Shown: piece by piece, positions 1 to 64,000 of the stretch
Position numbering within the stretch: position 1 is the first letter of the stretch
How the letters are laid out: every line of letters starts with the position of its first letter
From: Dehalococcoidia bacterium
GTDB lineage: Bacteria > Chloroflexota > Dehalococcoidia > CAUJGQ01
Length of the DNA: 64,000 nt
Direction: 5' to 3'
Assembly (NCBI GenBank): GCA_035310145.1
Contig: DATGEL010000078.1
Span: forward strand, 62,001 to 126,000
Translations under genes and position numbers: made by a program
Notes under the pieces: generated by a model
The model's input: only the letters and a program-made list of their open reading frames with translations
Databases searched by the model: none
Told to the model about the DNA's origin: nothing

Positions 1-403
1 CGGCGCCAAGCGACTGACCGCCGCTGGACCGGGAAGCGGCCACGAAGACGGGCGACACCGTGGCCAGTGCCGCGGCCGCGAAGGTCGCGCCCCGGCCGAA
101 GAAGGGGCGCAGCAGCCAGAACGAGGCGATCAACAGCACGCCGGCGATGGCCGGAACCACCCTCGCCGCAGCGTCGCCGGCGCCAAACAGCTTGAACAGC
201 AGCGCCGTGACCGCGTCGGCGAGACCGCCGGGCCAGGCAGCGAAGCCGCCGGGCCGCAGTTGGGCGGCGCCGAGCGACTGCAGCGCTCGCGTCCCCTCGG
301 CCTGCGTCAGCGGTACCTCGCCCAGCGAGAACAGCCGCAACGCCGCGGCCGCGGCCAGCAGCAACAGCCAGAGCGCCTGCTCAACGGTTACGGCCCGAGG
401 CAT
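1..403 (-). CDS. Membrane glycosyltransferase-like protein, N-terminal fragment
   Basis: Only the first 134 codons are in the window; the gene runs off the left edge. Read from the ATG at 403, the protein starts MPRAVTVEQALWL. A hydrophobic span lies at about residues 11-25, followed by a loop with the pattern RLFSLGEVPLTQAEG and more hydrophobic segments near residues 88-100. A membrane span followed by an acidic first loop is typical of polyisoprenyl-phosphate-dependent (PMT/GT-39-like) glycosyltransferases, where an acidic residue of this loop is catalytic. It lies 242 bases downstream of a DUF2298 gene on the same strand. From memory, TIGR03663 membrane proteins commonly accompany DUF2298 proteins, so I suspect that family. 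The donor, acceptor and C-terminal part cannot be judged. Confidence 0.6.
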   Translation of the reverse strand, partial: MPRAVTVEQALWLLLLAAAAALRLFSLGEVPLTQAEGTRALQSLGAAQLRPGGFAAWPGGLADAVTALLFKLFGAGDAAARVVPAIAGVLLIASFWLLRPFFGRGATFAAAALATVSPVFVAASRSSGGQSLGA

Positions 404-645
404 GGTGAACGGCGTGCCATACCCCCTCGCCGCCCCGCCCGAACGTCGCGATCGTTGCCTTTGGTCCCATGGCTGGGCGACGGAGCCTTCGAGCGGCCGC
501 GCCCGATCGGCCGCGTGAGACGTGCTCTGCCCGCTTATGACTGGGGCCGTCCCGATCTCTGCCGCCCGAAGGCTCGCGCCGGCGTCGTTGACCCGATCCA
601 CCCCGGCTCCTGTGCGCTTGATCGGCGGCTCGCGCTCTTGCTCGT

Positions 646-3075
646 TCATGGCGAGGTTGCGTACAGCGGCGGCGGCACGATGCGGTAGATCGTCACCGTG
701 TGGCTCTGGTAGACGGCGTCGCCCATCTGCGCAAACTTGGCCAGCCCACCGCTGCCGTACACCATGCGCTCCGGGTTGCCGACCACCACGTAGCCCACGC
801 CATACCGGGTCAACAAGTCAAACGCGCGGCGGATGTCCGACGTTTGGTAGATCTCGCCGACGTCGTTCCGCCGCTGCTCGAAATATGGCTGCTGGCTGCG
901 CTGCTGCTGCTCGTGAAACTCCCAGTCGATCACGCTCGGCAGCCCGGTGCGTGAAGCGATGCGGCCCTCAAAGCTGTACGAATCGCCGTACGCCTCCAGC
1001 ACCGTCGTCACGCCGGGCACATGACCGTTCAGCCAGGCGACGGCGCCGTACTCGTCCCCGTCCGTCTGCTTGAGGAAGGCCAGGCCGTCGAGGGTGCGCG
1101 GCTGCCCGGCATCGCCCTTGAAGGCGTTGGTGCGATTGAAGCTGGCGTAAGCAGGATACACCAGCGACCCGGCGAACACGGCCGCGGAAAGCCCCGCCGC
1201 GACCGGCAGGAGCCGCCGCGCCACCGGCAGCGCCGGCCGCCACTGCGCGAGCGTGTACAGCCCGCCGACCGCGCCGCTGACGCTGAGCAACGTCCAGGCG
1301 CAGTACCAGAGCTTGAATGTCGTATTCGCGCGCGTGAGGCTGCTGTCGCGGATGTAGAACAGCTCCGGCCCGTAGACCAGCAGCACGCCGACCGCGATAG
1401 CGCCCAGCAGGAAGATGCGGGCCGGCTGGCCGGCCTGCTCTCGCTCAGCCAGCGCCTCGTCGAGCAGTGCGGCCAGTGTTGCCGCAAGCAGCAGACCGGT
1501 GACGACCACCGTCAGCCAGCCCGGACCGCGGATCTCCAACTCCGCGCGCAGCCCGCCCGTCCCGTGCCGCGCCAGCACCGCGAGCGCCCAGGCCAGTGGC
1601 AGCAGGGCGACGGCGCTCAGCGTTTTCAGCCCGTTGCGGCGCAGGCCGCGCCAGCCGCGGTTCGCCAGGCAGTACCAGACGAACAGCGCCGAGGGCAGCA
1701 TCAGCGGCGTCCAGAAGAGCAGGAAGTGCTGAAAGGGCAGGAACATGCCCTCGGCCGTGAGGCCGGCCACTTCGGTATGTCGGAAGAAGACCTCGGTGGG
1801 CTGAAGGTAGGGCGACTGCACGCTGCCGCTGGCGGAGAAGAAGTACGGTGCGTAGCCGAGCAGCCCCAGCGCGACCACGCCGCCCGCCTGCAGCGCGCCA
1901 ACGGGCCATTCCACATCGCGACGCAGAAACCAGCGGGCGACGATCATCAGTACCGCGAGCGTGGCGAAGACAGGAAAATCCCAGGGATGCACGAAGATCA
2001 GCAGGCCGATGCTGAGCACGGCAAGCAGGTACAGCGAGAGGCCGCCCCGCCAGCGACCGGGCCGCGGCAGCTCGTCGGCCAGCAGCAGCGCCAGGCCGAA
2101 GGCGGCGGCCAGCACCTTGAACGGCAGCGCCAGCACGTGGGGATGCAGGTCGCCCAGCAGGAAGCTGAACGACGGGAACTCCAAAAAGTTCCAGTTCGAG
2201 CCGAGCCGCGTCGGCCGCCAGCTCGACCCGAAGAAGTTCTCGGGCCACCAGTGCGGGCTGCGCAGGCCGGCCACGTCGGCCGGACCCAGCCCCAGGATGT
2301 CGAGGTGCGAGTAGAAGCCGGCCGGCAGCCAGCCATGCGCGGCAGTGAACTCGAACACGCCGGCGAGGTTGCCGATCACCATCAGCAGCACGACCGCCAG
2401 CAGGCCCGCGCCGAGCGGCCAGCCCTCCTTCAGCGAGCTGCCGGGGCGCAGCATCGCCGCCGCGTTCGCTGCCAGGCCGAAGATGGCGAGCGACACCAGG
2501 GCCGCGGTGAGCGCCAAGCCGACATTGAAGGCGTAGCTGGCCGGCGTCGCCGTCAGCTTGGCGACGGCGCCGAGTCCCACGTAGCCGCCGTAGTAGTAGG
2601 CCATCGGCTTGCCCGCAAGCCAGGGGTCGGTGGGCGCGAAGTCGGCGGCGCGGGTGACGGCGTTGTAGTTGGCGAACTCGAACGGCTTCTCCGTGGCGGC
2701 GATCGCCGGTTGGTAGGAGCGCAGCAGCCCGACGAGCAACAGGGCGACGACGAAGATCGCCTCGCACCAGATCACATAGCCGCTGTGCGCGCGAAACCAG
2801 GCATGCAGCTGCTCGCGATCGCGCCCGTACAGCCAGAGGCCGGCGAGCGCCAGTCCGCCCAGCCCGAGCAGGACGGAACCCGTCGAAAACGGCAGCACAC
2901 CTGCCGTGCCGCCCAGCCACAGGACGTAGATCAGCACGGCGAGGCCAAGCACGCGGGCGAGCGCGTAGCCGCGGTCGGGCAGGCGCCGGAACACGCGAAA
3001 GCTGAGCGGCAGCGCAACCAGGCCGATCAGCTCGGCTGCAAGCCACCACCGCGCCAGGTAGGCCAGAGAGGCCAT
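646..3075 (-). CDS. DUF2298 (Chlor_Arch_YYY) polytopic membrane protein
   Basis: This is an 809-residue, very hydrophobic protein with many membrane spans along its whole length. The family signature YYYxG is present as YYYGG at residues 160-164 (MAYYYGGYVGLG). The length falls in the 700-900 residue range I recall for single-domain family members, which are reported mainly from Chloroflexi and archaea and have no known function. A large outside loop around residues 255-310 is rich in Trp, Phe and Pro. The C-terminal 150 residues form a soluble domain, as in many membrane glycosyltransferases. The next gene on the same strand is a membrane glycosyltransferase fragment, which supports a role in building or transferring a glycan. 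That function is inference only. Confidence 0.85.
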   Translation of the reverse strand: MASLAYLARWWLAAELIGLVALPLSFRVFRRLPDRGYALARVLGLAVLIYVLWLGGTAGVLPFSTGSVLLGLGGLALAGLWLYGRDREQLHAWFRAHSGYVIWCEAIFVVALLLVGLLRSYQPAIAATEKPFEFANYNAVTRAADFAPTDPWLAGKPMAYYYGGYVGLGAVAKLTATPASYAFNVGLALTAALVSLAIFGLAANAAAMLRPGSSLKEGWPLGAGLLAVVLLMVIGNLAGVFEFTAAHGWLPAGFYSHLDILGLGPADVAGLRSPHWWPENFFGSSWRPTRLGSNWNFLEFPSFSFLLGDLHPHVLALPFKVLAAAFGLALLLADELPRPGRWRGGLSLYLLAVLSIGLLIFVHPWDFPVFATLAVLMIVARWFLRRDVEWPVGALQAGGVVALGLLGYAPYFFSASGSVQSPYLQPTEVFFRHTEVAGLTAEGMFLPFQHFLLFWTPLMLPSALFVWYCLANRGWRGLRRNGLKTLSAVALLPLAWALAVLARHGTGGLRAELEIRGPGWLTVVVTGLLLAATLAALLDEALAEREQAGQPARIFLLGAIAVGVLLVYGPELFYIRDSSLTRANTTFKLWYCAWTLLSVSGAVGGLYTLAQWRPALPVARRLLPVAAGLSAAVFAGSLVYPAYASFNRTNAFKGDAGQPRTLDGLAFLKQTDGDEYGAVAWLNGHVPGVTTVLEAYGDSYSFEGRIASRTGLPSVIDWEFHEQQQRSQQPYFEQRRNDVGEIYQTSDIRRAFDLLTRYGVGYVVVGNPERMVYGSGGLAKFAQMGDAVYQSHTVTIYRIVPPPLYATSP

Positions 3076-3159
3076 CGAAAGCTACGCTCCGCCGGCGCCG
3101 GGGCGCAGAACCACGCAACTGTCTGCCGCCTCGGAGAGCTTGATGCGCTGACCGACCTT

Positions 3160-3187
3160 CCTGTCACCTGTCACCCGTCACCCGTCA
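3160..3187. repeat. Four tandem 7-base repeats (CYGTCAC)
   Basis: Four consecutive heptamers, CTGTCAC twice and then CCGTCAC twice, lie in the 126-base gap between the end of ftsY and the start of the DUF2298 gene. No gene overlaps them. They could be a variable-number repeat or a degraded regulatory array. Confidence 0.8.
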
Positions 3188-3201
3188 CCTTCATCGGCCG
3201 C

Positions 3202-4347
3202 CTACTCGGCAAAGAGGGCGTCCACAAAGCCCTCGGGATCGAACGGCGCCATGTCGTCGGCCTTCTCGCCGGTGCCGATAAAGCGCACCGGGATGCCGAG
3301 CTGATCGGCGATGGCGAAGACGATGCCGCCCTTCGCCGTGCCATCGAGTTTGGTCAAGAAGATCGCCGTCACGCCCACGGCCTCGGCGAAGGTCTTGGCC
3401 TGGGCGAGGCCGTTCTGCCCGGTCACGGCGTCGAGCACCAGCAGCACCTCGTGCGGCGCGGTCTCGTCGAGGCGCTGCACGACGCGGTTGATCTTCTTCA
3501 GCTCCTCCATCAGGTTGGACTTGGAGTGCAGTCGGCCGGCCGTGTCCACCAGCACCACGTCGGCACTGCGCTTCTTCGCCGCCGCCATCGCGTCGAAAAC
3601 CACGGCGGAGGCGTCCTGTCCCTGTTGATGGGCGATCACCGGCGCGCCTACGCGCTCGCCCCAGAGCTTGAGCTGCTCGATCGCCGCCGCACGGAACGTG
3701 TCGCCGGCGGCGAGGATCACCCGCTCGCCGTCGCGGCGGAAGGCGCGCGCAAGCTTGGCGATGCTCGTCGTCTTCCCCACGCCGTTGACGCCGACGACGA
3801 GGATCACGGCCGGCTGGAAGGCGCGGCCGTCCACCACACCGTCGCCGTCCTGACCACCCCAGAGCTGTCCGCGGTCATCGACGTCGCTGAGCACGGCCAC
3901 CAGCTCGTCCTTGAGCGCGTCGCGCGCCTCCTCGGGTTGCTTCATCCCCTCCTTGCGCACGCGCTCCTGCACGGCGGCGAGGATCTTCTCCGTCGTCTCG
4001 GCGCCGGTGTCGGCCAGGATCAAGATCTCTTCGAGCTCATCCCACAGCTCATCGTCGATCTGCGAGCGCTCGAAGACCCCGAACATGCGCCGGAAGAAGC
4101 TGCGCTTCGTTGGCCGCAGCGCTTCTTCCGTGCGCTCCTCGACCTCCTCGTCGAAGGCGGGTCCCTCCTCGGCCTCGGCCGGCGGTTCGTCCGCCTCCGG
4201 TTCGTCGCCGGCGGAGGCTGCGAGCGCCGCTTCGTCCGCGTCGCCTCGGGCTTCTGCCTGATCGGCAAGCGACTCGGCGCCGGGCTCGGCCTCTTCACCG
4301 TCTCGCGATTTGCGGCGGAACAGTTTGAACAGGACAGGCCTCCGCAT
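3202..4347 (-). CDS. ftsY: Signal recognition particle receptor FtsY
   Basis: FtsY is the membrane-associated GTPase that receives SRP-ribosome complexes and hands nascent membrane proteins to the translocon. The 381 residues comprise an acidic N-terminal A domain (about 15-80), a helical N domain (about 85-155) and the G domain. The P-loop GVNGVGKTT is at 186-194, DTAGR at 268-272 and TKLDG near 338. A short Gly/Asp-rich insert at about 157-176 separates the N and G domains. The ATG at 4347 has no visible ribosome binding site. A GGAGG lies just inside the ORF, six bases before a CTG at 4332 that would give a family-like LFKLFRR start (376 residues). The gene is divergent from smc; ftsY, smc and rnc commonly cluster. 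Confidence 0.95.
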   Translation of the reverse strand: MRRPVLFKLFRRKSRDGEEAEPGAESLADQAEARGDADEAALAASAGDEPEADEPPAEAEEGPAFDEEVEERTEEALRPTKRSFFRRMFGVFERSQIDDELWDELEEILILADTGAETTEKILAAVQERVRKEGMKQPEEARDALKDELVAVLSDVDDRGQLWGGQDGDGVVDGRAFQPAVILVVGVNGVGKTTSIAKLARAFRRDGERVILAAGDTFRAAAIEQLKLWGERVGAPVIAHQQGQDASAVVFDAMAAAKKRSADVVLVDTAGRLHSKSNLMEELKKINRVVQRLDETAPHEVLLVLDAVTGQNGLAQAKTFAEAVGVTAIFLTKLDGTAKGGIVFAIADQLGIPVRFIGTGEKADDMAPFDPEGFVDALFAE

Positions 4348-4373
4348 GCGCGCGGAATCGCGCCAGCGCGTCG

Positions 4374-4403
4374 ATCATAACAAGCGCCGCGCCGCTGCCA
4401 CAA
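4374..4403 (-). promoter_or_regulatory. Candidate ftsY promoter
   Basis: On the minus strand TTGTGG (4403-4398) and TATGAT (4379-4374) are separated by 18 bases. This places a transcript start about 20 bases before the ftsY ATG. The call rests on hexamer similarity only. Confidence 0.5.
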
Positions 4404-4433
4404 CGCGAGTGGCCGGGCTATCCCCGGCTTCCC

Positions 4434-4450
4434 CTGTTATGCTATAACAG
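4434..4450 (+). promoter_or_regulatory. Palindromic -10 region upstream of smc
   Basis: CTGTTATGCTATAACAG has 7-base arms that are perfect inverted copies around GCT. It contains a plausible -10 (TATAAC at 4443-4448) 33 bases before the smc GTG. A 17-mer differing at one base occurs before lysS (39158-39174), again between divergent genes. Confidence 0.55.
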
Positions 4451-4481
4451 ATCGAGCCGGTGGACGCCGTGGGAGCGACGG

Positions 4482-7400
4482 GTGTATCTCAAGCGCCTCG
4501 AGATCCAGGGCTTTAAGAGCTTCGCCGCGAAAACGGCGTTTGAGTTCGGCCCCGGCGTGACCGCGATCGTCGGACCGAACGGCAGCGGCAAGAGCAATCT
4601 GGCCGACGCCCTGCGCTGGGTGCTGGGCGAGCAAAACCCGCGCGTGCTGCGCTCCCGCAAGGCCGAAGAGGTGATCTTCGCCGGCGATCGCCGGCGTCCG
4701 CCCGCCGGCGTCGCGGAGGTCAGCATCGTCCTTGACAACGGCGATGGCTGGCTGCCGCTCGACTTTGAGGAGGTATCCGTCGCCCGCCGGCTGCACCGCT
4801 CGGGTGAGAGCGAGTACCTGATCAACCGTGCCCGCGTGCGGTTGAAGGACGTGGCGGACCTGTTCGAGCGCGCCCGGGTCGGCCAGAACAGCTACGCGAT
4901 CATGGGCCAGGGCCTGGTCGACCAGGTGCTCTACCTGCGGCCGGAGGAGCGGCGCGCCCTGATCGAAGAGGCCGCGGACGTGCGTGGACACCGCACGAAG
5001 ATCGTCGATGCGGTGGACCGGCTGAACGCCACGCGGGAGAACCTCGACCGGGTGGACCTGCTGATCGGCGAGATCGCGCCGCGCCTGGCGCAGCTCGAGG
5101 CGCAGGCACGCCAGGCCGGCGACTACGCGCGCTTGACCGAGCAGCTGGGCGCAGCGCTGCAGGCGTTCTACGCCCTGCAATGGTCGGAACGGGAGAGCGG
5201 CCTGGACGCGGCGCGCCGGCTCTACGAAGAGCGCATGCACGCGGTGGTGCAGGCTCAGGCAACGGTCGAGCGGCTGGCCGGCGAAGCGGCGGAGATCGGC
5301 GCCGAGCTTGCCGGCGAACGCGAACGCGCCGCCGCGGGCGAGCAGACGTTGCGCGAGCTGGACGATCGCATGCGCCGGGAGGAGCAGCGACTTGCCCTGC
5401 TGGCAGAGCGGCGATCGTTGATCGCACAACGGATCGAGGAGATCACGCTCGACATTGCCGGCCTGCGACACCAGCAGGCCGACTTCGCCGACGACACGTC
5501 GGTCGCTGAGACGCTTCCCGGCGCCGAGGAGGCCGAAGCCGAGCTGCAGCGCGTCGAGACCGAACTGCAGGCCGCGCGGGCGGAGCACGAGACCGCGCTG
5601 CGTGAACAGTCCGCGGCGGACGACGCGCTGCGCCAGGCACGAGCGCAGAGCAGCGCGGCCGACGACCGGTCGAGCCGGCTGGAGCGTGAACTTCGCGGGC
5701 TCGAACGAGAGCAGGCGGACCAGGCCGGACGGCGCAACGGGCTGCTGGCACGGCTGCGTAAGCAGGGCGCCGACAGCTTGCAGTACGCGCGCCGGCAGTT
5801 CGAAGCGGCACAGCGCCACGCCGCGGCGGCTGAAGCGTACGCGCTGGCGCGGGCAGAGGCGGTGGCCGGAAGCGAGGCGCGGGCTGCGGCGGATCGGGAC
5901 CGTACGAATATCGCCCACGAGCGCGAAGCGCTTGAGGCACGGCTGGAGTTGCTGGCCCGCCTGCGCGACGATGCGCGGGGCGGCGATGCGGCGCTGCGAC
6001 TGCTGGTGGACGCCGCCCAGAGCAGCGGTCCCGACGCCCCGCCCAGGCTGCTCGCGGTGTTCGCCGACCTCTTGCGCGTGCAGCGCGGTTGCGAGACGGC
6101 GATCGAAGCGGCCCTCGGCGATCAGCTCTCAGCCGTGCTCGTTCCCGAGGCGGTCGACGCCCGCGCCGCGGTGCAGGCGCTGCTGACCGGGCAAAGCGGC
6201 CGGGCAACGGTGCTGGCGCTGACAGCGCTGCGGCCGTCTCGTCCCGTGAACCTGAGTGGCGAGCGCGGTGTCGTCGGCGTGGCCTCGCGCCTGGTCAAGT
6301 GCGACGGGCGCTACCGCGACGTGGTCGACACGCTGCTCGGTCGAGTGATCGTGGTCGAGGACGACGCGGCGGCCGAGCGCATGTTGCCGCGCGGACTCGG
6401 TACGGTGGTGACGCTCGAAGGCACGCTCTACCGTTCCAGCGGGGCGATCAGTGCGGGCAAGGCTGGGGTTGGCGGACTCGCCCTCGCCTATCAGCAGGAG
6501 CTGGACGAGCTGCCGGGCCGTATGGCTGCACTGCGCGTGCTCGAAGCCGCGAAGACGCGCGAGGCCGAGCAGACAGCCGCGGACGCCGATGCGGCCGAGG
6601 GGCGCGCTCGAGCGATCGAGGCGCAACTTCGTACGGCCGAACACGAGCAGCGCGCCGCCACGGAAGGGCTGGCGAGGGCGAAGGCCGCGATCGCAGCCCT
6701 GAAGGGTGAAGCCGGCTTTCTGCGCGGCGCCGGCGCCGGCTTCGCCGACCGTCGCCTACGGCTGCGCGACGATCTCACGGCGGCGAACGCCGAGCGTGGC
6801 CGCCTCTTGCAGCAGTTTCGCGCTGCGCAGCAGCTCGCTGAACAGGCGCGGCGCCGGGCCGAGACGTGGCGCGGGCCGGTCAACGATCTGCGCGGACGGC
6901 TAGCCGCGGCGATCGGCGCCCGCCAGGCGCTGGCGCAGCAACAGGCGGCGCTGCAACGCTTGCGAGACGGCCGGCGGGCAGCCGCCGAGCGCACGGTGGA
7001 GGCGATCTCCTCCCGCACGGTGGACCTGGATCGCCGCCAGGCCGAGCTTCAGTCGGTGGAGAGCGACGAACGCGAAACCGCCGCAAGCGTCTCGCAGGCG
7101 CGAGCCGAGCTGGCCGACGCTCGCGCCGCGTTGCAGCCGCTCCGCGAGCGCGTGACATCGCTGGCCGCGCGCGAACGCGAGCTGAGCGAGGCCCATCTGG
7201 GCGGCCGGACGACGTTGATCGAACACGAGCGGGCGGCGATCGAGGCCGAGGCGGCCGTCAGCCGGCGCGGCCAGGCGATCGAACGGTTGCGCGAGGAGCT
7301 GGAGGCCGAGGGGCTGGAGCCCCCGCACGCTGAAGGCGCCGTGGCCGCGGCCGCGGCGCTTGCGGCGCGCGTACTGAGCAGCACGGCAGGCGGCGCCGAG

Positions 7401-8123
7401 CCCCTGCCCCCATTCGCCGCCGCCGAGTCGCAGGCAGCCACGCAGGCGACGATCGAGCGATTGCAGAGTCGCGTGCGCTCGCTGCGCGGCAAGATCCGCC
7501 AGCTCGGACCGGTGAACGCGCAGGCGGAGGCCGACTACGAGGAGGCGCGCGAGCGGCACGCATTCCTCAGCTCGCAGGTCGCCGATCTCCGCGTGGCCGA
7601 ACAGGACGTGCAGGTGGCGCTGGAAGAGCTGCGCCGCGTCGTGCGCGAGCGCTTCCGCGAGTCGTTCCACGCGATCAACGCCGACTTCGGCCGCTACTTC
7701 AAGACCTTCTTCGGGGGCGGCAATGCCCGCCTCGCGCTCACCGAGCCCGAGGACTACGGGGAGAGCGGCGTCGACATCCTCGCCCAGCCGCCGGGCAAGC
7801 GGCAGCAGCATCTGCAACTGCTGAGCGGCGGCGAACGCTCGCTGGCCGCCGTGGCGCTGCTCTTCGCCCTGCTTGAGACGAATCCCGCCCCGTTCTGCGT
7901 TCTGGATGAAGTCGATGCCGCGCTGGACGAGGCCAACGTCGGCCGCTTCAGCGAGACGCTGGCCACGCTGGCGCAACAAACGCAGTTCGTGCTGATCACG
8001 CACAACCGCGGCACCGTGCAGGCCGCCAGCGCGATCTACGGCATCACGATGAGCGGCGACGGCGTCTCGACGGTGCTCTCCATGCGCCTCGACGACTCCG
8101 CACCGGCCTCCGCCGAAGGGTGA
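4482..8123 (+). CDS. smc: Chromosome partition protein SMC
   Basis: SMC is the condensin ATPase that loads on DNA and extrudes or holds chromosome arms for segregation. The 1213 residues follow the family layout. The N-terminal ATPase half has Walker [10 protein letters not shown] at about 32-40, followed by a long coiled coil. A hinge lies near residues 520-640, then the returning coiled coil. The C-terminal head has the signature [15 protein letters not shown] near 1113-1127 and Walker [14 protein letters not shown] near 1137-1149. Translation starts at a GTG (4482) giving the usual [14 protein letters not shown] opening. The kleisin partners ScpA and ScpB are not in this window. The gene diverges from ftsY and converges on rnc. 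Confidence 0.97.
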
Positions 8124-8143
8124 CCCTTCCGAACGCTCGCGGT

Positions 8144-8881
8144 TTAGGCCGAACCGGAGAGCGCGGCCAGCGCCATCTCGGCGGCGGCGCGCTCCGCGCT
8201 GCGCTTGCTGCTGCCGGCGCCGCTGCCGAGCACCCGCTCGCCGAGTGAAACCTCGACGCGGAAGCGGCGCGCGTGGTCCGGCCCTTCGATCCCGGCCACA
8301 CGGTAGACCGGGGTCTGGCTCCAGCGCGCCTGGCAGCGCACCTGCAAGGCCGATTTGGGATCGCCGGCGGGTTCGCCAGACGCAAGCGCCACGAACTCCG
8401 GCGCGAGGGTGCGGCGGATGAACGCCTCGGCCGCCGTCAGCCCACCGTCTTCCACCAGGGCGCCGATCACGGCCTCGAAGGCACGGGCAAGGTTCTGTGG
8501 CCGCCCGCGCCCGCCTGTCTGCTCCTCACCGCGCCCGAGCCGCAGCAGCTCGCTCAGTTCCAGGCGCTTCGCCACGGTGGCCAGCGTCTCGCCATTGACC
8601 AGTTGCGCTCGGAGTGACGTGAGCTGGCCCTCGCTCGCCTCCGGGAAGCGCCGGTAGAGATCGCGGGCCACGACGAAGCCCAGCACCGCGTCACCCAAAA
8701 ACTCGAGCCGCTCGTTCGAGTCGGTCGCCGGCTGGCCGGTCTCGTTCAGCAGGGAGCGGTGCACAAACGCGCGTTGCAGCAACTCTGGCCGGCGGAAGCG
8801 CAGGGCCAACCGCTGCTCAGCCGCTGTCGGTGCCTCGGCCGGGTCAGCGCGGGTTTGCGCGGCGCGCAGCTGACGGCTCAT
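8144..8881 (-). CDS. rnc: Ribonuclease III
   Basis: This enzyme cleaves double-stranded RNA and processes rRNA precursors and structured mRNAs. The 245 residues hold an endonuclease domain with the signature NERLEFLGD at about 56-64 and the second acidic site in AFEAVIGALVEDGG. A C-terminal double-stranded RNA-binding domain (about 170-243) ends in a family-like KRSAERAAAEMAL helix. The ATG at 8881 overlaps the stop of the upstream gene (8878-9504) by four bases (ATGA), so the two are almost certainly translationally coupled. Its neighbourhood with smc and ftsY is common in bacteria, but here rnc is on the strand opposite to smc. Confidence 0.95.
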   Translation of the reverse strand: MSRQLRAAQTRADPAEAPTAAEQRLALRFRRPELLQRAFVHRSLLNETGQPATDSNERLEFLGDAVLGFVVARDLYRRFPEASEGQLTSLRAQLVNGETLATVAKRLELSELLRLGRGEEQTGGRGRPQNLARAFEAVIGALVEDGGLTAAEAFIRRTLAPEFVALASGEPAGDPKSALQVRCQARWSQTPVYRVAGIEGPDHARRFRVEVSLGERVLGSGAGSSKRSAERAAAEMALAALSGSA

Positions 8882-9504
8882 TGGCCGTAACAGCGCAGGT
8901 CAGACGGCCCGACCTCCTGGCCGCGCAGGAAGGCGATGTGCGTGGTCCAGACGCCGAGCGCCTTGCCTCCCAGTGGTCCATTGAGCTTCACATAGACGTT
9001 GTCGACTTCGTTTGGCGTGATGTCGCGCCAGACATCGAGATCGAGCGCGGCGCCCGCCGCCTGCTGCACGAAGAACGTGCCGGTGCTCGCCACCTGGAAC
9101 GCCGCGCCGCCCTTCTCGAACGTGACCGGGTTCAGCGCGACGGTTCCGTCGCGCACACGCGCTTCGAACACGCGTAGCAGGCCATCCTGGTCGCCCACCA
9201 GCCGCTGGAACTCGACCGAACCCTGGTAGATCACTTCGTTCTGGTCGTAGTACGTGGTGTGGCCGGGCGTGACTTCGAGCACAGCGCCGCCGTCCAGCAG
9301 CAGCCAGCGCCAGTCCGTTTCGCGGCTGTTCAGGTGCTCCGCGCATTCGAGCGCGCTTTGTACCAGGCGGTCGTCACCGTTCCAGAGCATGATCGCATCG
9401 CCGGGCTTCAGTGTCTGCGGGGTCGACTCGACCGGCGCGGGCTGGCCGTGCTCCTTGCGCTGCTGCCACATCCGTTCCCAGCGACCCAGGATGCCCTCTG
9501 CCAT
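8878..9504 (-). CDS. Uncharacterised 208-residue protein coupled to rnc (possibly DUF4178-like)
   Basis: I do not recognise this gene with certainty. The protein is soluble, with no signal peptide or membrane span. A 30-residue charged N-terminus is followed by LKPGDAIMLWNGDDRLV and then repeated beta-strand-like segments rich in Trp and Tyr: WRWLLLDGGAVLEVTPGH, TYYDQNEVIYQG and VYVKLNG. The order of a GD turn, a W-x-x-LLxDG segment and a late Trp-rich strand loosely resembles DUF4178 proteins. It ends by overlapping the rnc start by four bases, which suggests co-expression with RNase III. No catalytic motif is evident. Confidence 0.65.
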   Translation of the reverse strand: MAEGILGRWERMWQQRKEHGQPAPVESTPQTLKPGDAIMLWNGDDRLVQSALECAEHLNSRETDWRWLLLDGGAVLEVTPGHTTYYDQNEVIYQGSVEFQRLVGDQDGLLRVFEARVRDGTVALNPVTFEKGGAAFQVASTGTFFVQQAAGAALDLDVWRDITPNEVDNVYVKLNGPLGGKALGVWTTHIAFLRGQEVGPSDLRCYGQ

Positions 9505-9537
9505 GCGCTTCTTGCTCCCGCCGCCACCGCGGCCCGC

Positions 9538-11148
9538 TCATAGTCCCGCGACGCTGCCTTCGCCCCGCAGATCCGAGGCGCCTAGCCGGGCGCCGCTCTC
9601 TGCATCGATCTGGATCGCCGTCACCCTCCCCATCAGCCCGTCCCAGGCGCCAATCTGGCGGACGCGATGGCCGCGCTGCTCCAACTCCGCGGACACGCGC
9701 TCGTCGTAGCGGCTCTCCAGCGTCACTTCGAGGCCGGCGCTGTGGCCCCAGCGCGGCAGATCGACTGCGGTCTGCAGATCGAAGCCGCCGTCGACCACGG
9801 CGCTGATGATCTGCATGTTCGTCTGCACCTGCTGCATGCCGCCGGGCGTGCCGCCGAACAGGAACGGCCGGCCGTCGCGAGTGACCAGGTAGTTGTTGAG
9901 CGTGTGCACCGGCCGCTTGCCGGGCTCGACGGCGTTGGCGTGCCCCGGCTCGATCGAGAAGCTGCACATGCGATCGTTGAGCAGCACGCCGGTGCCCTCG
10001 ACTACCAGCCCGCTGCCCCAGGGATGGAAGACGCTCTGGATCGCGGCTACCGCGTTGCCAGCGGCGTCGCACACGGCGAAGCTCGTGGTTTCGTGCACCG
10101 CCTCGCGCAGGCGGCCGGCCTCCGGCTGGGCAGCGGCCCGCCGGGGGTCGATGCGGGCGCGGCGCTCGGCAATGAAATCCGGTTCAAGCAGGCGCTGCAC
10201 CTCGAAGCCAGAGCGGCGCGGGTCGCCGGCGTGCGCGATGCGATCGGCAAAGGCCAGTTTCTTCGCCTCGACCATCAGGTGCATCACGTCCGGCTCGTTC
10301 GGCGAGCGGCCGGAAAGGTCGAAACCTTCCAGCAGCAGCAGTTCTTCCAGCAGGATGTGCCCCTGCGTCACCGGCGGCTGCTCGTAGACCGTCAGGCCGC
10401 GGTAGGCGCACGAGATCGGCCGTGCAGTCTCTGTCTCATGCTCGGCAAGGTCGGATGCCGCGAAATAGCCGCCCTGCTCGCGCGACACGCGAAGCAACGC
10501 CTCGGCGAAGGGGCCGTGGTAGAATGCCGCGCTGCCGCCCTCAGCGATCTGTTGCAGCGTGCGGGCCAGGTCCGGCTGGCGCAGGATCTCGCCCGCCCGC
10601 GGCTGCCGGCCGTGCGGCAGGAAGGCCGCTACGCTGGCCGGGAACTGGCGCAGCACCGGCTCGAACTCGGCCGTCTGTTGCGCCAGGCGCAGCGAGACCG
10701 GGAAACCATCCTCCGCTGCCGCTATGGCAGGCTGCAGCAGCCGGGCGCGGGGCAGCTTGCCGAAACGCGTGTGAGCCGCCAGCACGCCGTCCACGAAGCC
10801 CGGCACGGCCACGCTGCGGATACCGCGCTCGGGAATGCCGCCGGCGTACTCGGCCAGCGTGGCGCCGGCCGGCGCGACGCCGCTGCCGTTGATCGCCGTG
10901 ACTTCGCCCGTCTCGGCGGAGTAGACCAGCCAGAACACGTCGCCGCCGATGTGGCTGCGCGTCGGCTTGAGCACGGTGAGCAGGAAGGCCACGGCCGCCG
11001 CCGCATCCACGGCGTTGCCGCCTTCGCGCAGGACGTCGAGGCCGGCCTGCGTGGCCGCCGGATGCGAGCCGGCCACCATCGCCCCGCGAGACATTACCGG
11101 CCCCTGCTGCGGCGCCCAACGATTCGCCTGCGCGTTCGCTGTTGTCAT
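9538..11148 (-). CDS. ggt: Gamma-glutamyltransferase family protein
   Basis: This is an Ntn-hydrolase of the gamma-glutamyltranspeptidase family. Such enzymes are made as precursors that cleave themselves, and they hydrolyse or transfer gamma-glutamyl groups, classically of glutathione. The reading frame is open from 11175, but the ATG at 11148 has GGAG nine bases upstream and gives a 536-residue protein. Family features are the N-terminal AGSHPAATQAGLDVLREGGNA segment (split here by convention) and HETTSFAVCDAAGN; the first Thr of TTS is the expected autoprocessing nucleophile. A Gly-Gly-rich FLFGGTPGG stretch lies near the C-terminus. No signal peptide is visible, so the protein is probably cytoplasmic, and substrates other than glutathione are possible. 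Confidence 0.88.
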   Translation of the reverse strand: MTTANAQANRWAPQQGPVMSRGAMVAGSHPAATQAGLDVLREGGNAVDAAAAVAFLLTVLKPTRSHIGGDVFWLVYSAETGEVTAINGSGVAPAGATLAEYAGGIPERGIRSVAVPGFVDGVLAAHTRFGKLPRARLLQPAIAAAEDGFPVSLRLAQQTAEFEPVLRQFPASVAAFLPHGRQPRAGEILRQPDLARTLQQIAEGGSAAFYHGPFAEALLRVSREQGGYFAASDLAEHETETARPISCAYRGLTVYEQPPVTQGHILLEELLLLEGFDLSGRSPNEPDVMHLMVEAKKLAFADRIAHAGDPRRSGFEVQRLLEPDFIAERRARIDPRRAAAQPEAGRLREAVHETTSFAVCDAAGNAVAAIQSVFHPWGSGLVVEGTGVLLNDRMCSFSIEPGHANAVEPGKRPVHTLNNYLVTRDGRPFLFGGTPGGMQQVQTNMQIISAVVDGGFDLQTAVDLPRWGHSAGLEVTLESRYDERVSAELEQRGHRVRQIGAWDGLMGRVTAIQIDAESGARLGASDLRGEGSVAGL

Positions 11149-11232
11149 CGTTCTGCTCTCCGGCGCGTGCGCCACGCCGCACGCCTGGCTATCGCTACTC
11201 TAGTCCACCGCTCGCCCGCTCGCCACGGGCTT

Positions 11233-11400
11233 TCGGCCCTCATCCTCTCTTCTCCCCTTCTCCCAATCCTGGGAGAAGGAGACGATCCAGCGTCGGGCAT
11301 TCCGACCGGCTTGCGGTTAACCCGGCGCAGTCCGATTCCAGCGCCGCCCGATCGCCCCTTCTCCCAGGATTGGGAGAAGGGGAAGGGGGTTGAGGGCCGA
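11233..11400. repeat. Palindromic MITE/REP-like element, copy A
   Basis: The element is 168 bases with imperfect inverted ends of about 50 bases (TCGGCCCTCA at the left, TGAGGGCCGA at the right). Each end contains a smaller hairpin with arms TTCTCCCA and TGGGAGAA around a 4-base loop. The bases just outside are GGGCTT on the left and TGGCTT on the right, an imperfect 6-base direct repeat that could be a target duplication. The gap from 11149 to 11476 holds this element and no gene. A related copy follows the sortase gene at 12113-12360. Confidence 0.75.
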
Positions 11401-11476
11401 TGGCTTGCAACACTGCCGAACCTAAAGGCGGTAAGTTCTGCAAGATCGCTGTAACTTTGCCGCCGCTTGCGTTAGC

Positions 11477-12106
11477 ATGGGGATCGCAGCGCCCGGTGCG
11501 AGCCGCGGCCCTGCCCCCACACTCCTGCCGGAGTTCACTCACGTGGCCCCACTCCGCCGCCTGCTGATCGCGGGCATCTGCGCGCTGCTGGCGCTGGCCT
11601 TCGCCCGTTCCGGCGTTGTGCGGCACGCACCGACGGCGCGTGCCCAGGACGAGCCGCCGCCGCCGATGCCGGTCGAGCTGCAGATCCCCGCGGTGCGCAT
11701 CGACGCGCCGATCTGGCAGGTGGGCGAGGACGACGACGGCGGCATGGACAGCCCGTGGAGCGACACGGCGGTGGGCTGGTTCGCGCCCGGCTTCGTGCCC
11801 GGCCAGCCCGGCAACGCCGTGATCGCCGGCCACGTCGACTGGGTGGACCATGCCGCGGTCTTCTACTTCCTCAAGAACCTTTCACCGGGCGACCTGGTCA
11901 ACGTGGTGATGGACGACGGCAGCGTGCTCAGCTTCGCGGTGGACGAGGTCGACCAGTACGACGACGGCGACACGCCGATGGACCAGATCTTCGGCAACTC
12001 GGACCAGGCGCACCTGAACCTGATCACCTGCGGCGGCTACTTCGACCGCTCGACGCGCAACTACGACCACCGCCTCGTCGTCTACACCACCCTCGTGCAG
12101 AACTGA
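11477..12106 (+). CDS. Sortase, class F-like
   Basis: Sortases are membrane-anchored cysteine transpeptidases that attach or crosslink surface proteins. The 209 residues have one N-terminal membrane span (about 27-44), a short linker and a sortase domain. His119 in AGHVDW, Cys185 in LITCGGYFD and Arg199 in DHRLVVYTTL form the expected catalytic triad. The TCGG..D spacing resembles the actinobacterial class E/F group. I found no protein in the window with a sorting signal (LPxTG or LAxTG, then a membrane span and basic tail), so its substrates are elsewhere. The gene sits alone, immediately between two copies of the same palindromic repeat, which suggests that it may have moved with them. Confidence 0.9.
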   Translation: MGIAAPGASRGPAPTLLPEFTHVAPLRRLLIAGICALLALAFARSGVVRHAPTARAQDEPPPPMPVELQIPAVRIDAPIWQVGEDDDGGMDSPWSDTAVGWFAPGFVPGQPGNAVIAGHVDWVDHAAVFYFLKNLSPGDLVNVVMDDGSVLSFAVDEVDQYDDGDTPMDQIFGNSDQAHLNLITCGGYFDRSTRNYDHRLVVYTTLVQN

Positions 12107-12112
12107 GCTTTT

Positions 12113-12360
12113 GGCCCTCACCCCTGTCCCCTCTCCCAATCCTGGGCGAGGGGGACTCACGCCGATCGATCGGGGCGGAAGGCGGGGCGGCGTTTAGCTC
12201 TCGTGACCGAGCAGCGGCGCAGCCGGACGCGCCGCAGGCATCGTCGCCCAGCTCAGCTAACCCGCAGCCCTCCGGAACGCCCGTACCAGGATCGCCCCTC
12301 TCCTTCTCCCAGGATTGGGAGAAAGATCAGTGGAATATCACGGGGGTGAGGATGAGGGCC
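12113..12360. repeat. Palindromic MITE/REP-like element, copy B
   Basis: This is a longer, more diverged relative of the element at 11233-11400. It begins GGCCCTCACCCC just after the sortase stop and ends GATGAGGGCC just before the end of the ABC substrate-binding gene. Both halves carry the CTCCCAATCCTGGG core, and both carry GATC-containing inner boundaries. The 259-base gap from 12107 to 12365 contains nothing else that I can support. Confidence 0.7.
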
Positions 12361-12365
12361 GCGCC

Positions 12366-14099
12366 TCAGGACTTCCACACCATCTGCATCTGCGTCCAGA
12401 TCGAGGGACCGAGCTGAAAGTTCTGCACGTTCTTGCGCGTGGTCTGCTGGAACACACCCCACGAGAAGATGACAAAAGGCTGCAGGTCGATCAGCGTCTG
12501 CATGATCTGGTGGTAGATCTCGGTGCGGGCCGCCACGTCCAGCGTTTGCTGGCCCTTGTCCAGCAGCGCGTCGAGGTTCGCGTCGCTGATGTGCGAGAGA
12601 TTGAACCCCGCCTTGGTCTTGAAGAGCTGATAGCAGAAGCCGTCAGGATCCACGGCGCCGTTCCAACCGAGGCCGCCGGCCTGATAGTTGCCCTTGTTGC
12701 CATTGTCCACCACCGTGGCGAACTCAATCGGCTGCAGGGTCATGTTGAGTCCGGCGGGACTCATCTGGTCCTTCATCAGCTCAAACGTCTGCTGCAGCAA
12801 AGGCGAGGCGTTCGAGTACTGGATCGTGAAGTCTACGCTGCTCTTGCCGGCCTGTTGCAGCAGGCTCTTCGCCTTGGCGATGTCCTGCTTCAGGTACGGT
12901 CCCTGGATACTGCCGAACAGCGTACCGGGAATCTCCGTATCCGCTGGCACGACCGTACCGAAGTTAACGGTGTCGGCGACGGCTTGCCGATCGATGGAGT
13001 AGGAGAGCGCCTGGCGCACGCGCTTGTCCTGGAATGGATCCTTCTCAACCTCCAGCATGATAAAGCTGAAGCTGAGACCCGGAATCTGCTTGTACACCAG
13101 ATCAGAATTCGACTGGATCGACTTGAGATCCTTCGGCGGCGGTGACTCGATATAGTCCAGGTCACCGGTCTTCAGGTTCGCCAAGCGCGTGTTCTCGTCG
13201 GGAATCGGCTTGAGGATGAGCTTGTCCAAGTACGGGTAGACTGTGCCGGTGTCATCCTTGCGCCAGTAGGTCGGGTTCTTGTCCAGTGTGATCTGGTTGT
13301 CGTGCTGCCACGACGTGAACTTGAACGGTCCTGAGCCGGCAGCGGTTAAGTCGTTTGGCAGGTTGGCGCCGAGCTTCTGGAAAGTTGTCGGCGAGTACAT
13401 GTAGCCAGCACCGCCGGTCAGCTTGGACAAGAACGGCGCGTACGGCGCACCGACGGTGATCTTCAGCGTTGTGGCATCGACCGACTCCATCGCGGTGATA
13501 GGCTTGACGTCGGCGTTGCGGACCGATGCCTTATCGTCAATGTGCCGCTGGAAATTCCATTTCACCGCGTCAGCGTTGAAGTCCGTGCCGTCCTGGAACT
13601 TGATTCCCGGATGCAGGTGGAACAGATAGGTTGTGTTGTCGGGATTCTCGACCTTGTCGACGGTATTGCCTGCGATCTTGAAGTCGTTCGTGCCGAGGAA
13701 CAGCGCCTCCACGATCTGCGCCTGCACGTAGCTGCTGTACACATCCTGCGACTTCGCCGCGTCCAGGTTGGTGGCGTCGCGGGAGACGCCGATGTTCAGT
13801 GTGCCGCCGGTCTTTACTTTGGCAGCCGCGGCAGCCGTGGCGGAGCTCACGCCGATCGATTGGGCCGTGGGCGGCGCGGCCGGCGAGCCGCTGGGCGTGC
13901 CGGCGGCCGTGGTCGCAGCGCTGGTGGCCGGCGCGGCGTTCGTGCTCTTGTTGCCGCCGTTATTGTTGCTGCTGCTGCAGCCCGCCAGCGCCAGCGCCAT
14001 CAGGCTGGTGGCCGCCGCGCCGCCGCCCAGCGCCCGCCGCCGGCTCACGCGCGACGCCGCGATTCGCTGCCAGTAGTTGTCCTGATCGTACGCGCTCAC
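12366..14099 (-). CDS. ABC transporter substrate-binding lipoprotein, family 5 (copy 1)
   Basis: This is a peptide/oligopeptide-type solute receptor (SBP_bac_5) of 577 residues. The start is GTG at 14099, preceded by GGAGGA. The N-terminus carries a twin-arginine-like SRRRALGG at about 19-26, a hydrophobic stretch and a lipobox ending at Cys41 (ALAGC), so it is probably exported folded and lipid-anchored. A Ser/Asn/Ala/Thr-rich linker (about 42-95) precedes the mature domain, which has family motifs such as YLFHLHPGIKFQDGTDF and VRQALSYSIDRQAV. It is the last gene of a four-gene set with two permeases and a second receptor (16136-17812). Part of it has a visibly lower GC content than its neighbours. 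The ligand cannot be inferred. Confidence 0.92.
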   Translation of the reverse strand: MSAYDQDNYWQRIAASRVSRRRALGGGAAATSLMALALAGCSSSNNNGGNKSTNAAPATSAATTAAGTPSGSPAAPPTAQSIGVSSATAAAAAKVKTGGTLNIGVSRDATNLDAAKSQDVYSSYVQAQIVEALFLGTNDFKIAGNTVDKVENPDNTTYLFHLHPGIKFQDGTDFNADAVKWNFQRHIDDKASVRNADVKPITAMESVDATTLKITVGAPYAPFLSKLTGGAGYMYSPTTFQKLGANLPNDLTAAGSGPFKFTSWQHDNQITLDKNPTYWRKDDTGTVYPYLDKLILKPIPDENTRLANLKTGDLDYIESPPPKDLKSIQSNSDLVYKQIPGLSFSFIMLEVEKDPFQDKRVRQALSYSIDRQAVADTVNFGTVVPADTEIPGTLFGSIQGPYLKQDIAKAKSLLQQAGKSSVDFTIQYSNASPLLQQTFELMKDQMSPAGLNMTLQPIEFATVVDNGNKGNYQAGGLGWNGAVDPDGFCYQLFKTKAGFNLSHISDANLDALLDKGQQTLDVAARTEIYHQIMQTLIDLQPFVIFSWGVFQQTTRKNVQNFQLGPSIWTQMQMVWKS

Positions 14100-14232
14100 G
14101 GTGTTCGTCCTCCCCCTCCGTGCCGGCGCTCGTGGGCCGGCCGCGGCTCAAGCTTCCGGAGATACATGCCGTCTTGCCGCTGGCACCTCCCGCATCAGAG
14201 ATTGCGCCCGCATCGCTGCAGGCGCCGGCCGC

Positions 14233-15138
14233 CTACCGTCCCTTCAGGCGCGGGTCGAGATAGTCGCGCAGGGCGTCGCCCAGGATGTAGTAGGTGAAGA
14301 CGGTGAGGAAGATCGCCACGCCGGGGCCGATCGCCATCCACATGTTGTTCTGCAGGTAGTCCTTGCCGATCGTGATCATCGCGCCCCAGTCGGGCGTGGG
14401 CGGCTGCCCGGCGATGCCGAGGAAGCTCAATGCGGCCAGCGCCAGGATGGCGTTGCCGCCGGCGAGCGACGCCGCCACGATCAGCGGGTTGGCGATGTTC
14501 GGCAGGATGTGGCGGAAGATGATGCGCCAGCGCGAGGCGCCGATCACCTCGGCGGCGCGCACGTACTCCAGCTCCTTCGCCTGCAACACCTGGCCGCGCG
14601 TCAGGCGGAAGTAGAGCGGTACGCCGAGGATGCCGACGGCGATCATGGCGTGGTTCAGGCCCGGCCCCAGGGCGCTGACAATGGCAATCGCGAGCAGGAT
14701 GCCGGGAAAGGCGAGCTGCGCGTCGATGTAGCGGGCACAGAGCAGGTCGGCCAGGCCGCCGAAGTAACCGGCCATCAGCCCCATGACGATGCCGACCGCG
14801 AGCGAGATGCTCACCGCGATCACGGCCACGCGCATCGAGATCTGCGCGCCCTTGACCACGCGGCTGTAGGTGTCGCGGCCGAGGTTGTCGGTGCCGAGCC
14901 AGTGCTTGCCGGACGGACCCAGCAGCAGCGCCTTGGTGTTCGTCTTGATCGGATTGTACGTGGTCAGGGCGTCCGCGAAGATCGCCACCAGCACCAGCAG
15001 GATGAAGATCGCGATGAACAGCGAGAGCACGCGGTAGCGCGATACGAAGCGCCAGAGCGAGCGCCGGCTCCGGTTCGCGAGCCCCAGGTCCGCCACAGCG
15101 GCCGGGATGGCGGGTGCGCCGCGCTCACTTACGACCAT
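14233..15138 (-). CDS. ABC transporter permease, DppC/OppC-like
   Basis: This is an inner-membrane permease subunit of a peptide-type importer, 301 residues. There is one N-terminal span (about 33-55), then a periplasmic loop containing the family motif HWLGTDNLGRDTYSRV, then five more spans. The coupling-helix EAA motif appears as VRAAEVIGASRWRIIFRHILPN (shown here in two parts: VRAAEVIGASRW and RIIFRHILPN). Its ATG overlaps the stop of the DppB-like gene by 14 bases, so the permeases are translationally coupled. No ATPase gene follows, so the energising subunits must come from another locus. Confidence 0.93.
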   Translation of the reverse strand: MVVSERGAPAIPAAVADLGLANRSRRSLWRFVSRYRVLSLFIAIFILLVLVAIFADALTTYNPIKTNTKALLLGPSGKHWLGTDNLGRDTYSRVVKGAQISMRVAVIAVSISLAVGIVMGLMAGYFGGLADLLCARYIDAQLAFPGILLAIAIVSALGPGLNHAMIAVGILGVPLYFRLTRGQVLQAKELEYVRAAEVIGASRWRIIFRHILPNIANPLIVAASLAGGNAILALAALSFLGIAGQPPTPDWGAMITIGKDYLQNNMWMAIGPGVAIFLTVFTYYILGDALRDYLDPRLKGR

Positions 15139-16084
15139 AGCTGATCCTTGGGTCGAGGTAGGCGTAGGCGATATCGACGATCAGGTTGGCGAACATATAG
15201 CTGAAGGCCGCGATCAGCACCACGGCCTGCACGATCGGATAGTCGCGCTGGCCGATCGCGTTGACGGCCAGGCGCCCCACGCCGGGCCAGGTGAAGATCG
15301 TCTCCGTGATCACCGCCCCTTCCCAGAGGCCGCCGAGCGCCAAACCGACCAGCGTGACCACCGGCAGCAGCGCGTTGCGCATCGCGTGGCGGGCGACGAC
15401 GACGAACTCGCGCAGACCCTTCGCCCGCGCCGTGCGGATGTAGTCGGTGTAGAGCGCCTCCAGCAGGCTGGAGCGCACGAAGCGCGAGAGCGTGGCCGCG
15501 CCCGTCGGCCCGGCGATGGCGCCGACCAGCGCGGGCATCACCAGGTAGCGCAGGTTCTGCGCCGGCGCTTTGGCGAAGGCGACGTAGCCGCCGGGCGAGA
15601 AGATGCGCCAGTGCAGGCTGAAGACCAGGATCAGCAGCACGCCGAACACGAAGTTGGGCAGCGAGACGAAGACCAGCGAGAACATCGTGGCGAAGCGGGC
15701 GAAGAAGCTGTCGCGCCAGACCGCGGCAACCGTGCCGATCACCACGGCCAGCACCACCGAGGCGGCGAAGCCGGCGAGGCCCAGCTCAAGCGTGGCCGGC
15801 AGCCGCTCGGTGATCGCCTTGCGCACCGGCTCGCGGCTGGAGAGGGAGCGGCCGAAGTCCAGGTGCACCAGCCGCCCCAGCCACTTGACGTACTGCACGG
15901 GATACGACTGGTCGAGCCCGAGCTCGTGCCGCAGCGCCGTAACGTTCTGCGGCGTCGCTTCCTGGCCGAGAATCACCCGCACCGGGTCGCCCGGCGTGAG
16001 ACGCACCATGACGAACAGCGCCATCGTCACCAGCAGGGCGACGGGGATCATCGAGAGCACGCGGCGGACGATGTAACCGGTCAT
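15125..16084 (-). CDS. ABC transporter permease, DppB/OppB-like
   Basis: This is the second inner-membrane permease of the same importer, 319 residues with six predicted spans. It opens with MTGYIVRRVLSMIPVALLV, typical of the DppB family. The large periplasmic loop has RLTPGDPVRVILG and LGLDQSYPVQYVKWL. The EAA coupling motif is YIRTARAKGLREF near residue 215-227. It lies 51 bases downstream of the second substrate-binding lipoprotein and overlaps the DppC-like gene. The set is probably one operon read leftwards from the region near 17812. Confidence 0.94.
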   Translation of the reverse strand: MTGYIVRRVLSMIPVALLVTMALFVMVRLTPGDPVRVILGQEATPQNVTALRHELGLDQSYPVQYVKWLGRLVHLDFGRSLSSREPVRKAITERLPATLELGLAGFAASVVLAVVIGTVAAVWRDSFFARFATMFSLVFVSLPNFVFGVLLILVFSLHWRIFSPGGYVAFAKAPAQNLRYLVMPALVGAIAGPTGAATLSRFVRSSLLEALYTDYIRTARAKGLREFVVVARHAMRNALLPVVTLVGLALGGLWEGAVITETIFTWPGVGRLAVNAIGQRDYPIVQAVVLIAAFSYMFANLIVDIAYAYLDPRISYGRK

Positions 16085-16135
16085 CGTGCAGCTATCCTAC
16101 AGCCTGTCGGACCGCCGTGCGCGGCGGCGCGCCGG

Positions 16136-17812
16136 TTACTGCGACTTCCAGACGCCCGCATAGCGCTGAATGCCGTCGGCGATCAGCACGAAGCCTTTGA
16201 CCTTCGGCGTATGCAGCTCGATCACGAGCGGATGATTGATGAAGATCCACGGCGCGTCGTCGGTGACGAGCTTGTTGATCTGCTTGTACAGGCTGTTGCG
16301 CTGCTCCTGGTCGTAGCTGGCGCGGGCCTGGTCCAGCAGCATGTCCACCTGGGCGTTGGAATACTGCGGGTCGTTGAAGCCGCCGCCGGTGTGGAAGTGG
16401 TTATAGCTGTTGCCGTCCGGGTCGATCCGCCCGCTCCAGCCCAGGATCGAGGCGGTGAACTTGTGGTTCTGCGTGTCGTCCACCAGCTTGGTGAACTCCT
16501 CGGGCACGATGTTCACCGTGATGCCGGCGTCCTTCAGCTCGTCCTTGATCAGCTCCGCCAACTGCTGCTGCTGCGGCGAACCGGAGGTGATCAGCATGTC
16601 GAAGCTGAAGCCGTTGGGCTTGCCGCCCGAGGCCAGCAGCGCCTTCGCCTTCGCCACGTCATGCGTGTACGGCTTATACGAGGCGTCGTACGGCGGCAGC
16701 GGCGGCGAGATCGGCCCGTTTGAGACTACGCCCAGGCCGAAGTACACGGTCTGCAGGATCGCGTCGCGGTCGATCGCGTAGGCGACGGCCTGGCGCAAAT
16801 CCTTGCTGCTGAACGGCTCCGTCTTCACGTTCAGCTCGATGCCGTTGAACTGTAGGGCCGGCGCGTCCTTGTAGACGAAGGCGCTGTCCTTCTTGACCGC
16901 GGCGATGTCCTTTGCCGGCGGGTTGATGGCGATGTCCACGTCGCCCGTCTTCAAATTGTTCAGGCGGTTGTTTTCGTCCGGGATGATCTTGTAAACGAGC
17001 TTGTCCAGGTAGGGGAGTTGGTCGCCGTTGGCGTCCTTTTTCCAGTAGTTCGGGTTGCGCTCCAGCGTGACGTGATCGTCCTGCAGCCACTCGACGAAGC
17101 GGAAGGGCCCCGTGCCCGCGCCGACCGGGGCCGTAGACAGGCTGTCGCCTTCCTTCTGGATCGCCGTGGGCGAGAGCATCATGCCGGCGCGGTCGACCAG
17201 CGTGGCCAGCAGCGGCGCGAACGGCTGCGTCAGGTTGAATTTGACGGTGTACTTGTCGACCACGTCCACGGAAGCGACGCTGGCGATCTCGCTGTGCCGC
17301 GGCGAGCTGGCGGTGTTAAGGATGCGGTCGATGTTGAATTTCACGGCCGTCGCGTCAAAGTCGGTGCCGTCCTGGAATTTCACGCCCTGGTGCAGCTTGA
17401 AGACGATCGCCTTCGGATCGCTCGTATCCCAGCTGTCGGCAAGGCCGGGCTGGATCTTGAGGTCCGGCCCGATCGAGACGAGCGAATCGTAGAGCTGGTA
17501 GTGAATTTGACGATCCACCAGCAGCGTCGACTTGATCGGGTCGAGGTTCTTCATGTTGGAATCGATCGCGACCGTGAGCGTGCCGCCGCGCGTCGGCTTT
17601 ACCGCCGCGGCGCTGGCCGCGGGCGCGGCGGCGGTCGCCGCCGCCGCCGTGGCACTGCCGGCAGCAGGCGCGGCCGCCGTAGCGGCGGAGGAGGGGGCCG
17701 CGGCCGGCGCCTGCGTGGGCGCCTTGCCGCTGTTGTTATTGCCGCCGCCGCACGCGGCGAACAGCGCCGCCGCCGCGAGAGCCAGGCAAAGCGCGCGCAC
17801 ATTCCTCACCAC
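16136..17812 (-). CDS. ABC transporter substrate-binding lipoprotein, family 5 (copy 2)
   Basis: This 558-residue paralogue of the receptor at 12366-14099 is the promoter-proximal gene of the transporter set. It starts at a GTG at 17812 after GAGGGG. The signal peptide is short (MVRNVRALCLALAAAALFAAC) and its lipobox ends at Cys21; unlike the paralogue, it has no twin-arginine motif. A long Ala/Pro/Ser/Thr linker (about 22-75) precedes the receptor domain, which has VFKLHQGVKFQDGTDF and LRQAVAYAIDRDAIL. Two receptors with different export signals feeding one permease pair suggest two substrate ranges. The gene diverges from a FadR-type regulator that probably controls it. Confidence 0.92.
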   Translation of the reverse strand: MVRNVRALCLALAAAALFAACGGGNNNSGKAPTQAPAAAPSSAATAAAPAAGSATAAAATAAAPAASAAAVKPTRGGTLTVAIDSNMKNLDPIKSTLLVDRQIHYQLYDSLVSIGPDLKIQPGLADSWDTSDPKAIVFKLHQGVKFQDGTDFDATAVKFNIDRILNTASSPRHSEIASVASVDVVDKYTVKFNLTQPFAPLLATLVDRAGMMLSPTAIQKEGDSLSTAPVGAGTGPFRFVEWLQDDHVTLERNPNYWKKDANGDQLPYLDKLVYKIIPDENNRLNNLKTGDVDIAINPPAKDIAAVKKDSAFVYKDAPALQFNGIELNVKTEPFSSKDLRQAVAYAIDRDAILQTVYFGLGVVSNGPISPPLPPYDASYKPYTHDVAKAKALLASGGKPNGFSFDMLITSGSPQQQQLAELIKDELKDAGITVNIVPEEFTKLVDDTQNHKFTASILGWSGRIDPDGNSYNHFHTGGGFNDPQYSNAQVDMLLDQARASYDQEQRNSLYKQINKLVTDDAPWIFINHPLVIELHTPKVKGFVLIADGIQRYAGVWKSQ

Positions 17813-17834
17813 AGCCCCTCCTGTCGCGTCGTGC

Positions 17835-17840
17835 TATACT
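17835..17840 (+). promoter_or_regulatory. Candidate -10 (TATACT) of the FadR-type regulator gene
   Basis: GTGCTATACT forms an extended -10-like element 94 bases before the regulator start. The same TGCTATACT string precedes tRNA-Ala at 32672-32680. No convincing -35 is visible here. Confidence 0.5.
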
Positions 17841-17863
17841 GAGGCTCCAGCGCGGTGGTCTGC

Positions 17864-17874
17864 TGGTCTGACAA
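17864..17874. promoter_or_regulatory. Candidate FadR-family operator
   Basis: TGGTCTGACAA fits the consensus TNGTNNNACNA described for the FadR subfamily of GntR regulators at every defined base. It lies about 24 bases downstream of the candidate -10, inside the leader of the FadR-type gene and in the intergenic region shared with the transporter. Autoregulation and control of the importer are inferred. Confidence 0.5.
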
Positions 17875-17933
17875 CAGTAGCGCGCGATGCCGCCCCACGC
17901 AAGCGCGAGACTGTGTGCGCGACGGAGGAGCTG

Positions 17934-18731
17934 ATGCCGGCGGGCGAGACGGAGATGCTGCTTGCCGCTCGTGGCAACCGTGGCCGGCCGGCGGGCGACG
18001 CGGCCAGCCTCGGGCCCGTGCGCCGCACGAACCTCTCGGCGGCGATCGCCGACCGCATCGCCGAGAGCATCGCGCAGGGCAAGCTGCCCGCCGGCAGCCG
18101 CCTGCAGTCCGAGCGCGAGCTGAGCGACCTGTTCGGCGTCGGCCGCTCCTCGATCCGCGAGGCGATCAAGACGCTCGAGAGCCGCGGCCTGGTGGAAGGC
18201 CGCCAGGGCGAAGGCCGCTTCGTCCGCGCCCAGGATCTCGCCGGGCTGGTCCGCCCGCCGGCGGGACCGCTTTCGGTGAGCGAACGCGAAGTGGCGCAGC
18301 TCTACGAGGCGCGGCGCATCATCGAGCCGGGAATGGCGGCGCTGGCGGCCGAGCGCGGCGGGCGGCGCGATCTCGCGGCCGCGCGGCGGCTGCTCGAGCG
18401 GCACGAGGAGCGCGTGAACGCCGGCAGCTACGGCGGCGCCGAGGACACGGCCTTTCACCTCAAGGTCGCCGCGATGGCCGAGAACCCCCTGCTTGCGCGG
18501 CTGCTGGAGGCCGTCTTGCAGGCGCTGCACGCGATTCGCGAGCCGGCGTTGCGTTCAACGCCCTCGATCAAACTCTCGCTCGCCGGCCACTGGCGCGTTC
18601 TGGAAGCGCTGGAGGCGCACGACCCCGACGCGGCCCAAAACGCCGCGCTCGCGCACCTCGACCGTGCTCGGCGGCTGGCCCTCGATGTAGTGCGTGCCAG
18701 CGACGGAACGGCCGAGGGTCCATCGGAATAG
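17934..18731 (+). CDS. GntR-family transcriptional regulator, FadR subfamily
   Basis: This is a 265-residue DNA-binding regulator. A winged helix-turn-helix domain (about 35-105) contains LPAGSRLQSERELSDLFGVG and SSIREAIKTLESRGLVEGRQGEGRF (two adjacent stretches). A C-terminal all-helical FCD effector domain (about 120-250) has the family's spaced acidic and His residues, for example in EDTAFHLKVAAMAENPLL. The frame is open further upstream, but the ATG at 17934 has GGAGGAG immediately upstream, which decides the start. It diverges from the oligopeptide-type transporter, so control of that importer by a small organic acid or peptide-derived ligand is plausible but unproven. Confidence 0.93.
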   Translation: MPAGETEMLLAARGNRGRPAGDAASLGPVRRTNLSAAIADRIAESIAQGKLPAGSRLQSERELSDLFGVGRSSIREAIKTLESRGLVEGRQGEGRFVRAQDLAGLVRPPAGPLSVSEREVAQLYEARRIIEPGMAALAAERGGRRDLAAARRLLERHEERVNAGSYGGAEDTAFHLKVAAMAENPLLARLLEAVLQALHAIREPALRSTPSIKLSLAGHWRVLEALEAHDPDAAQNAALAHLDRARRLALDVVRASDGTAEGPSE

Positions 18732-18800
18732 CCGGCGCTGGCCCGTCTCCACATCGCCCTGTGCGAATATGAACGGGGAACGAACGGAGAGGCGGCGGGC

Positions 18801-20204
18801 GTGATTCGGCAGATCCGGCAGACCGCGGCGGTCTTCGCCGTCGGCTTCTTCCTGCTCAGCGGCGGTCTGGTCTACTGGCAGGTGGTCCGCGCCAATACGA
18901 TCGCCCGCGATCCAGGCAATCCCCGCACGGCGGAGGCGGCCCGCACCGCCGACCGCGGCCGCATGCTCGACCGCAACGGTTCCGTGCTGGTGCAAAGCGT
19001 GCTGCAGGCCGACGGCAGCCGGCTGCGCCGCTACGCGCTGCCATCGCTTGCGCAGACCACGGGCTACGTCAGCACCCGCTTCGGCCTCTCCGGCCTCGAG
19101 CAGGCGTACAACCAGTACCTGAGCGGAAACAGCGGCGGCGACCCGCTGGACACGGCGATCGACGACCTGCTGCACCGCTCCCGCCCGGGCAACGACCTCG
19201 TGCTCACGATCGACGCACGGCTGCAAGCGGCAGCGGCGCAGGCGCTGGGGGACCGGCCGGGCGCCGTCGTCGCGCTCGATCCTTCCACTGGCGCGGTCCT
19301 GGCGATGGTCAGCGCTCCCGCCTACGATCCCGGCGCGATCGACGCGCAGGGCGATCGCTTGCTCAACGACGCGGGGAAGCCGTTGCTGAACCGCGCGACG
19401 CAAGGACTCTATCCGCCCGGCTCGACCTACAAGGTCGTGACCGCGACGGCGGCGCTGGACTCCGGCAAGGTCAAGCCCGGCGACCGGTACCGCTGCGTCA
19501 ACGGCGTCGTGGTCCAGGGCTTCGTGATCAACTGCGAGAATGCGCCGCCCGGACGGACCGAATGGGACTTCGAGACCGCCTTCGCCTTCTCGATCAACGC
19601 GACCTTCGCGCAGGTCGCCGCCGATCAACTCGGATCTGACCTCTTCCTGCGTTACAGCCGCGCCTTCGGCATGGACCAGGCGCTGCCCTTCGATATCGAC
19701 ACGGCCGAGAGCCGGACCAGTCACGCGGGCGGCGGCCTCGATCCGGTACTTCTGGCGAACAGCGGCTTCGGGCAGGGGCAGTTGCAGGTCACGCCGCTGC
19801 AAATGGCGCTCATCGCCGCGACGGTGGCGAATCACGGCAGTCTGCCGCGGCCTTACTTGGTGCAGCAGGTGCGGGCGCCCGACGGCAGTGTCATCCAGGA
19901 TCGCGCGCCGCAGAGCATCCGGCGTGTGATGAGCGAGCAAACGGCGCAGCAGCTTACCCAGTTTATGCTCGCCGCGGTGCAGGAGTTCGGCGGCGCGGCC
20001 GGCCTCTTGAACCAGGAGATCGCCGGCAAGACCGGCACGGCTGAGACGGGCGCCGCCGGCGCCGCGGATTCGTGGTTCATCGGCTTCGCGCCCTCCGCCC
20101 ACCCGCGCCTTGCGGTCGCGGTGATCGTGGAGAACGGCGGTCCCGGCAGCCAGGCGGCGGCGCCGATCGCGGGCCAGGTCTTTCGAGCGTTCGCGGGGCG
20201 ATGA
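18801..20204 (+). CDS. Class B penicillin-binding protein (PbpA/FtsI-like transpeptidase)
   Basis: This peptidoglycan DD-transpeptidase crosslinks stem peptides and normally works with an FtsW/RodA glycosyltransferase. The 467 residues start at a GTG (18801). There is one N-terminal membrane anchor (about 9-28), a short dimerisation domain and a transpeptidase domain. The three active-site motifs are complete: STYK at 208-211 (acyl-serine 208), SIN at 264-266 and KTGT at 410-413. It is shorter than FtsI of proteobacteria and resembles PbpA of actinobacteria. Two FHA genes follow, and a RodA-type gene and a PASTA kinase lie just beyond them, so elongation-type wall synthesis under Ser/Thr phosphorylation control is likely. 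Confidence 0.93.
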   Translation: MIRQIRQTAAVFAVGFFLLSGGLVYWQVVRANTIARDPGNPRTAEAARTADRGRMLDRNGSVLVQSVLQADGSRLRRYALPSLAQTTGYVSTRFGLSGLEQAYNQYLSGNSGGDPLDTAIDDLLHRSRPGNDLVLTIDARLQAAAAQALGDRPGAVVALDPSTGAVLAMVSAPAYDPGAIDAQGDRLLNDAGKPLLNRATQGLYPPGSTYKVVTATAALDSGKVKPGDRYRCVNGVVVQGFVINCENAPPGRTEWDFETAFAFSINATFAQVAADQLGSDLFLRYSRAFGMDQALPFDIDTAESRTSHAGGGLDPVLLANSGFGQGQLQVTPLQMALIAATVANHGSLPRPYLVQQVRAPDGSVIQDRAPQSIRRVMSEQTAQQLTQFMLAAVQEFGGAAGLLNQEIAGKTGTAETGAAGAADSWFIGFAPSAHPRLAVAVIVENGGPGSQAAAPIAGQVFRAFAGR

Positions 20205-20296
20205 TCGACTCTCGCAGGGCCGGACCTGGGCCGGTGATAAGCTGGTGCTGCGACTGGCCGCGGCGCCCGCATGCCCGGCCCGTTCCCGACGAGACG

Positions 20297-21070
20297 ATGA
20301 AGCCTTTGTCGCGCCTCGAAGCGCTGATCGCGGAGGTCATGGAGCGGCCGGCGTGGCTGCTCGGCTCGCGCCGCCTGCACCCGCTCGAGCTGACCGGCGC
20401 GCTCACCCGCGCGCTGGAGGAACGCGCCGTGCGCCTCGCCGACCGTGTGATCGCGCCCGATCGCTACGAGCTGCGTGTCAATCCTCTGGACTTCGCCGCG
20501 CTGACGGAGCTGCGCCCGCTGCTCGAAGGCGAGCTGGCCGAGTTTCTAGCGCGAACCGTGGCGGAGCGGGATCTCGCCTGCAACCGTTCGCCGCGCGTCA
20601 GCATCGTCGCGGCGGTAGACGTTCGGCAGGGGCGCGTTGCGGCGACGGCCCAGTTCAGCAACGAGCCGGCCCTTGATGCAACCGCTGTCGCCCTCGGTGC
20701 GCCGCCCGGCCAACGTTCGGCAGTTGCTCCCCGTGCGGCCCAGGCCGTTCCGCCGCGGCGCGACGCGGGCGCGGCGTACGCGCGGCTGGAGCTGGTCGGC
20801 CCGGGCGGCGAGACGCTTGGGAAATATCCGCTGCATCCGGGCGCACTGATCGTCGGCCGGCGCACGGGCAGCGACGTCATCTTGCTGGACAGCAAAGTCT
20901 CGCGGGAGCATGCGCGCATCGAACTGACCGCCGACGGCGCGACGATCCGCGACCTTGGCAGCCTGAACGGCACGCGCGTCAACGGTGAACTGCTCACGGC
21001 GCCCCGGCGCCTGCACCCCGGCGACATGATTGAGATCGGCCGCGCCCGGCTGCGCTTTGCCATCGCCTAG
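20297..21070 (+). CDS. FHA-domain protein with N-terminal DUF3662 (FhaA-like)
   Basis: This 257-residue protein probably binds phosphothreonine on the nearby kinase or its targets. The N-terminal domain (about 1-120, beginning MKPLSRLEALIAEVMERPAW) matches the DUF3662 type found before FHA domains in FhaA. After a Pro/Ala/Arg linker comes an FHA domain (about 170-257) with IVGRRTGSDVIL, SKVSREHARI and DLGSLNGTRVNG. It contains the Arg, Ser-x-x-His and Asn residues that contact phosphothreonine. The frame is open from 20072, but the ATG at 20297 gives the family-like N-terminus. It lies between the penicillin-binding protein and a second FHA gene. Confidence 0.92.
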   Translation: MKPLSRLEALIAEVMERPAWLLGSRRLHPLELTGALTRALEERAVRLADRVIAPDRYELRVNPLDFAALTELRPLLEGELAEFLARTVAERDLACNRSPRVSIVAAVDVRQGRVAATAQFSNEPALDATAVALGAPPGQRSAVAPRAAQAVPPRRDAGAAYARLELVGPGGETLGKYPLHPGALIVGRRTGSDVILLDSKVSREHARIELTADGATIRDLGSLNGTRVNGELLTAPRRLHPGDMIEIGRARLRFAIA

Positions 21071-21159
21071 CCCGATCGGACCGCGCGGTACACTGGAAAC
21101 GGCCCAGGCGCCCGGCGACGCGCCCCGGTCAAGCACGCTCAACGGGAGGACGCGGGTAC

Positions 21160-21588
21160 CTGCTCGACGATTCAGCGGTCATCCTCCTGCGGCTCGGCGT
21201 ACTGGCGCTGCTCTACCTCTTCCTTGCTGTTGTGCTGCGCGTGGTCTGGCGCGATCTGGTGCGCGCGGCGCCCGCGCGGCGCGGCAGCGTCGGTCGGGCC
21301 TTCCTTGTCGTGCAGAACGGCGCCGGCAAACAGGTGCGCAGCGGTTCGCGCATCGCCATCGAAGGCGCCGCCAGCATCGGCCGTGACAGCGATAACCAGG
21401 TCGTGATCGACGACAGCACCGTCTCCGGCCGGCACGCGGCCCTGGTGTACCGCGAGGGGCGCTGGTGGCTGGAAGACCTGGGCAGCACCAACGGCACCTG
21501 GATCGGCGACCGCCGCGTGGAGCAGCCGCAGCCGGTCTCCAGCGGTGAGCTGATCCAGGTCGGCCGCATCATCCTGCGCCTCAACTGA
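21160..21588 (+). CDS. Membrane-anchored FHA-domain protein (FhaB-like), probable CTG start
   Basis: From a CTG at 21160 the product is 142 residues: one N-terminal membrane span (about 7-27, VILLRLGVLALLYLFLAVVL), a short basic linker and an FHA domain with ASIGRDSDNQVVI, STVSGRHAAL and DLGSTNGTWIG. The first canonical start in frame is a GTG at 21232, which would cut off the membrane anchor. GGGAGGA at 21144-21150 is well placed only for the CTG, so I chose it. In related clusters FhaB couples kinase signalling to RodA/PBP wall synthesis. A RodA-type gene is convergent only 14 bases downstream. Confidence 0.85.
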   Translation: MLDDSAVILLRLGVLALLYLFLAVVLRVVWRDLVRAAPARRGSVGRAFLVVQNGAGKQVRSGSRIAIEGAASIGRDSDNQVVIDDSTVSGRHAALVYREGRWWLEDLGSTNGTWIGDRRVEQPQPVSSGELIQVGRIILRLN

Positions 21589-21602
21589 GCGAGCGCGCTG
21601 CC

Positions 21603-22880
21603 TCACGCGCGTTCGAGCGGCCGCGACGTGGAAAGTCGCAGCAGCATGCCCAGCAGTACAAAGTTCACGACAATCGAGGAGCCGCCGTAGCTTACGAACG
21701 GCAGCGTGATCCCCGTGATCGGGATCAGGGCGAGGTCGCCCGCGGCGATCACCATCGCCTGGATCGCGAGGATGGCCGTGGCGCCGACGGCCAACAGCAT
21801 GCCGAAGTCCGCCGGCTGGCGTGTGCCGATCCGCAGCCCGCGGAAGGCGAGCACGAGGTACAGCGCGATGATCGCCAGCGCCCCGGCGCTGCCCAGTTCT
21901 TCGCCGATCGCGGCGAAGATGAAATCGGTCTGCACGACGGGGATGTCGAGCGGCTGGCCGCGACCCAGTCCGGTGCCGAGCACGCCGCCGTTGGCGAAGG
22001 CGTAGATCGACTGCGCGAGCTGGTAGCCGCTGTCGTGCACGTGCGTCAGCGGGTGCAGCCAGAGATCGACGCGCGTGTGCACGTAGCCGAAGGCGTGGTA
22101 CGCCAGCCAAAGATTGAGGAGCACGATCACCAGGCCGGCTACCACGAACGCGCGCCGCCCCGAGGCTACGTAGAGCAGCAGCAGCGTCACGCACAGCAGC
22201 AACAACATCGCGCCGAGGTCGTGCTGCCATGCCATCAGCGCCAGCGTGAAGCCCCAGATGACGACGAGGGGCACAAGGTAGGGAAGCGTGGGGACGCGAA
22301 ACGCGCGCCAGCGCGTGCTCACCGCCGCCAGCACGTAGCGCCGATCCGCCAGGTAGCCCGCGAGGAAGATCACGAGCAGCAGCTTCATCGCCTCCGTGAC
22401 CTGGAAGTAAAAGCCTCCGAAGCCGAGCCAGAGCCGCGACCCGTTCACCTCCTTGCCGATCAGCGCCGTCACCGCCATCAGCGCCAGGCCGCCGAAGGCC
22501 GCAAGATACTGGTAGCGGCGCAGCACGGCGTACTGCTCCATCGCGCGCACGGTAGCGAGCATTAGCAGCAGGCCCAGCGCCAGCCAGACGAGCTGCTTCG
22601 CTGCCAGCGAAGCCGACGCCGGGTTGAGCCGCACGGCGAATACCAGTCCGACGCCGGCCAGCAGGGCGACGACCGGCAGCAGCACCTGATCGCATTCCGG
22701 ACTGAGGCGGCAGAGCGCGAAGTGGGCGGCGAGAAAGAGCAGGCAGAAGCCGGCCGCCAGCGGCGCCGAGCGTGTCCGCGCCGCCGGCATCGACTGCTGC
22801 AAGGAAACGCACGCCAGGGCGAGGAAGCCACAGACCAGCAACAGCAGGAAGAGTTCGTTCGCGCGGCTTCGCAGTACCAT
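21603..22880 (-). CDS. FtsW/RodA/SpoVE family peptidoglycan glycosyltransferase
   Basis: This is a SEDS-family lipid II polymerase of 425 residues with about ten to twelve membrane spans. Family landmarks are the loop with RLWLGFGGFYFQVTEAMKLL (conserved Glu-x-x-Lys), YVHTRVDLWLHP, and the C-terminal LIPITGITLPFVSYGGSS signature. Its usual partner is a class B penicillin-binding protein, which is present at 18801-20204. The gene lies opposite in direction to the PBP and FHA genes and is divergent from the PASTA kinase gene, whose start is about 110 bases away. This is a rearranged version of the cluster seen in actinobacteria. Confidence 0.95.
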   Translation of the reverse strand: MVLRSRANELFLLLLVCGFLALACVSLQQSMPAARTRSAPLAAGFCLLFLAAHFALCRLSPECDQVLLPVVALLAGVGLVFAVRLNPASASLAAKQLVWLALGLLLMLATVRAMEQYAVLRRYQYLAAFGGLALMAVTALIGKEVNGSRLWLGFGGFYFQVTEAMKLLLVIFLAGYLADRRYVLAAVSTRWRAFRVPTLPYLVPLVVIWGFTLALMAWQHDLGAMLLLLCVTLLLLYVASGRRAFVVAGLVIVLLNLWLAYHAFGYVHTRVDLWLHPLTHVHDSGYQLAQSIYAFANGGVLGTGLGRGQPLDIPVVQTDFIFAAIGEELGSAGALAIIALYLVLAFRGLRIGTRQPADFGMLLAVGATAILAIQAMVIAAGDLALIPITGITLPFVSYGGSSIVVNFVLLGMLLRLSTSRPLERA

Positions 22881-22989
22881 ACCTATGGCGTGTGCGCGGC
22901 CCGCTCAAAAGAGGCCGCCGCTCCGCCACCGAGTGTACCAGCCACACGGCCGATCACCGGGAGCAGGGCAGAGGGGGACCAACCGGGGG

Positions 22990-24255
22990 ATGAGTCAGCC
23001 CTCAGGCACGGCGTTCGACCGGCAGCGGCCCGACCGCATTGGGCCCGGCATGCGCTTGTCCGACCGCTACGACGTGCAGGAGCCCGTCGGCTATGGCGGC
23101 ATGTCCAGCGTGTACCACGGCATCGATCGCCTGCTCGACCGCGACGTGGCGATCAAGGTGCTGAACACGCGCATCGGCGGCAACGATGCCGAGCGTGCCG
23201 CCTTCCTGCGCGAGGCGCGGGCCGCGGCGTCGCTGACGCACAGCGGCATCGTCGGCGTGTACGACGCCGGCATCTACCAGGGCTGGCCCTACATCGTGAT
23301 GGAGTATGTGCCGGGCGGCAGCCTGAAGCAGGTGATCGACACGCAGGCGCCGCTGCCGCCCGCCCGCGCCGCGGCCCTCGCCGCCGAGGTGGCCGATGCC
23401 CTGCAGTACGGCCACGACCGCGGCGTGATTCACTGTGACGTGAAACCGCAGAACGTGCTGATCGACGCCCGCGGTCACACCAAGCTGGTCGACTTCGGCA
23501 TCTCACAGTCGCTCGCGGCCACGGCTGCGCTGACCTCGTCCGTGAGCGGTACGGCGGGGTATGTCGCGCCGGAGCAGCTCGAAGGCGTGCCCCTGGACGG
23601 GCGCGCCGACATCTACTCCCTTGGCACGGTCCTCTACGAGCTGCTCAGCGGCCGCCTGCCCTTCGAAGCGCCGAACCTGGCGGCGCTGGCGACGCGGCGG
23701 CTTGTGTCCGAGCCGCGCCCGCTCCGCGAGTTGAACCCGAACCTGCCCCCGGCGCTGACGGCGACCGTGATGCGTTGCCTTGCACGGGATCGAGCCGGCC
23801 GCTGCCGCAGCGCCGGCGAGCTGGCGGCCGCGCTGCGCGAGGCGGGGACCGCCGGCCCTGAACGCTTCTCCGTCGATGGCCCGTCCCTCGCGCCGCCGCG
23901 CGAGCCTACGCAGGTTTGGCGCCGCGAAGATCTGACCGCGGCGCCGCGGCCACGCTCGGGCGCGTTCTGGTTGCTGCTCGCGATCCTGCTGGCATTGCTG
24001 GTGGCGCTGATTGTTTCCCTCGCCGTCGTGCTCTCTAGCCGTACGAGCGCCGGCGGCACGGCCGCGGTGCCATCGGTCCAGCACGAGCGGCTGGACCGGG
24101 CCACGAGCGACCTGCACGCCGCGGGCCTGACGGTCAGCGTGACCATGACCAGCTCGCAAGAGCCGTTTGGTACGGTCATCGGTCAGGACCCGCCCGCCGG
24201 CACGGCGCTGAGCAAGGGCGGCGCCGTCAGCCTGAGCGTGAGCCGCGGGCCGTAG
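22990..24255 (+). CDS. PASTA-domain Ser/Thr protein kinase (PknB-like)
   Basis: This transmembrane Hanks-type kinase has 421 residues. The kinase domain spans about 22-285: Gly-rich loop GYGGMSSVY (34-42), Lys56 in VAIK, catalytic loop HCDVKPQN (148-155), DFG at 168-170 and APEQ at 193-196. The usual Arg before the catalytic Asp is Cys149, so this is a non-RD kinase. A single membrane span (about 327-348) leads to one extracellular PASTA repeat (about 360-420), the domain that senses muropeptides or lipid II; relatives often have several. The frame is open from 22885; the ATG at 22990 gives the best N-terminus. No PP2C phosphatase gene is nearby. Confidence 0.94.
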   Translation: MSQPSGTAFDRQRPDRIGPGMRLSDRYDVQEPVGYGGMSSVYHGIDRLLDRDVAIKVLNTRIGGNDAERAAFLREARAAASLTHSGIVGVYDAGIYQGWPYIVMEYVPGGSLKQVIDTQAPLPPARAAALAAEVADALQYGHDRGVIHCDVKPQNVLIDARGHTKLVDFGISQSLAATAALTSSVSGTAGYVAPEQLEGVPLDGRADIYSLGTVLYELLSGRLPFEAPNLAALATRRLVSEPRPLRELNPNLPPALTATVMRCLARDRAGRCRSAGELAAALREAGTAGPERFSVDGPSLAPPREPTQVWRREDLTAAPRPRSGAFWLLLAILLALLVALIVSLAVVLSSRTSAGGTAAVPSVQHERLDRATSDLHAAGLTVSVTMTSSQEPFGTVIGQDPPAGTALSKGGAVSLSVSRGP

Positions 24256-24269
24256 TGCGCGGGCGGCCC

Positions 24270-26012
24270 TCAATAACCGCGGTAACGGTTGGCGATCGGC
24301 AGGCGGCGATCGCGGCCGAAGGCGCGCGGCGTGATCTTGACGCCGGGCGGCGCCTGGCGGCGCTTGTGCTCGCTGCGGTTCACCAGCGTGATCACGCGCT
24401 GCACCAGCGCCTCGTCGAAGCCCAGCGCCACGATCTCATCGACGGTGCGGTCGTCCTCGACATAGGCCTCGAGGATCGGATCGAGCACTTCGTACGGCGG
24501 CAGGCTGTCGCTGTCCTTCTGGTCTGGCCGCAGCTCTGCCGAGGGTTCTTTCACCAGCACGTTTTCGGGAATCACCGGCCGCTCGCCGAGCGTATTACGG
24601 TAACGGCAGACTTCGTACAGCAGCGTCTTCGGCACGTCCTTGATCACGGCGAAGCCGCCGGCCATGTCACCGTAGAGCGTGCTGTAACCCGTGGCCATTT
24701 CGCTCTTGTTCCCCGTGGTCAACGCCAGCGCGTTGAACTTGTTCGTGAGAAACATCAGGTAGTTGCCGCGGATGCGCGCCTGCAGATTCTCCTCCGCCAG
24801 TCCCGGCGCCAGTTCGCCGGCGATCGGCTCCAGCGTCTTCAACGACGCCGAGAACGCCGCTTCGATCGGGAGCGTCAGGCAGCGGATGCCGAGGTTTTGC
24901 GCCAGCTCCGCGGCGTCGCTGCGGCTGTGGTCCGAAGAGTAGCGCGATGGCATCGAGACGCCGGTAACGTGCTCGGCCCTCAGCGCATCGACGGCCACGA
25001 CGGCGGTGATCGACGAGTCGACGCCGCCGGAGAGGGCGATGAACACGTCGCGGAAGCCGTTCTTGCGCATATAGTCGCGCGTGCCGGTCACCAACGCCTG
25101 GTAAACCTCGGCGGCGCGGCCGAGCGGTTCGATGCGATTCGGCGCCGGCAGCGGCGTGCGGCGCTCGTGCCGCGGCGAGACGCCGCTGACGAAGATTGAC
25201 TTGCGGCCGGCGGTTTCGCCCTCGAAGTCGAACTGCTCCTTGCGCCGGCGCGAGTCGTGCAGCCGCGCCTGCACCACGGCGTCCACGTCGATGTCGCAGA
25301 GCAGCAGATCCTCGGCGAAGCTCGGCGCGGCCGCGACCAGGTCGCCGGCCGGATCGAAGATCATGCTGCCGCCGTCGAACACCAGTTCATCCTGCCCGCC
25401 GACCATGTTGACGAAGCAGACGGCGACGGTGTTGTCGGCGGCGCGGGTGCCGAGCATCTTCTCACGAAAGCTGCGCTTGCCGGCATGGAAGGGTGAGGCG
25501 TTGATGTTGAGGATCACCTCGGCGCCGGCCAGCGCCTGCTCCTGCGTCGGGCCGCCCGGATACCAGATGTCTTCGCAGATGTTGACGCCCACCTTCGCGC
25601 CGGCGATCTCGTAGACCGGGGCGCGGCGGCCGCGCTGGAAGTAGCGATCCTCGTCGAAGACACCGTAGTTGGGCAGGAACTGCTTGTGGTAGCTATCCAC
25701 GTGCCGGCCATCGCTGAGGATCGCCGCCGCGTTGTAAATATCGTTCGCCAGGTCGACGAAGCCGACGACGGCCGTGATGCCCTGCGTGTGCGGCAGCAGG
25801 TCGTGGAGCGCCCTGAGGTTATCTTCGACGAACTGCCGCCGAAGCAGCAGATCTTCCGGCGGATAGCCGGTCAGCGCCAGCTCGGGCAGGCAGACGACGT
25901 CGGCGCCGGCGTCGCGCGCCCGCGCGATTTGCGCCACGATCGCCGCGGCGTTGCCCTCGATGTCGCCCACGGTTGCGTTGATCTGGGCGAGCGCCACGCG
26001 CAGAGTTCTCAT
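24270..26012 (-). CDS. nadE: Glutamine-dependent NAD+ synthetase
   Basis: This enzyme makes NAD+ from deamido-NAD+, ATP and the ammonia released from glutamine. The 580 residues have an N-terminal nitrilase-fold glutaminase domain with the catalytic triad Glu44 (LPELALTG), Lys110 (YHKQFLPNY) and Cys146 (VNICEDIW). The C-terminal synthetase domain has the ATP-pyrophosphatase P-loop ALSGGVDSSI near 303-312. The C-terminal PPGVKITPRAFGRDRRLPI is typical of the two-domain form. The frame is open to 26093, but MRTLRVALAQINATVGD from the ATG at 26012 is the usual family start. It converges on the PASTA kinase gene with a 14-base gap. Confidence 0.96.
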   Translation of the reverse strand: MRTLRVALAQINATVGDIEGNAAAIVAQIARARDAGADVVCLPELALTGYPPEDLLLRRQFVEDNLRALHDLLPHTQGITAVVGFVDLANDIYNAAAILSDGRHVDSYHKQFLPNYGVFDEDRYFQRGRRAPVYEIAGAKVGVNICEDIWYPGGPTQEQALAGAEVILNINASPFHAGKRSFREKMLGTRAADNTVAVCFVNMVGGQDELVFDGGSMIFDPAGDLVAAAPSFAEDLLLCDIDVDAVVQARLHDSRRRKEQFDFEGETAGRKSIFVSGVSPRHERRTPLPAPNRIEPLGRAAEVYQALVTGTRDYMRKNGFRDVFIALSGGVDSSITAVVAVDALRAEHVTGVSMPSRYSSDHSRSDAAELAQNLGIRCLTLPIEAAFSASLKTLEPIAGELAPGLAEENLQARIRGNYLMFLTNKFNALALTTGNKSEMATGYSTLYGDMAGGFAVIKDVPKTLLYEVCRYRNTLGERPVIPENVLVKEPSAELRPDQKDSDSLPPYEVLDPILEAYVEDDRTVDEIVALGFDEALVQRVITLVNRSEHKRRQAPPGVKITPRAFGRDRRLPIANRYRGY

Positions 26013-26131
26013 GGATCTATCGTACAGGCTGCGCGGCAGGCGCGACAGCGTAACCCGCCCTCGGCTGGCTGCAAAACCGGTCCGCATTCCCACGCCCGAG
26101 CGTCCAGGACGGCGGAGAGCCGGTCACCGAC

Positions 26132-26851
26132 TCACGATTCAGCACTCGAACCGGTGCCGCTCGCCTGCTGCCCATCGCCGGGCGCCGGCAGCTCGCGCAC
26201 CCACTCTCGGTGATGCGCCAGCGCCCAGTCGCGCCGCACGCGCCCATCGAACATGCCGCGCAGGGAGGGCCGCGTGCCGGGATTGATCGTCGCCAGGTAG
26301 ACATGGCCGGCGACGAGCGGCAGCGCGAGCAGCATGAAGAGGTCGTGCAGGGGAAAGACGCGCTCCACGAAGGCCGAGGCGAAGACCGCCTTGGTGAAGA
26401 AGTTGACGCCGAGCACGGCCCCGCTCAGGCAAAGGCCGAACGAGAGCAGGAGCATCGCCGCGGTGTTCAGTTTCTGCCCGGCATTGAATTTGCCCACCGG
26501 CGGCGCCGCGAGTTTTGCACCCAGCAGCGCATAGCCGGCGTAGCGCAGCCAGGCACGATCGAGGGCTTCAACCCGCAGCAGGCGCCGCAGATCGGCGCGA
26601 AGCCAGCGTCGGCCCGGCGCCGCAAGCCACACGACCGGCGCCGCCAGTGCGAACAGCACGCCCGACAGAATATGGATCAGCGGCACCAGCCGGTAGCCGC
26701 CGACGTGCACTGCCTTAACCGACGGCAGGAACAGCAGCAGCCCGCTGGCGAGCAGCATCAGGAACGGGATCGCCAGCGCCCAGTGCGCGACCCGGGAGGC
26801 GGCGGAGAAGCGCCGGATCGTGCCCTCCGTGCCGTCAACTGCGCCAGCCAT
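26132..26851 (-). CDS. Cytochrome b-type membrane subunit (formate dehydrogenase gamma/MsrQ-like role)
   Basis: This 239-residue membrane protein has about four to five spans and resembles the di-haem cytochrome b561/Ni-hydrogenase cytochrome b family. Candidate haem ligands are the His residues in RVAHWALAIPF (first span), LIHILSGVLF (second span), FPLHDLFML and AGHVYLATINPG (last spans). A C-terminal cytoplasmic tail is charged. It overlaps the upstream molybdopterin oxidoreductase gene by 17 bases, so the pair probably forms a membrane-linked complex in which this subunit passes quinol electrons to the molybdenum subunit. The arrangement parallels MsrP/MsrQ, but this protein is not clearly of the MsrQ family. 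Confidence 0.82.
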   Translation of the reverse strand: MAGAVDGTEGTIRRFSAASRVAHWALAIPFLMLLASGLLLFLPSVKAVHVGGYRLVPLIHILSGVLFALAAPVVWLAAPGRRWLRADLRRLLRVEALDRAWLRYAGYALLGAKLAAPPVGKFNAGQKLNTAAMLLLSFGLCLSGAVLGVNFFTKAVFASAFVERVFPLHDLFMLLALPLVAGHVYLATINPGTRPSLRGMFDGRVRRDWALAHHREWVRELPAPGDGQQASGTGSSAES

Positions 26852-27494
26852 CGATCTGCCAGCCCCGCTGCTCCCAGTAACCCACCACGCGCTGGCCGGT
26901 AAACTCGACGCGCGTCAGCCACTTCGGGCCCTTGTAGCCGTACATCTGCGGCACGATCAGGCGCAGCGGCCGGCCGTGCGGAGGCGTCAACGGCTGCTCG
27001 TACATGTGATAGGCGAGCAGCGTATCGGGCAGCAGCGCCTGGTCGATGCTGAGACTGTCTCGGTAGACGCCGCCCAGTGAGTGGAAGGTGATGAAGGAGG
27101 GGTTGACCGGCTTCACCAGGTCCGCCAGGGTTTGCAGCCGCACGCCCTGCCAGCGCACGTCCTTTACACCCCAGCCCTCGACGCAGTGAAAGTCGCTGAC
27201 CTGCGAGACGGCGGGGAGGGCCAGCAGTTGCTCCCAGCTCAGCGTGAGCGGCTGCTGCACGGCCCCGTCAACAGTAAGCTGGAACGTCGCGGGGTTGAAG
27301 ACCGGCGTCTGCGTCTCAACCTCGTTGATGCGGAAGCCGCCGAGATTGGTGAGCACCCTGCAGGCGCCGCCCACAAGCACGGCCGCCCCGGTTCCGAGCC
27401 AGAGCAGGCGCCGCCGGCTGATGCGCGGCCGCTCCACCGTTCCGCTGGCCACGGCTGCAGGATGTGGAGGAACGTCGGTAATGGGGCCGTCCAC
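26835..27494 (-). CDS. Molybdopterin-dependent oxidoreductase, SuoX/MsrP-like, Tat-exported
   Basis: This single-domain sulfite-oxidase-fold molybdoenzyme has about 219 residues. With a GTG start at 27494 (GGGGG eight bases upstream) the protein has a twin-arginine signal RISRRRLLWLGTG around residues 24-36. The mature domain has SDFHCVEGWGVKDVRWQGV, where the Cys (about residue 104) is the expected molybdenum ligand, and ends with family-like MYGYKGPKWLTRVEF. The frame is open to 27665, but the extra 57 residues are Arg-rich and unlike a signal peptide. It is transcribed with the cytochrome b gene (17-base overlap). The substrate could be an oxidised methionine, another S-oxide or N-oxide, or sulfite. 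Confidence 0.85.
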   Translation of the reverse strand: MDGPITDVPPHPAAVASGTVERPRISRRRLLWLGTGAAVLVGGACRVLTNLGGFRINEVETQTPVFNPATFQLTVDGAVQQPLTLSWEQLLALPAVSQVSDFHCVEGWGVKDVRWQGVRLQTLADLVKPVNPSFITFHSLGGVYRDSLSIDQALLPDTLLAYHMYEQPLTPPHGRPLRLIVPQMYGYKGPKWLTRVEFTGQRVVGYWEQRGWQIDGWRS

Positions 27495-27812
27495 GCCGCT
27501 CGCCCCCTCGTCCGCTATCACGCATCGGCCGGCTCGACGGTTCGAGCGTTCGCCGGTTGCGACGATAACAGGGGCCGGTCCGCTCTCCCCGCTGCACCAC
27601 CCCGCCAGCGGACCGGCCCCTGAGGAGACGTCTGGACGTCCCATCACGCTGGGAGTCCACCGCAAGCATGGGCGCCACGGCAGCAGAGAGGGTTAACGAC
27701 CGATTAAATCCTTGCTAACGCTTCATCGCGCGGTGCACCGCTCGGCATTGCAGAGAGAGCGTAGCGCGGCGCCCCGTTGCCGCGCGTGAAGGCGGTCACG
27801 GCGCCGGGTTCA
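27495..27812. other. Intergenic region between greA-like and molybdoenzyme genes
   Basis: There is no supported gene if the molybdoenzyme starts at 27494. It contains a short AT-richer stretch (about 27693-27725, with GTTAAC and GATTAAATCC) that may hold the promoter of the molybdoenzyme pair. I see no repeat or RNA gene. Confidence 0.5.
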
Positions 27813-28610
27813 CTAGCCCTCCACGGATTCGACGCGCAGCTTCAGCGTGCCCGCCGGCACGTTCACCGACACCTCTTCACCCTTGATGCGATCGACCAGC
27901 GCCTTGCCCACCGGCGAAAGGATCGAGATCTTGCCCAGCTTCGGATCGACCTCGCTCGGGCTGACAAGCTGATACTTGGTCGCCTGATTGGTGCCGAGGT
28001 TGAGTACGAGCACGTGGCTGCCGACGCGGGCGGCGCCGGTGGAGGCGCCCTCGACGATCGCGGCGTGGCGCAGTTGTTCCTCGATGCGGCGGATGCGCGC
28101 CTCGACGTGCGCCTGCTTCTCCCGCGCGGCGTCGAGCGGCGCGTTCTCGCGGAAGTCCTTATCCGCCATCGCCTGCTCAAGCTCCAGCGCGATCTCCGTA
28201 CGGCTGTCCTTGAGCTGGGCAAGCTCCCGCTGCAGCGCCTCGAAGCCGGAACGCGTCATCTGCACGGCGTCGCTGGAGAGGCCGCTGCCGTTCTCGCTTT
28301 CCGTGCGGCGCAGCTTGATCGCCGTGCTCAGATTGGTGGGGGTGAGCCCGGCCTTCTTGAGATGCGCAAGAAACGGCCGCACCGCCTCGACGCTGCGACC
28401 CTGGCTGCCCCCGCGACCCGCGGACTCCTCGACGAACCGCTCCACGTCGCTGCCCTTCAGCGCGCCCACCGGACGGGCGCCGCCGAACCACTGCACGAAA
28501 CGGTGCACGGCCGGCTGCGCGTCTTGCGCGGCGTCCTGGCCGAGTGTTGCGATGTACTGGGCGGCCGCGTCCACGAGCGACGTGTTGGCGGTGGATTTCT
28601 TGCTTGCCAC
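27813..28610 (-). CDS. GreA/GreB-type transcription elongation factor with N-terminal SAM-like domain
   Basis: Gre factors enter the secondary channel of RNA polymerase and stimulate cleavage of backtracked RNA. The C-terminal half (about 115-265) is a Gre protein: a coiled coil whose tip carries KDFRENAPLDAAREKQ with Asp152 and Glu155, matching the catalytic acidic pair of GreA, and an FKBP-like domain ending in ILSPVGKALVDRIKGEE. The extra N-terminal ~100 residues resemble the helical core-binding (SAM-like) domain of tyrosine recombinases: AVHRFVQWFGG, LKGSDVERFVEES, FLAHLKKAGLTPTNLSTAI. The start is GTG at 28610 with AGGAGG five bases upstream. Gre factors are normally about 158 residues, so the added domain is notable. 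Confidence 0.88.
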   Translation of the reverse strand: MASKKSTANTSLVDAAAQYIATLGQDAAQDAQPAVHRFVQWFGGARPVGALKGSDVERFVEESAGRGGSQGRSVEAVRPFLAHLKKAGLTPTNLSTAIKLRRTESENGSGLSSDAVQMTRSGFEALQRELAQLKDSRTEIALELEQAMADKDFRENAPLDAAREKQAHVEARIRRIEEQLRHAAIVEGASTGAARVGSHVLVLNLGTNQATKYQLVSPSEVDPKLGKISILSPVGKALVDRIKGEEVSVNVPAGTLKLRVESVEG

Positions 28611-28719
28611 CTGAGCCTCCTGGCCGAGGGATGCGCCGGCCGCGCCGGGATCGGCCGAAAACGACGAATGACGCCCCACCGGCGGCGGCGTCACGCCGAT
28701 CATACTATGGAGCGGCTCG

Positions 28720-29475
28720 ATGGGGTGTCAACGCGCGGACCCGCCCGGCGACCTCGCGCTGCTCGCGGCCGGCGCCGAAGCAGTCGGTCTCGCGCTCGAC
28801 GACGCGGCGTTGGATCGCTTCCGCCGCTACCTCGCGCTGCTCGTCGAGCACGGCGCCCGCATGAATCTGACCAGCGTGCGCGACACGGCCGGCATCCAGC
28901 GCCGGCACTTCGTCGAGTCGCTGGCCTTCGGCGCGGCACTGCGCGACGCGGGCCTGCTTCAGGGCCGGGAACGGGTCGTCGACGTGGGCGCGGGCGCGGG
29001 CTTTCCCGGCGTGCCGCTCACGATCGTCTGGCCGCGGCTGCGCCTCACCCTGCTGGAGGCGACGAAGAAGAAGGCCCGCTTTCTTGAGCACGTGCTGCAC
29101 GAGCTGGCGCTGCCAAATGCGGCCGTCGTCGCGGCGCGGGCGGAAGACGCGGCCCACGAGTCGCGGCTGCGGGAGTGCTTCGACCTGGTGCTCGCCCGCG
29201 CCGTAGCGCCGCTGCCGGCGCTGGCCGAGCTGACCCTGCCGTTCTCGCGCATCGGCGGCCGGCTCGCCACCGTGAAGGGTTCGCGCCTGAGGCACGAGCT
29301 GGCGGCGGCCGGGGCGGCGATTGCTCGTTGTGGTGGCGGCGCGGCGCGCACCCTACCGCTGCCCGGCGTCGGCGTGGAGAGCCCGCTGCGCGTGATCGTC
29401 GTGGCCAAGCTTCGGCCCACACCGGCAGCGCTGCCGCGCCGCGCCGGCCTGCCCCAGAGCCAGCCGTTACGTTGA
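28720..29475 (+). CDS. rsmG: 16S rRNA (guanine527-N7)-methyltransferase
   Basis: RsmG methylates G527 of 16S rRNA using S-adenosylmethionine. The 251 residues show the Rossmann methyltransferase core: VVDVGAGAGFPGVPL (AdoMet-binding motif I, about 87-101) and LTLLEATKKKARFLEHVL just after it. The conserved Arg-rich segment FDLVLARAVAPLPALAEL and a Lys-Gly turn ATVKGSRL follow. The C-terminal 20 residues are an unconserved Pro/Arg tail. It diverges from the Gre gene with about 110 bases between the starts. Confidence 0.94.
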   Translation: MGCQRADPPGDLALLAAGAEAVGLALDDAALDRFRRYLALLVEHGARMNLTSVRDTAGIQRRHFVESLAFGAALRDAGLLQGRERVVDVGAGAGFPGVPLTIVWPRLRLTLLEATKKKARFLEHVLHELALPNAAVVAARAEDAAHESRLRECFDLVLARAVAPLPALAELTLPFSRIGGRLATVKGSRLRHELAAAGAAIARCGGGAARTLPLPGVGVESPLRVIVVAKLRPTPAALPRRAGLPQSQPLR

Positions 29476-29637
29476 GCTGCGCGGGACTTTCTCAGAATCA
29501 CCCGTCCGTCTGCCCATCTGCGCGGCCCTGTTTGTGCCGGCGTGCTAGAATGCGGCGAATCGGCTGGCGCTCCGATCACGTAGATACCATAACAGCGGAT
29601 CGGCCGCGCCGCGGGCCGCCGAGGAGGCGCGGAGCGC

Positions 29638-30273
29638 ATGGACACGCAGGTCATCGTCGACCGGCTGCAGCGGTTCCTGTTGAAGCTCGACACCAGCGTT
29701 TTCGAGGAGATGCGCGACGACACCAATGCGACGATCCCCGCCCTGATCATCGCGGCCATCGCCATCCTGCTGGCCGGGTTCGGCGGCTGGTTCTGGTGGC
29801 TGGCGCAGGGCTACGGCGATGCCGGCAAGATCTTTTGGCAATCGGTTTTGCTGGGTTCGATCTTTGCCTTCGTGCTTTGGGCGGTGTGGATCGGCGTGGC
29901 GTATGTCCTCCTGGTGAACGTTTTTCACTATACCGCCGACATTCAGCGCATGTTCCGAGCCTGCAGTTTTGCCACGTTGCCGCTCATTCTCGGGCTGCTC
30001 ATGTTCATACCGGGCGTAAATCTTGGCGTCGGTGTGGCAGTGTTTGGCCTATTTTTCCTTCTCATGGATATTGGCATCCAGGTGTCCGTGGACGCCCAAC
30101 CTGGCCATGTAATTGTGTCCACCTTCATCGGTTTCATTGTATTCTGTTTGGTGCTCTCGGTGCTCGTCACCAAGGAGAATGTGCTGGCGCCCAGCGTCTT
30201 CGCCTTCCGCCTGCCGGCGACCGACCTTTCCGAGGTTGCTAACGCGCTCTCGAGCTTCAACAGGTTGCGATGA
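29638..30273 (+). CDS. Yip1-like polytopic membrane protein
   Basis: This 211-residue membrane protein has about five spans arranged like Yip1/DUF1282-type proteins: a short charged N-terminus (MDTQVIVDRLQRFLLKLD), the first span near 33-55, and later spans separated by HYTADIQRMFRACSFATLPLI. No catalytic motif is visible. Part of the gene is only about 53% GC (hand count of 29821-30180) against roughly 68% for neighbours, which could reflect transfer or the Phe/Ile/Val-rich membrane composition. GAGGAGG precedes the ATG. Its stop overlaps the start of the MFS gene by four bases (ATGA), so the two are translationally coupled. Confidence 0.8.
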   Translation: MDTQVIVDRLQRFLLKLDTSVFEEMRDDTNATIPALIIAAIAILLAGFGGWFWWLAQGYGDAGKIFWQSVLLGSIFAFVLWAVWIGVAYVLLVNVFHYTADIQRMFRACSFATLPLILGLLMFIPGVNLGVGVAVFGLFFLLMDIGIQVSVDAQPGHVIVSTFIGFIVFCLVLSVLVTKENVLAPSVFAFRLPATDLSEVANALSSFNRLR

Positions 30274-31535
30274 TGAATCCAGGCGCGGGGTTCGGCAACC
30301 GGTCGGCGGCGGAAACGCCGCCGGCCGGTATCGATTTACGGGCGAACCTCCGGCGGTTTTATGTCTACCGCTTCCTCTCAAACCTGCTGCTCTGGCTGCC
30401 GATCTGGGTGCTCTACCTGCAGCGCGAGCGCGGGTTGTCCCTCTCGCAGATCACGGCCCTCGACGCGCCCTTCTGGCTGATCTCTCTAATCGCGCAGGTG
30501 CCGACCGGGGCGTTCGCCGACCGCTACGGGCGGCGAACCGCGCTCGTCGTCGGCGGTCTGGTGCTGGCGATCGCCTACCTCGTCTTCGGCCTCGCCTCAT
30601 CGTATCCGCTCATTCTCGCTTCGTACGTGCTCTGGGCGATCGGCATGGCGTTCGGGCAAGGCGCTGACCTGGCGCTGCTGTACGACCACCTCGCCAGCCA
30701 CGGCCGCCAGGAGGACTACCCGCGCCTCGCCGGCCGCGCCTTTGCCTGCACGGCCGCGGCGGCGATCGTGTCGCTCGCGGTGGGTGCTCCGCTGGCCGCG
30801 GCCACCCGCCTGGACGTACCGATCCTCGCCACGGCGGGCATCTCACTGTTGACCGTCGCGGTGGCCCTGCGCCTGCACGAGCCGCCCCACCACCCCAGCG
30901 AAGATCGCCCGGGCGTCTGGGAGGCGATGCGCCGCGGCGCCGCAGAAGCCTGGCACGAGCCGCACCTGCGCTGGATGCTACTGTTCTCGTCGGCGCTGAG
31001 GGTTTCAGAGCTGGCGCCGATCATCTTTGTGCAGCCGTTTCTCGTGCGGCACGGCGTATCCGTCGCCCAGGTCGGCGCCTGGCAGATCCCGGCGCGCGTG
31101 GGCACGATTGCCGCGGCCCTGCTGGCCTACCGCCTTGTGCGGCGTGTCCGCGAACGCCGCTTCCTGCTGGCGGCGCCATGGCTTTTCTGCGCCTGCTTCC
31201 TGCTGCTCGGCCTCTGGGACAATCTGATCGCCTTCGTCGCCTTTCCGCTGTTCGCGGTGGCATCGGCTGGCGTCGACCCCACGATTAGCGACTACATCAA
31301 CCGCCATACGCGGGCCGCGCAGCGCGCGACCGTGCTCTCCCTCGGTCAACTGTTGGGCAGCCTGGTTCTGGCGGTGCTGGAGCCCGGCCTCGGCGCCATC
31401 GCACAGGCCGCGGGCCTGACGGCCGCCTTCCTGACCACGGCGCTGTTCATCGGCGCCGCCTCGCTGCTCACGCTGGGGCCGTGGGCACTGCTGCCACGGC
31501 CGCAGGTCGCTGCCGAGCCGCTGGCGACGGCGTAG
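30270..31535 (+). CDS. Major facilitator superfamily transporter
   Basis: This is a 421-residue secondary transporter with about 12 membrane spans. The MFS signature between spans 2 and 3 is present as PTGAFADRYGRRTALVVGG (about 75-93). A shorter basic loop (RLVRRVRERRFLLA) marks the repeat in the second half. The N-terminal 30 residues are cytoplasmic. It is coupled to the Yip1-like gene by a four-base overlap. Drug or metabolite export is the usual role of such single-gene MFS proteins, but nothing here identifies the substrate. It converges on the RlpA-like gene. Confidence 0.9.
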   Translation: MMNPGAGFGNRSAAETPPAGIDLRANLRRFYVYRFLSNLLLWLPIWVLYLQRERGLSLSQITALDAPFWLISLIAQVPTGAFADRYGRRTALVVGGLVLAIAYLVFGLASSYPLILASYVLWAIGMAFGQGADLALLYDHLASHGRQEDYPRLAGRAFACTAAAAIVSLAVGAPLAAATRLDVPILATAGISLLTVAVALRLHEPPHHPSEDRPGVWEAMRRGAAEAWHEPHLRWMLLFSSALRVSELAPIIFVQPFLVRHGVSVAQVGAWQIPARVGTIAAALLAYRLVRRVRERRFLLAAPWLFCACFLLLGLWDNLIAFVAFPLFAVASAGVDPTISDYINRHTRAAQRATVLSLGQLLGSLVLAVLEPGLGAIAQAAGLTAAFLTTALFIGAASLLTLGPWALLPRPQVAAEPLATA

Positions 31536-31557
31536 CGCCACGCGGGTTCGAGACGAC

Positions 31558-32268
31558 TCAGGGCACCGGCAGCGCGACGGAAACTGGAATGACGCCCGCC
31601 GACGCGGGCGCGATGCTTAGGAAGGCGGCGCGCGAGAGGTCGAGGATCACGCTGCCGCCGAAGCCGCCGCGATCGGTGATGCGCAGATGCACGGCCTGCC
31701 CCGTATCTCTGTTCGTCACGATGATGACCGTGCCGCAGGGCAGCGTATTGCTGGCTGCGGTCAGTGCCCACTGGTCATAGATCTCGCCGCAGTAGGTGAT
31801 GCTGCCGTTGAAGCCGGGACCGTACCAGGTCGCGAGCCCGGTCTGGATCACCGGACCGGCGACCGGCGCCGGCGTCTCCGGCAGGCTGCCCGGCGCCGGC
31901 GCGGCGTCGGGAGAAGCCGGACCAGACAGTACGGGTAACGGTATCGCCGGCCCCTGCGGTGCATCGGAGGCGGCGGGCGCGCTCTCGGGCCCAGCGGGCG
32001 GCGCCGGCGGCGCGGCGATCGCGCGGTCGGCTGCGTCGGCCGGCGGCAAGGCCGGGCCAGTGCTGAGCGAGAGAATGGTCTTGGCTGGTACTTGGGACGC
32101 TGCTGCAATCGACGCGAACGATAAGTCGCCGCCGTTGACCTGTGCGGAGACGCGCTGCGGCGAGCCGCCGAGCTGCACCACGGTGTCGCCGCCGGCGAGC
32201 GTCCCGCTCGCCGAGATCAGCGTCACCGTTACGGCGCTGGCGAGCGCCGCCACGAGCTGTCGGTGCAT
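31558..32268 (-). CDS. Secreted RlpA-like double-psi beta-barrel protein
   Basis: This is a 236-residue exported protein. A signal peptide (MHRQLVAALASAVTVTLISASGTLAGG, given here in two pieces: MHRQLVAALASAV and TVTLISASGTLAGG) is followed by about 55 residues of possible folded domain and then a long Pro/Ala linker (about 75-140). The C-terminal double-psi beta-barrel (about 145-225) has ATWYGPGFNGSITYCGEIYD, LTAASNTLPCGT and LRITDRGGFGGSVILDLS. The last matches the catalytic-Asp region of RlpA-type lytic transglycosylases and 3D-domain proteins. The frame is open to 32571, but the ATG at 32268 follows AAGGGGG and starts a clean signal peptide. It is probably a cell-wall-acting enzyme or an expansin-like binder. 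Confidence 0.88.
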   Translation of the reverse strand: MHRQLVAALASAVTVTLISASGTLAGGDTVVQLGGSPQRVSAQVNGGDLSFASIAAASQVPAKTILSLSTGPALPPADAADRAIAAPPAPPAGPESAPAASDAPQGPAIPLPVLSGPASPDAAPAPGSLPETPAPVAGPVIQTGLATWYGPGFNGSITYCGEIYDQWALTAASNTLPCGTVIIVTNRDTGQAVHLRITDRGGFGGSVILDLSRAAFLSIAPASAGVIPVSVALPVP

Positions 32269-32515
32269 GAAACCCCCTTCATTACCGTGCCTCTCGGGCG
32301 TCCCGCGGCTTCCTCCAGAGCGCGGGGTCGTGTCAGTTTCTCCGAGAGTGCTAGCCGAACCGACAAAGCAGACAAAGTGCCGCTTACATCTGGCGGCCCG
32401 CGCCATGGTACGGAGCGCGATGGGAGCTTGTCCAGCGAAAGGCGGCGCATGGCCGTACAAGTTCCGCACAGTGTGGGAGAAGGTCGGCCCGACGGCACGA
32501 TTTTGCACGGTCGCT

Positions 32516-32544
32516 GCAATAAGCACAGATGATCTATTGCGCAA
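32516..32544 (-). promoter_or_regulatory. Candidate promoter of the RlpA-like gene
   Basis: On the minus strand TTGCGC (32544-32539) and TATTGC (32521-32516) are separated by 17 bases in a locally AT-rich stretch. Transcription would start about 240 bases before the ATG. Confidence 0.4.
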
Positions 32545-32651
32545 CCATATCGCAACTGATGAAGTGCTCAATCAGTTCGGGTGCAGAGCACCAACCCGCC
32601 GACCCGGAGCGGCGCGAGCGGCGACGAGTGTTGCAGCGTCGTTGCATTATC

Positions 32652-32680
32652 TTGCGGTCGCGAGCGGCATCTGCTATACT
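32652..32680 (+). promoter_or_regulatory. tRNA-Ala promoter
   Basis: TTGCGG (32652-32657) and TATACT (32675-32680) are separated by 17 bases. TGC directly before TATACT makes an extended -10. The tRNA begins 12 bases further on. Confidence 0.65.
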
Positions 32681-32691
32681 GATGGAACTCT

Positions 32692-32764
32692 GGGGATGTA
32701 GCTCAATTGGGAGAGCGCAACACTGGCAGTGTTGAGGTAAGGGGTTCGAATCCCCTCATCTCCA
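32692..32764 (+). tRNA. tRNA-Ala (anticodon GGC)
   Basis: The 73 bases fold as a complete cloverleaf: 7-bp acceptor stem (GGGGATG with CATCTCC), D stem GCTC/GAGC, anticodon stem CAACA/TGTTG with loop CTGGCAG (anticodon GGC), and T arm AGGGG-TTCGAAT-CCCCT. The acceptor has G3 opposite U70, the main alanine identity element, and the discriminator is A. The 3' CCA is not encoded. There is no terminator before the T-box leader that begins about 40 bases downstream. Confidence 0.97.
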
Positions 32765-32799
32765 CCGGCTGAACGGCGAGCGGACAGCCGAACCGAAAC

Positions 32800-33122
32800 G
32801 CACACACGCCGAACGGGAGCAGTAGGTCTTCGATCTCAGCAGGGCGTTCCGCGTCCATGGCTGGGCAGCGAGCCGCCGGTTGGTGCAAGGCGGCATGTGA
32901 GACCGAACTCGCCCGGGAGTGGCGGCCGCGAACCAGTGGTCCCGACGCCGTACAACGCGGGGCCGGCTCAGTAGCGGTCGACGGCCAGCGCCCGTTATCG
33001 CGCCCCCAAGGCGGGCCGCAGCGAGACGTCCCCGGCACGGTCGGGGCGCCGCGGCCAAGCAGGGTGGTACCGCGGAGTTTGGCCTGTGTGCCCTCCGTCC
33101 CTGAGTGGACGGAGGGCTTTTT
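32800..33122 (+). promoter_or_regulatory. T-box leader controlling leuS (leucine specifier CUC)
   Basis: Stem I can be followed: CGGG (32814-32817) pairs with CCCG in 32911-32915, and GGTCT (32825-32829) pairs with AGACC (32900-32904). Between them lie AGTA on the 5' side and GAA-CTC on the 3' side, so the specifier codon is CUC (32908-32910), a leucine codon. The T-box sequence AGGGTGGTACCGCG at 33061-33074 would bind the uncharged tRNA 3' end, and an intrinsic terminator follows. Uncharged tRNA-Leu(GAG) should favour antitermination and leuS expression. No separate promoter is obvious between the tRNA-Ala gene and this leader. Confidence 0.93.
33090..33122 (+). terminator. Intrinsic terminator of the leuS T-box
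   Basis: GCCCTCCGTCC and GGACGGAGGGC form an 11-bp stem with a short loop, followed by a run of five T. It lies just after the T-box motif, in the position expected of the regulated terminator. Confidence 0.93.
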
Positions 33123-33218
33123 GTGCGGCTGCAACGCTGCCCGATGGGCAGCGTGTGCGCATGAGGGCATCAAGGCACCGAGGCGCGCGGGAGGACCGGC
33201 GCACGCGGGGAGACAACG

Positions 33219-35684
<2,466 letters not shown>

Positions 35685-35711
35685 GCGGCCGCGGCGGCCC
35701 TGCCGGCGGAT

Positions 35712-36215
35712 TCAGCGGCCGCCCTCGTTTTGCAGGGCATCGATGCCCTGTCGCACGTTGGCGAGGAAGGCCGACATCTGCTTATCCAGACGAGAGAGCA
35801 CCGCCAGCGCGTATTCGTCGGCGTCGGCCATCTGCTGGCGCGCCGTCTCGCGCGCGGCACGCACGTCCTGCGCGGCGGTCAGCTGCGCTTCCTGCAGCAG
35901 GCCGTCGGCACGCGCCTGCGCCTCGCGCCGCATCCGTTCGGCCTCGCTCTGCGCTTCGCGCGTCACCGCTGAGTCGCTCAGGCGGCGATGCAGCTCGGCC
36001 TGGGCGCTGGCCACGATGTTGCGCGCCTCGTTTTCGGCGTCGGCAAGCGTTTGCTCGCGCCGCTGCATGACGTCGCGCGCCTCGCGAATGTTCGCGGGAA
36101 TGGCCACGCGCAACTGATCGATCAACTCCAGCAGGCGCTTGCGATCGACCAGTACGCCGCCGCCCATCGGCACCTTGCGCGCGGAGGCCACCTCTTCCTC
36201 GAGCTGGTCCAGCAA
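35712..36215 (-). CDS. Coiled-coil protein next to coaD (DivIVA/V-ATPase subunit E-like)
   Basis: This cytoplasmic protein of about 170 residues is mostly a long coiled coil (about 45-160), rich in Glu, Ala and Arg. Its short N-terminal segment VLVDRKRLLELIDQLRVAIP I recognise from Chloroflexi proteins encoded beside coaD. The function is unknown; roles in scaffolding or division are suggested only by the coiled coil. The annotated start is TTG at 36215. GGGAGG lies further upstream, eight bases before a GTC codon at 36230, and in-frame translation from there gives VDILHLLDQLEEE, the usual family opening. The true start is therefore unclear and may be non-canonical or hide a base error. Confidence 0.78.
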   Translation of the reverse strand: MLDQLEEEVASARKVPMGGGVLVDRKRLLELIDQLRVAIPANIREARDVMQRREQTLADAENEARNIVASAQAELHRRLSDSAVTREAQSEAERMRREAQARADGLLQEAQLTAAQDVRAARETARQQMADADEYALAVLSRLDKQMSAFLANVRQGIDALQNEGGR

Positions 36216-36278
36216 GTGAAGGATATCGACGGCTGCTACCTCCCGGTGGCGACGGCAGAGCGGCGGGGAAGTGGGCGT

Positions 36279-36755
36279 CTAGCCCTCGCCGAATTTGCGC
36301 CTCAGCGCCGCTGCCACATGTGGCATGACGAACTCGGAAGGATCGCGCCCCAAACTGGTTACCTCGCGGATACGGCTCCCACTGATAAACAGGTGCTCAA
36401 GGCTGGTCATAAGATACACGGATTCGATCTCGGGCTCCATCTTCTTGTTCATCAACGCCATGTCGAATTCGTATTCAAAGTCGGTGACCGCGCGGATGCC
36501 GCGCACCAGCACGTTGGCGCCATGTTCGCGGGCGAAGTCCACCGTGAGGCCGGGGATCTCCGCGACGCTCACGCCGGGGAGATCTTTCACCGCCTCGCGG
36601 AACAGGTCGATGCGCTCCTCGGTGCTGAACACGGTCGAGCGACTGCGCACCACCGCAACGATTACGGTACCGAAGATCTTGTGCGCGCGGCGCACGATGT
36701 CCAAATGGCCGTTGGTCACGGGGTCAAACCGGCCCGGATAGACCGCAATCGTCAA
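36279..36755 (-). CDS. coaD: Phosphopantetheine adenylyltransferase
   Basis: CoaD adenylates 4'-phosphopantetheine to dephospho-CoA, the penultimate step of CoA synthesis. The nucleotidyltransferase signature GRFDPVTNGHLDI sits at the N-terminus and the second motif, ISGSRIREV, near the C-terminus. The frame is open to 36797, but the TTG at 36755 has AAGGAG seven bases upstream and yields 158 residues starting (M)TIAVYPGRFDP, the family's normal length. This start lies inside the end of rsmD, so the two genes overlap by 32 bases and are probably translationally coupled. Confidence 0.94.
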   Translation of the reverse strand: MTIAVYPGRFDPVTNGHLDIVRRAHKIFGTVIVAVVRSRSTVFSTEERIDLFREAVKDLPGVSVAEIPGLTVDFAREHGANVLVRGIRAVTDFEYEFDMALMNKKMEPEIESVYLMTSLEHLFISGSRIREVTSLGRDPSEFVMPHVAAALRRKFGEG

Positions 36756-37347
36756 TGTCCTCTCCTTCGGTGGCATCGCCATCGGGATTGTCGTCATTGG
36801 GCTTGTCCAAATAGTAGAGGGTCACGGAGGTGTCGCCGTGCCGCCGCGTAACCCGCCGTGGCAGCCCGCCGCACGCGTCCGGAGGCATGGTACGGCGGCC
36901 GTGCTCGTAGACGATAGTGCTTGATGCATCGAGTTCTCTGCCGGAGCGCAGCCGCTCCAGCGTTTCTGCGACGCTTGCATCGGCGTATGGCGGGTCGCAG
37001 AAGATCAGGCCGAACGGACCGTTCACGCGGCCCAACGCAGCCGGCAGCGCCGCGCAGTGCACGCGGGCGGCGGCTTCCAGACCGGAGCGGCGCAGGTTCT
37101 CTGCGATCACCGCGCAGGCGCCGCGTTCGCGTTCCACGAACTCCGCGAACTCGGCGCCGCGGCTGAGCGCCTCAATCCCGAGGGCGCCGGTGCCGGCATA
37201 GAGGTCCAGCACGTGACTAAACGAGGCGCCGCGCGCTTCAAGCATGGAGAAGATTGCGCCACGCACTTTGTCCGAGGTCGGCCGGGTGGTGAGGTTGCGC
37301 GGCCCCGCCAGCGTTCGGCCGCGCGCCGTACCGGCGATGATGCGCAT
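36724..37347 (-). CDS. rsmD: 16S rRNA (guanine966-N2)-methyltransferase
   Basis: RsmD methylates G966 of 16S rRNA. The 207 residues begin MRIIAGTARGRTLAGP, then TRPTSDKVRGAIFSML, the AdoMet-binding VLDLYAGTGALGIEALSRGA (about 45-64) and the catalytic DPPY at about 118-121. The C-terminal 25 residues are acidic, are absent from most relatives and overlap the start of coaD. rsmD-coaD pairing is common in bacteria. The gene lies ten bases downstream of the GH18-like gene on the same strand. Confidence 0.94.
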   Translation of the reverse strand: MRIIAGTARGRTLAGPRNLTTRPTSDKVRGAIFSMLEARGASFSHVLDLYAGTGALGIEALSRGAEFAEFVERERGACAVIAENLRRSGLEAAARVHCAALPAALGRVNGPFGLIFCDPPYADASVAETLERLRSGRELDASSTIVYEHGRRTMPPDACGGLPRRVTRRHGDTSVTLYYLDKPNDDNPDGDATEGEDIDDCGLSGPV

Positions 37348-37356
37348 GCGAGCGGC

Positions 37357-39081
37357 TCAGCGGCTGCTGCGCGTCGGCGTCGCCCGTGCCGGCGTCGGCG
37401 TGAAGCGGCCCGAAGGCGAGGCCGCGGGACTCGCGCCGGGGCCGGCGGGCGTGCCCGCGCGCACGGTGACCGAGGTGGTGTCGATGACGCGCATGGTGCC
37501 GTCACTGACGATGACGGAGATGGTATGTGATCCCGGCGTGTCGGGCGCCGTCCACGTGATCACCGCGCGGTTGCCGGCGTCCGCAATCGGTTTTCCGTCG
37601 GCCAGCCAGCTCGGACGCAGCGTCTGCGGATTGGGTTGCTGAAGCAGCGGCGCTCCGGCTGCCTGGTACTGCTGCACCGCCGGCCAGATATTGGTGACCG
37701 CCGGATTGGCAGAGGCGTCGTCCACGGCCACGCCGCCCAGGTGATAGACCTGGACGATTTCGAGCTTGTAGCCCACGCTGAAGCTGTTTTCGATCCAGAC
37801 GGTGCGCTGGCCGTCCTGCGTCTTGTACTCAAAGGAAACAACACCCTGCGGCGTCCAGTTCGGCCCGCTGCCGCCTTCGCGGTTGATATTCTCCGCGGCC
37901 AGCGTTGCCTGGCCGCCGGTCACGAGCTTGTCCGGGTCGCGCACCGTGATCTGGCCCGCGAGACTGAGGGCCTCCAGCGTGGTCAGGGCGCGCACGCTGC
38001 CGGAATCGGCGCGCTCCTCCGAGAGGGGCGAGACCTCCAGCAGCAGCCGGTGCGAGTCGACCAGGCCCGTCAAATACTTCACGGCATCGGGGACGCGGGT
38101 GCGGTAGATCGACTGATCGCGCTCCACGGCCATGATCAGCAGATCGGCCGACCTGCCCAATGCGGCCCAGTCGTAGGCGCCCGTGTTCCAGCCGTTGGCG
38201 TCCTTGCGTGGCAGCGGCAGGCGCAGCACCAGTTTGCGGTTGGCGGCGTGCAGCTTATCCGCCAGCGCCTGCACGAACTGGGTGAAGTTGTCCTTCAGCG
38301 GCGTGTCCACCGCGGAATAGTCGAGCTCAATCCCTTCGTAGTTGCCGCGGGCCGCCTCGGCCACGATGCGATCGATGTGCGTGCTGCGCAGACCTGCGCC
38401 GGCGAGGATGCCGTTGACGTTCTGCGAGGCGGCGCCGCTTTGGGCCGTGATCGCCGGCATCACGCCGTAAGGCGCGCCCTGCGGCACGTTCACCGGGCCG
38501 CCGTTGAGCGAGCCATCGGCGGCGGGGGTGTAGGTGAACGGCGCCGCGTCCGCGATGAACTGCGCTGCGTCGGGGCTGGCGAAGGTGTTCTGCGGCAGTT
38601 CGCCAAGCACCAGGAAATCGCCGCCCGTGCGGCGCAAGACCGCGAACGACTTCGGCAGATGCATGGCGGTGGTGTTCTGAGCCTGTGTGCCGCCGGCGAT
38701 CACCTCGGCCGGTGCAAGCCGCGTCCACTTGCCGCCGTCGTAGGAGTAGATGCTTAGCCCGCGCGTGGTCGAGCGATCGCTCAGCTTGATCTGCAACGAC
38801 ACGTTTTGCCCGGCGTACTGGCCGTAGGAGGAGCCCATCACACAGTAGCCGCTGGCGTAGGCGTAGCCCTGCGGCGGCGCCGGCGCTTTGCCCGTGCAGT
38901 CCGCCACCTGGTGCGCCGACGCGCCGCCGCAGCGGCTCGCGAGGAAGATGATCACCAGGACGAGCAGGAGCAGCGCCACCAGCCCAAAGCCGACGATCGG
39001 CAGGTTGCCGCCGAACCCGAACGCTCCCGACCCGCGCTCACCGCCGCGCAAACCCAGCGGACCAGCGCCGCGCCGGGTCAT
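37357..39081 (-). CDS. Membrane-anchored GH18-like protein lacking the catalytic acid
   Basis: This is a 574-residue extracytoplasmic protein. One span at about 28-49 anchors it. A small domain (about 58-160) and a TIM-barrel-like region follow, in which GNYEGIELDYSAV (about 246-258) occupies the place of the chitinase motif DGxDxDxE. The final Glu, the acid/base of GH18 enzymes, is replaced by Ser256, so hydrolysis is unlikely. Later segments (ADLLIMAVERDQ, LVDSHRLLLEVSPLSEE, EYKTQDGQRTVWIEN, YKLEIVQVYHLGGVAV) fit the SpoVS/YdhD-like GH18 layout. A C-terminal Ig/PKD-like domain (about 480-545) and a Pro/Thr tail follow. It may bind peptidoglycan or chitin-like glycans. Confidence 0.78.
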   Translation of the reverse strand: MTRRGAGPLGLRGGERGSGAFGFGGNLPIVGFGLVALLLLVLVIIFLASRCGGASAHQVADCTGKAPAPPQGYAYASGYCVMGSSYGQYAGQNVSLQIKLSDRSTTRGLSIYSYDGGKWTRLAPAEVIAGGTQAQNTTAMHLPKSFAVLRRTGGDFLVLGELPQNTFASPDAAQFIADAAPFTYTPAADGSLNGGPVNVPQGAPYGVMPAITAQSGAASQNVNGILAGAGLRSTHIDRIVAEAARGNYEGIELDYSAVDTPLKDNFTQFVQALADKLHAANRKLVLRLPLPRKDANGWNTGAYDWAALGRSADLLIMAVERDQSIYRTRVPDAVKYLTGLVDSHRLLLEVSPLSEERADSGSVRALTTLEALSLAGQITVRDPDKLVTGGQATLAAENINREGGSGPNWTPQGVVSFEYKTQDGQRTVWIENSFSVGYKLEIVQVYHLGGVAVDDASANPAVTNIWPAVQQYQAAGAPLLQQPNPQTLRPSWLADGKPIADAGNRAVITWTAPDTPGSHTISVIVSDGTMRVIDTTSVTVRAGTPAGPGASPAASPSGRFTPTPARATPTRSSR

Positions 39082-39157
39082 CGCCGTTCCTCCACGCCAT
39101 TTGCCCGCGCGATCCGGCGCTCGCTCGCCTGCAGCTCGCCACCGCCGCTTCGTGTGT

Positions 39158-39174
39158 CTGTCATGCTATAACAG
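39158..39174 (+). promoter_or_regulatory. Palindromic -10 region upstream of lysS
   Basis: CTGTCATGCTATAACAG differs at one base from the palindrome upstream of smc (4434-4450). It lies between the divergent GH18-like gene and lysS, 155 bases before the lysS start. The 247-base gap 39082-39328 holds no other recognisable feature. Confidence 0.5.
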
Positions 39175-39328
39175 AATCTACCCAAATCGCACGCCTGGTG
39201 TTGTCCGCCCCTCACGTCTCCCATCGACGCCCCCCGACCACGCGCCGCGCGCGGCGTATCTTTGATCCTACGTCCCGCCGCCGTTACCCTCTAGCCATCG
39301 ACCAATCTCTCTCCCGGGCCAAACGAGC

Positions 39329-40903
39329 GTGGACGAGCGCACAGACGAACTGTTCGAGCAGCGCCGTGCCAAGGCGGAGCGCCTGCGCGCCCTTGGCGCC
39401 GATCCGTACCCGATCCGTGCCCACGGCACGCATACGGCCGCGCAGGCGCTCGCACAGTTTGAGCGGAACGAAGGCGGCGGAGAGCAGACCTCAGGCGACG
39501 TCAGCGTCTGCGGGCGGCTGCGGCCGCTGCGCATCATGGGCAAGAAGGCGATCTTCGCCCATCTTGAAGACTCGACCGGCGAGATCCAGGCCTATTTCAA
39601 GCGCGATCTGCTCGGCGAAACCGGCTGGGCCGTACTGGAGCAGCTCGAGTTCGGCGATTTCGTGCAGGTGCAGGGGCCGCTGTTCCGCACCCGCATGGGC
39701 GAGATCACGATCGAAGCGCGGGCGCTGACGGTGCTCGCCAAGGCGCTGCGCCCGCCGCCGGAGAAGTGGCACGCCATCAGCGATGTCGAGTTGAAGTACC
39801 GCCAGCGCTATCTCGATCTGATGTCGAGCGCCGAGGTGCGCAGGCGCTTCCAGCGGCGCAGCCAGATCGTCGCCGCCATCCGCCGCTTTATGGACGGCCG
39901 CGGCTTCATCGAGGTCGAGACGCCGGTGCTGCAGAGTGAAGCCGGCGGTGCGGCGGCGCGGCCGTTCACCACCTTCTTCAACGCGCTCGACGAGCAGCGC
40001 TACCTGCGCATCTCGCTGGAGCTGCATCTCAAGCGGCTGCTGGTCGGCGGCCTGGACCGGGTGTACGAGATCGGCCGCATCTTCCGCAACGAGGGCGTGG
40101 ACGCGCTGCACAACCCCGAATTTACGATGATGGAGAGCTACCAGGCCTACGCCGACTACCAAGAGGTCGCCGAGATGGTCGAGCAACTGGTGGCCACCGT
40201 CGCGCAGCAGGTGCTGGGCACGACCGTGGTGCCCCACGGCGAGAGCACGCTCGACCTGACGCCCCCGTGGCAGCGCATCACTATGCGCAACGCCCTGATC
40301 GAGTTCGCCCGTCTCGACTTCGAGGCGTATCGCGACGAGGCGGCGCTGCGCCGCTGGATGGCGGAGCGCCGCCTGCACGCGGCGCCGGAGGCGGGCTGGG
40401 GCAAACTCATCGACGAGGTCTTCTCCGAGCTGGTGCAACCCCACCTGCAGCAGCCCGTATTTGTGCTGGACTATCCGGTCGAGCTCTCGCCGCTGGCGAA
40501 GCGCAAGCCGGACGACCCGGGGCTGGTGGAACGCTTCGAGCCCTTCGTCGGCGGCTTCGAGATCGGCAACGCCTACAGCGAGCTGAACGACCCGATCGAC
40601 CAGCGCGAGCGCTTCGTCGCCCAGATCGCCGCCCGCACGCGCGGTGACGACGAGGCCGAGCTGATGGACGAGGACTTTTTGACGGCGCTGGAGCACGGCA
40701 TGCCGCCCGCCGGCGGCCTCGGCCTCGGCATCGACCGGCTGGTGATGATTCTGCTGAACGAGCCGACGATCCGCGAAGTCCTGCTCTTCCCGGCGCTTCG
40801 CACGAAGCGTATCGCCGCCGGCGGTGTGGAGAGTGCCGAGCGATTCGGCACCGCCACGATTAGTCAGCCTATGCCGCCTTCAGCACCCACCGATGGCGCC
40901 TGA
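39329..40903 (+). CDS. lysS: Lysyl-tRNA synthetase, class II
   Basis: This enzyme charges tRNA-Lys. The 524 residues start at a GTG (39329). They comprise an N-terminal OB-fold anticodon-binding domain (about 65-150) and a class II catalytic domain with motif 1 near 175-200, motif 2 RIFRNEGVDALHNPEFTMME (about 251-270) and motif 3 GLGIDRLVM near 468-476. A ~30-residue tail after LLFPALRTKR is extra relative to many bacterial enzymes. Its stop codon overlaps the start of the Nudix gene by 11 bases. The leader contains no T-box. The palindromic -10 region is the only regulatory candidate. Confidence 0.97.
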   Translation: MDERTDELFEQRRAKAERLRALGADPYPIRAHGTHTAAQALAQFERNEGGGEQTSGDVSVCGRLRPLRIMGKKAIFAHLEDSTGEIQAYFKRDLLGETGWAVLEQLEFGDFVQVQGPLFRTRMGEITIEARALTVLAKALRPPPEKWHAISDVELKYRQRYLDLMSSAEVRRRFQRRSQIVAAIRRFMDGRGFIEVETPVLQSEAGGAAARPFTTFFNALDEQRYLRISLELHLKRLLVGGLDRVYEIGRIFRNEGVDALHNPEFTMMESYQAYADYQEVAEMVEQLVATVAQQVLGTTVVPHGESTLDLTPPWQRITMRNALIEFARLDFEAYRDEAALRRWMAERRLHAAPEAGWGKLIDEVFSELVQPHLQQPVFVLDYPVELSPLAKRKPDDPGLVERFEPFVGGFEIGNAYSELNDPIDQRERFVAQIAARTRGDDEAELMDEDFLTALEHGMPPAGGLGLGIDRLVMILLNEPTIREVLLFPALRTKRIAAGGVESAERFGTATISQPMPPSAPTDGA

Positions 40904-41396
40904 TCCGGAGCCACGCGTTCGCCATCTGACCGCCACGGGCTTCGTGGTGCACGATGGGCGCGTACTGCTGCACTGGCATCGCAAAGAGCGGCTCTGGTTG
41001 CCCTTTGGCGGCCATCTCGAAGCCAACGAAGACCCGGCCGAGTGCTGCCTGCGCGAAGTCTTTGAAGAGTGCGGTCTGCGCTGTACGATCGCCGGCAGTC
41101 CGCCCCCCTTCGCCTTCTCCGAGCCGCCCCAGCGCCCGGCGCCGGTAACCATCCTGCTGGAAGCGATCACCGGCAGCGGACCAGCGCACGAGCACATCGA
41201 CCTGATCTACTTTTGCCGCCCGCTCGATCCCGTGCCCGCGACCTTCGGCGATCCCACGATCCGCTGGCTCAGCGCCGCGGAGTTGCACGCCAACGCTGCA
41301 GTCTCGCCCGCGCCGGGCATCGGGCCGGCCACGCTGACCGAGGATGTACGCCTGCTCTCGCTGGAAGCGTTGCGCCGCGCCGCCGAGCGGCGTTAG
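40893..41396 (+). CDS. Nudix hydrolase
   Basis: This 167-residue Nudix protein hydrolyses a nucleoside diphosphate linked to another moiety. The Nudix box is GGHLEANEDPAECCLREVFEECGL (given in two parts: GGHLEANEDPAE and CCLREVFEECGL), matching GX5EX7REUXEEXGU with the metal-binding Glu residues present. The frame is open upstream inside lysS, but the ATG at 40893 gives the normal domain start. The 11-base overlap with lysS implies coupling, though no functional link to lysine charging is evident. The exact substrate cannot be read from the sequence. Confidence 0.9.
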   Translation: MAPDPEPRVRHLTATGFVVHDGRVLLHWHRKERLWLPFGGHLEANEDPAECCLREVFEECGLRCTIAGSPPPFAFSEPPQRPAPVTILLEAITGSGPAHEHIDLIYFCRPLDPVPATFGDPTIRWLSAAELHANAAVSPAPGIGPATLTEDVRLLSLEALRRAAERR

Positions 41397-41433
41397 GCGC
41401 CGAGCGAGGCGGCTCGTCGCGCCTCCGTTTCTC

Positions 41434-41853
41434 TCAGGCGGAGGGCGGAGGAGACGCGGGCGGTGCGCCGGCCGCCGGCGGCGCCGAGAGATCGACCGGC
41501 TTGCCCTGCGCGTCAAGCACGCCGGTGAGACCGAGATCGTTCACCTTCCAGACGCCCTCGAGCTCCCGCCAGCGCGTGGCGATCTCGGCGGTGCCATCGG
41601 CGCTCTGCAGCTTCAGGTTGACCAGGTGATCGTCGCCGTCCTGGCCCACGAGATCGACCGTGAAGCCGGTGGTGGGCGCCGGCATCTGGCCCGCGGCCAT
41701 CGCCGCCGCGGCCCGCTGCTGCATCTGCCCCTGCATCGCCATCGCCTTCATCATGCCTTCGGGCGTGAACACCAGCATCAGGCCGGCGATGTTCGGCGGT
41801 ACCGCCGTCAGGTCGCGGGCAAAGGCGTTGGCGGCTTCCTCAAGGGTCGGCAT
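41434..41853 (-). CDS. Uncharacterised 139-residue protein (hypothetical)
   Basis: I do not recognise the family. The protein is small and soluble. Residues 1-60 are helical and Met/Ala-rich, including PPNIAGLMLVFTPEGMMKAM. Residues 60-115 look like beta strands (GFTVDLVGQDGDDHLVNLKL, TRWRELEGVWKVNDLGL), reminiscent of sterol-carrier or NTF2-like small folds. A Pro/Ala tail ends the protein. It overlaps the end of the upstream flavoprotein gene by 14 bases, so the two are co-translated. The conserved Trp-Lys-Val segment suggests a ligand pocket, but this is a guess. Confidence 0.65.
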   Translation of the reverse strand: MPTLEEAANAFARDLTAVPPNIAGLMLVFTPEGMMKAMAMQGQMQQRAAAAMAAGQMPAPTTGFTVDLVGQDGDDHLVNLKLQSADGTAEIATRWRELEGVWKVNDLGLTGVLDAQGKPVDLSAPPAAGAPPASPPPSA

Positions 41854-42955
41854 CGTCTCCTCCGGCGGCGCTCGCGGCAGGACGGCGGAAGGCCGGGATA
41901 ACCTTCTCCCCGAACAGCTCGATCGAGCGCATGATCTTATCGTGGGGAATGCGGCCGGCCTGCATGAAGCAGATCATCTGATCGACGCCGGCCGTTTCGT
42001 ACATGCGCACGGTGCGGATGCACGCCTCGGCGTCGCCGATGCAGTAGGTGCCGTCTTCGAGCAGATGGCCGAGGTCCTGCGTCGACTGCGCCCGCGCTTC
42101 CTCGCCCAGCCGCGCGTAGTACTCGTAGCCGGGAATGCATTGCCCGCGCCAGTCGCCGAGCAGCGAGCTGAGCATGTGCGTGTACCAGAGCGCCGCCGGC
42201 CCGCCGATCGCCCGCGCCTCCGCATCATCGTCGAGGCACAGCGTCACGGTGAAGCCCGCGACCTGCTCGTTGATCACGCCGGCGGGCGGCTGTGCCAGCG
42301 TGATCGCCTCACGGTACTGCGCGATGCGCGCCGCCAGGTTCGCGGGCCGGCCGACGATGAAGCAGAGCACGCCCAGCCCGTGGGCGCCGGCGCGAAGGAA
42401 GGTGTCGGGGCTGCCGGCCGCCACCCACATCGGCGGATGCGGCCGCTGCAGCGGCTTCGGCAAAATGCTGCGCGGCGGCACGCTGAAGAAGCGGCCCTCG
42501 TAGGCAAAGGGCTCGTCCAGCCACATGCGCGGGATGATGCGCACCGCCTCTTCCCACATCTCGCGCGAGAGGGCCGGTTCGATGCCGAAGCCGCCCAGCT
42601 CGACCGGCGTGCCCGAGCGGCCGGTGCCGAAATCCACGCGGCCCTCGGAGAGAATGTCGAGCGTGGCGATGCGCTCGGCGACGCGGATCGGGTGGTTGTA
42701 GGCCATGGGCAGCAGCACGACGCCGTGGCCGATGCGGATGCGCTTCGTGCGCTGCGACACGGCGCCGAGGAAGACCTCCGGCGCGGAGGAGTGCGAATAT
42801 TCGCTGAGAAAATGGTGCTCGACCTGCCAGACGTAATCGAATCCGACGCGGTCGGCCAGCTCGATCTGTTCAAGCGCCTGGTGGAAGAGGGCGCGTTCGA
42901 AGCCGGCGTGCCAGGGGCGCGCGTATTCCAGCTCATACAGCAGGCCGAACTTCAC
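41840..42955 (-). CDS. LLM-class flavin-dependent oxidoreductase (luciferase-like)
   Basis: This is a 371-residue TIM-barrel flavoprotein of the bacterial luciferase/F420-type monooxygenase superfamily. The N-terminal KFGLLYELE strand, DYVWQVEHHFLSEYSHSSAP and the LMAYNHPIRVAERIATLDILS-type loop (here LPMAYNHPIRVAERIATLDI) match the family, as does GRVDFGTGRSG near residue 110-120. The frame is open to 43006. GTG at 42955 with AAAGG eight bases upstream gives the family-like start. The next gene overlaps by 14 bases. Cofactor (FMN or F420) and substrate cannot be separated from sequence alone. Confidence 0.9.
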   Translation of the reverse strand: MKFGLLYELEYARPWHAGFERALFHQALEQIELADRVGFDYVWQVEHHFLSEYSHSSAPEVFLGAVSQRTKRIRIGHGVVLLPMAYNHPIRVAERIATLDILSEGRVDFGTGRSGTPVELGGFGIEPALSREMWEEAVRIIPRMWLDEPFAYEGRFFSVPPRSILPKPLQRPHPPMWVAAGSPDTFLRAGAHGLGVLCFIVGRPANLAARIAQYREAITLAQPPAGVINEQVAGFTVTLCLDDDAEARAIGGPAALWYTHMLSSLLGDWRGQCIPGYEYYARLGEEARAQSTQDLGHLLEDGTYCIGDAEACIRTVRMYETAGVDQMICFMQAGRIPHDKIMRSIELFGEKVIPAFRRPAASAAGGDDADP

Positions 42956-43121
42956 GCCACAAACCTTTCGGCGCATCCGAGCCGGTGGATGGCCGCGTCC
43001 CGCCACGCCACGGCTCTGCTTCTCTCAGTGTGTCGGCGGCCCGCGGCCCCGTCAATCGGCGGCCGCACGCCGGGCCGACGCCGCGTTGACAGGCCCCAAC
43101 CGATCCCGGACACTCGTGACG

Positions 43122-44390
43122 ATGATTAGCCCACAGTTCATCCGCGATCACCCTGAAGCCATCCGCCGCTCCATCGAACTCCGACACACCCCACAACCGC
43201 TTGACGAGTGGTTGAAGGTCGATGCCGAGTTCCGCAAGCTCGATCACGAGGTCAATGAGCTGCGCGCCCGGCGCCGCGAAGAGAGCAAGCGTATCGGCAC
43301 AACCCCCGCACCGGCCGAGCGCGAGCGGCTGCTCGAAGCGGCTATACGCATCCGTGACCGGCTCGCGGACCTGGAGCCGCGCCTGCGTACGCTCGAAGCG
43401 GAGCGCGAAGGGCTGCTGCTCGAGTTCCCCAATCTGCCCGACGACGAAGTGCCGCCCGGCGAGGACGAGCGCGACAACGTGCTGGTCAGGCAGTCGGGCG
43501 AGCCTCGGCCGTTTGACTTTGAGCCGCGGCCGCACTGGGAATTGGGCGAACGTCTCGGCATCATCGACTTCGAGCGCGGCGTCAAGCTCGCCGGCTCGCG
43601 CTTCTATGTGCTGAAGAACGCGGGCGCGCAGCTCGAGCGGGCGCTGATCGCCTTCATGCTCGACCTGCACCGCCGCCAGGGCTACAGCGAAGTCTACGTG
43701 CCCTTCGTGGTCAAGGAGGCCGCGCTGCTGAACGCCGGGCAGTTGCCCAAGTTTCGCGATAACCTCTACCACGACGCCGAAGACGACATCTGGCTCGTGC
43801 CCACCGCGGAAGTGCCGGTCACCAACCTGCACGCCGGCGAAATCCTCGACGCCGCGAGCCTTCCTCTCGATTATGTCGCCTACACCCCCTGCTTCCGCCG
43901 GGAGAAGATGAGCGCCGGGCGCGACGTGCGCGGCATCAAGCGCGGCCATCAGTTCGACAAGGTCGAGATGTACAAGTTTTGCGCTCCTGAAGAGTCGCCG
44001 GGCGAGCTGCAACGGCTGCTGGCCGACGCCGTCGACACCTGCAAGGAGCTGGGCTTCACCCATCGCGTGGTGCAGCTCTGCGGCGGCGATCTCAGCTTTG
44101 CCTCGGCACTGACCTACGACATCGAGGTCTGGGCGCCGGGCTGCGGCGAATGGCTCGAAGTCAGCTCCTGCTCCAACGTACGCGAGTTTCAAGCGCGACG
44201 GGCCAGCGTCCGCTTCCGCCGTGCTCCGGGCGAACGTCCTGAGTTTGTACACACGTTGAACGGCTCCGGCCTGGGCCTGCCACGCACGCTGATTGCCGTG
44301 CTGGAAAACTACCAGCAGGCCGACGGCTCGATCCGCATCCCCGAGGTGCTGCAGCCCTACATGGGCGGCCTCGAGGTGATCTCCGCTTGA
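43122..44390 (+). CDS. serS: Seryl-tRNA synthetase
   Basis: This class II enzyme charges tRNA-Ser and tRNA-Sec. The 422 residues have an N-terminal antiparallel coiled coil that grips the long variable arm (about 28-105, Arg/Glu-rich). The catalytic core has TAEVPVTNLH, motif 2 CFRREKMSAGRDVRGIKRGH (the larger region about 263-285) and motif 3 NGSGLGLPRTLIAVLENYQ near 388-406. The ATG at 43122 gives the standard MISPQFIRDHPEAIRRS opening; the frame is open 36 bases further up. No T-box or other leader structure was found in the short upstream gap. Confidence 0.97.
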   Translation: MISPQFIRDHPEAIRRSIELRHTPQPLDEWLKVDAEFRKLDHEVNELRARRREESKRIGTTPAPAERERLLEAAIRIRDRLADLEPRLRTLEAEREGLLLEFPNLPDDEVPPGEDERDNVLVRQSGEPRPFDFEPRPHWELGERLGIIDFERGVKLAGSRFYVLKNAGAQLERALIAFMLDLHRRQGYSEVYVPFVVKEAALLNAGQLPKFRDNLYHDAEDDIWLVPTAEVPVTNLHAGEILDAASLPLDYVAYTPCFRREKMSAGRDVRGIKRGHQFDKVEMYKFCAPEESPGELQRLLADAVDTCKELGFTHRVVQLCGGDLSFASALTYDIEVWAPGCGEWLEVSSCSNVREFQARRASVRFRRAPGERPEFVHTLNGSGLGLPRTLIAVLENYQQADGSIRIPEVLQPYMGGLEVISA

Positions 44391-44522
44391 GCGCAGCGCT
44401 CCGCCTCTCAATGGCTACTCCGCGTGGCGTGTCGCGGGCAGTACGATGATCGTACGCGGCATGCTACGATGGCGCGTCGCCTTTCCGTCCGGCGACGCCG
44501 CGATCCGCGGGAAGGTTCGGTC

Positions 44523-45617
44523 ATGCGCATCCTCGCGATCGATATGGGCACGGGCACGCAGGACATCCTGCTGTTCGACAGCGCCGGTCCGGTCGAAAAC
44601 TGCGTGAAGATGGTGATGCCGTCGGCCACCGAGATCGCCGCGCGGCGCATTCGCCGCGCCACGCTGGAGAAGCGCCCGGTGCTGCTCACCGGCGTGACGA
44701 TGGGCGGCGGACCTTGCCACTGGGCGCTGGAAGCGCATATCCGGGCCGGCGGCAGCGCCTTCGCCACACAGGAGGCTGCCAAGACCTTCGACGACGATCT
44801 CGCCGTCGTCGCCGGTATGGGCGTTGCCGTCGTCTCCGAGGATGAGGCCGGCAAGCTTCGCGGTGTCGAGCGGATCGAGATGCGAGACCTCGATCTGAAC
44901 GCCATCCGCCGCGCGCTTGCCGCCTTCGAGGTGCCCTCGGACTTCGACGGGCTCGCCGTGGGTTGCCTGGACCACGGCGCCGCGCCCCCCGGCTTCTCCG
45001 ACCGCCTCTTCCGCTTCAATCACCTGAAGGAGGTCGTAGAAGCGCGCAACGACCTTACCGCCTTCGCCTTCCTGCCCGCCGAACTGCCCGAATATCTGAC
45101 ACGCGCCCGCTCGATGATCGCCAGCATCGATATCGAGGTGCCAACCGTTTTCCTCGACACCGGGCCGGCGGCGGCGCTCGGCGCCCTGCAGGATCCGCGC
45201 GTCGCCGAGCGCGACGAGCAGGTCGTCGTCAACCTCGGCAACATGCACGCGCTCGGCTTCTTCCTCAGCGGCTGCCACATTCACGCCCTGTTCGAGCATC
45301 ACACGGGCTTACTCGAGAGCGATCAGATCGAGGCGATGACGGAGCGGCTCGTGGACGGCACGCTCACCCACGAAGAGGTCTTCGCCGGCCATGGTCACGG
45401 CGTCTTCTACGCCGACGGGCGCCACAGCCGCGATCCGTTCGTGGCCGTGACCGGCCCGCAACGCGGCAAGCTGCGCGGCAGCCGCCTGCAGCCGTACTTC
45501 GCGGCGCCGCACGGCGACATGATGATCAGCGGCTGCTTCGGCCTGGTGCAGGCCTTCGGCGTGCGCTATCCCGCGGCGCACGACCAGATCGCGGCCGCTC
45601 TCGGCGCCGCGGTCTAG
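44523..45617 (+). CDS. DUF1786 family protein (ASKHA-fold-like)
   Basis: This 364-residue protein is of a family sometimes labelled pyruvate formate-lyase activating-enzyme-related, without biochemical support that I know of. It opens ILAIDMGTGTQDILLFD, the phosphate-1 loop pattern of the actin/Hsp70/sugar-kinase (ASKHA) fold. A second phosphate-loop-like segment, VFLDTGPAAALGAL, lies near 207-220, and VVVNLGNMHALGFFLSG near 236-252. His/Cys-rich loops (SGCHIHALFEHHTG, GHGHGVFYADGRHSRD) could hold metal. No radical-SAM CxxxCxxC motif is present, so the pyruvate-lyase activase label looks wrong. The start at 44523 was chosen over the longer frame from 44424. Confidence 0.8.
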   Translation: MRILAIDMGTGTQDILLFDSAGPVENCVKMVMPSATEIAARRIRRATLEKRPVLLTGVTMGGGPCHWALEAHIRAGGSAFATQEAAKTFDDDLAVVAGMGVAVVSEDEAGKLRGVERIEMRDLDLNAIRRALAAFEVPSDFDGLAVGCLDHGAAPPGFSDRLFRFNHLKEVVEARNDLTAFAFLPAELPEYLTRARSMIASIDIEVPTVFLDTGPAAALGALQDPRVAERDEQVVVNLGNMHALGFFLSGCHIHALFEHHTGLLESDQIEAMTERLVDGTLTHEEVFAGHGHGVFYADGRHSRDPFVAVTGPQRGKLRGSRLQPYFAAPHGDMMISGCFGLVQAFGVRYPAAHDQIAAALGAAV

Positions 45618-45629
45618 CGCGCCTGGTGA

Positions 45630-46127
45630 TTAGATCTGGATCTCGACGGTTTCAATCGTGTTCTGGCCGAGATTGCGCTTCCAGGCCCGCATGCCGGCCG
45701 GCTTGATTCGTGCCTGCTTCACCAGCGAGCGGGCGAAGTCCTGGTCTCCGTAGGGCACATACACGTAGAGCAGCCCGACACTGGCGAAGGTCTGCCACTT
45801 TTCCGCCGTGTCCGGCAGTCGCAGAGATCGTGACGTCTCCAGCTCGCCCAGCAGATGAACCTCGGTCGTGCTGGTGTCCATGACCACGATGTCCGGGAAG
45901 AGCAGCTCTCCGCCGGGGCCGCGCACGCCGATCGTGTGCTCGGGGCGGTTGGTATAGGTCTTGAGCTGCGGCTGCTCCGCCGTCGGATAGGCGAAGCGCG
46001 TCCGCGCCAACTGTTCAACGGCGACGTTCTGCACATTTTCGAAGTAGTCGCGGCTGGTGGTCAGCGCCGGCTCGGCGCCCGGCGGCACGTACTGGCTCTC
46101 CCGCCACACCTTATTCACCAGCGCCAT
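45630..46127 (-). CDS. Uncharacterised 165-residue protein with nuclease-like core
   Basis: I do not recognise this gene. The protein is soluble, without a signal peptide. Residues 78-98, FPDIVVMD then VHLLGELET, have the spacing of a PD-(D/E)xK nuclease core (Pro-Asp on one strand, Glu-x-Thr on the next). A following segment, KWQTFASVGLLYVYVPYGD, fits the helix and strand that normally complete that fold. The Lys of ExK is replaced by Thr, so activity is doubtful. The N-terminal half has an extended YFENVQNVAVEQL helix. It stands alone between DUF1786 (convergent, 12 bases apart) and a divergent beta-propeller gene. Confidence 0.65.
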   Translation of the reverse strand: MALVNKVWRESQYVPPGAEPALTTSRDYFENVQNVAVEQLARTRFAYPTAEQPQLKTYTNRPEHTIGVRGPGGELLFPDIVVMDTSTTEVHLLGELETSRSLRLPDTAEKWQTFASVGLLYVYVPYGDQDFARSLVKQARIKPAGMRAWKRNLGQNTIETVEIQI

Positions 46128-46472
46128 CGCTGCCCGTCTCCCCTGCCGGGCGCTTCGCCGCGCCCGCCGCGTCGCCCGATGATAGGCGCATGCCGGGCCT
46201 ACGATCCAGCCGCCCGCGACGGCTCACCGCGCCGGCGTGGCGTGTTGCAAAAGCGCGGCATAAAACAAGCCCTTGATATGGCATAACAGAGGGATCGCGA
46301 GCACTCACGCGGGATGGCCGTCGCTGGACGCTCGCTGGCCGCGTTGACGCCCCGCCAGCGCGCGGCGTACAACGGGGCCACTGGCTCAATTTCCCTCATT
46401 TCTCTGCGTTAGCTCCGATCGGCGGCGTCCGGGTTCTGCCGGCGCTCTGCCGGGCTGTGCGGGATCCCTGCC
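46128..46472. other. Divergent intergenic region
   Basis: The 345 bases carry no gene that I can support. A central AT-richer stretch (46257-46292) holds direct repeats GGCATAAAACA and GGCATAACA and a weak palindromic -10-like element (46273-46289). The right half (46300-46460) contains only GC-rich sequence with short direct repeats of GCTCTGCCGG type. Confidence 0.6.
46273..46289 (+). promoter_or_regulatory. Degenerate copy of the palindromic -10 region
   Basis: TTGATATGGCATAACAG matches the smc upstream palindrome at 13 of 17 positions and again lies between divergent genes (45630-46127 and 46473-47792). Confidence 0.35.
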
Positions 46473-47792
46473 ATGCCGTCGCTCGTCACGCTCGCTTCGG
46501 CCCGATCGCTTCACTCCGGCCGCGTTGCGCTCTTTGCAACGCTACTGGTCGTGTTGCTGTTCGCCGGCGTCTCGCGACGGGTCTTCGGCTCAGATCACGC
46601 CGTCGCCGCGCGGGTGTCGGCCGCCATCACCCTCGGCGGCCAGCTCGCCTACATCAGCGCGGGCAATGTCTGGGTTCTTCAGTCCGGCGGTGCACCGGTG
46701 CAGATCACAAACGACGGCGCCGCGACGCGCGTGCGCTGGTCGCCCGGCGGCTCGCTGCTGCTGGTCGACGAGCGCGATCAGCGGCTCTCGCTTCGGCCGG
46801 ATGGGAAGCCGTTGCCGCTGGGTCAGGGAGCATGGCTCCCCGATGATTCGGCCCTGGCAACGACCGCCGGCGGCGGTGACCTGCAGTTGCTGGCGCCCGA
46901 CGGCTCGCTGCTGCAAACGCTCGTGCCGAGCGGCGCACGGGTCTTATTGCAACCCGTGGCCTGGTCGCCCGACGGCGCCACCCTCGCCTTCAACCGCGTG
47001 GTGAGCGACGATCGCGGCATTCCCACGCAGCAGGCGGTCTGGCTCGTGGGGCGGGCCGGCGGGCAGGCGCTGGAGTTGCTGCCTCCCACCGATACCTGGC
47101 CCGAGGCGCTCGGCTGGTCGCCGGACGGCCGCTGGCTCGCCGTCTTCCGCGGGCCGGCAATGGCCTGTGTCTCGTGTCGCGCCGACGGGCAGGAGCTGGC
47201 TGCGGTTGAGCTGGCGACGGGGCGTACGCTGCCGCTCGGCACGGTGGTGCGCAGCGACGGCTACTGCTTCTCTGCCGACGGCAAGGCGCTGATTGCCAGC
47301 GCCGGCGCGGGCCGCGAAAGCTATCGCGACAAGCGTCTGCTGCGCCTCGATCTGGCGAGCGGCGCCACCAGCGTGCTGGCAGGCGGTGGCGAGACCGCGG
47401 CCATCCAGCCGGCCTGTGCGCCGCGCGGCGAAGCCGTTGCCTATACGCTCGGCCCCGCGCTCGACGGCGCCCCGTTCAGCGGTCTCGACGCGACGCACGG
47501 GTATCCGCAGTCGCTGCTCTCCGGCCGCCGCCTGCGTGCCGGCGCCGCCACAGCGGCCGCACCACCGCAAGGCTACGCGCAGGAGGCGCCGCACTGGGCG
47601 GGCACCGGCGCCTTGCTGTTCGTGCAGTGGCAGGTCGGCGCGGACGCCGAACCGGAAAATGCTTCGCTCTGGCTCGAAGATACGGTTGGCGGTGAGGCGA
47701 CGCCGGTCGCCGCGACGCTGGGCACAAGCACGCCGCCCGCGCCATACTTCGGTGACGACGGGCTGGCCGATCTGTTCGACTGGCATCCGTAA
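46473..47792 (+). CDS. TolB/PD40-type beta-propeller protein, membrane-anchored
   Basis: This 439-residue protein has an N-terminal hydrophobic segment (about 20-38) acting as a signal or anchor and then repeated PD40-like blades. Examples are VRWSPGGSLLLVDERDQRLS, AWSPDGATLAFNRVVSDDR and LGWSPDGRWLAVFRGPAMAC, each with the Trp-Ser-Pro-x-Gly turn of TolB/WD40-like propellers. Four to six blades can be followed. Such proteins usually bind other proteins or glycans outside the cytoplasm. Two Cys in the blade at ACVSCRAD may form a disulfide. It is followed 25 bases later by a GH13 enzyme gene on the same strand, a likely two-gene unit. Confidence 0.8.
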   Translation: MPSLVTLASARSLHSGRVALFATLLVVLLFAGVSRRVFGSDHAVAARVSAAITLGGQLAYISAGNVWVLQSGGAPVQITNDGAATRVRWSPGGSLLLVDERDQRLSLRPDGKPLPLGQGAWLPDDSALATTAGGGDLQLLAPDGSLLQTLVPSGARVLLQPVAWSPDGATLAFNRVVSDDRGIPTQQAVWLVGRAGGQALELLPPTDTWPEALGWSPDGRWLAVFRGPAMACVSCRADGQELAAVELATGRTLPLGTVVRSDGYCFSADGKALIASAGAGRESYRDKRLLRLDLASGATSVLAGGGETAAIQPACAPRGEAVAYTLGPALDGAPFSGLDATHGYPQSLLSGRRLRAGAATAAAPPQGYAQEAPHWAGTGALLFVQWQVGADAEPENASLWLEDTVGGEATPVAATLGTSTPPAPYFGDDGLADLFDWHP

Positions 47793-47817
47793 TCCGCGTC
47801 CGAGGCCAAACCCAGCG

Positions 47818-49467
47818 ATGACAGACACGGATTCCGCCCGGCGGGGCGATGCCGCGCCGCTCTGGTGGCGCGGCGGCGTGGTGTACCAGATTTACCCGCG
47901 CAGTTTTCAGGACAGCAACGGCGACGGCATCGGCGACCTGCGCGGCATTCTTTCGCGGCTCGACTACCTGAACGATGGCAGCGAGCGTTCGCTCGGCATC
48001 GACGCCATCTGGCTTTCGCCCACGTTTCCATCGCCGATGAAGGACTTCGGCTACGACGTTTCCGACTACCGCGGCGTGCATCCCGACTTCGGCGATCTGG
48101 CGGCGATGGACGATCTGATCGCCGCCTGCCATCGGCGCGACATCCGCCTGCTGCTGGACTTCGTTCCCAACCACTCGTCGGACCAGCACCCCTGGTTCGT
48201 CGAATCACGCTCCGGCCGGCACAACCCGAAACGCGACTGGTATTACTGGCGCGATCCGGCGCCGGGCGGCGGGCCGCCCAACAACTGGGTCAGCGCCTTC
48301 GGCGGCGGCGCCTGGCAGTGGGACGCCGCCACGGGCCAGTACTACCTGCATTCCTTCCTGAAGGAGCAGCCGGACCTGAACTGGCGCAATCCGGAGGTCG
48401 TGGCCGCGATGCACGACACGCTGCGCTTCTGGCTGCGGCGCGGTATCGACGGCTTTCGCATCGACGTGATGGGCATGGTGCTCAAAGACCCGCGGATGCG
48501 TGACAACCCGCCGAATCCCGAGTGGGGGCCCGACGCGGGGATGCCGGAGCGCTTTTCTCAGATCTGGCTGTACAACCGCAACTGGCCGGAGGTGATCGAC
48601 GCGGTGCGCGGCATCCGCGCCGTGCTGGACGAGTTTCCCGAGCGCATGGCCGTGGGCGAGGTCTTCGGCCCGCCGGAGACGCTCGCCTGGTACCTGGGCG
48701 GTGAAGCCTTGGACGGGCTGCACCTGGCCTTCGACTTTCACCTGATCGGCGGCTACGGCACCGGCCACACGCCCTGGAACGCCGCGGCCTTCCGTGAACG
48801 GGTCGATGCAGGGCAGGCAGCGCTGCCGGCCGGCGCCGTGCCGGCGTATGTGCTGGGCAACCACGACCAGTCACGGCTTGTCAGTCGCTACGGCCGCGAA
48901 GCGGCGCCCCCCGCGGCGATGCTGCTGCTCACGTTGCCGGGGACGCCGTTTGTCTACTACGGCGAAGAGATCGGCATGGCAGACGTGCCGATCGACGAGG
49001 CGCAGGCGCGGGATCCAGCGCGGCACCGTGCCATTGGCCGCGACCCGGAGCGCACGCCGATGCAGTGGGACGCGAGCGCGGGCGCCGGCTTCAGCAGCGG
49101 CCCGCCCTGGTTGCCGCTGGGCGACCCGTCGGTGAACGTTGCCGCGCAGACGAACGGTGCCGGCTCCCTGCTCAGCCTCTACCGCCGGCTGATCTGGCTG
49201 CGCAAGCGCTCAGCGGCCCTACGCGGCGGTTCGTACGCCTCGCTCGCTGAGACACCCGCAGAAGTCTTCGCCTTCGTGCGTGAGGCCGCGCGCCAGCGAG
49301 CGCTCGTGGCGATCAATTTTGCGGGTAAGCCGGCCGCGCTTCGGCTATCCGCCGACCTGGCCAATGCGCCGATCGCCTGCTCCACCGTTGCGGGACGGCA
49401 GGGCGAGTACCCAGCGGGCGGCCAGCTTGAGCTGGGGCCGCACGAGGGCTGCGTGCTGCTGACTTGA
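47818..49467 (+). CDS. GH13 alpha-glucosidase / oligo-1,6-glucosidase
   Basis: This 549-residue glycoside hydrolase has the alpha-amylase (beta/alpha)8 barrel. It opens GGVVYQIYPRSFQDSNGDG (with the Ca-site-like DxNxDG turn). Conserved regions follow: DFVPNHSS, GFRIDVMG (catalytic nucleophile Asp), AVGEVFG (acid/base Glu) and LGNHDQSR (transition-state Asp). The residue after the nucleophile is Val, which in this subfamily correlates with alpha-1,6 specificity, whereas Thr or Ala favours alpha-1,4. The ATG at 47818 gives the normal start although the frame is open to 47293. It has no signal peptide and acts in the cytoplasm on short alpha-glucosides. Confidence 0.93.
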   Translation: MTDTDSARRGDAAPLWWRGGVVYQIYPRSFQDSNGDGIGDLRGILSRLDYLNDGSERSLGIDAIWLSPTFPSPMKDFGYDVSDYRGVHPDFGDLAAMDDLIAACHRRDIRLLLDFVPNHSSDQHPWFVESRSGRHNPKRDWYYWRDPAPGGGPPNNWVSAFGGGAWQWDAATGQYYLHSFLKEQPDLNWRNPEVVAAMHDTLRFWLRRGIDGFRIDVMGMVLKDPRMRDNPPNPEWGPDAGMPERFSQIWLYNRNWPEVIDAVRGIRAVLDEFPERMAVGEVFGPPETLAWYLGGEALDGLHLAFDFHLIGGYGTGHTPWNAAAFRERVDAGQAALPAGAVPAYVLGNHDQSRLVSRYGREAAPPAAMLLLTLPGTPFVYYGEEIGMADVPIDEAQARDPARHRAIGRDPERTPMQWDASAGAGFSSGPPWLPLGDPSVNVAAQTNGAGSLLSLYRRLIWLRKRSAALRGGSYASLAETPAEVFAFVREAARQRALVAINFAGKPAALRLSADLANAPIACSTVAGRQGEYPAGGQLELGPHEGCVLLT

Positions 49468-49540
49468 CGCTGGCCGGCGGCTTCCGGCTACCATCGTCGG
49501 GCCACAGCCGTCGCAGAACCGCCGGCCAGGAGGGAAGCAG

Positions 49541-49978
49541 ATGACCAGCCTGAGAGAGTTGCGCGCCGCGATCCTGGAGAACCGCGCCCAACTGCAGGCC
49601 GCGCTGCACGGCGCCGCGGCGCGGTGGGAGACCACGCCGCCGGCAAATAGCGGCGACGAGGCGTGGTCGCCGCGCCAGGTGGCCGAGCACATGATCGGCG
49701 CCGAGTGGTACTTCACCAACAACATCGCGCAGGCCTGCGGCGCCCCGGCGATGGAACGCCCGGCGCTCGACGTCAGCTCGCCCGCGGCTGCCGCGGCTAC
49801 GGTCACCCGCGTCGGCGCCACCTGCGACAACATCCTGCGCCACGTCTCCGAGCAAGATCTGGCGAAGGGTCGCGCGATCGGGCAGTTCGGCACGCAGACG
49901 GTTGAGTGGATGCTGGCGACGATGGACGGCCACTCCCGCGACCACCTGCAGCAGCTCAAGGCGGCCGCGTCCGGCTGA
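49541..49978 (+). CDS. DinB-family protein
   Basis: This 145-residue four-helix protein of the DinB/YfiT superfamily has three His residues at the usual metal-binding positions: one in VAEHMIGAEWY (about 48) and two in MDGHSRDHLQQL near the C-terminus. Members include bacillithiol- or mycothiol-dependent transferases and many proteins of unknown role. The ATG at 49541 follows GGAGGGAAGCAG. It lies alone on the plus strand and converges on the FAD oxidoreductase gene. Confidence 0.85.
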   Translation: MTSLRELRAAILENRAQLQAALHGAAARWETTPPANSGDEAWSPRQVAEHMIGAEWYFTNNIAQACGAPAMERPALDVSSPAAAAATVTRVGATCDNILRHVSEQDLAKGRAIGQFGTQTVEWMLATMDGHSRDHLQQLKAAASG

Positions 49979-50005
49979 GACCCGTGGCACGGTCACCATC
50001 TCAGC

Positions 50006-51274
50006 TCACGCGCTCCGCAAGGACTCACGTAGCCAGGTTGAAAGACCGCGGCGCGGCGGCTCGTCGCGCGAGACAGTGGCGAAGCCGAGCACGAGGCGGA
50101 GGAACAACCGCGTGATGCGCGGGCTGCCGGCGGCGCTGGCGATCAGCAGACGTTCCAGCATCGACCCCGGCGGCAAAGCCGAGAAGGCGCTCATGCCGAC
50201 GAAACGGTGCAGGAAGGTGCGGGCGCGTCGCGTGCGATAGCCATCGCGCTGCTGGGCGGCGCCGCATTCGATACGGTGAAGCATCTCCTCCGCGGCCCAC
50301 TCGCCGCTGCGCAACGCCCAGGAGATCCCCTGGCCGAACAGGGGATCGGTTTGCAGGCCGGCATCGCCGATCAGCAGCAGCCCCGGCGTCGCGCTCTCTC
50401 GCCAGACGTTGCGCAGGCCGCGCACGGCGATCGGCGGCGACGCGATGCGCGCATCCGCCAGCCGCTGGCGGAGCGGCGGAAAGCGACGCAGCGCCGGGAT
50501 CAGCCGTTCGGACCAGCTGCCCGGCGGCCAGCTCCCGGGCGGCAGCATCACCCCGGCCACGCGCAGACCGCCGTCCGCGGGCAGCAGCGACGCCGAGCGG
50601 CCATGCCAGTAGAAGCCCTCCAGTGCAGGTTCTGGCTCTTCCGGGACGCCGGACAGGTAGGCCACGTAGGCGGTGTGTCGGTTGGGCAACGTGTAGCTGC
50701 GCACAGCCAGGCCGCGCACCAGCCGCGTGTGCCGGCCGCCGGCGAGAATCACCCTGGGCGCCACGATCGCGCACTCTGGGCCGCCCGCGCGCGCCTGAAC
50801 CACCGCGCCGCCGATCTGTCCGTCGGGATGCAGCAGGCGGGCGACCTGCACCCCCTCCAACACCTGGACCTTTGCCGTCTGCCGCGCGGCGTCGAGCAAG
50901 AGCGCGTCGAGGGCGGGCCGCCGCAGGCTGAGTCCATAGGGATTAGCCACGCGCGCGTGCGGCAGCGGCTCGGCGAACGGCACGCCGTTCAGCCAGAGGC
51001 GCACCCCGTACCAGCGCTGTGCGCCTGCCGCCTCAACCGCATCCAGCACGCCGAGACGTTCCAGCACCGTCAGCCCCGCGGGCATCAGCGCGTGCGTGCA
51101 GAGCTTCGGACGGGGGAAGGAGGCACGGTCGATCAGCGTGACCCGGACGCCACGACGCCCCAGCAGGATCGCGGCCGCGCAGCCGGCAGGCCCAGCGCCC
51201 ACGACGATCACGTCGGCATCGCTTGCCCCGCCGCTGCCGCTGCCGAGAGGAGACATACCTCCGCTTCCCGTCAC
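50006..51274 (-). CDS. FAD-dependent oxidoreductase, geranylgeranyl-reductase/halogenase-like
   Basis: This is a 422-residue flavoprotein of the group 2 NAD(P)/FAD-dependent monooxygenase superfamily. DVIVVGAGPAGCAAAILLGR (about 20-39) binds ADP-FAD. ERASFPRPKLC-like DRASFPRPKLCTHALMPAGL follows as in geranylgeranyl reductases, where a Pro-x-x-Cys-Gly motif occurs, though here Thr follows the Cys. LLIGDAGLQTDPLFGQGISW near 298-317 is the second FAD contact. A helical C-terminus ends the protein. The start is uncertain: GTG at 51274 or ATG at 51256. Prenyl-chain reduction or another hydroxylase-type reaction is possible. It is divergent from clpS. Confidence 0.87.
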   Translation of the reverse strand: MTGSGGMSPLGSGSGGASDADVIVVGAGPAGCAAAILLGRRGVRVTLIDRASFPRPKLCTHALMPAGLTVLERLGVLDAVEAAGAQRWYGVRLWLNGVPFAEPLPHARVANPYGLSLRRPALDALLLDAARQTAKVQVLEGVQVARLLHPDGQIGGAVVQARAGGPECAIVAPRVILAGGRHTRLVRGLAVRSYTLPNRHTAYVAYLSGVPEEPEPALEGFYWHGRSASLLPADGGLRVAGVMLPPGSWPPGSWSERLIPALRRFPPLRQRLADARIASPPIAVRGLRNVWRESATPGLLLIGDAGLQTDPLFGQGISWALRSGEWAAEEMLHRIECGAAQQRDGYRTRRARTFLHRFVGMSAFSALPPGSMLERLLIASAAGSPRITRLFLRLVLGFATVSRDEPPRRGLSTWLRESLRSA

Positions 51275-51278
51275 GCGC

Positions 51279-51284
51279 TATACT
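51279..51284 (+). promoter_or_regulatory. Candidate -10 (TATACT) placing the clpS start codon at the transcript 5' end
   Basis: TATACT ends 10 bases before the A of the clpS ATG (51295), so transcription should begin within a few bases of the start codon. No ribosome binding site is visible, consistent with a leaderless message. A clear -35 was not found. Confidence 0.5.
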
Positions 51285-51294
51285 TTGCGCGAAT

Positions 51295-51618
51295 ATGGCA
51301 ACGAACCCGCGCCCCGAGGTTGAATCACGCCCGCGCGACGCCGCCGATCTGGCGCCGCTCTACCATCTCATTCTGCTCGACGACGACGATCACTCCTACG
51401 AATACGTGGTCGAGATGCTGGGGCGGATCTTCGGCTACAGCGTGGAGAAGGCGTTCGCCATCGCCTGCGCCGTGGATGGCAGCGGCCGGGCGATCGTAGA
51501 GACGGCCTCGCACCACCGGGTGAGCGACCACCAGCGCGTGATTCACCAGTTCGGCGCCGACCCGCGCATTCCGCGCTGCCGCGGCTCGATGTCCGCGATC
51601 ATCGAGGCCGCCCGGTGA
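51295..51618 (+). CDS. ClpS-like adaptor, variant N-degron pocket
   Basis: ClpS delivers N-degron substrates to the ClpA/ClpC unfoldase. The 107-residue protein aligns along the ClpS core: YHLILLDDDDHSYEYVVEML matches the ClpS strand-helix start, and the C-terminal RIPRCRGSMSAIIEA matches the family's last strand. Compared with E. coli ClpS, Asn34 and His66, which hold the substrate alpha-amino group, are replaced by Asp29 and Asp61, while the middle Asp (Asp30) is kept. I recall the same DDDDHxYxYV variant from planctomycetes. Ligand preference may therefore differ. Its stop overlaps the phosphatase start by four bases (GTGA). Confidence 0.87.
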   Translation: MATNPRPEVESRPRDAADLAPLYHLILLDDDDHSYEYVVEMLGRIFGYSVEKAFAIACAVDGSGRAIVETASHHRVSDHQRVIHQFGADPRIPRCRGSMSAIIEAAR

Positions 51619-52139
51619 GCGAATCGCCACGCGCCACGCGCATCCGCCTGCCACACCGGCCGGAGATCGTCACGGAGATCTGGATGGGCGGCAGCGACAG
51701 CCTGGTGGGCGAGCCGGTGACGCTCGCCGCAGTCACCGGGGCGTTTGTGATCGACTGCGCCGGCAACCTGCCCCGCGCCTACCGCACCGCGGCGCAACGC
51801 TACCAGCCCTGCGTCTTCCTCGACGCCGAAGTCGTGCCCTACAGCTTCGATCGCCTTGCCCGGCTGGTGCACGAGCTGGCGACGGCGATCGCGGCAGCGG
51901 GCGCCGCGGCCGCGGCGGCGCCGCGCCGCGTCTTCATCTTCTGCCAGTACGGCCTGAACCGCAGCGGCCTCGTCACCGGCTTGCTGCTGAGGGCCCTGGG
52001 CGAAGCCGCTGCCGATGCCGTTGCGGGTGTGCGCCTGGCGAGGCCGGGATCGCTGAACAATCTCACCTTCAGCCGTCTGATCGCGGAGTGGCGCTGCCCC
52101 GATGTCCGCCCCGGCCCGGCTACGTCCGCGTCCAGGTAA
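51615..52139 (+). CDS. Dual-specificity-type protein phosphatase
   Basis: This 174-residue protein has the cysteine-phosphatase signature CQYGLNRSG: Cys110 as nucleophile and Arg116 in the phosphate-binding loop, Cx5R. The preceding strand RRVFIFC and following helix fit the DSP fold. The N-terminal segment EIVTEIWMGGSDSL resembles the start of dual-specificity phosphatases. A small loop with Asp70 (FLDAEVVPYSFDR) could provide the general acid. It starts at GTG 51615, coupled to clpS by a four-base overlap. Substrates could be phosphoproteins, phosphoinositides or RNA ends. Its end overlaps the convergent MBL gene by 20 bases. Confidence 0.82.
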   Translation: MSESPRATRIRLPHRPEIVTEIWMGGSDSLVGEPVTLAAVTGAFVIDCAGNLPRAYRTAAQRYQPCVFLDAEVVPYSFDRLARLVHELATAIAAAGAAAAAAPRRVFIFCQYGLNRSGLVTGLLLRALGEAAADAVAGVRLARPGSLNNLTFSRLIAEWRCPDVRPGPATSASR

Positions 52140-53166
52140 TGACCCCGCCTTCTTCGCCGGAATCGTGCATCTCCAGCCGCCCCAGTTCCTGTAGATATTC
52201 CAGGTGGGCGAGGGTCTCGCCCACCGCCGAGCGCTGCATGAAGGGCTCAAAGTCGGCCAGCATCCCGGTCGTCCACCGCACGCGCGAGGCGACTTCCCAG
52301 GCGGTAGCGCCATCTCCGACGCAGCGCTCCATCTCCGCCAGCCGCTCGTCGTGGTGGTGGCGGATCTCGGCGATGCGCCCCTTGAGGTCGCGGGTATCGA
52401 ACTCGTGCGCGGGCAGCAGGATCTCGACGTCCAGCGCAGCAACGGTGTCCAGTGACTTGATGTAGTCGGAGAGCGGATTGCCGCTGGTCTGCGCGTGGCG
52501 TGAAACGTTGGGCGTGATTGTGGGCAGAACGTGGTCACCGCTCATCAGCAACTTGCGGTTCGGCTCGTAGAGGCAGATGTGCCCCGGCGCGTGGCCCGGC
52601 GTCCAGATGACTTCGAGCTCGAAGTCGCCGACCTTCAGCCGTTCACCGCCGACCAGCGAGACATCGGGCTGCCGGGCCGAGACCTTGTCCAGCATGCCCA
52701 TCGAGCCGCGCGCCATGTCCGGCGCCGTCAGCCGCGGCACGCCGTGGCGCTCCATCCAGCCCTCCATCTGGTTGATCAGCGGCTGCGGCTGCAGGTAGCG
52801 GCTCTGGATGACCTCGGCCTCCTTCTCGTGCATCAGCACGCGGCCGCCGGATTCGTCGGCCAGCCGCCCGGTCAGGCCGAAATGATCCGGGTGCACGTGG
52901 GTGACGATCAACTGCCGCAGGTCGCGCGGGCGGGCGCCGTGCTCGGCCATGCCGTCGCACAGGGCGTCATAGGCAGCGTCGGTGTTCCAGCCGTTATCGA
53001 TCAGCGCCGTATCACTGCCGCTGCGCACCAGGTAGGGCAGGACGTAGGGCAACGACTTGATCCAGCGCGGCTTGCGGCCGAGGTCGCTGCGGTACTCCTT
53101 CGCCTCAGCGTAGCTGACCTTCGGAAACGGCGTGACGAGCTGGTAAACCCCTTCAATAATCTGCAC
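52120..53166 (-). CDS. Metallo-beta-lactamase-fold hydrolase
   Basis: This 348-residue MBL-fold protein has the zinc motif THVHPDHFGLTGRL (HxHxDH, about 90-103), a later TPGHAPGHICLYEP with the third-site His and SGDHVLPTITPNV carrying the bridging Asp. A C-terminal extension of about 100 residues (HHDERLAEMERCVGDGA and after) is helical, as in the glyoxalase II-like subgroup with a DUF-type tail. The substrate is unknown; thioesters, lactones and nucleotides are all used by relatives. It is divergent from the copC gene across a 247-base region. Confidence 0.9.
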   Translation of the reverse strand: MQIIEGVYQLVTPFPKVSYAEAKEYRSDLGRKPRWIKSLPYVLPYLVRSGSDTALIDNGWNTDAAYDALCDGMAEHGARPRDLRQLIVTHVHPDHFGLTGRLADESGGRVLMHEKEAEVIQSRYLQPQPLINQMEGWMERHGVPRLTAPDMARGSMGMLDKVSARQPDVSLVGGERLKVGDFELEVIWTPGHAPGHICLYEPNRKLLMSGDHVLPTITPNVSRHAQTSGNPLSDYIKSLDTVAALDVEILLPAHEFDTRDLKGRIAEIRHHHDERLAEMERCVGDGATAWEVASRVRWTTGMLADFEPFMQRSAVGETLAHLEYLQELGRLEMHDSGEEGGVITWTRT

Positions 53167-53267
53167 AGTCTGCTCCTTCAGGCCGTCGACGCTGCCCGGA
53201 GGCCGTCGCCGCGGCCGCTACCAATCCCCTTCTATCACTCATCGGCGGCGCGACGCCACTTTTGTAC

Positions 53268-53280
53268 GTGACGTGGTCAC
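53268..53280. promoter_or_regulatory. GTGAC-N3-GTCAC dyad between MBL and copC genes
   Basis: A perfect 5-base inverted repeat with a 3-base spacer lies in the divergent intergenic region, about 25 bases before a TACAAT -10-like element (53303-53308). It could be an operator for either gene. I cannot assign a regulator. Confidence 0.3.
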
Positions 53281-53413
53281 CTGCCGGATTCTCGGTTCGC
53301 GATACAATCGTGCAACCCGGATGCGCGAAACGAGTCCGCTGCGTAGAATGGACGGCGCCGGAGGCACCGGATGGAGCCGGGCCGCGCTGATGCCCCCGCG
53401 CGGCCGCAATGCG

Positions 53414-54001
53414 ATGAACCGCCTGCGAATCGTTTGCGCCTGTTCCGCCGCGCTGATCGCGCTCACCGCGAGCGCCGGCCTGGCCGCGGCAATCTTCGAT
53501 CACGCCGCCCCCGGCCCGGAGCAGGTGTTGCAGGCCGGCCCAGCCGAAGTCGATATCTACACGAAGCGCCCCACCAGTCCGCAGCCGGACGGCACGCAGC
53601 TGATCGTGCAAGACGGAGATGGCCGGCGCGTGGACCGGGGCGATGCGGCCGTCGATCCGGCCGACCACAGTCACTTCCGTGCTTCGCTGCAGCCGAACCT
53701 GGCGCCGGGTCGCTACGTTGTCACCTTCAAGACGCTGGAGGAGGCGGGCTTCGATCCCGATGGCGGCCAGTTCGCCTTTTACGTCGGCCGTCAGCCGACC
53801 GCGGCCGACCGCGCCGCCGATTCGTTGCTGACGCTTACGCTTCCCGGCGACGGCACCAATATCTCCGGCTACAAGCGCGGCATCGTCGAGGGACTGCTCA
53901 CCGCAGTGGTGATCATCCCCGTCGCCGGCTGGTACGTGTGGCGCCGCCGGCGCAAGGCCGCGGGGGGCGATCCGTTGCTGCCGGGCGCGAAGGACGGCTG
54001 A
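53414..54001 (+). CDS. CopC-domain copper-binding protein with C-terminal membrane anchor
   Basis: This is a 195-residue exported protein. A signal peptide (MNRLRIVCACSAALIALTAS, then AGLAAA) is followed by a CopC-type cupredoxin-like domain (about 30-150) with HAAPGPEQVLQAGPAEVDIY, DPADHSHFRASL and GRYVVTFKTL. His residues at the mature N-terminus (FDHAAPGP) and in DHSH match positions used for Cu(II) binding. A C-terminal span (about 160-178) and a basic RRRRK tail anchor it. The first gene of a copper-handling run, it is followed closely by a TlpA-type thioredoxin and Sco1, which fits a role in oxidase copper supply. No CopD is fused or adjacent. Confidence 0.87.
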   Translation: MNRLRIVCACSAALIALTASAGLAAAIFDHAAPGPEQVLQAGPAEVDIYTKRPTSPQPDGTQLIVQDGDGRRVDRGDAAVDPADHSHFRASLQPNLAPGRYVVTFKTLEEAGFDPDGGQFAFYVGRQPTAADRAADSLLTLTLPGDGTNISGYKRGIVEGLLTAVVIIPVAGWYVWRRRRKAAGGDPLLPGAKDG

Positions 54002-54020
54002 TGGCGGGCGATGGCGGGCG

Positions 54021-54620
54021 GTGCGGCGGATGGACATGAGCGCGAGTCGGCACGCCGGGCAGCGCGGGCGGCCGCACGCCGGCGGGCCGGCCGGCGCCAT
54101 GCTCGGTCTGCTCTGCCTGGCGCTGTTGGGTTGTGGCAGGAAGGCAACACCGTCGACGGCGCCGATCGTGGCCTCGGGCCCTGGCGCCCCGGTCGTGGGC
54201 AAGGCGGCGCCGGATTTCGTACTGCGCGCAACCGACGGCCGGCGCATCAGCCTGGCGGACCAGCGGGGCAGTGTGGTGTTGGTCAACTTCTGGGCGACGT
54301 GGTGCGGACCATGTAAGCGCGAGCTGCCCGCGATCAACGCGGTGCAGCGCAAGCTCGGTCCGCGCGGCTTCACGGCATTGGGCGTCGATTACGCCGACCA
54401 GGACGACGCGGTGGAGCGCTTCGCGGCGGCCCAGAAGCTGGACTTTCCCCTGCTCGAAGACAGCATCGGCGGCACCGCGAGCGTCTACCGCCTGCTTGGC
54501 GTGCCCACGAGCTACCTGCTCGACTCTGGCGGTGTTCTGCGCGCGATTCATGCCGGGCCCTACACGGAGCGAGAGCTGACGAGGGCGGTCAGCGCCATTT
54601 TGAGCGCCGAGGGACACTAA
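54021..54620 (+). CDS. TlpA/ResA-type thioredoxin-fold lipoprotein
   Basis: This 199-residue membrane-tethered thiol reductase has a lipobox LALLGC near residues 33-38, after a basic N-terminus. The thioredoxin domain has FWATWCGPCKRELPAI (about 91-106) with the CGPC-type active site as WCGPC. The cis-Pro appears in LGVPTSYLLD. TlpA-family proteins reduce Sco1 and the CuA cysteines of oxidase subunit II or haem-binding cysteines of cytochrome c. The flanking copC and sco1 genes support that role. The start may be the GTG at 54021 or ATGs at 54030 or 54036. Confidence 0.9.
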   Translation: MRRMDMSASRHAGQRGRPHAGGPAGAMLGLLCLALLGCGRKATPSTAPIVASGPGAPVVGKAAPDFVLRATDGRRISLADQRGSVVLVNFWATWCGPCKRELPAINAVQRKLGPRGFTALGVDYADQDDAVERFAAAQKLDFPLLEDSIGGTASVYRLLGVPTSYLLDSGGVLRAIHAGPYTERELTRAVSAILSAEGH

Positions 54621-54623
54621 AGC

Positions 54624-54695
54624 ATGGATTCAAAACTGGCTCGGGTTCCCGCTTGCCGGTGTGCGATCGCACGTGAACGCCGGTATTGAATCCAT
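54624..54695. repeat. Structured 72-base inverted repeat between tlpA-like and sco1 genes
   Basis: ATGGATTCAA at 54624-54633 and TTGAATCCAT at 54686-54695 are perfect 10-base inverted copies. Between them lie a small hairpin CGGG-TT-CCCG (54642-54651) and a perfect 12-base palindrome GTGCGATCGCAC (54661-54672) flanked by direct GCCGGT repeats. It fills most of the gap between two genes of one apparent operon. Confidence 0.7.
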
Positions 54696-54719
54696 CTGTA
54701 AGGGCAGGCGGAGGGGCGG

Positions 54720-55343
54720 ATGTTCGGCGGAGAGCGATGGCTTTTCGTACTCTCGGCGGCGTTGGCGCTGGTGGCCAGCGCCGCCTGCGCGGGCGGGGCG
54801 AAGCTGAGCGGCACGCCGCTGCACGAGTCCGCGGCGCCGGACTTCGCCCTGCACACGCCGGACGGGCGGAGTTTTCACCTGAGTGACTTGCGCGGCAAGA
54901 CCGTCGTGCTCACCTTCCTGTACACCCACTGTCCGGACGTCTGTCCGGCCATCGCCGGCCGGCTGGCGCTGGCGAATCAGCAACTCGGCAAGCGCGCCGC
55001 TAAGGTTGCCTTTGTCTCGGTCAGCGTCGATCCGGAGGGGGACACGCCGGCGAGCGTCGACGCCTTCACACAGGAGCACGGCCTCGCCGCGCTGGGCGAC
55101 CGCTGGCGCTACGCAATCGGCTCGCGCCTCGATCTTGCGCCGGTTTGGCAAGCGTATGGGATCGGCGCCAGCCCGCAGCCCGCCGCCCTCGCCACCTTGC
55201 GCCCCGACCCCAATGGCCCGCCGATTATCGACCATAACGCGGTGCTGTACCTGATCGACGCGCAGGGGCGGGAGCGCACGGTGTTGGACCAGGACGTGAC
55301 GGTAGCAACGCTGGTAGGCGATCTCCGCCAGCTCACCGAATAA
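54720..55343 (+). CDS. SCO1/SenC/PrrC copper chaperone
   Basis: This thioredoxin-fold copper carrier for CuA assembly in cytochrome oxidase has 207 residues. It has an N-terminal signal or lipobox-like segment (ALALVASAACAGG, Cys near 23) and the copper site THCPDVCP (about 69-76). The partner His lies in DHNAVLYLID near 178. GGAGGGG precedes the ATG at 54720. It follows the TlpA-type reductase and precedes the caa3 operon, with one unrelated opposite-strand gene between. Confidence 0.95.
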   Translation: MFGGERWLFVLSAALALVASAACAGGAKLSGTPLHESAAPDFALHTPDGRSFHLSDLRGKTVVLTFLYTHCPDVCPAIAGRLALANQQLGKRAAKVAFVSVSVDPEGDTPASVDAFTQEHGLAALGDRWRYAIGSRLDLAPVWQAYGIGASPQPAALATLRPDPNGPPIIDHNAVLYLIDAQGRERTVLDQDVTVATLVGDLRQLTE

Positions 55344-55381
55344 CGTTGGCGACACGACGAGGACGGTCATCGGCCCCGGCG

Positions 55382-55900
55382 TTATTCTGAAGCAGCGGTC
55401 GCCTTCTCGCCCTCGGCGGCGGGTTGCAGCGCCTCTGGCGCCGCGACGGCGGCCTCCGCGGGTGCGGCTGCCTTCGCGGCGGGAGCGGGCTTTGCCGGCG
55501 GCTCGGGCGGCGCAGGCCAGCGTGCCTCTGTCTCGGGATAGAGAAACACGGGCGCCGCGCCCACGGGCACTTCGCGTTCGACCCAGCGCTCCAGCAGATC
55601 GGCGATTTCGTGCGCGATTGCGGCCATACGCGGCTCGTCCTCGTCCGTTGAGGTGACCAGGACGGTGGCGATCGTCTGCTCCAGCTTGTGCAGCCAGGCG
55701 GCGCTTACGGGTACGCGCAGCACATCGCGGTCGCCGTCTGCGGCGATCGTGGCGCTGCTCAGGCGAACGGTAATGCCGTAATCGCGGCGTGTCTCGGCCG
55801 TCGCCGCCTGGATCTCGCCATTCAATTCGTCGCGCAGCTTGTACCAATGCTGCTGCACCCGCAGGTCGATCCAGCTCGTGCTGCCGTGCGCCTCAGCCAT
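55382..55900 (-). CDS. Uncharacterised 172-residue protein with Ala/Pro-rich tail
   Basis: I do not recognise this gene. The N-terminal 110 residues look folded: WIDLRVQQHWYKLRDELNGE, then RDYGITVRLSSATIA and alternating strands and helices ending DLLERWVEREVPVG. The last 60 residues are a disordered Ala/Pro/Glu tail. There is no signal peptide. The ATG at 55900 (AGAGGA upstream) was chosen over a longer frame to 55969 that would include the promoter. It is the only minus-strand gene in the copper/oxidase block and has its own good promoter. Confidence 0.65.
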   Translation of the reverse strand: MAEAHGSTSWIDLRVQQHWYKLRDELNGEIQAATAETRRDYGITVRLSSATIAADGDRDVLRVPVSAAWLHKLEQTIATVLVTSTDEDEPRMAAIAHEIADLLERWVEREVPVGAAPVFLYPETEARWPAPPEPPAKPAPAAKAAAPAEAAVAAPEALQPAAEGEKATAASE

Positions 55901-55940
55901 CCGTGTTCCTCTCGCGTTGCGCCGTGGCCCCATCCTTCCG

Positions 55941-55969
55941 AGTACACCGTATCCACGGTTGAGTGTCAA
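55941..55969 (-). promoter_or_regulatory. Promoter of the 55382-55900 gene
   Basis: On the minus strand TTGACA (55969-55964) and TGTACT (55946-55941) are separated by 17 bases. Transcription would begin about 35 bases before the ATG. Confidence 0.65.
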
Positions 55970-56053
55970 CGCGCCCGCCCACCGGCCAGGGGCGGTGCGC
56001 CCCGCGCCCGCGGCCGCGGTTCACGGGCGGGGCTCGGACGCTTCGTCGCGCCC

Positions 56054-56083
56054 TTGACACTACGATTGGGCCATTCCTAGACT
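56054..56083 (+). promoter_or_regulatory. Promoter of the cytochrome oxidase operon
   Basis: A consensus TTGACA (56054-56059) and TAGACT (56078-56083) are separated by 18 bases. The predicted leader to ctaC is about 215 bases. Confidence 0.65.
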
Positions 56084-56306
56084 GTCGCTGACCGGTCCCG
56101 CCTGGGCGCCAGCGGTTGCGGCTCGCCCTCGCGGCGGCCGCGGCGGGCCGCCGCGGGCAGGGTTCCGCGTGCACCGGCCGGCCCCGCGCTCAACCACCCC
56201 TGAGCGCCGGCACGACCACCTGCGACGAAGTCCACCGGTGCACGGGCGACCGGGTTGCACCCCCGCACGGCAGCGGACTGTCGCGGGTTTGGGGGCGGGA
56301 GTGGCA

Positions 56307-57377
56307 ATGGCATCGCGGACTCGCCTGCTGCGGCGCTACCTCGCCAGCGCTTCGTTGCTGCTCACGGTGATCGCCACGACCGCCTGCTGGGGCACAAATC
56401 CCCAGGATACGCTGGCGCCGCGCGGGCCGGTGGCGCGCGACCAGAAGGCGCTCTTCTACCCGGCGTTCTGGATCGCCGTCGTCGTCTTCTTCGTCGTCGA
56501 GGGCCTGCTGGTCTACGCGGTGATCCGCTTCCGCCACCGCCGCGGCGATCCCGATGATCGTCTGGTCAAGCAGGTCCACGGCAACACGCGCATCGAAATC
56601 GCCTGGACGATTGCGCCGACCCTGCTGCTCGCCCTGCTCGCAATCCCCACGGTCGCCACGGTCTACAACCTGGAGCCGAAGCGGACGGCCGACTCGATCC
56701 AGGTGAACGTCGTCGGCCACCAGTGGTGGTGGGAGTTCCAGTACACCGACTACCCCGACCCCAACACGCCGTCGAAGTTTGTCACCACCGCCAACGAGTT
56801 GCACGTGCCGGTCGGCCGCCGCGTCAACATCACGCTGAAGTCGGTGGACGTGATCCACGCCTTCTTCGTACCCTCGCTCGCCGGCCAGCTCGACGCGGTG
56901 CCGGGCCACAACAACCAGATGTGGCTGCAGGCCGACCACGCGGGTGAGTACCTCGGTCAGTGCACGCAGTTCTGCGGCTCGTCGCACGCGTTCATGCGTT
57001 TCAGGGTGATCGCCGACGATGACTTCAACGGCTGGCTGACGAGCCAGCAGGCGCCGCCGGTGGCGCCCACGGCCGCGACGCAGGCCGGAGCCAGGCTCTT
57101 CGCGACGCAGACGTTCAGCAATCCCGGACACAAAGCCGGCGCCTGCTACGGTTGCCACGCGATCAACACCGTGAGCCAGGGCAACGTAGGACCGAACCTG
57201 ACCCACTTCGCCAGCCGCGGCACTTTCGCCGGAGCGAGTCTGGATCGCACCCCGGAGAACATCGCCAGGTGGCTCCGCGATCCGCAGTCTGTTAAGCCGG
57301 ACGCGATCATGCCCAACCTTGGCCTCAGCGACCAGGAGATTGCCGACCTCGTCGCGTATCTTGAAAGCCTGAAGTAA
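56307..57377 (+). CDS. ctaC: Cytochrome c oxidase subunit II with fused cytochrome c (caa3 type)
   Basis: This subunit takes electrons from cytochrome c to the CuA centre. The 356 residues comprise an N-terminal signal or lipoprotein-like segment (ATTAC, Cys27), two membrane spans (about 52-73 and 98-118) and a cupredoxin domain. The CuA ligands are all present: His184 (DVIHAFF), Cys219, Cys223, His227 and Met230 in CTQFCGSSHAFM. A C-terminal class I cytochrome c domain follows, with CYGCH (280-284) and axial Met335 in DAIMPNLG, so the enzyme is caa3-type. The ATG at 56307 fits the signal peptide; the frame is open to 56169. Confidence 0.96.
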   Translation: MASRTRLLRRYLASASLLLTVIATTACWGTNPQDTLAPRGPVARDQKALFYPAFWIAVVVFFVVEGLLVYAVIRFRHRRGDPDDRLVKQVHGNTRIEIAWTIAPTLLLALLAIPTVATVYNLEPKRTADSIQVNVVGHQWWWEFQYTDYPDPNTPSKFVTTANELHVPVGRRVNITLKSVDVIHAFFVPSLAGQLDAVPGHNNQMWLQADHAGEYLGQCTQFCGSSHAFMRFRVIADDDFNGWLTSQQAPPVAPTAATQAGARLFATQTFSNPGHKAGACYGCHAINTVSQGNVGPNLTHFASRGTFAGASLDRTPENIARWLRDPQSVKPDAIMPNLGLSDQEIADLVAYLESLK

Positions 57378-57449
57378 CGCCTGACCACGCCGGCCGCCCA
57401 GTACGGCCTGGCGCTATCTCCCGGCGAGCGCAGCGCGAAGGAGCGCAGC

Positions 57450-59309
57450 ATGGCCACCATCGCCCGACCAATGCCCGGCCTCGCGCCGCGGCCGAGCATC
57501 GGCAGCAGGATCTGGGGAGTCATGACCACGGTCGATCACAAGGTGATCGGCCTGTTGTACCTGACCACCTCGATGTTCTTCTTCCTGGTCGGCGGCGTGG
57601 AGGCGCTGGCGATCCGCTCGCAGCTCGCCAAGCCCAATCAGCATCTCTACAGCGCGGAAACCTATAACGCCCTGTTCACCATGCACGGCACGACGATGAT
57701 CTTCCTCGTCGTGATGCCGATGGGCGTCGCCTTTTTCAACTTCATTGTGCCGCTGCAGATCGGCGCCCGCGACGTGGCCTTCCCGCGCCTGAACGCGCTC
57801 AGTTACTGGCTTTACCTGTTCGGCGCGATCGTGATCAACACGGGCTGGTTCGTCGGCGCCGCCCCGGACGACGGCTGGTTCGGCTACGCGAACCTGACCA
57901 CACTGGCCTACTCGACCGGCCACAATCAGGACTTCTGGTTCGCCGGATTGCAGATTCTCGGCGTCGCGTCGCTGATCGGGGCGCTGAACTTTGCCGTCAC
58001 GATCCTGAACCTGCGGGCGCCGGGGATGCGCCTGATGCGCATGCCGGTGTTCGTCTGGATGACGCTCGTCACCTCGGCGCTGCTGATCCTGGCGCTGCCC
58101 GTGATCACGGTGGCGCTGATCGAGCTGCTGTTCGACCGGCAGTTCGCCACCAACTTCTTCAACGTGACCAAAGGCGGCGACCCGGTGCTCTGGCAGCATC
58201 TCTTCTGGCTGTTCGGGCACCCCGAAGTCTACATCATGATCTTACCGGCAATGGGCATCGTCAGCGAGATCTTGCCCACCTTCTCCCGCAAGCCGCTGTT
58301 CGGCTATCCGGTGGTCGTCTTCTCCGGCGTGGCGATCGGCTTCATGTCCTGGGGCGTGTGGGCACACCACATGTTCACCACGGGACTCGGCGCTACCGCC
58401 AATTCCGCCTTCGCCGTGAGCACGATGCTGATCGCCGTGCCCACCGGCGTGAAGATCTTCAACTGGGTGTTCACCATCTGGGGCGGCGACGTACGGCTGA
58501 AGACGCCGTTCTACTTCGCCATCGGCTTTGTCGCCATGTTCATCATCGGCGGGCTCAGCGGCGTGACGCATGCGCTCGTGCCCTCGGACGCCGAGCAGCA
58601 CCAGACTTACTACATCGTGGCGCACTTCCACTACGTGCTCTTCGGCGGCGCCATCTTCGGCCTGTTCGGCGGCATCTACTACTGGTTCCCGAAGATGACC
58701 GGCCGCCTGCTCAGCGAGAAGATTGGCCTCACCCACTTCTGGCTGATGATGATCGGCTTCAACATGACCTTCGGGCCGTTCCACATGCTCGGCCTCGACG
58801 GCATGCCACGCCGCATCTACACCTATCCGACGGATCGTGGCTGGGGCTTCTGGAACATGGTCGCCACGATCGGCGCCTTCACGATCGCCCTGTCGATCCT
58901 TGTCTTCCTGATCAACGTCTTCCGCTCCCTGCGTAAGGAGCCGGACGCCGGCCCAGATCCGTGGGACGCCCGCACCTTGGAATGGTCGATCCCCTCCCCG
59001 CCGCCGGAGTACAACTTCGCGACCATCCCGGTCGTGCAGGCGCGCGATCCGCTCTGGCATCAGAAGCTGCTGCGCCGCTACCGGGCGCCGCGGGCGGAGT
59101 CGATCGCTGAGCAGCAGGTCGAGGAAGAGCCGGGGCACATTCACATGCCCAGCCCGTCGTATTATCCGCTGATCACGGCGCTCGGCCTGCCGATCATGAT
59201 GTACGCGCTGATCTGGCAGAACGACAACAAGGGGCTGTGGGGCCTGTTCGTCGCCGGCGCGCTGGTGTTGCTGCTCGGCGCCTACGGCTGGGCGACGGAG
59301 CCGACGTAG
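57450..59309 (+). CDS. ctaD: Cytochrome c oxidase subunit I
   Basis: This is the catalytic haem-copper subunit that reduces O2 to water and pumps protons. The 619 residues have 12 or more spans. Haem a and a3/CuB ligands are visible in LFTMHGTTMIF, FGHPEVYIMILP (His-Tyr crosslink region), WAHHMFTTG (two CuB His) and IVAHFHYVLFGG. The Glu of GHPEVY marks an A1-type D-channel. The C-terminus continues with an extra membrane segment and a charged region (about 505-619), partly a fused subunit IV-like extension. AAGGAG precedes the ATG at 57450. It follows ctaC by 72 bases. Confidence 0.97.
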   Translation: MATIARPMPGLAPRPSIGSRIWGVMTTVDHKVIGLLYLTTSMFFFLVGGVEALAIRSQLAKPNQHLYSAETYNALFTMHGTTMIFLVVMPMGVAFFNFIVPLQIGARDVAFPRLNALSYWLYLFGAIVINTGWFVGAAPDDGWFGYANLTTLAYSTGHNQDFWFAGLQILGVASLIGALNFAVTILNLRAPGMRLMRMPVFVWMTLVTSALLILALPVITVALIELLFDRQFATNFFNVTKGGDPVLWQHLFWLFGHPEVYIMILPAMGIVSEILPTFSRKPLFGYPVVVFSGVAIGFMSWGVWAHHMFTTGLGATANSAFAVSTMLIAVPTGVKIFNWVFTIWGGDVRLKTPFYFAIGFVAMFIIGGLSGVTHALVPSDAEQHQTYYIVAHFHYVLFGGAIFGLFGGIYYWFPKMTGRLLSEKIGLTHFWLMMIGFNMTFGPFHMLGLDGMPRRIYTYPTDRGWGFWNMVATIGAFTIALSILVFLINVFRSLRKEPDAGPDPWDARTLEWSIPSPPPEYNFATIPVVQARDPLWHQKLLRRYRAPRAESIAEQQVEEEPGHIHMPSPSYYPLITALGLPIMMYALIWQNDNKGLWGLFVAGALVLLLGAYGWATEPT

Positions 59310-59345
59310 CTGGTGAACGATAGCAGGAACCTGGAGTAGGCAAAC

Positions 59346-59948
59346 GTGAACGAAGCGGCGGTGGCAACGCACGTCGAGCAAACGGCGACCGGCTACGACA
59401 GCCGCAAGCTGTTCATGTGGATCTTCCTGGCCTCGGAGTGCATGTTCTTCGGCTCGCTGATTGCGACCTACCTGCTCTACCGCGGCCGCAGTCTCGACCC
59501 GCCGTATCCGGGCAACGGCTTCAGCTACAACATTCCTTACACCTCCGTCAGCTCGTTCGTCCTGCTGATGAGCAGCCTGACGATGGTGCTCGCGCTCTCG
59601 GCGATCCAGCGCGGCGACCACCGCGCCCTGCGCGTCTGGCTGCTAGCAACGGCCTTCCTGGGCTGCACGTTCATCGGCGGGCAGGCCTTCGAGTTCACCG
59701 ACTTCGTCTCAAAGGGCGTGACGCTCAAGCAGAACCTGTTCGGCACGACGTTCTTTGTGCTCACCGGGTTCCACGGCGCACACGTCACCGTCGGCGTGCT
59801 GATGCTGCTCTCGCTCTTCGCCCTGTCCATGCGCGGCAAGCTGCCGCAGTCCAGCAGCCTGAACGTGGAGCTGGTGGGGCTCTACTGGCACTTCGTCGAC
59901 GTGGTCTGGATCGTGATCTTCACCCTGATTTACCTTGTCAAGCTCTAA
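59346..59948 (+). CDS. ctaE: Cytochrome c oxidase subunit III
   Basis: This 200-residue membrane subunit has five spans, the short bacterial form of COX3. Features are KLFMWIFLASECMFFGSLIA (with the conserved Glu), the WLLATAFLGCTFIGGQAFEF helix and FHGAHVTVGVLMLL with the family His. The protein ends YWHFVDVVWIVIFTLIYLVKL, split here as YWHFVDVVW and IVIFTLIYLVKL. It starts at GTG 59346 after GGAG and lies 36 bases after ctaD. Confidence 0.97.
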   Translation: MNEAAVATHVEQTATGYDSRKLFMWIFLASECMFFGSLIATYLLYRGRSLDPPYPGNGFSYNIPYTSVSSFVLLMSSLTMVLALSAIQRGDHRALRVWLLATAFLGCTFIGGQAFEFTDFVSKGVTLKQNLFGTTFFVLTGFHGAHVTVGVLMLLSLFALSMRGKLPQSSSLNVELVGLYWHFVDVVWIVIFTLIYLVKL

Positions 59949-60033
59949 CAGGACGGGCCAGCGGTCGTCAGGCTGGTCGCAGCGAACCGCCCGCCGGCGT
60001 GGGCCATGGCGGGCAACTGGCCGGAGAGGCTGA

Positions 60034-60369
60034 ATGGAGCACCCCGTAGTCACGCAGACCCGTTTTCCCCGCCTTGTGCGCCGTGTGGAGCCGCACCACG
60101 CGCCCGGGCAGCTGGAGTACGTGCGCATCGCCGTGATCCTCGCGGTGCTCACGGCGCTGGAGGTGATCGTCTATTACCCCGGCTGGCCAAAGGTGCCGAA
60201 GCTGGTGCTGTTCGTCGCGCTCGCGGCGACCAAGTTCGCGATCGTGGCGGCATTCTTCATGCACCTGAAGTTCGACGGCAAGTTGCTGGCGATCGTCTTC
60301 AGCACCGGCCTGGCGCTCGCGGGGGTGGCGTTCATGGTCGCGATCGTGACCATCCACGCGATGAATTGA
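60034..60369 (+). CDS. ctaF: Cytochrome c oxidase subunit IV (small membrane subunit)
   Basis: This 111-residue protein has three spans of the prokaryotic COX4 type: YVRIAVILAVLTALEVIVYY, LVLFVALAATKFAIVAAFFM followed by HLKFD, and a last span ending AIVTIHAMN. The FMHLKFDGK turn is a hallmark of the family. GGAGAGG precedes the ATG. It sits in the conserved order after ctaE and supports oxidase assembly and stability. Confidence 0.92.
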   Translation: MEHPVVTQTRFPRLVRRVEPHHAPGQLEYVRIAVILAVLTALEVIVYYPGWPKVPKLVLFVALAATKFAIVAAFFMHLKFDGKLLAIVFSTGLALAGVAFMVAIVTIHAMN

Positions 60370-60412
60370 AGCCGACGCACCGGCAGCACCCGGCCTGAAG
60401 GCCGGCAGGACG

Positions 60413-61291
60413 ATGAACTGGCAACTGCATCCCGACGTGATCTTCTGGATGGCCGTGCTCGAAGGCGGCTATCTCCTTCTCGTCCGGCGCGGCGCACGCC
60501 GGTATCCGGGCGAGTGCGTCGTCTCGCGCCGCCAGCTCGGCACCTACACACTTGGGGTGTTCGTGCTCTGGATCGCCGCCGGCACGCCGATCCACGACTA
60601 CGGCGAGCAGTACCTGTTCAGCGTGCACATGATCCAGCACCTGCTGATCTCGATGGTCGGCGCGCCGCTGATGCTGCTGGGCACGCCCGCCTGGCTGCTG
60701 CGGCCGCTGCTGACGCGGCGCTACGTGCTGCCGGCCGCGCGCATCATTACCCTGCCGATCGTGGCGATCGTGATCTTCAATACGACGACCTTGTTCACGC
60801 ATCTGCCGCCGTTCATGAACTACGTACTCGAGCACCATCCGTACCACTTCCTGGCGCACGTGGTGCTCTTTGCCACGGCGCTGCTGATGTGGTGGCCGGT
60901 CTTCAGCCCGCTGCCGGAATTGCCGCGGCTGCATTTCAGCGGACAGTTCATCTATCTGTTTGTACAGTCGCTCATCCCGTCGATCATCGCCTCATTTATG
61001 ACCTTCGGCTCGACCGTACTCTACACCTACTATGAACATGTGCCACGCCGCTGGGGTCTCTCTCCCATCGACGACCAGGTGCTGGCCGGCCTGATCATGA
61101 AGCTCTCCGGCGGTGCGATCATCTTTGGGCTGATGGCGATCGTTTTCTTCCGCTGGTACAACCAGGAGCAGCGCGACCACCCCGACGCGCTCGAGGAGCT
61201 GGATACACGAGGCAGCCTGCCGCCCGAGCTGAGCTGGGATGAGATCGAAGCTGAACTGCAACGGATGGGCATCCACCAGGCGCAACGCTGA
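60413..61291 (+). CDS. ctaG: CtaG-type cytochrome oxidase assembly/copper membrane protein
   Basis: This is a 292-residue caa3-type CtaG membrane protein with about seven spans, distinct from the Cox11-type CtaG of proteobacteria. Family residues include GTPIHDYGEQYLFSVHMIQHL with several His, and LGTPAWLLRPLL. A later DDQVLAGLIMKLSGGAIIFG lies near 225-245. It supports formation of active caa3 oxidase, probably through copper. It follows ctaF by 43 bases, and the C-terminal 45 residues are a charged cytoplasmic tail. Confidence 0.92.
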   Translation: MNWQLHPDVIFWMAVLEGGYLLLVRRGARRYPGECVVSRRQLGTYTLGVFVLWIAAGTPIHDYGEQYLFSVHMIQHLLISMVGAPLMLLGTPAWLLRPLLTRRYVLPAARIITLPIVAIVIFNTTTLFTHLPPFMNYVLEHHPYHFLAHVVLFATALLMWWPVFSPLPELPRLHFSGQFIYLFVQSLIPSIIASFMTFGSTVLYTYYEHVPRRWGLSPIDDQVLAGLIMKLSGGAIIFGLMAIVFFRWYNQEQRDHPDALEELDTRGSLPPELSWDEIEAELQRMGIHQAQR

Positions 61292-61345
61292 GTTGCGGCG
61301 CCCGTTCCGCCGCGCGGGGAATGACGTTACGGAGGCGATCACTCG

Positions 61346-62323
61346 TTGAGCATGCAGCACGACGCACACGGCGGCCAGGGCGGGGAACACGCTGCCGGCC
61401 AGCCGGCTTCTCGCGGTTTCTCTGAGAAGTTCCTGATCCCGCTTGCCATCCCCGTCGGCGCGGGCCTGGTAATCCTCTGCATCATCCTCGCGGTCTCGCA
61501 GATCCTGCTGGCCGTGCCCGAAGACGTGGCGACGCCGATCGCCCTGCTGATCGCGCTGGTGATCCTGCTGGGCTGCGCCTACTTCGCCACCGCGCGCAGC
61601 CTCAACCGCGGCATAGTCACGCTCGGCGTCGCCATTCCGGCCGTGATCCTCTTCGGGGCGGGCATCGGCGCGGGCATCTACCGCCAGGCGAACCCGAAGA
61701 CGGAGAACAAGGGCGTTGAAGCGAACGCGGCGCCCAGGCCGCAGATCACCACCGACGACAAGTTCAGCGAGACGGCCTACACGGTGACCGCCGGCCAGCA
61801 AGTGACAATCGAGGTGGAGAACCACGGCAGCAACCTGCACAACATGCACGTCCTCGACGTGAAGAACCCCGACGGCAGCGACATCAAGACCGACATCCTG
61901 CAGGCCGGCACCTCGGCTAAGCTGACCTTCACCATCGACAAGCCCGGCACGTACAACTTCCAGTGCGACGTGCATCCGACGGAGATGAAGGGCACGATCA
62001 CGGTGACGGCCGGTGCAGCCGGCGGTGGCGCCGCGGCAGGGAGCCTGGGCGAGGAGGCGACCGACGACAAGTTCTCGGCCACGCAGCTCACGGCGAAAGC
62101 CGGCCAGGCCGCGACCCTGACGCTGCAGAACAAGGGGCCGGCGAACCAGCACGACTGGCACCTGCTCGATGCCAAGAACGCCGACGGCTCGCCGATCATG
62201 ACCAAGATCATCCCGCCCGGGCAGACCGATTCGATCCAGTTCACGATCGACAAGCCGGGTACGTACAACTTCCAGTGCGATGTCCACCCCACGCAGATGA
62301 AGGGCACGCTCGTCGTGCAGTGA
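61346..62323 (+). CDS. Membrane protein with two cupredoxin domains
   Basis: The 325-residue protein has a His/Gln-rich N-terminus (MSMQHDAHGGQGGEHAAG), three membrane spans (about 29-52, 62-82 and 90-112) and two extracytoplasmic cupredoxin domains (about 133-222 and 238-325). Each domain has type 1 copper ligands: domain 1 has His165 or His168, Cys207, His210 and Met214; domain 2 has His269 or His272, Cys311, His314 and Met318. The segments around Cys are almost identical (GTYNFQCDVHPTxMKGT), indicating a recent or constrained duplication. TTG at 61346 has GGAGG ten bases upstream. It ends the oxidase block and may store copper or feed electrons to CuA. Confidence 0.88.
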   Translation: MSMQHDAHGGQGGEHAAGQPASRGFSEKFLIPLAIPVGAGLVILCIILAVSQILLAVPEDVATPIALLIALVILLGCAYFATARSLNRGIVTLGVAIPAVILFGAGIGAGIYRQANPKTENKGVEANAAPRPQITTDDKFSETAYTVTAGQQVTIEVENHGSNLHNMHVLDVKNPDGSDIKTDILQAGTSAKLTFTIDKPGTYNFQCDVHPTEMKGTITVTAGAAGGGAAAGSLGEEATDDKFSATQLTAKAGQAATLTLQNKGPANQHDWHLLDAKNADGSPIMTKIIPPGQTDSIQFTIDKPGTYNFQCDVHPTQMKGTLVVQ

Positions 62324-62328
62324 GCGAC

Positions 62329-62359
62329 GGCCGAGCCTCCGGCTGGCGGAGGCTCGGCC
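62329..62359 (+). terminator. Strong hairpin at the end of the oxidase block
   Basis: GGCCGAGCCTCC and GGAGGCTCGGCC form a perfect 12-bp stem with a 7-base loop directly after the cupredoxin gene stop. There is no T-run, so it is either an atypical terminator or an mRNA 3' end stabiliser. Confidence 0.55.
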
Positions 62360-62433
62360 CGCAGCTCGAAGGAAGACCGCGGGAATCGGGCTGATCCGGC
62401 CCGGGCGCGTCGCGCCGGGCCAAACCGCGACAG

Positions 62434-63105
62434 ATGGTTGATCTGCACGTCGTCGTCGTTGCCGGCGGCACGGATTGGCACACCGCGCTGAGTTTCTGGG
62501 TGCTGGTGTGCCTGGCCGGCGGCGTGTTCGCGGCGCTCAGCGGCGAGCTGCGAAACGTCGATGCGCTCGCCCTCGACCTCGCCCTGGCGGCCGCCGGCGG
62601 CGCCGCTCTCAACGTGCTTTCGCGCCCGTTGAGCACGGACCCGCTGGCCGGCATCTACGGAGTCCGAGTCTTCTGGACGGTCGCGGGCGCGCTGCTGGCG
62701 CTTTCCCTTGGACACGAGGCCACGCGCCTGTTTCGCCGCCTCGGCGTTACCTTGCCCATCGGCGCGGCCGGCGGCCCGCTCTCGCTGCTGCTCTGGCTCG
62801 GCGGCTGGCCGACGGAGCCTGGGCTGATCGAAGCCACGTACGACGGCGGGCTGCCGCTCAAGCTCTTGCCCGATTCACTGCATTACCAGACGCGCGGCGG
62901 CATCGTACCGGCCGCGCAGGCGCTCATGGTGAGGCAGCTCGCCCGTGCGGGCGCCGACGGCGAGTCGCTCGTGCTCAGGGCGCCCAGCGATCCACGCGAT
63001 GCCGGCAGCCCGCTGCGCGAGATTCGTCTCGCCGGCGTGCGGCCGTGCGGGCGGGCCGCGGCGCTGGCCGAGGAGATCCAACACCTGCGCGGTATGGCGA
63101 GCTGA
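62434..63105 (+). CDS. Uncharacterised membrane protein with soluble C-terminus
   Basis: I do not recognise this gene. Of its 223 residues, the N-terminal half contains about three to four hydrophobic spans (near 14-32, 44-60 and 75-92, then 107-122). The C-terminal 90 residues are soluble, with YDGGLPLKLLPDSLHYQTRG and Arg/Ala-rich helices. The N-terminus lacks a cleavable signal. It follows the oxidase block after a strong hairpin, so it may be transcribed separately. It converges on the AarF-type kinase gene eight bases away. Confidence 0.65.
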   Translation: MVDLHVVVVAGGTDWHTALSFWVLVCLAGGVFAALSGELRNVDALALDLALAAAGGAALNVLSRPLSTDPLAGIYGVRVFWTVAGALLALSLGHEATRLFRRLGVTLPIGAAGGPLSLLLWLGGWPTEPGLIEATYDGGLPLKLLPDSLHYQTRGGIVPAAQALMVRQLARAGADGESLVLRAPSDPRDAGSPLREIRLAGVRPCGRAAALAEEIQHLRGMAS

Positions 63106-63113
63106 GGCGCCGC

Positions 63114-64000
63114 TCAGGCGCTCTCCCGCTCTGCCTGCGCGGCGGCAGCCAGCACGCGGCGCGCGTACGCATCCCAGTTGATGAAGACGTTGCCCGGATT
63201 GCCCAGCGCCGACCGCAGGCCGCGCAGCAGCCCCTGCACGCGGAAGACGAACAACGCCTCGCCGGTGATGCCGTCGATCGAGGCGCCGCGGAAGCCACGG
63301 GCCATGCGCACGTTCACCGCCGCGCCGCTGTCATCCGCGTCGTCCGGCTGATCGGACGCCATGCCGAGTGTTTGCTGCGCCATGCGCAGGTAGGCGCCCA
63401 TATCGGACTCGGGCAGGTGCACGCCGATCAGGCGGATGGCGCGCAGCATGCCGGCCGGATCCTGCATGGCCGCCGAGTGGGAAAGCGTGGCAAAACCCTC
63501 GCGCACCACCTCCGGCAGCTCCAGCGAGATGCCGAAATCGATCAGCGCCACGCGCCCGTCGCGCAGGATCAAGATATTGCCGGGGTGCGGGTCGCCGTGA
63601 AAGAAGCCGTGACCCAGCACCTGGTCGCCGAAGAGATCGACGATCGTCTCGGCCAGCGGCTCGGGCGCGATGCCCGCCGCGCGCAGCGCCGCGACGTGCG
63701 TGACCTTGATGCCGTCGATGTACTCCATCACCAGCACGCGCGGACTGCCGAGGTCCGTCACGATCGCCGGCACCACCACGTCATCGCGGTGTGCGAGCTC
63801 GGCCGCGATGCGCCGCGCGTTGTCCGCCTCGCCCCGCAGATCCAGCTCGCGCGGCACCAGCCGCGCGAGCTCGCGGTAGATCACGCGGAAGTCGTAGCGC
63901 GGCCAGATGCGGCCCACCACCTTCACCAGCAGGCCAAGGTTGCGCAGGTCGGCCTTCACCAGCGCCTCGATGTCGGGATAGAGCACCTTCACCGCGACCT
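63114..64000 (-). CDS. ABC1/AarF/UbiB-family atypical kinase, C-terminal part
   Basis: The gene runs off the right edge; the frame remains open to 64000 and reads VAVKVLYPDIEALV at the boundary, which is the conserved ATP-binding Lys region of the family. Downstream come LVMEYIDGIKV, FFHGDPHPGNILIL (catalytic-loop motif with GDPHPGN) and VALIDFGISLEL (DFG-like metal site). The C-terminal 130 residues are helical. UbiB/ADCK proteins support quinone biosynthesis or lipid homeostasis through ATPase activity. Placement beside aerobic oxidase genes fits a quinone role, but this is inference. Confidence 0.92.
   Translation of the reverse strand, partial: VAVKVLYPDIEALVKADLRNLGLLVKVVGRIWPRYDFRVIYRELARLVPRELDLRGEADNARRIAAELAHRDDVVVPAIVTDLGSPRVLVMEYIDGIKVTHVAALRAAGIAPEPLAETIVDLFGDQVLGHGFFHGDPHPGNILILRDGRVALIDFGISLELPEVVREGFATLSHSAAMQDPAGMLRAIRLIGVHLPESDMGAYLRMAQQTLGMASDQPDDADDSGAAVNVRMARGFRGASIDGITGEALFVFRVQGLLRGLRSALGNPGNVFINWDAYARRVLAAAAQAERESA

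Follow-up and report, generated by a model that had tools for sequence, protein, structure and literature searches.

Two near-identical 17-base palindromes are located in the window, i.e., the whole stretch of 64,000 nucleotides that was analysed (Table 1). The first, CTGTTATGCTATAACAG, precedes smc, with ftsY as the divergent neighbour; the second, CTGTCATGCTATAACAG, precedes a putative lysS (the name comes from the initial annotation), with a GH18-like gene on the other side. The initial annotation had pointed to both copies, and its description is borne out: they differ only at position 5 (T or C), each contains a -10-like TATAAC, and each has inverted-repeat arms, which are perfect in the smc copy and carry one mismatch in the lysS copy. 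It had also noted that each copy lies between divergent genes. This is true of the two sites in the window, but it does not hold for the motif in general: elsewhere in the genome, the sites at parA, ligA, a DnaQ-like exonuclease gene, dnaX, and divIC lie between co-directional genes.

When up to three mismatches are allowed, the 17-mer has five matches in the window, one of which is the smc site read backwards. The chance expectation from dinucleotide shuffling is 0.02 sites, and none of 100 shuffles reached five. The weak copy TTGATATGGCATAACAG, whose neighbours are not replication genes, may be a chance match. A search for structured RNA in 16 loci gave no Rfam match, and within the window only a tRNA was found.

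Table 1. Palindromic sites, promoter elements and genes in the window, and genes near further sites in the genome (top site: no more than one arm mismatch; L numbers denote loci)
Feature	Position	Strand	Remark
Operator-like palindrome CTGTTATGCTATAACAG (top site)	4434..4450	+	perfect CTGTTA/TAACAG 6-base arms; smc start 31 bases on
-10 hexamer TATAAC	4443..4448	+	TGC before it (extended -10); read toward smc
smc, chromosome segregation protein SMC	4482..8123	+	TIGR02168; GTG start
ftsY, SRP54-type GTPase	3202..4347	-	SRP54 domain; start 4347; divergent neighbour of smc
-10-like TATGAT	4374..4379	-	TG before it; GTGGCA at 4396-4401, gap 16; could serve ftsY
Operator-like palindrome CTGTCATGCTATAACAG (top site)	39158..39174	+	one arm mismatch; lysS start 154 bases on
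-10 hexamer TATAAC	39167..39172	+	TGC before it; read toward lysS
lysS (putative)	39329..40903	+	
GH18-like gene	37357..39081	-	start 39081; divergent neighbour of lysS
Weak copy TTGATATGGCATAACAG	46273..46289		two arm mismatches
Top site before DnaQ-like RNase_T exonuclease gene			35 bases to start
Top site before parA, ParA-type ATPase			83 bases to start
Top site before dnaA			28 bases to start
Top site before PcrA/UvrD helicase gene			1 base to start
Top site before thyX			34 bases to start
Top site before ligA, NAD-dependent			24 bases to start
Top site before methyltransferase gene			2 bases to start; gatC on other side
Top site before glyoxalase-like gene	C8:178		61 bases to start; then XRE/MLTR regulator; translation by eye, no Pfam match
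XRE regulator, HTH_31 + MLTR	L010, 178-1556		second gene after the one-mismatch site C8:178
69-aa excisionase/BldC-like HTH_17 protein	L018, 1501-2632		two-mismatch site
ArsR-like regulator	L031		177 bases from site
Response regulator	L019		start ~880 bases away
Response regulator	L029		read toward site; start ~990 bases away

The draft genome that contains the window (G000; 5.32 Mb in 148 contigs) was scanned with the 17-mer at up to three mismatches, and the reversed, non-complemented motif was used as a control. Ten forward and 19 reverse matches were found, compared with 0 and 2 for the control. Written as an inverted repeat, CTGTTA-N5-TAACAG, the motif occurs 14 times with no more than one arm mismatch (control, 0) and 43 times with no more than two (control, 12); two pairs among the 43 overlap (C103:50270/50278 and C76:23063/23071). 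Exact TGTTA..TAACA pairs at spacings from 0 to 30 number ten (control, four), and the spacing is exactly 5 in seven of the ten. An order-3 Markov model, trained on approximately 0.3 Mb of G000, produced no site with one mismatch or fewer in 53 Mb of simulated sequence and 14.3 sites per genome with two or fewer. Given these expectations, almost all of the 14 top sites are non-random, while about one third of the 43 may be due to chance.

Gene starts were predicted using a small purpose-made codon-usage gene finder, and the genes were identified by family searches, which covered the neighbours of all sites other than those in L017, L021, L030, and L038. The initial annotation had suggested a genome scan for random placement of the motif, and the placement is not random: 10 of the 14 top sites are followed by a predicted start 1–154 bases downstream. 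No clear target gene was recognised at the other four (C93:57750, C39:81338, C61:65849, and C80:53536), and the C61 site adjoins an insertion-sequence-like ORF, as judged from its translation by eye. Seven of the 14 precede genes of replication, segregation, or nucleotide metabolism, namely dnaA, smc, parA, ligA, pcrA/uvrD, the DnaQ-like exonuclease gene, and thyX; if 6% of genes are assumed to be of this kind, the binomial probability is approximately 7e-6. Two-mismatch sites are found upstream of dnaX, xerD, divIC, and the genes encoding a VanY peptidase, Ddl, and a penicillin-binding protein. The mutS gene has a weak two-mismatch site 141 bases off, and dgt is separated from a PKD-domain gene by a region with a further two-mismatch site, whose TATAAC faces the PKD gene.

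At three genes, the palindrome ends 1–4 bases before the ATG: pcrA/uvrD (L007, 1499), the methyltransferase gene (L027, 1498), and vanY (L040, 1996). If the core serves as the -10 element there, leaderless messages would follow. One more two-mismatch site lies approximately 540 bases before a phage-portal-like gene in a long gap (L013, 1501-3015), possibly belonging to a prophage.

An independent set of genes, located with E. coli protein queries, comprised recA, gyrA, gyrB, ftsZ, dnaB, dnaG, two dnaE genes, polA, and dnaN, with tsaD as a non-replication control. The one gene of these ten with a site is dnaB (TTGTTATACCATTACAA, three mismatches, approximately 43 bases before the likely start). 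Eight (recA, gyrA, gyrB, ftsZ, polA, dnaN, and both dnaE genes) have no site within three mismatches at their own promoters, and none lies directly upstream of dnaG; this gene shares its strand with dgt and lies some 1 kb past it, with one more ORF in between. Since this set is mostly negative, a regulon would be a subset of the replication genes, including initiation, clamp loading, ligation, segregation, and dTMP synthesis and excluding gyrase, the sliding clamp, and polymerase. Several of the site-free promoters carry GCTATAAT-like cores, such as CTATAAT (ACTATAAT) at gyrB, GCTATACT at dnaN, GCTATGAT at ftsZ, and GCTATAGT at dnaE, and no arms were detected within three mismatches at these four promoters.

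The relationship between the arms and the -10 element can be traced across the top sites. TATAAY is present on one strand in nine of the 14, and in seven of these nine, Gn occupies the place of a TGn extension before it. At smc, lysS, dnaA, parA, and the DnaQ-like gene, the hexamer is directed at the gene; in the sequences inspected by eye for smc, lysS, and dnaA, there is no -35 element at the usual distance. All five look like extended -10 promoters, with the palindrome covering approximately -22 to -6. The same facts, together with the numerous housekeeping genes among the targets, would be expected if the motif were a promoter class, in which the main sigma factor or an alternative one recognises CTGTTATGCTATAAC, a variant of the extended -10, and the inverted repeat is incidental. 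We consider this unlikely, given how the arms behave. Both are kept without TATAAY in five of the 14 sites (ligA, thyX, methyltransferase, C8:178, and C93:57750), and a further -10-like hexamer follows downstream of the site at ligA (TATACT, 12 bases farther down), xerD (TATGGT), and divIC (TATGAT). Other housekeeping -10 elements lack the arms, and the hexamer in the palindromes ends in C rather than T, a base required by the arm and not by the -10. Genome-wide, there are just 11 instances of the complete extended -10, TRTGNTATAAY, and five of them fall within palindromes. Because the arms persist without TATAAY, the site-free promoters have ordinary cores, and TRTGNTATAAY is rare, the arms appear to have been added to the promoter. 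An exact TATGCTATAAC core without arms was also seen before a short ORF that resembles a RelE/HigB-type toxin by eye (L159, 1501-1511; C81:7399).

With a probability of about two in three, judging from the sequence, the two 17-mers of the window are operator copies for one dimeric transcription factor, forming a 6-5-6 inverted repeat. What is found is what a single-factor operator would look like: a repeated palindrome with fixed spacing at the promoters of functionally linked genes. As the arms and their spacing are shared, one protein would act at all the sites. A dimeric repressor bound to a palindrome that spans the -10 and the start region keeps RNA polymerase out. The palindromes here would either overlap the extended -10 and the region around the start or lie shortly upstream of the -10, and a protein bound to them could repress by covering the -10; the regulator is, therefore, probably a repressor. 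Such a site for one repressor covering the -10 was the second of two readings offered by the initial annotation, and the constant spacing of 5 (7/10) and the coherent gene set support it. Repressors that target the core promoter are described in PMC12825309. The sites at ligA, xerD, and divIC lie closer to the -35, from where repression or activation would be conceivable. The putative targets would include dnaA, smc, parA, ligA, pcrA/uvrD, the DnaQ-like exonuclease gene, and thyX, plus lysS, and probably dnaX, xerD, dnaB, and divIC, and the regulator may tie the output of replication genes to a growth or stress signal.

A special case of the operator reading names the regulator: an XRE-family repressor acting on a DNA-damage operator of the DdrO/RDRM type. 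In Deinococcus, as described in PMC8533742, the radiation-desiccation response motif (RDRM) is a 17-base palindrome of 6-5-6 layout close to promoters, with sites such as TTATGTCATTGACATAA and targets including ligA, mutS, and further DNA-maintenance genes. Length and layout at promoters are equal here, ligA and mutS overlap, and the XRE-type gene with HTH_31 and MLTR domains in L010 is the only regulator recognised behind a top site. We find this identification rather doubtful: the half-site is CTGTTA and not TTATGT, no site was found at recA, gyrA, or gyrB, and the L010 regulator, being the second gene, may be unrelated. It is a candidate for autoregulation, as a lead and no more; among the scanned site neighbours, no autoregulated regulator that would lead to the protein was convincing. 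Small ORFs near the excisionase/BldC-like gene of L018 resemble a toxin–antitoxin pair when translated by eye.

That the palindrome is the box of a Fur-family (Zur-like) metalloregulator is very unlikely. The E. coli Zur box is GAAATGTTATA-N-TATAACATTTC with the core TGTTATANTATAACA, and its central TATA is contacted by Zur, according to PMC4219657. The 15-mer at smc, TGTTATGCTATAACA, is one specified base from this core, and three Fur homologues are encoded in G000; however, across the 14 sites the arms agree while the central TATA varies, the scanned site neighbours include no recognised zinc gene, and none of the three fur loci has a site within three mismatches.

The other reading of the initial annotation, a bidirectional core promoter, drew on the divergent genes at both window sites and on symmetric -10 regions being known to fire in both directions. 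Such firing does occur in E. coli (PMC12825309), but the reading is hardly credible here: the -10 is readable on both strands in none of the nine TATAAY-bearing top sites, position 8, where A is needed for core symmetry, is G in seven of the nine, ftsY has a promoter-like element of its own (Table 1), and the genes on the two sides of several sites run in the same direction. As position 8 is G, as in the TGn of an extended -10, the reverse strand reads CATAAC at the smc site; at the lysS site it reads CATGAC. No promoter-like element was found upstream of the GH18-like gene, so weak divergent firing toward it may occur.

LexA was considered and rejected as the regulator. The LexA gene is present in G000, and the lexA and recA promoters carry the canonical GAAC-N4-GTTC without the palindrome within three mismatches. 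The intergenic region between xerD and a divergent gene for a 255-aa protein, which has no Pfam or NCBIfam match, contains both a LexA box, GAACGTGTGTTC (C15:3127), and the palindrome (C15:3050), within L028 2000-2180 (C15:3050-3138). In G001, the only genome of the same family that was compared, the LexA-like AGAACACGTGTTCT alone is found upstream of xerD, with no palindrome. A second gene with a LexA_DNA_bind match (L195, upstream of 1501, C77) is preceded by TTAGCACTC-N9-GAGTGCTAA, which we take to be a CIRCE element; this gene is, therefore, probably hrcA.

The motif was also sought in relatives. The G001 genome has one site against two control matches, and the motif is missing upstream of its dnaA, dnaX, ligA, parA, smc, and xerD orthologues; these six give no support from conservation. 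By eye, smc in G001 follows an apparent rnc. Among 294 genomes of the class, none other combines many sites with zero control matches; the nearest is G018 (11 sites vs. 3 control matches), and G022 and G009 have 4 vs. 0 and 6 vs. 2, respectively. Orthologues in G001, G018, G022, and G009 have no site within two mismatches near their starts. As the replication genes located in G018, G022, and G009 lack sites, the matches in these three genomes look compositional or unrelated. With no more than one mismatch, TGTTATGCTATAACA occurs in 26 of 400 genomes of the phylum, at six places in G000 and at no more than two in any other. An SMC search of genome contigs found no close relative, the best match being a Dehalococcoidia MAG with 38% identity, from which the class was taken to be Dehalococcoidia. 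The motif is, as far as DNA sequence can tell, a real, lineage-specific, operator-like element at replication and segregation promoters.

Tentatively, one deep Dehalococcoidia lineage might have gained a dedicated regulator, or rewired one, that sets the expression of dnaA and of helicase, clamp-loader, ligase, smc/parA/xerD, and dTMP synthesis genes as one block, a replication-phase regulon separate from SOS and absent from G001. To our knowledge, the joint regulation of replication, segregation, and nucleotide genes is unstudied in Chloroflexota. No published report of the motif or of a Chloroflexota replication regulon was found in the open-licence PMC literature, which leaves absence unproven. 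The absence from G001 would point to a possible rewiring of the control of some of a cell's most conserved genes, and the defined 17-base bait before dnaA, smc, parA, ligA, and thyX offers a direct way to fish for the regulator.

Several known systems can be compared with these sites. Like the symmetric -10 promoters (Warman, Grainger), the window sites have a -10 within a pseudo-symmetric sequence between divergent genes; unlike in those promoters, their core lacks symmetry, and the arms extend beyond the bases that a -10 requires. The LexA SOS box is likewise a palindrome at DNA-maintenance promoters, and LexA is found in the same genome, but its box at lexA and recA differs from the palindrome. 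In Alphaproteobacteria, CtrA and GcrA are single regulators that join replication, segregation, and division genes, as one regulator would here, although the motifs and the phylum are different. The gamma-proteobacterial Zur box (PMC4219657) is also an odd palindrome and is the closest by letters to the smc site, whereas the centre is variable here, no zinc genes were recognised among the targets, and the three Fur-family loci have no site. The RDRM of the Deinococcus DdrO/IrrE system, as described in PMC8533742 and judged on the sites alone, is the closest in layout and purpose; the targets here, in contrast, are dnaA, smc, parA, thyX, and xerD.
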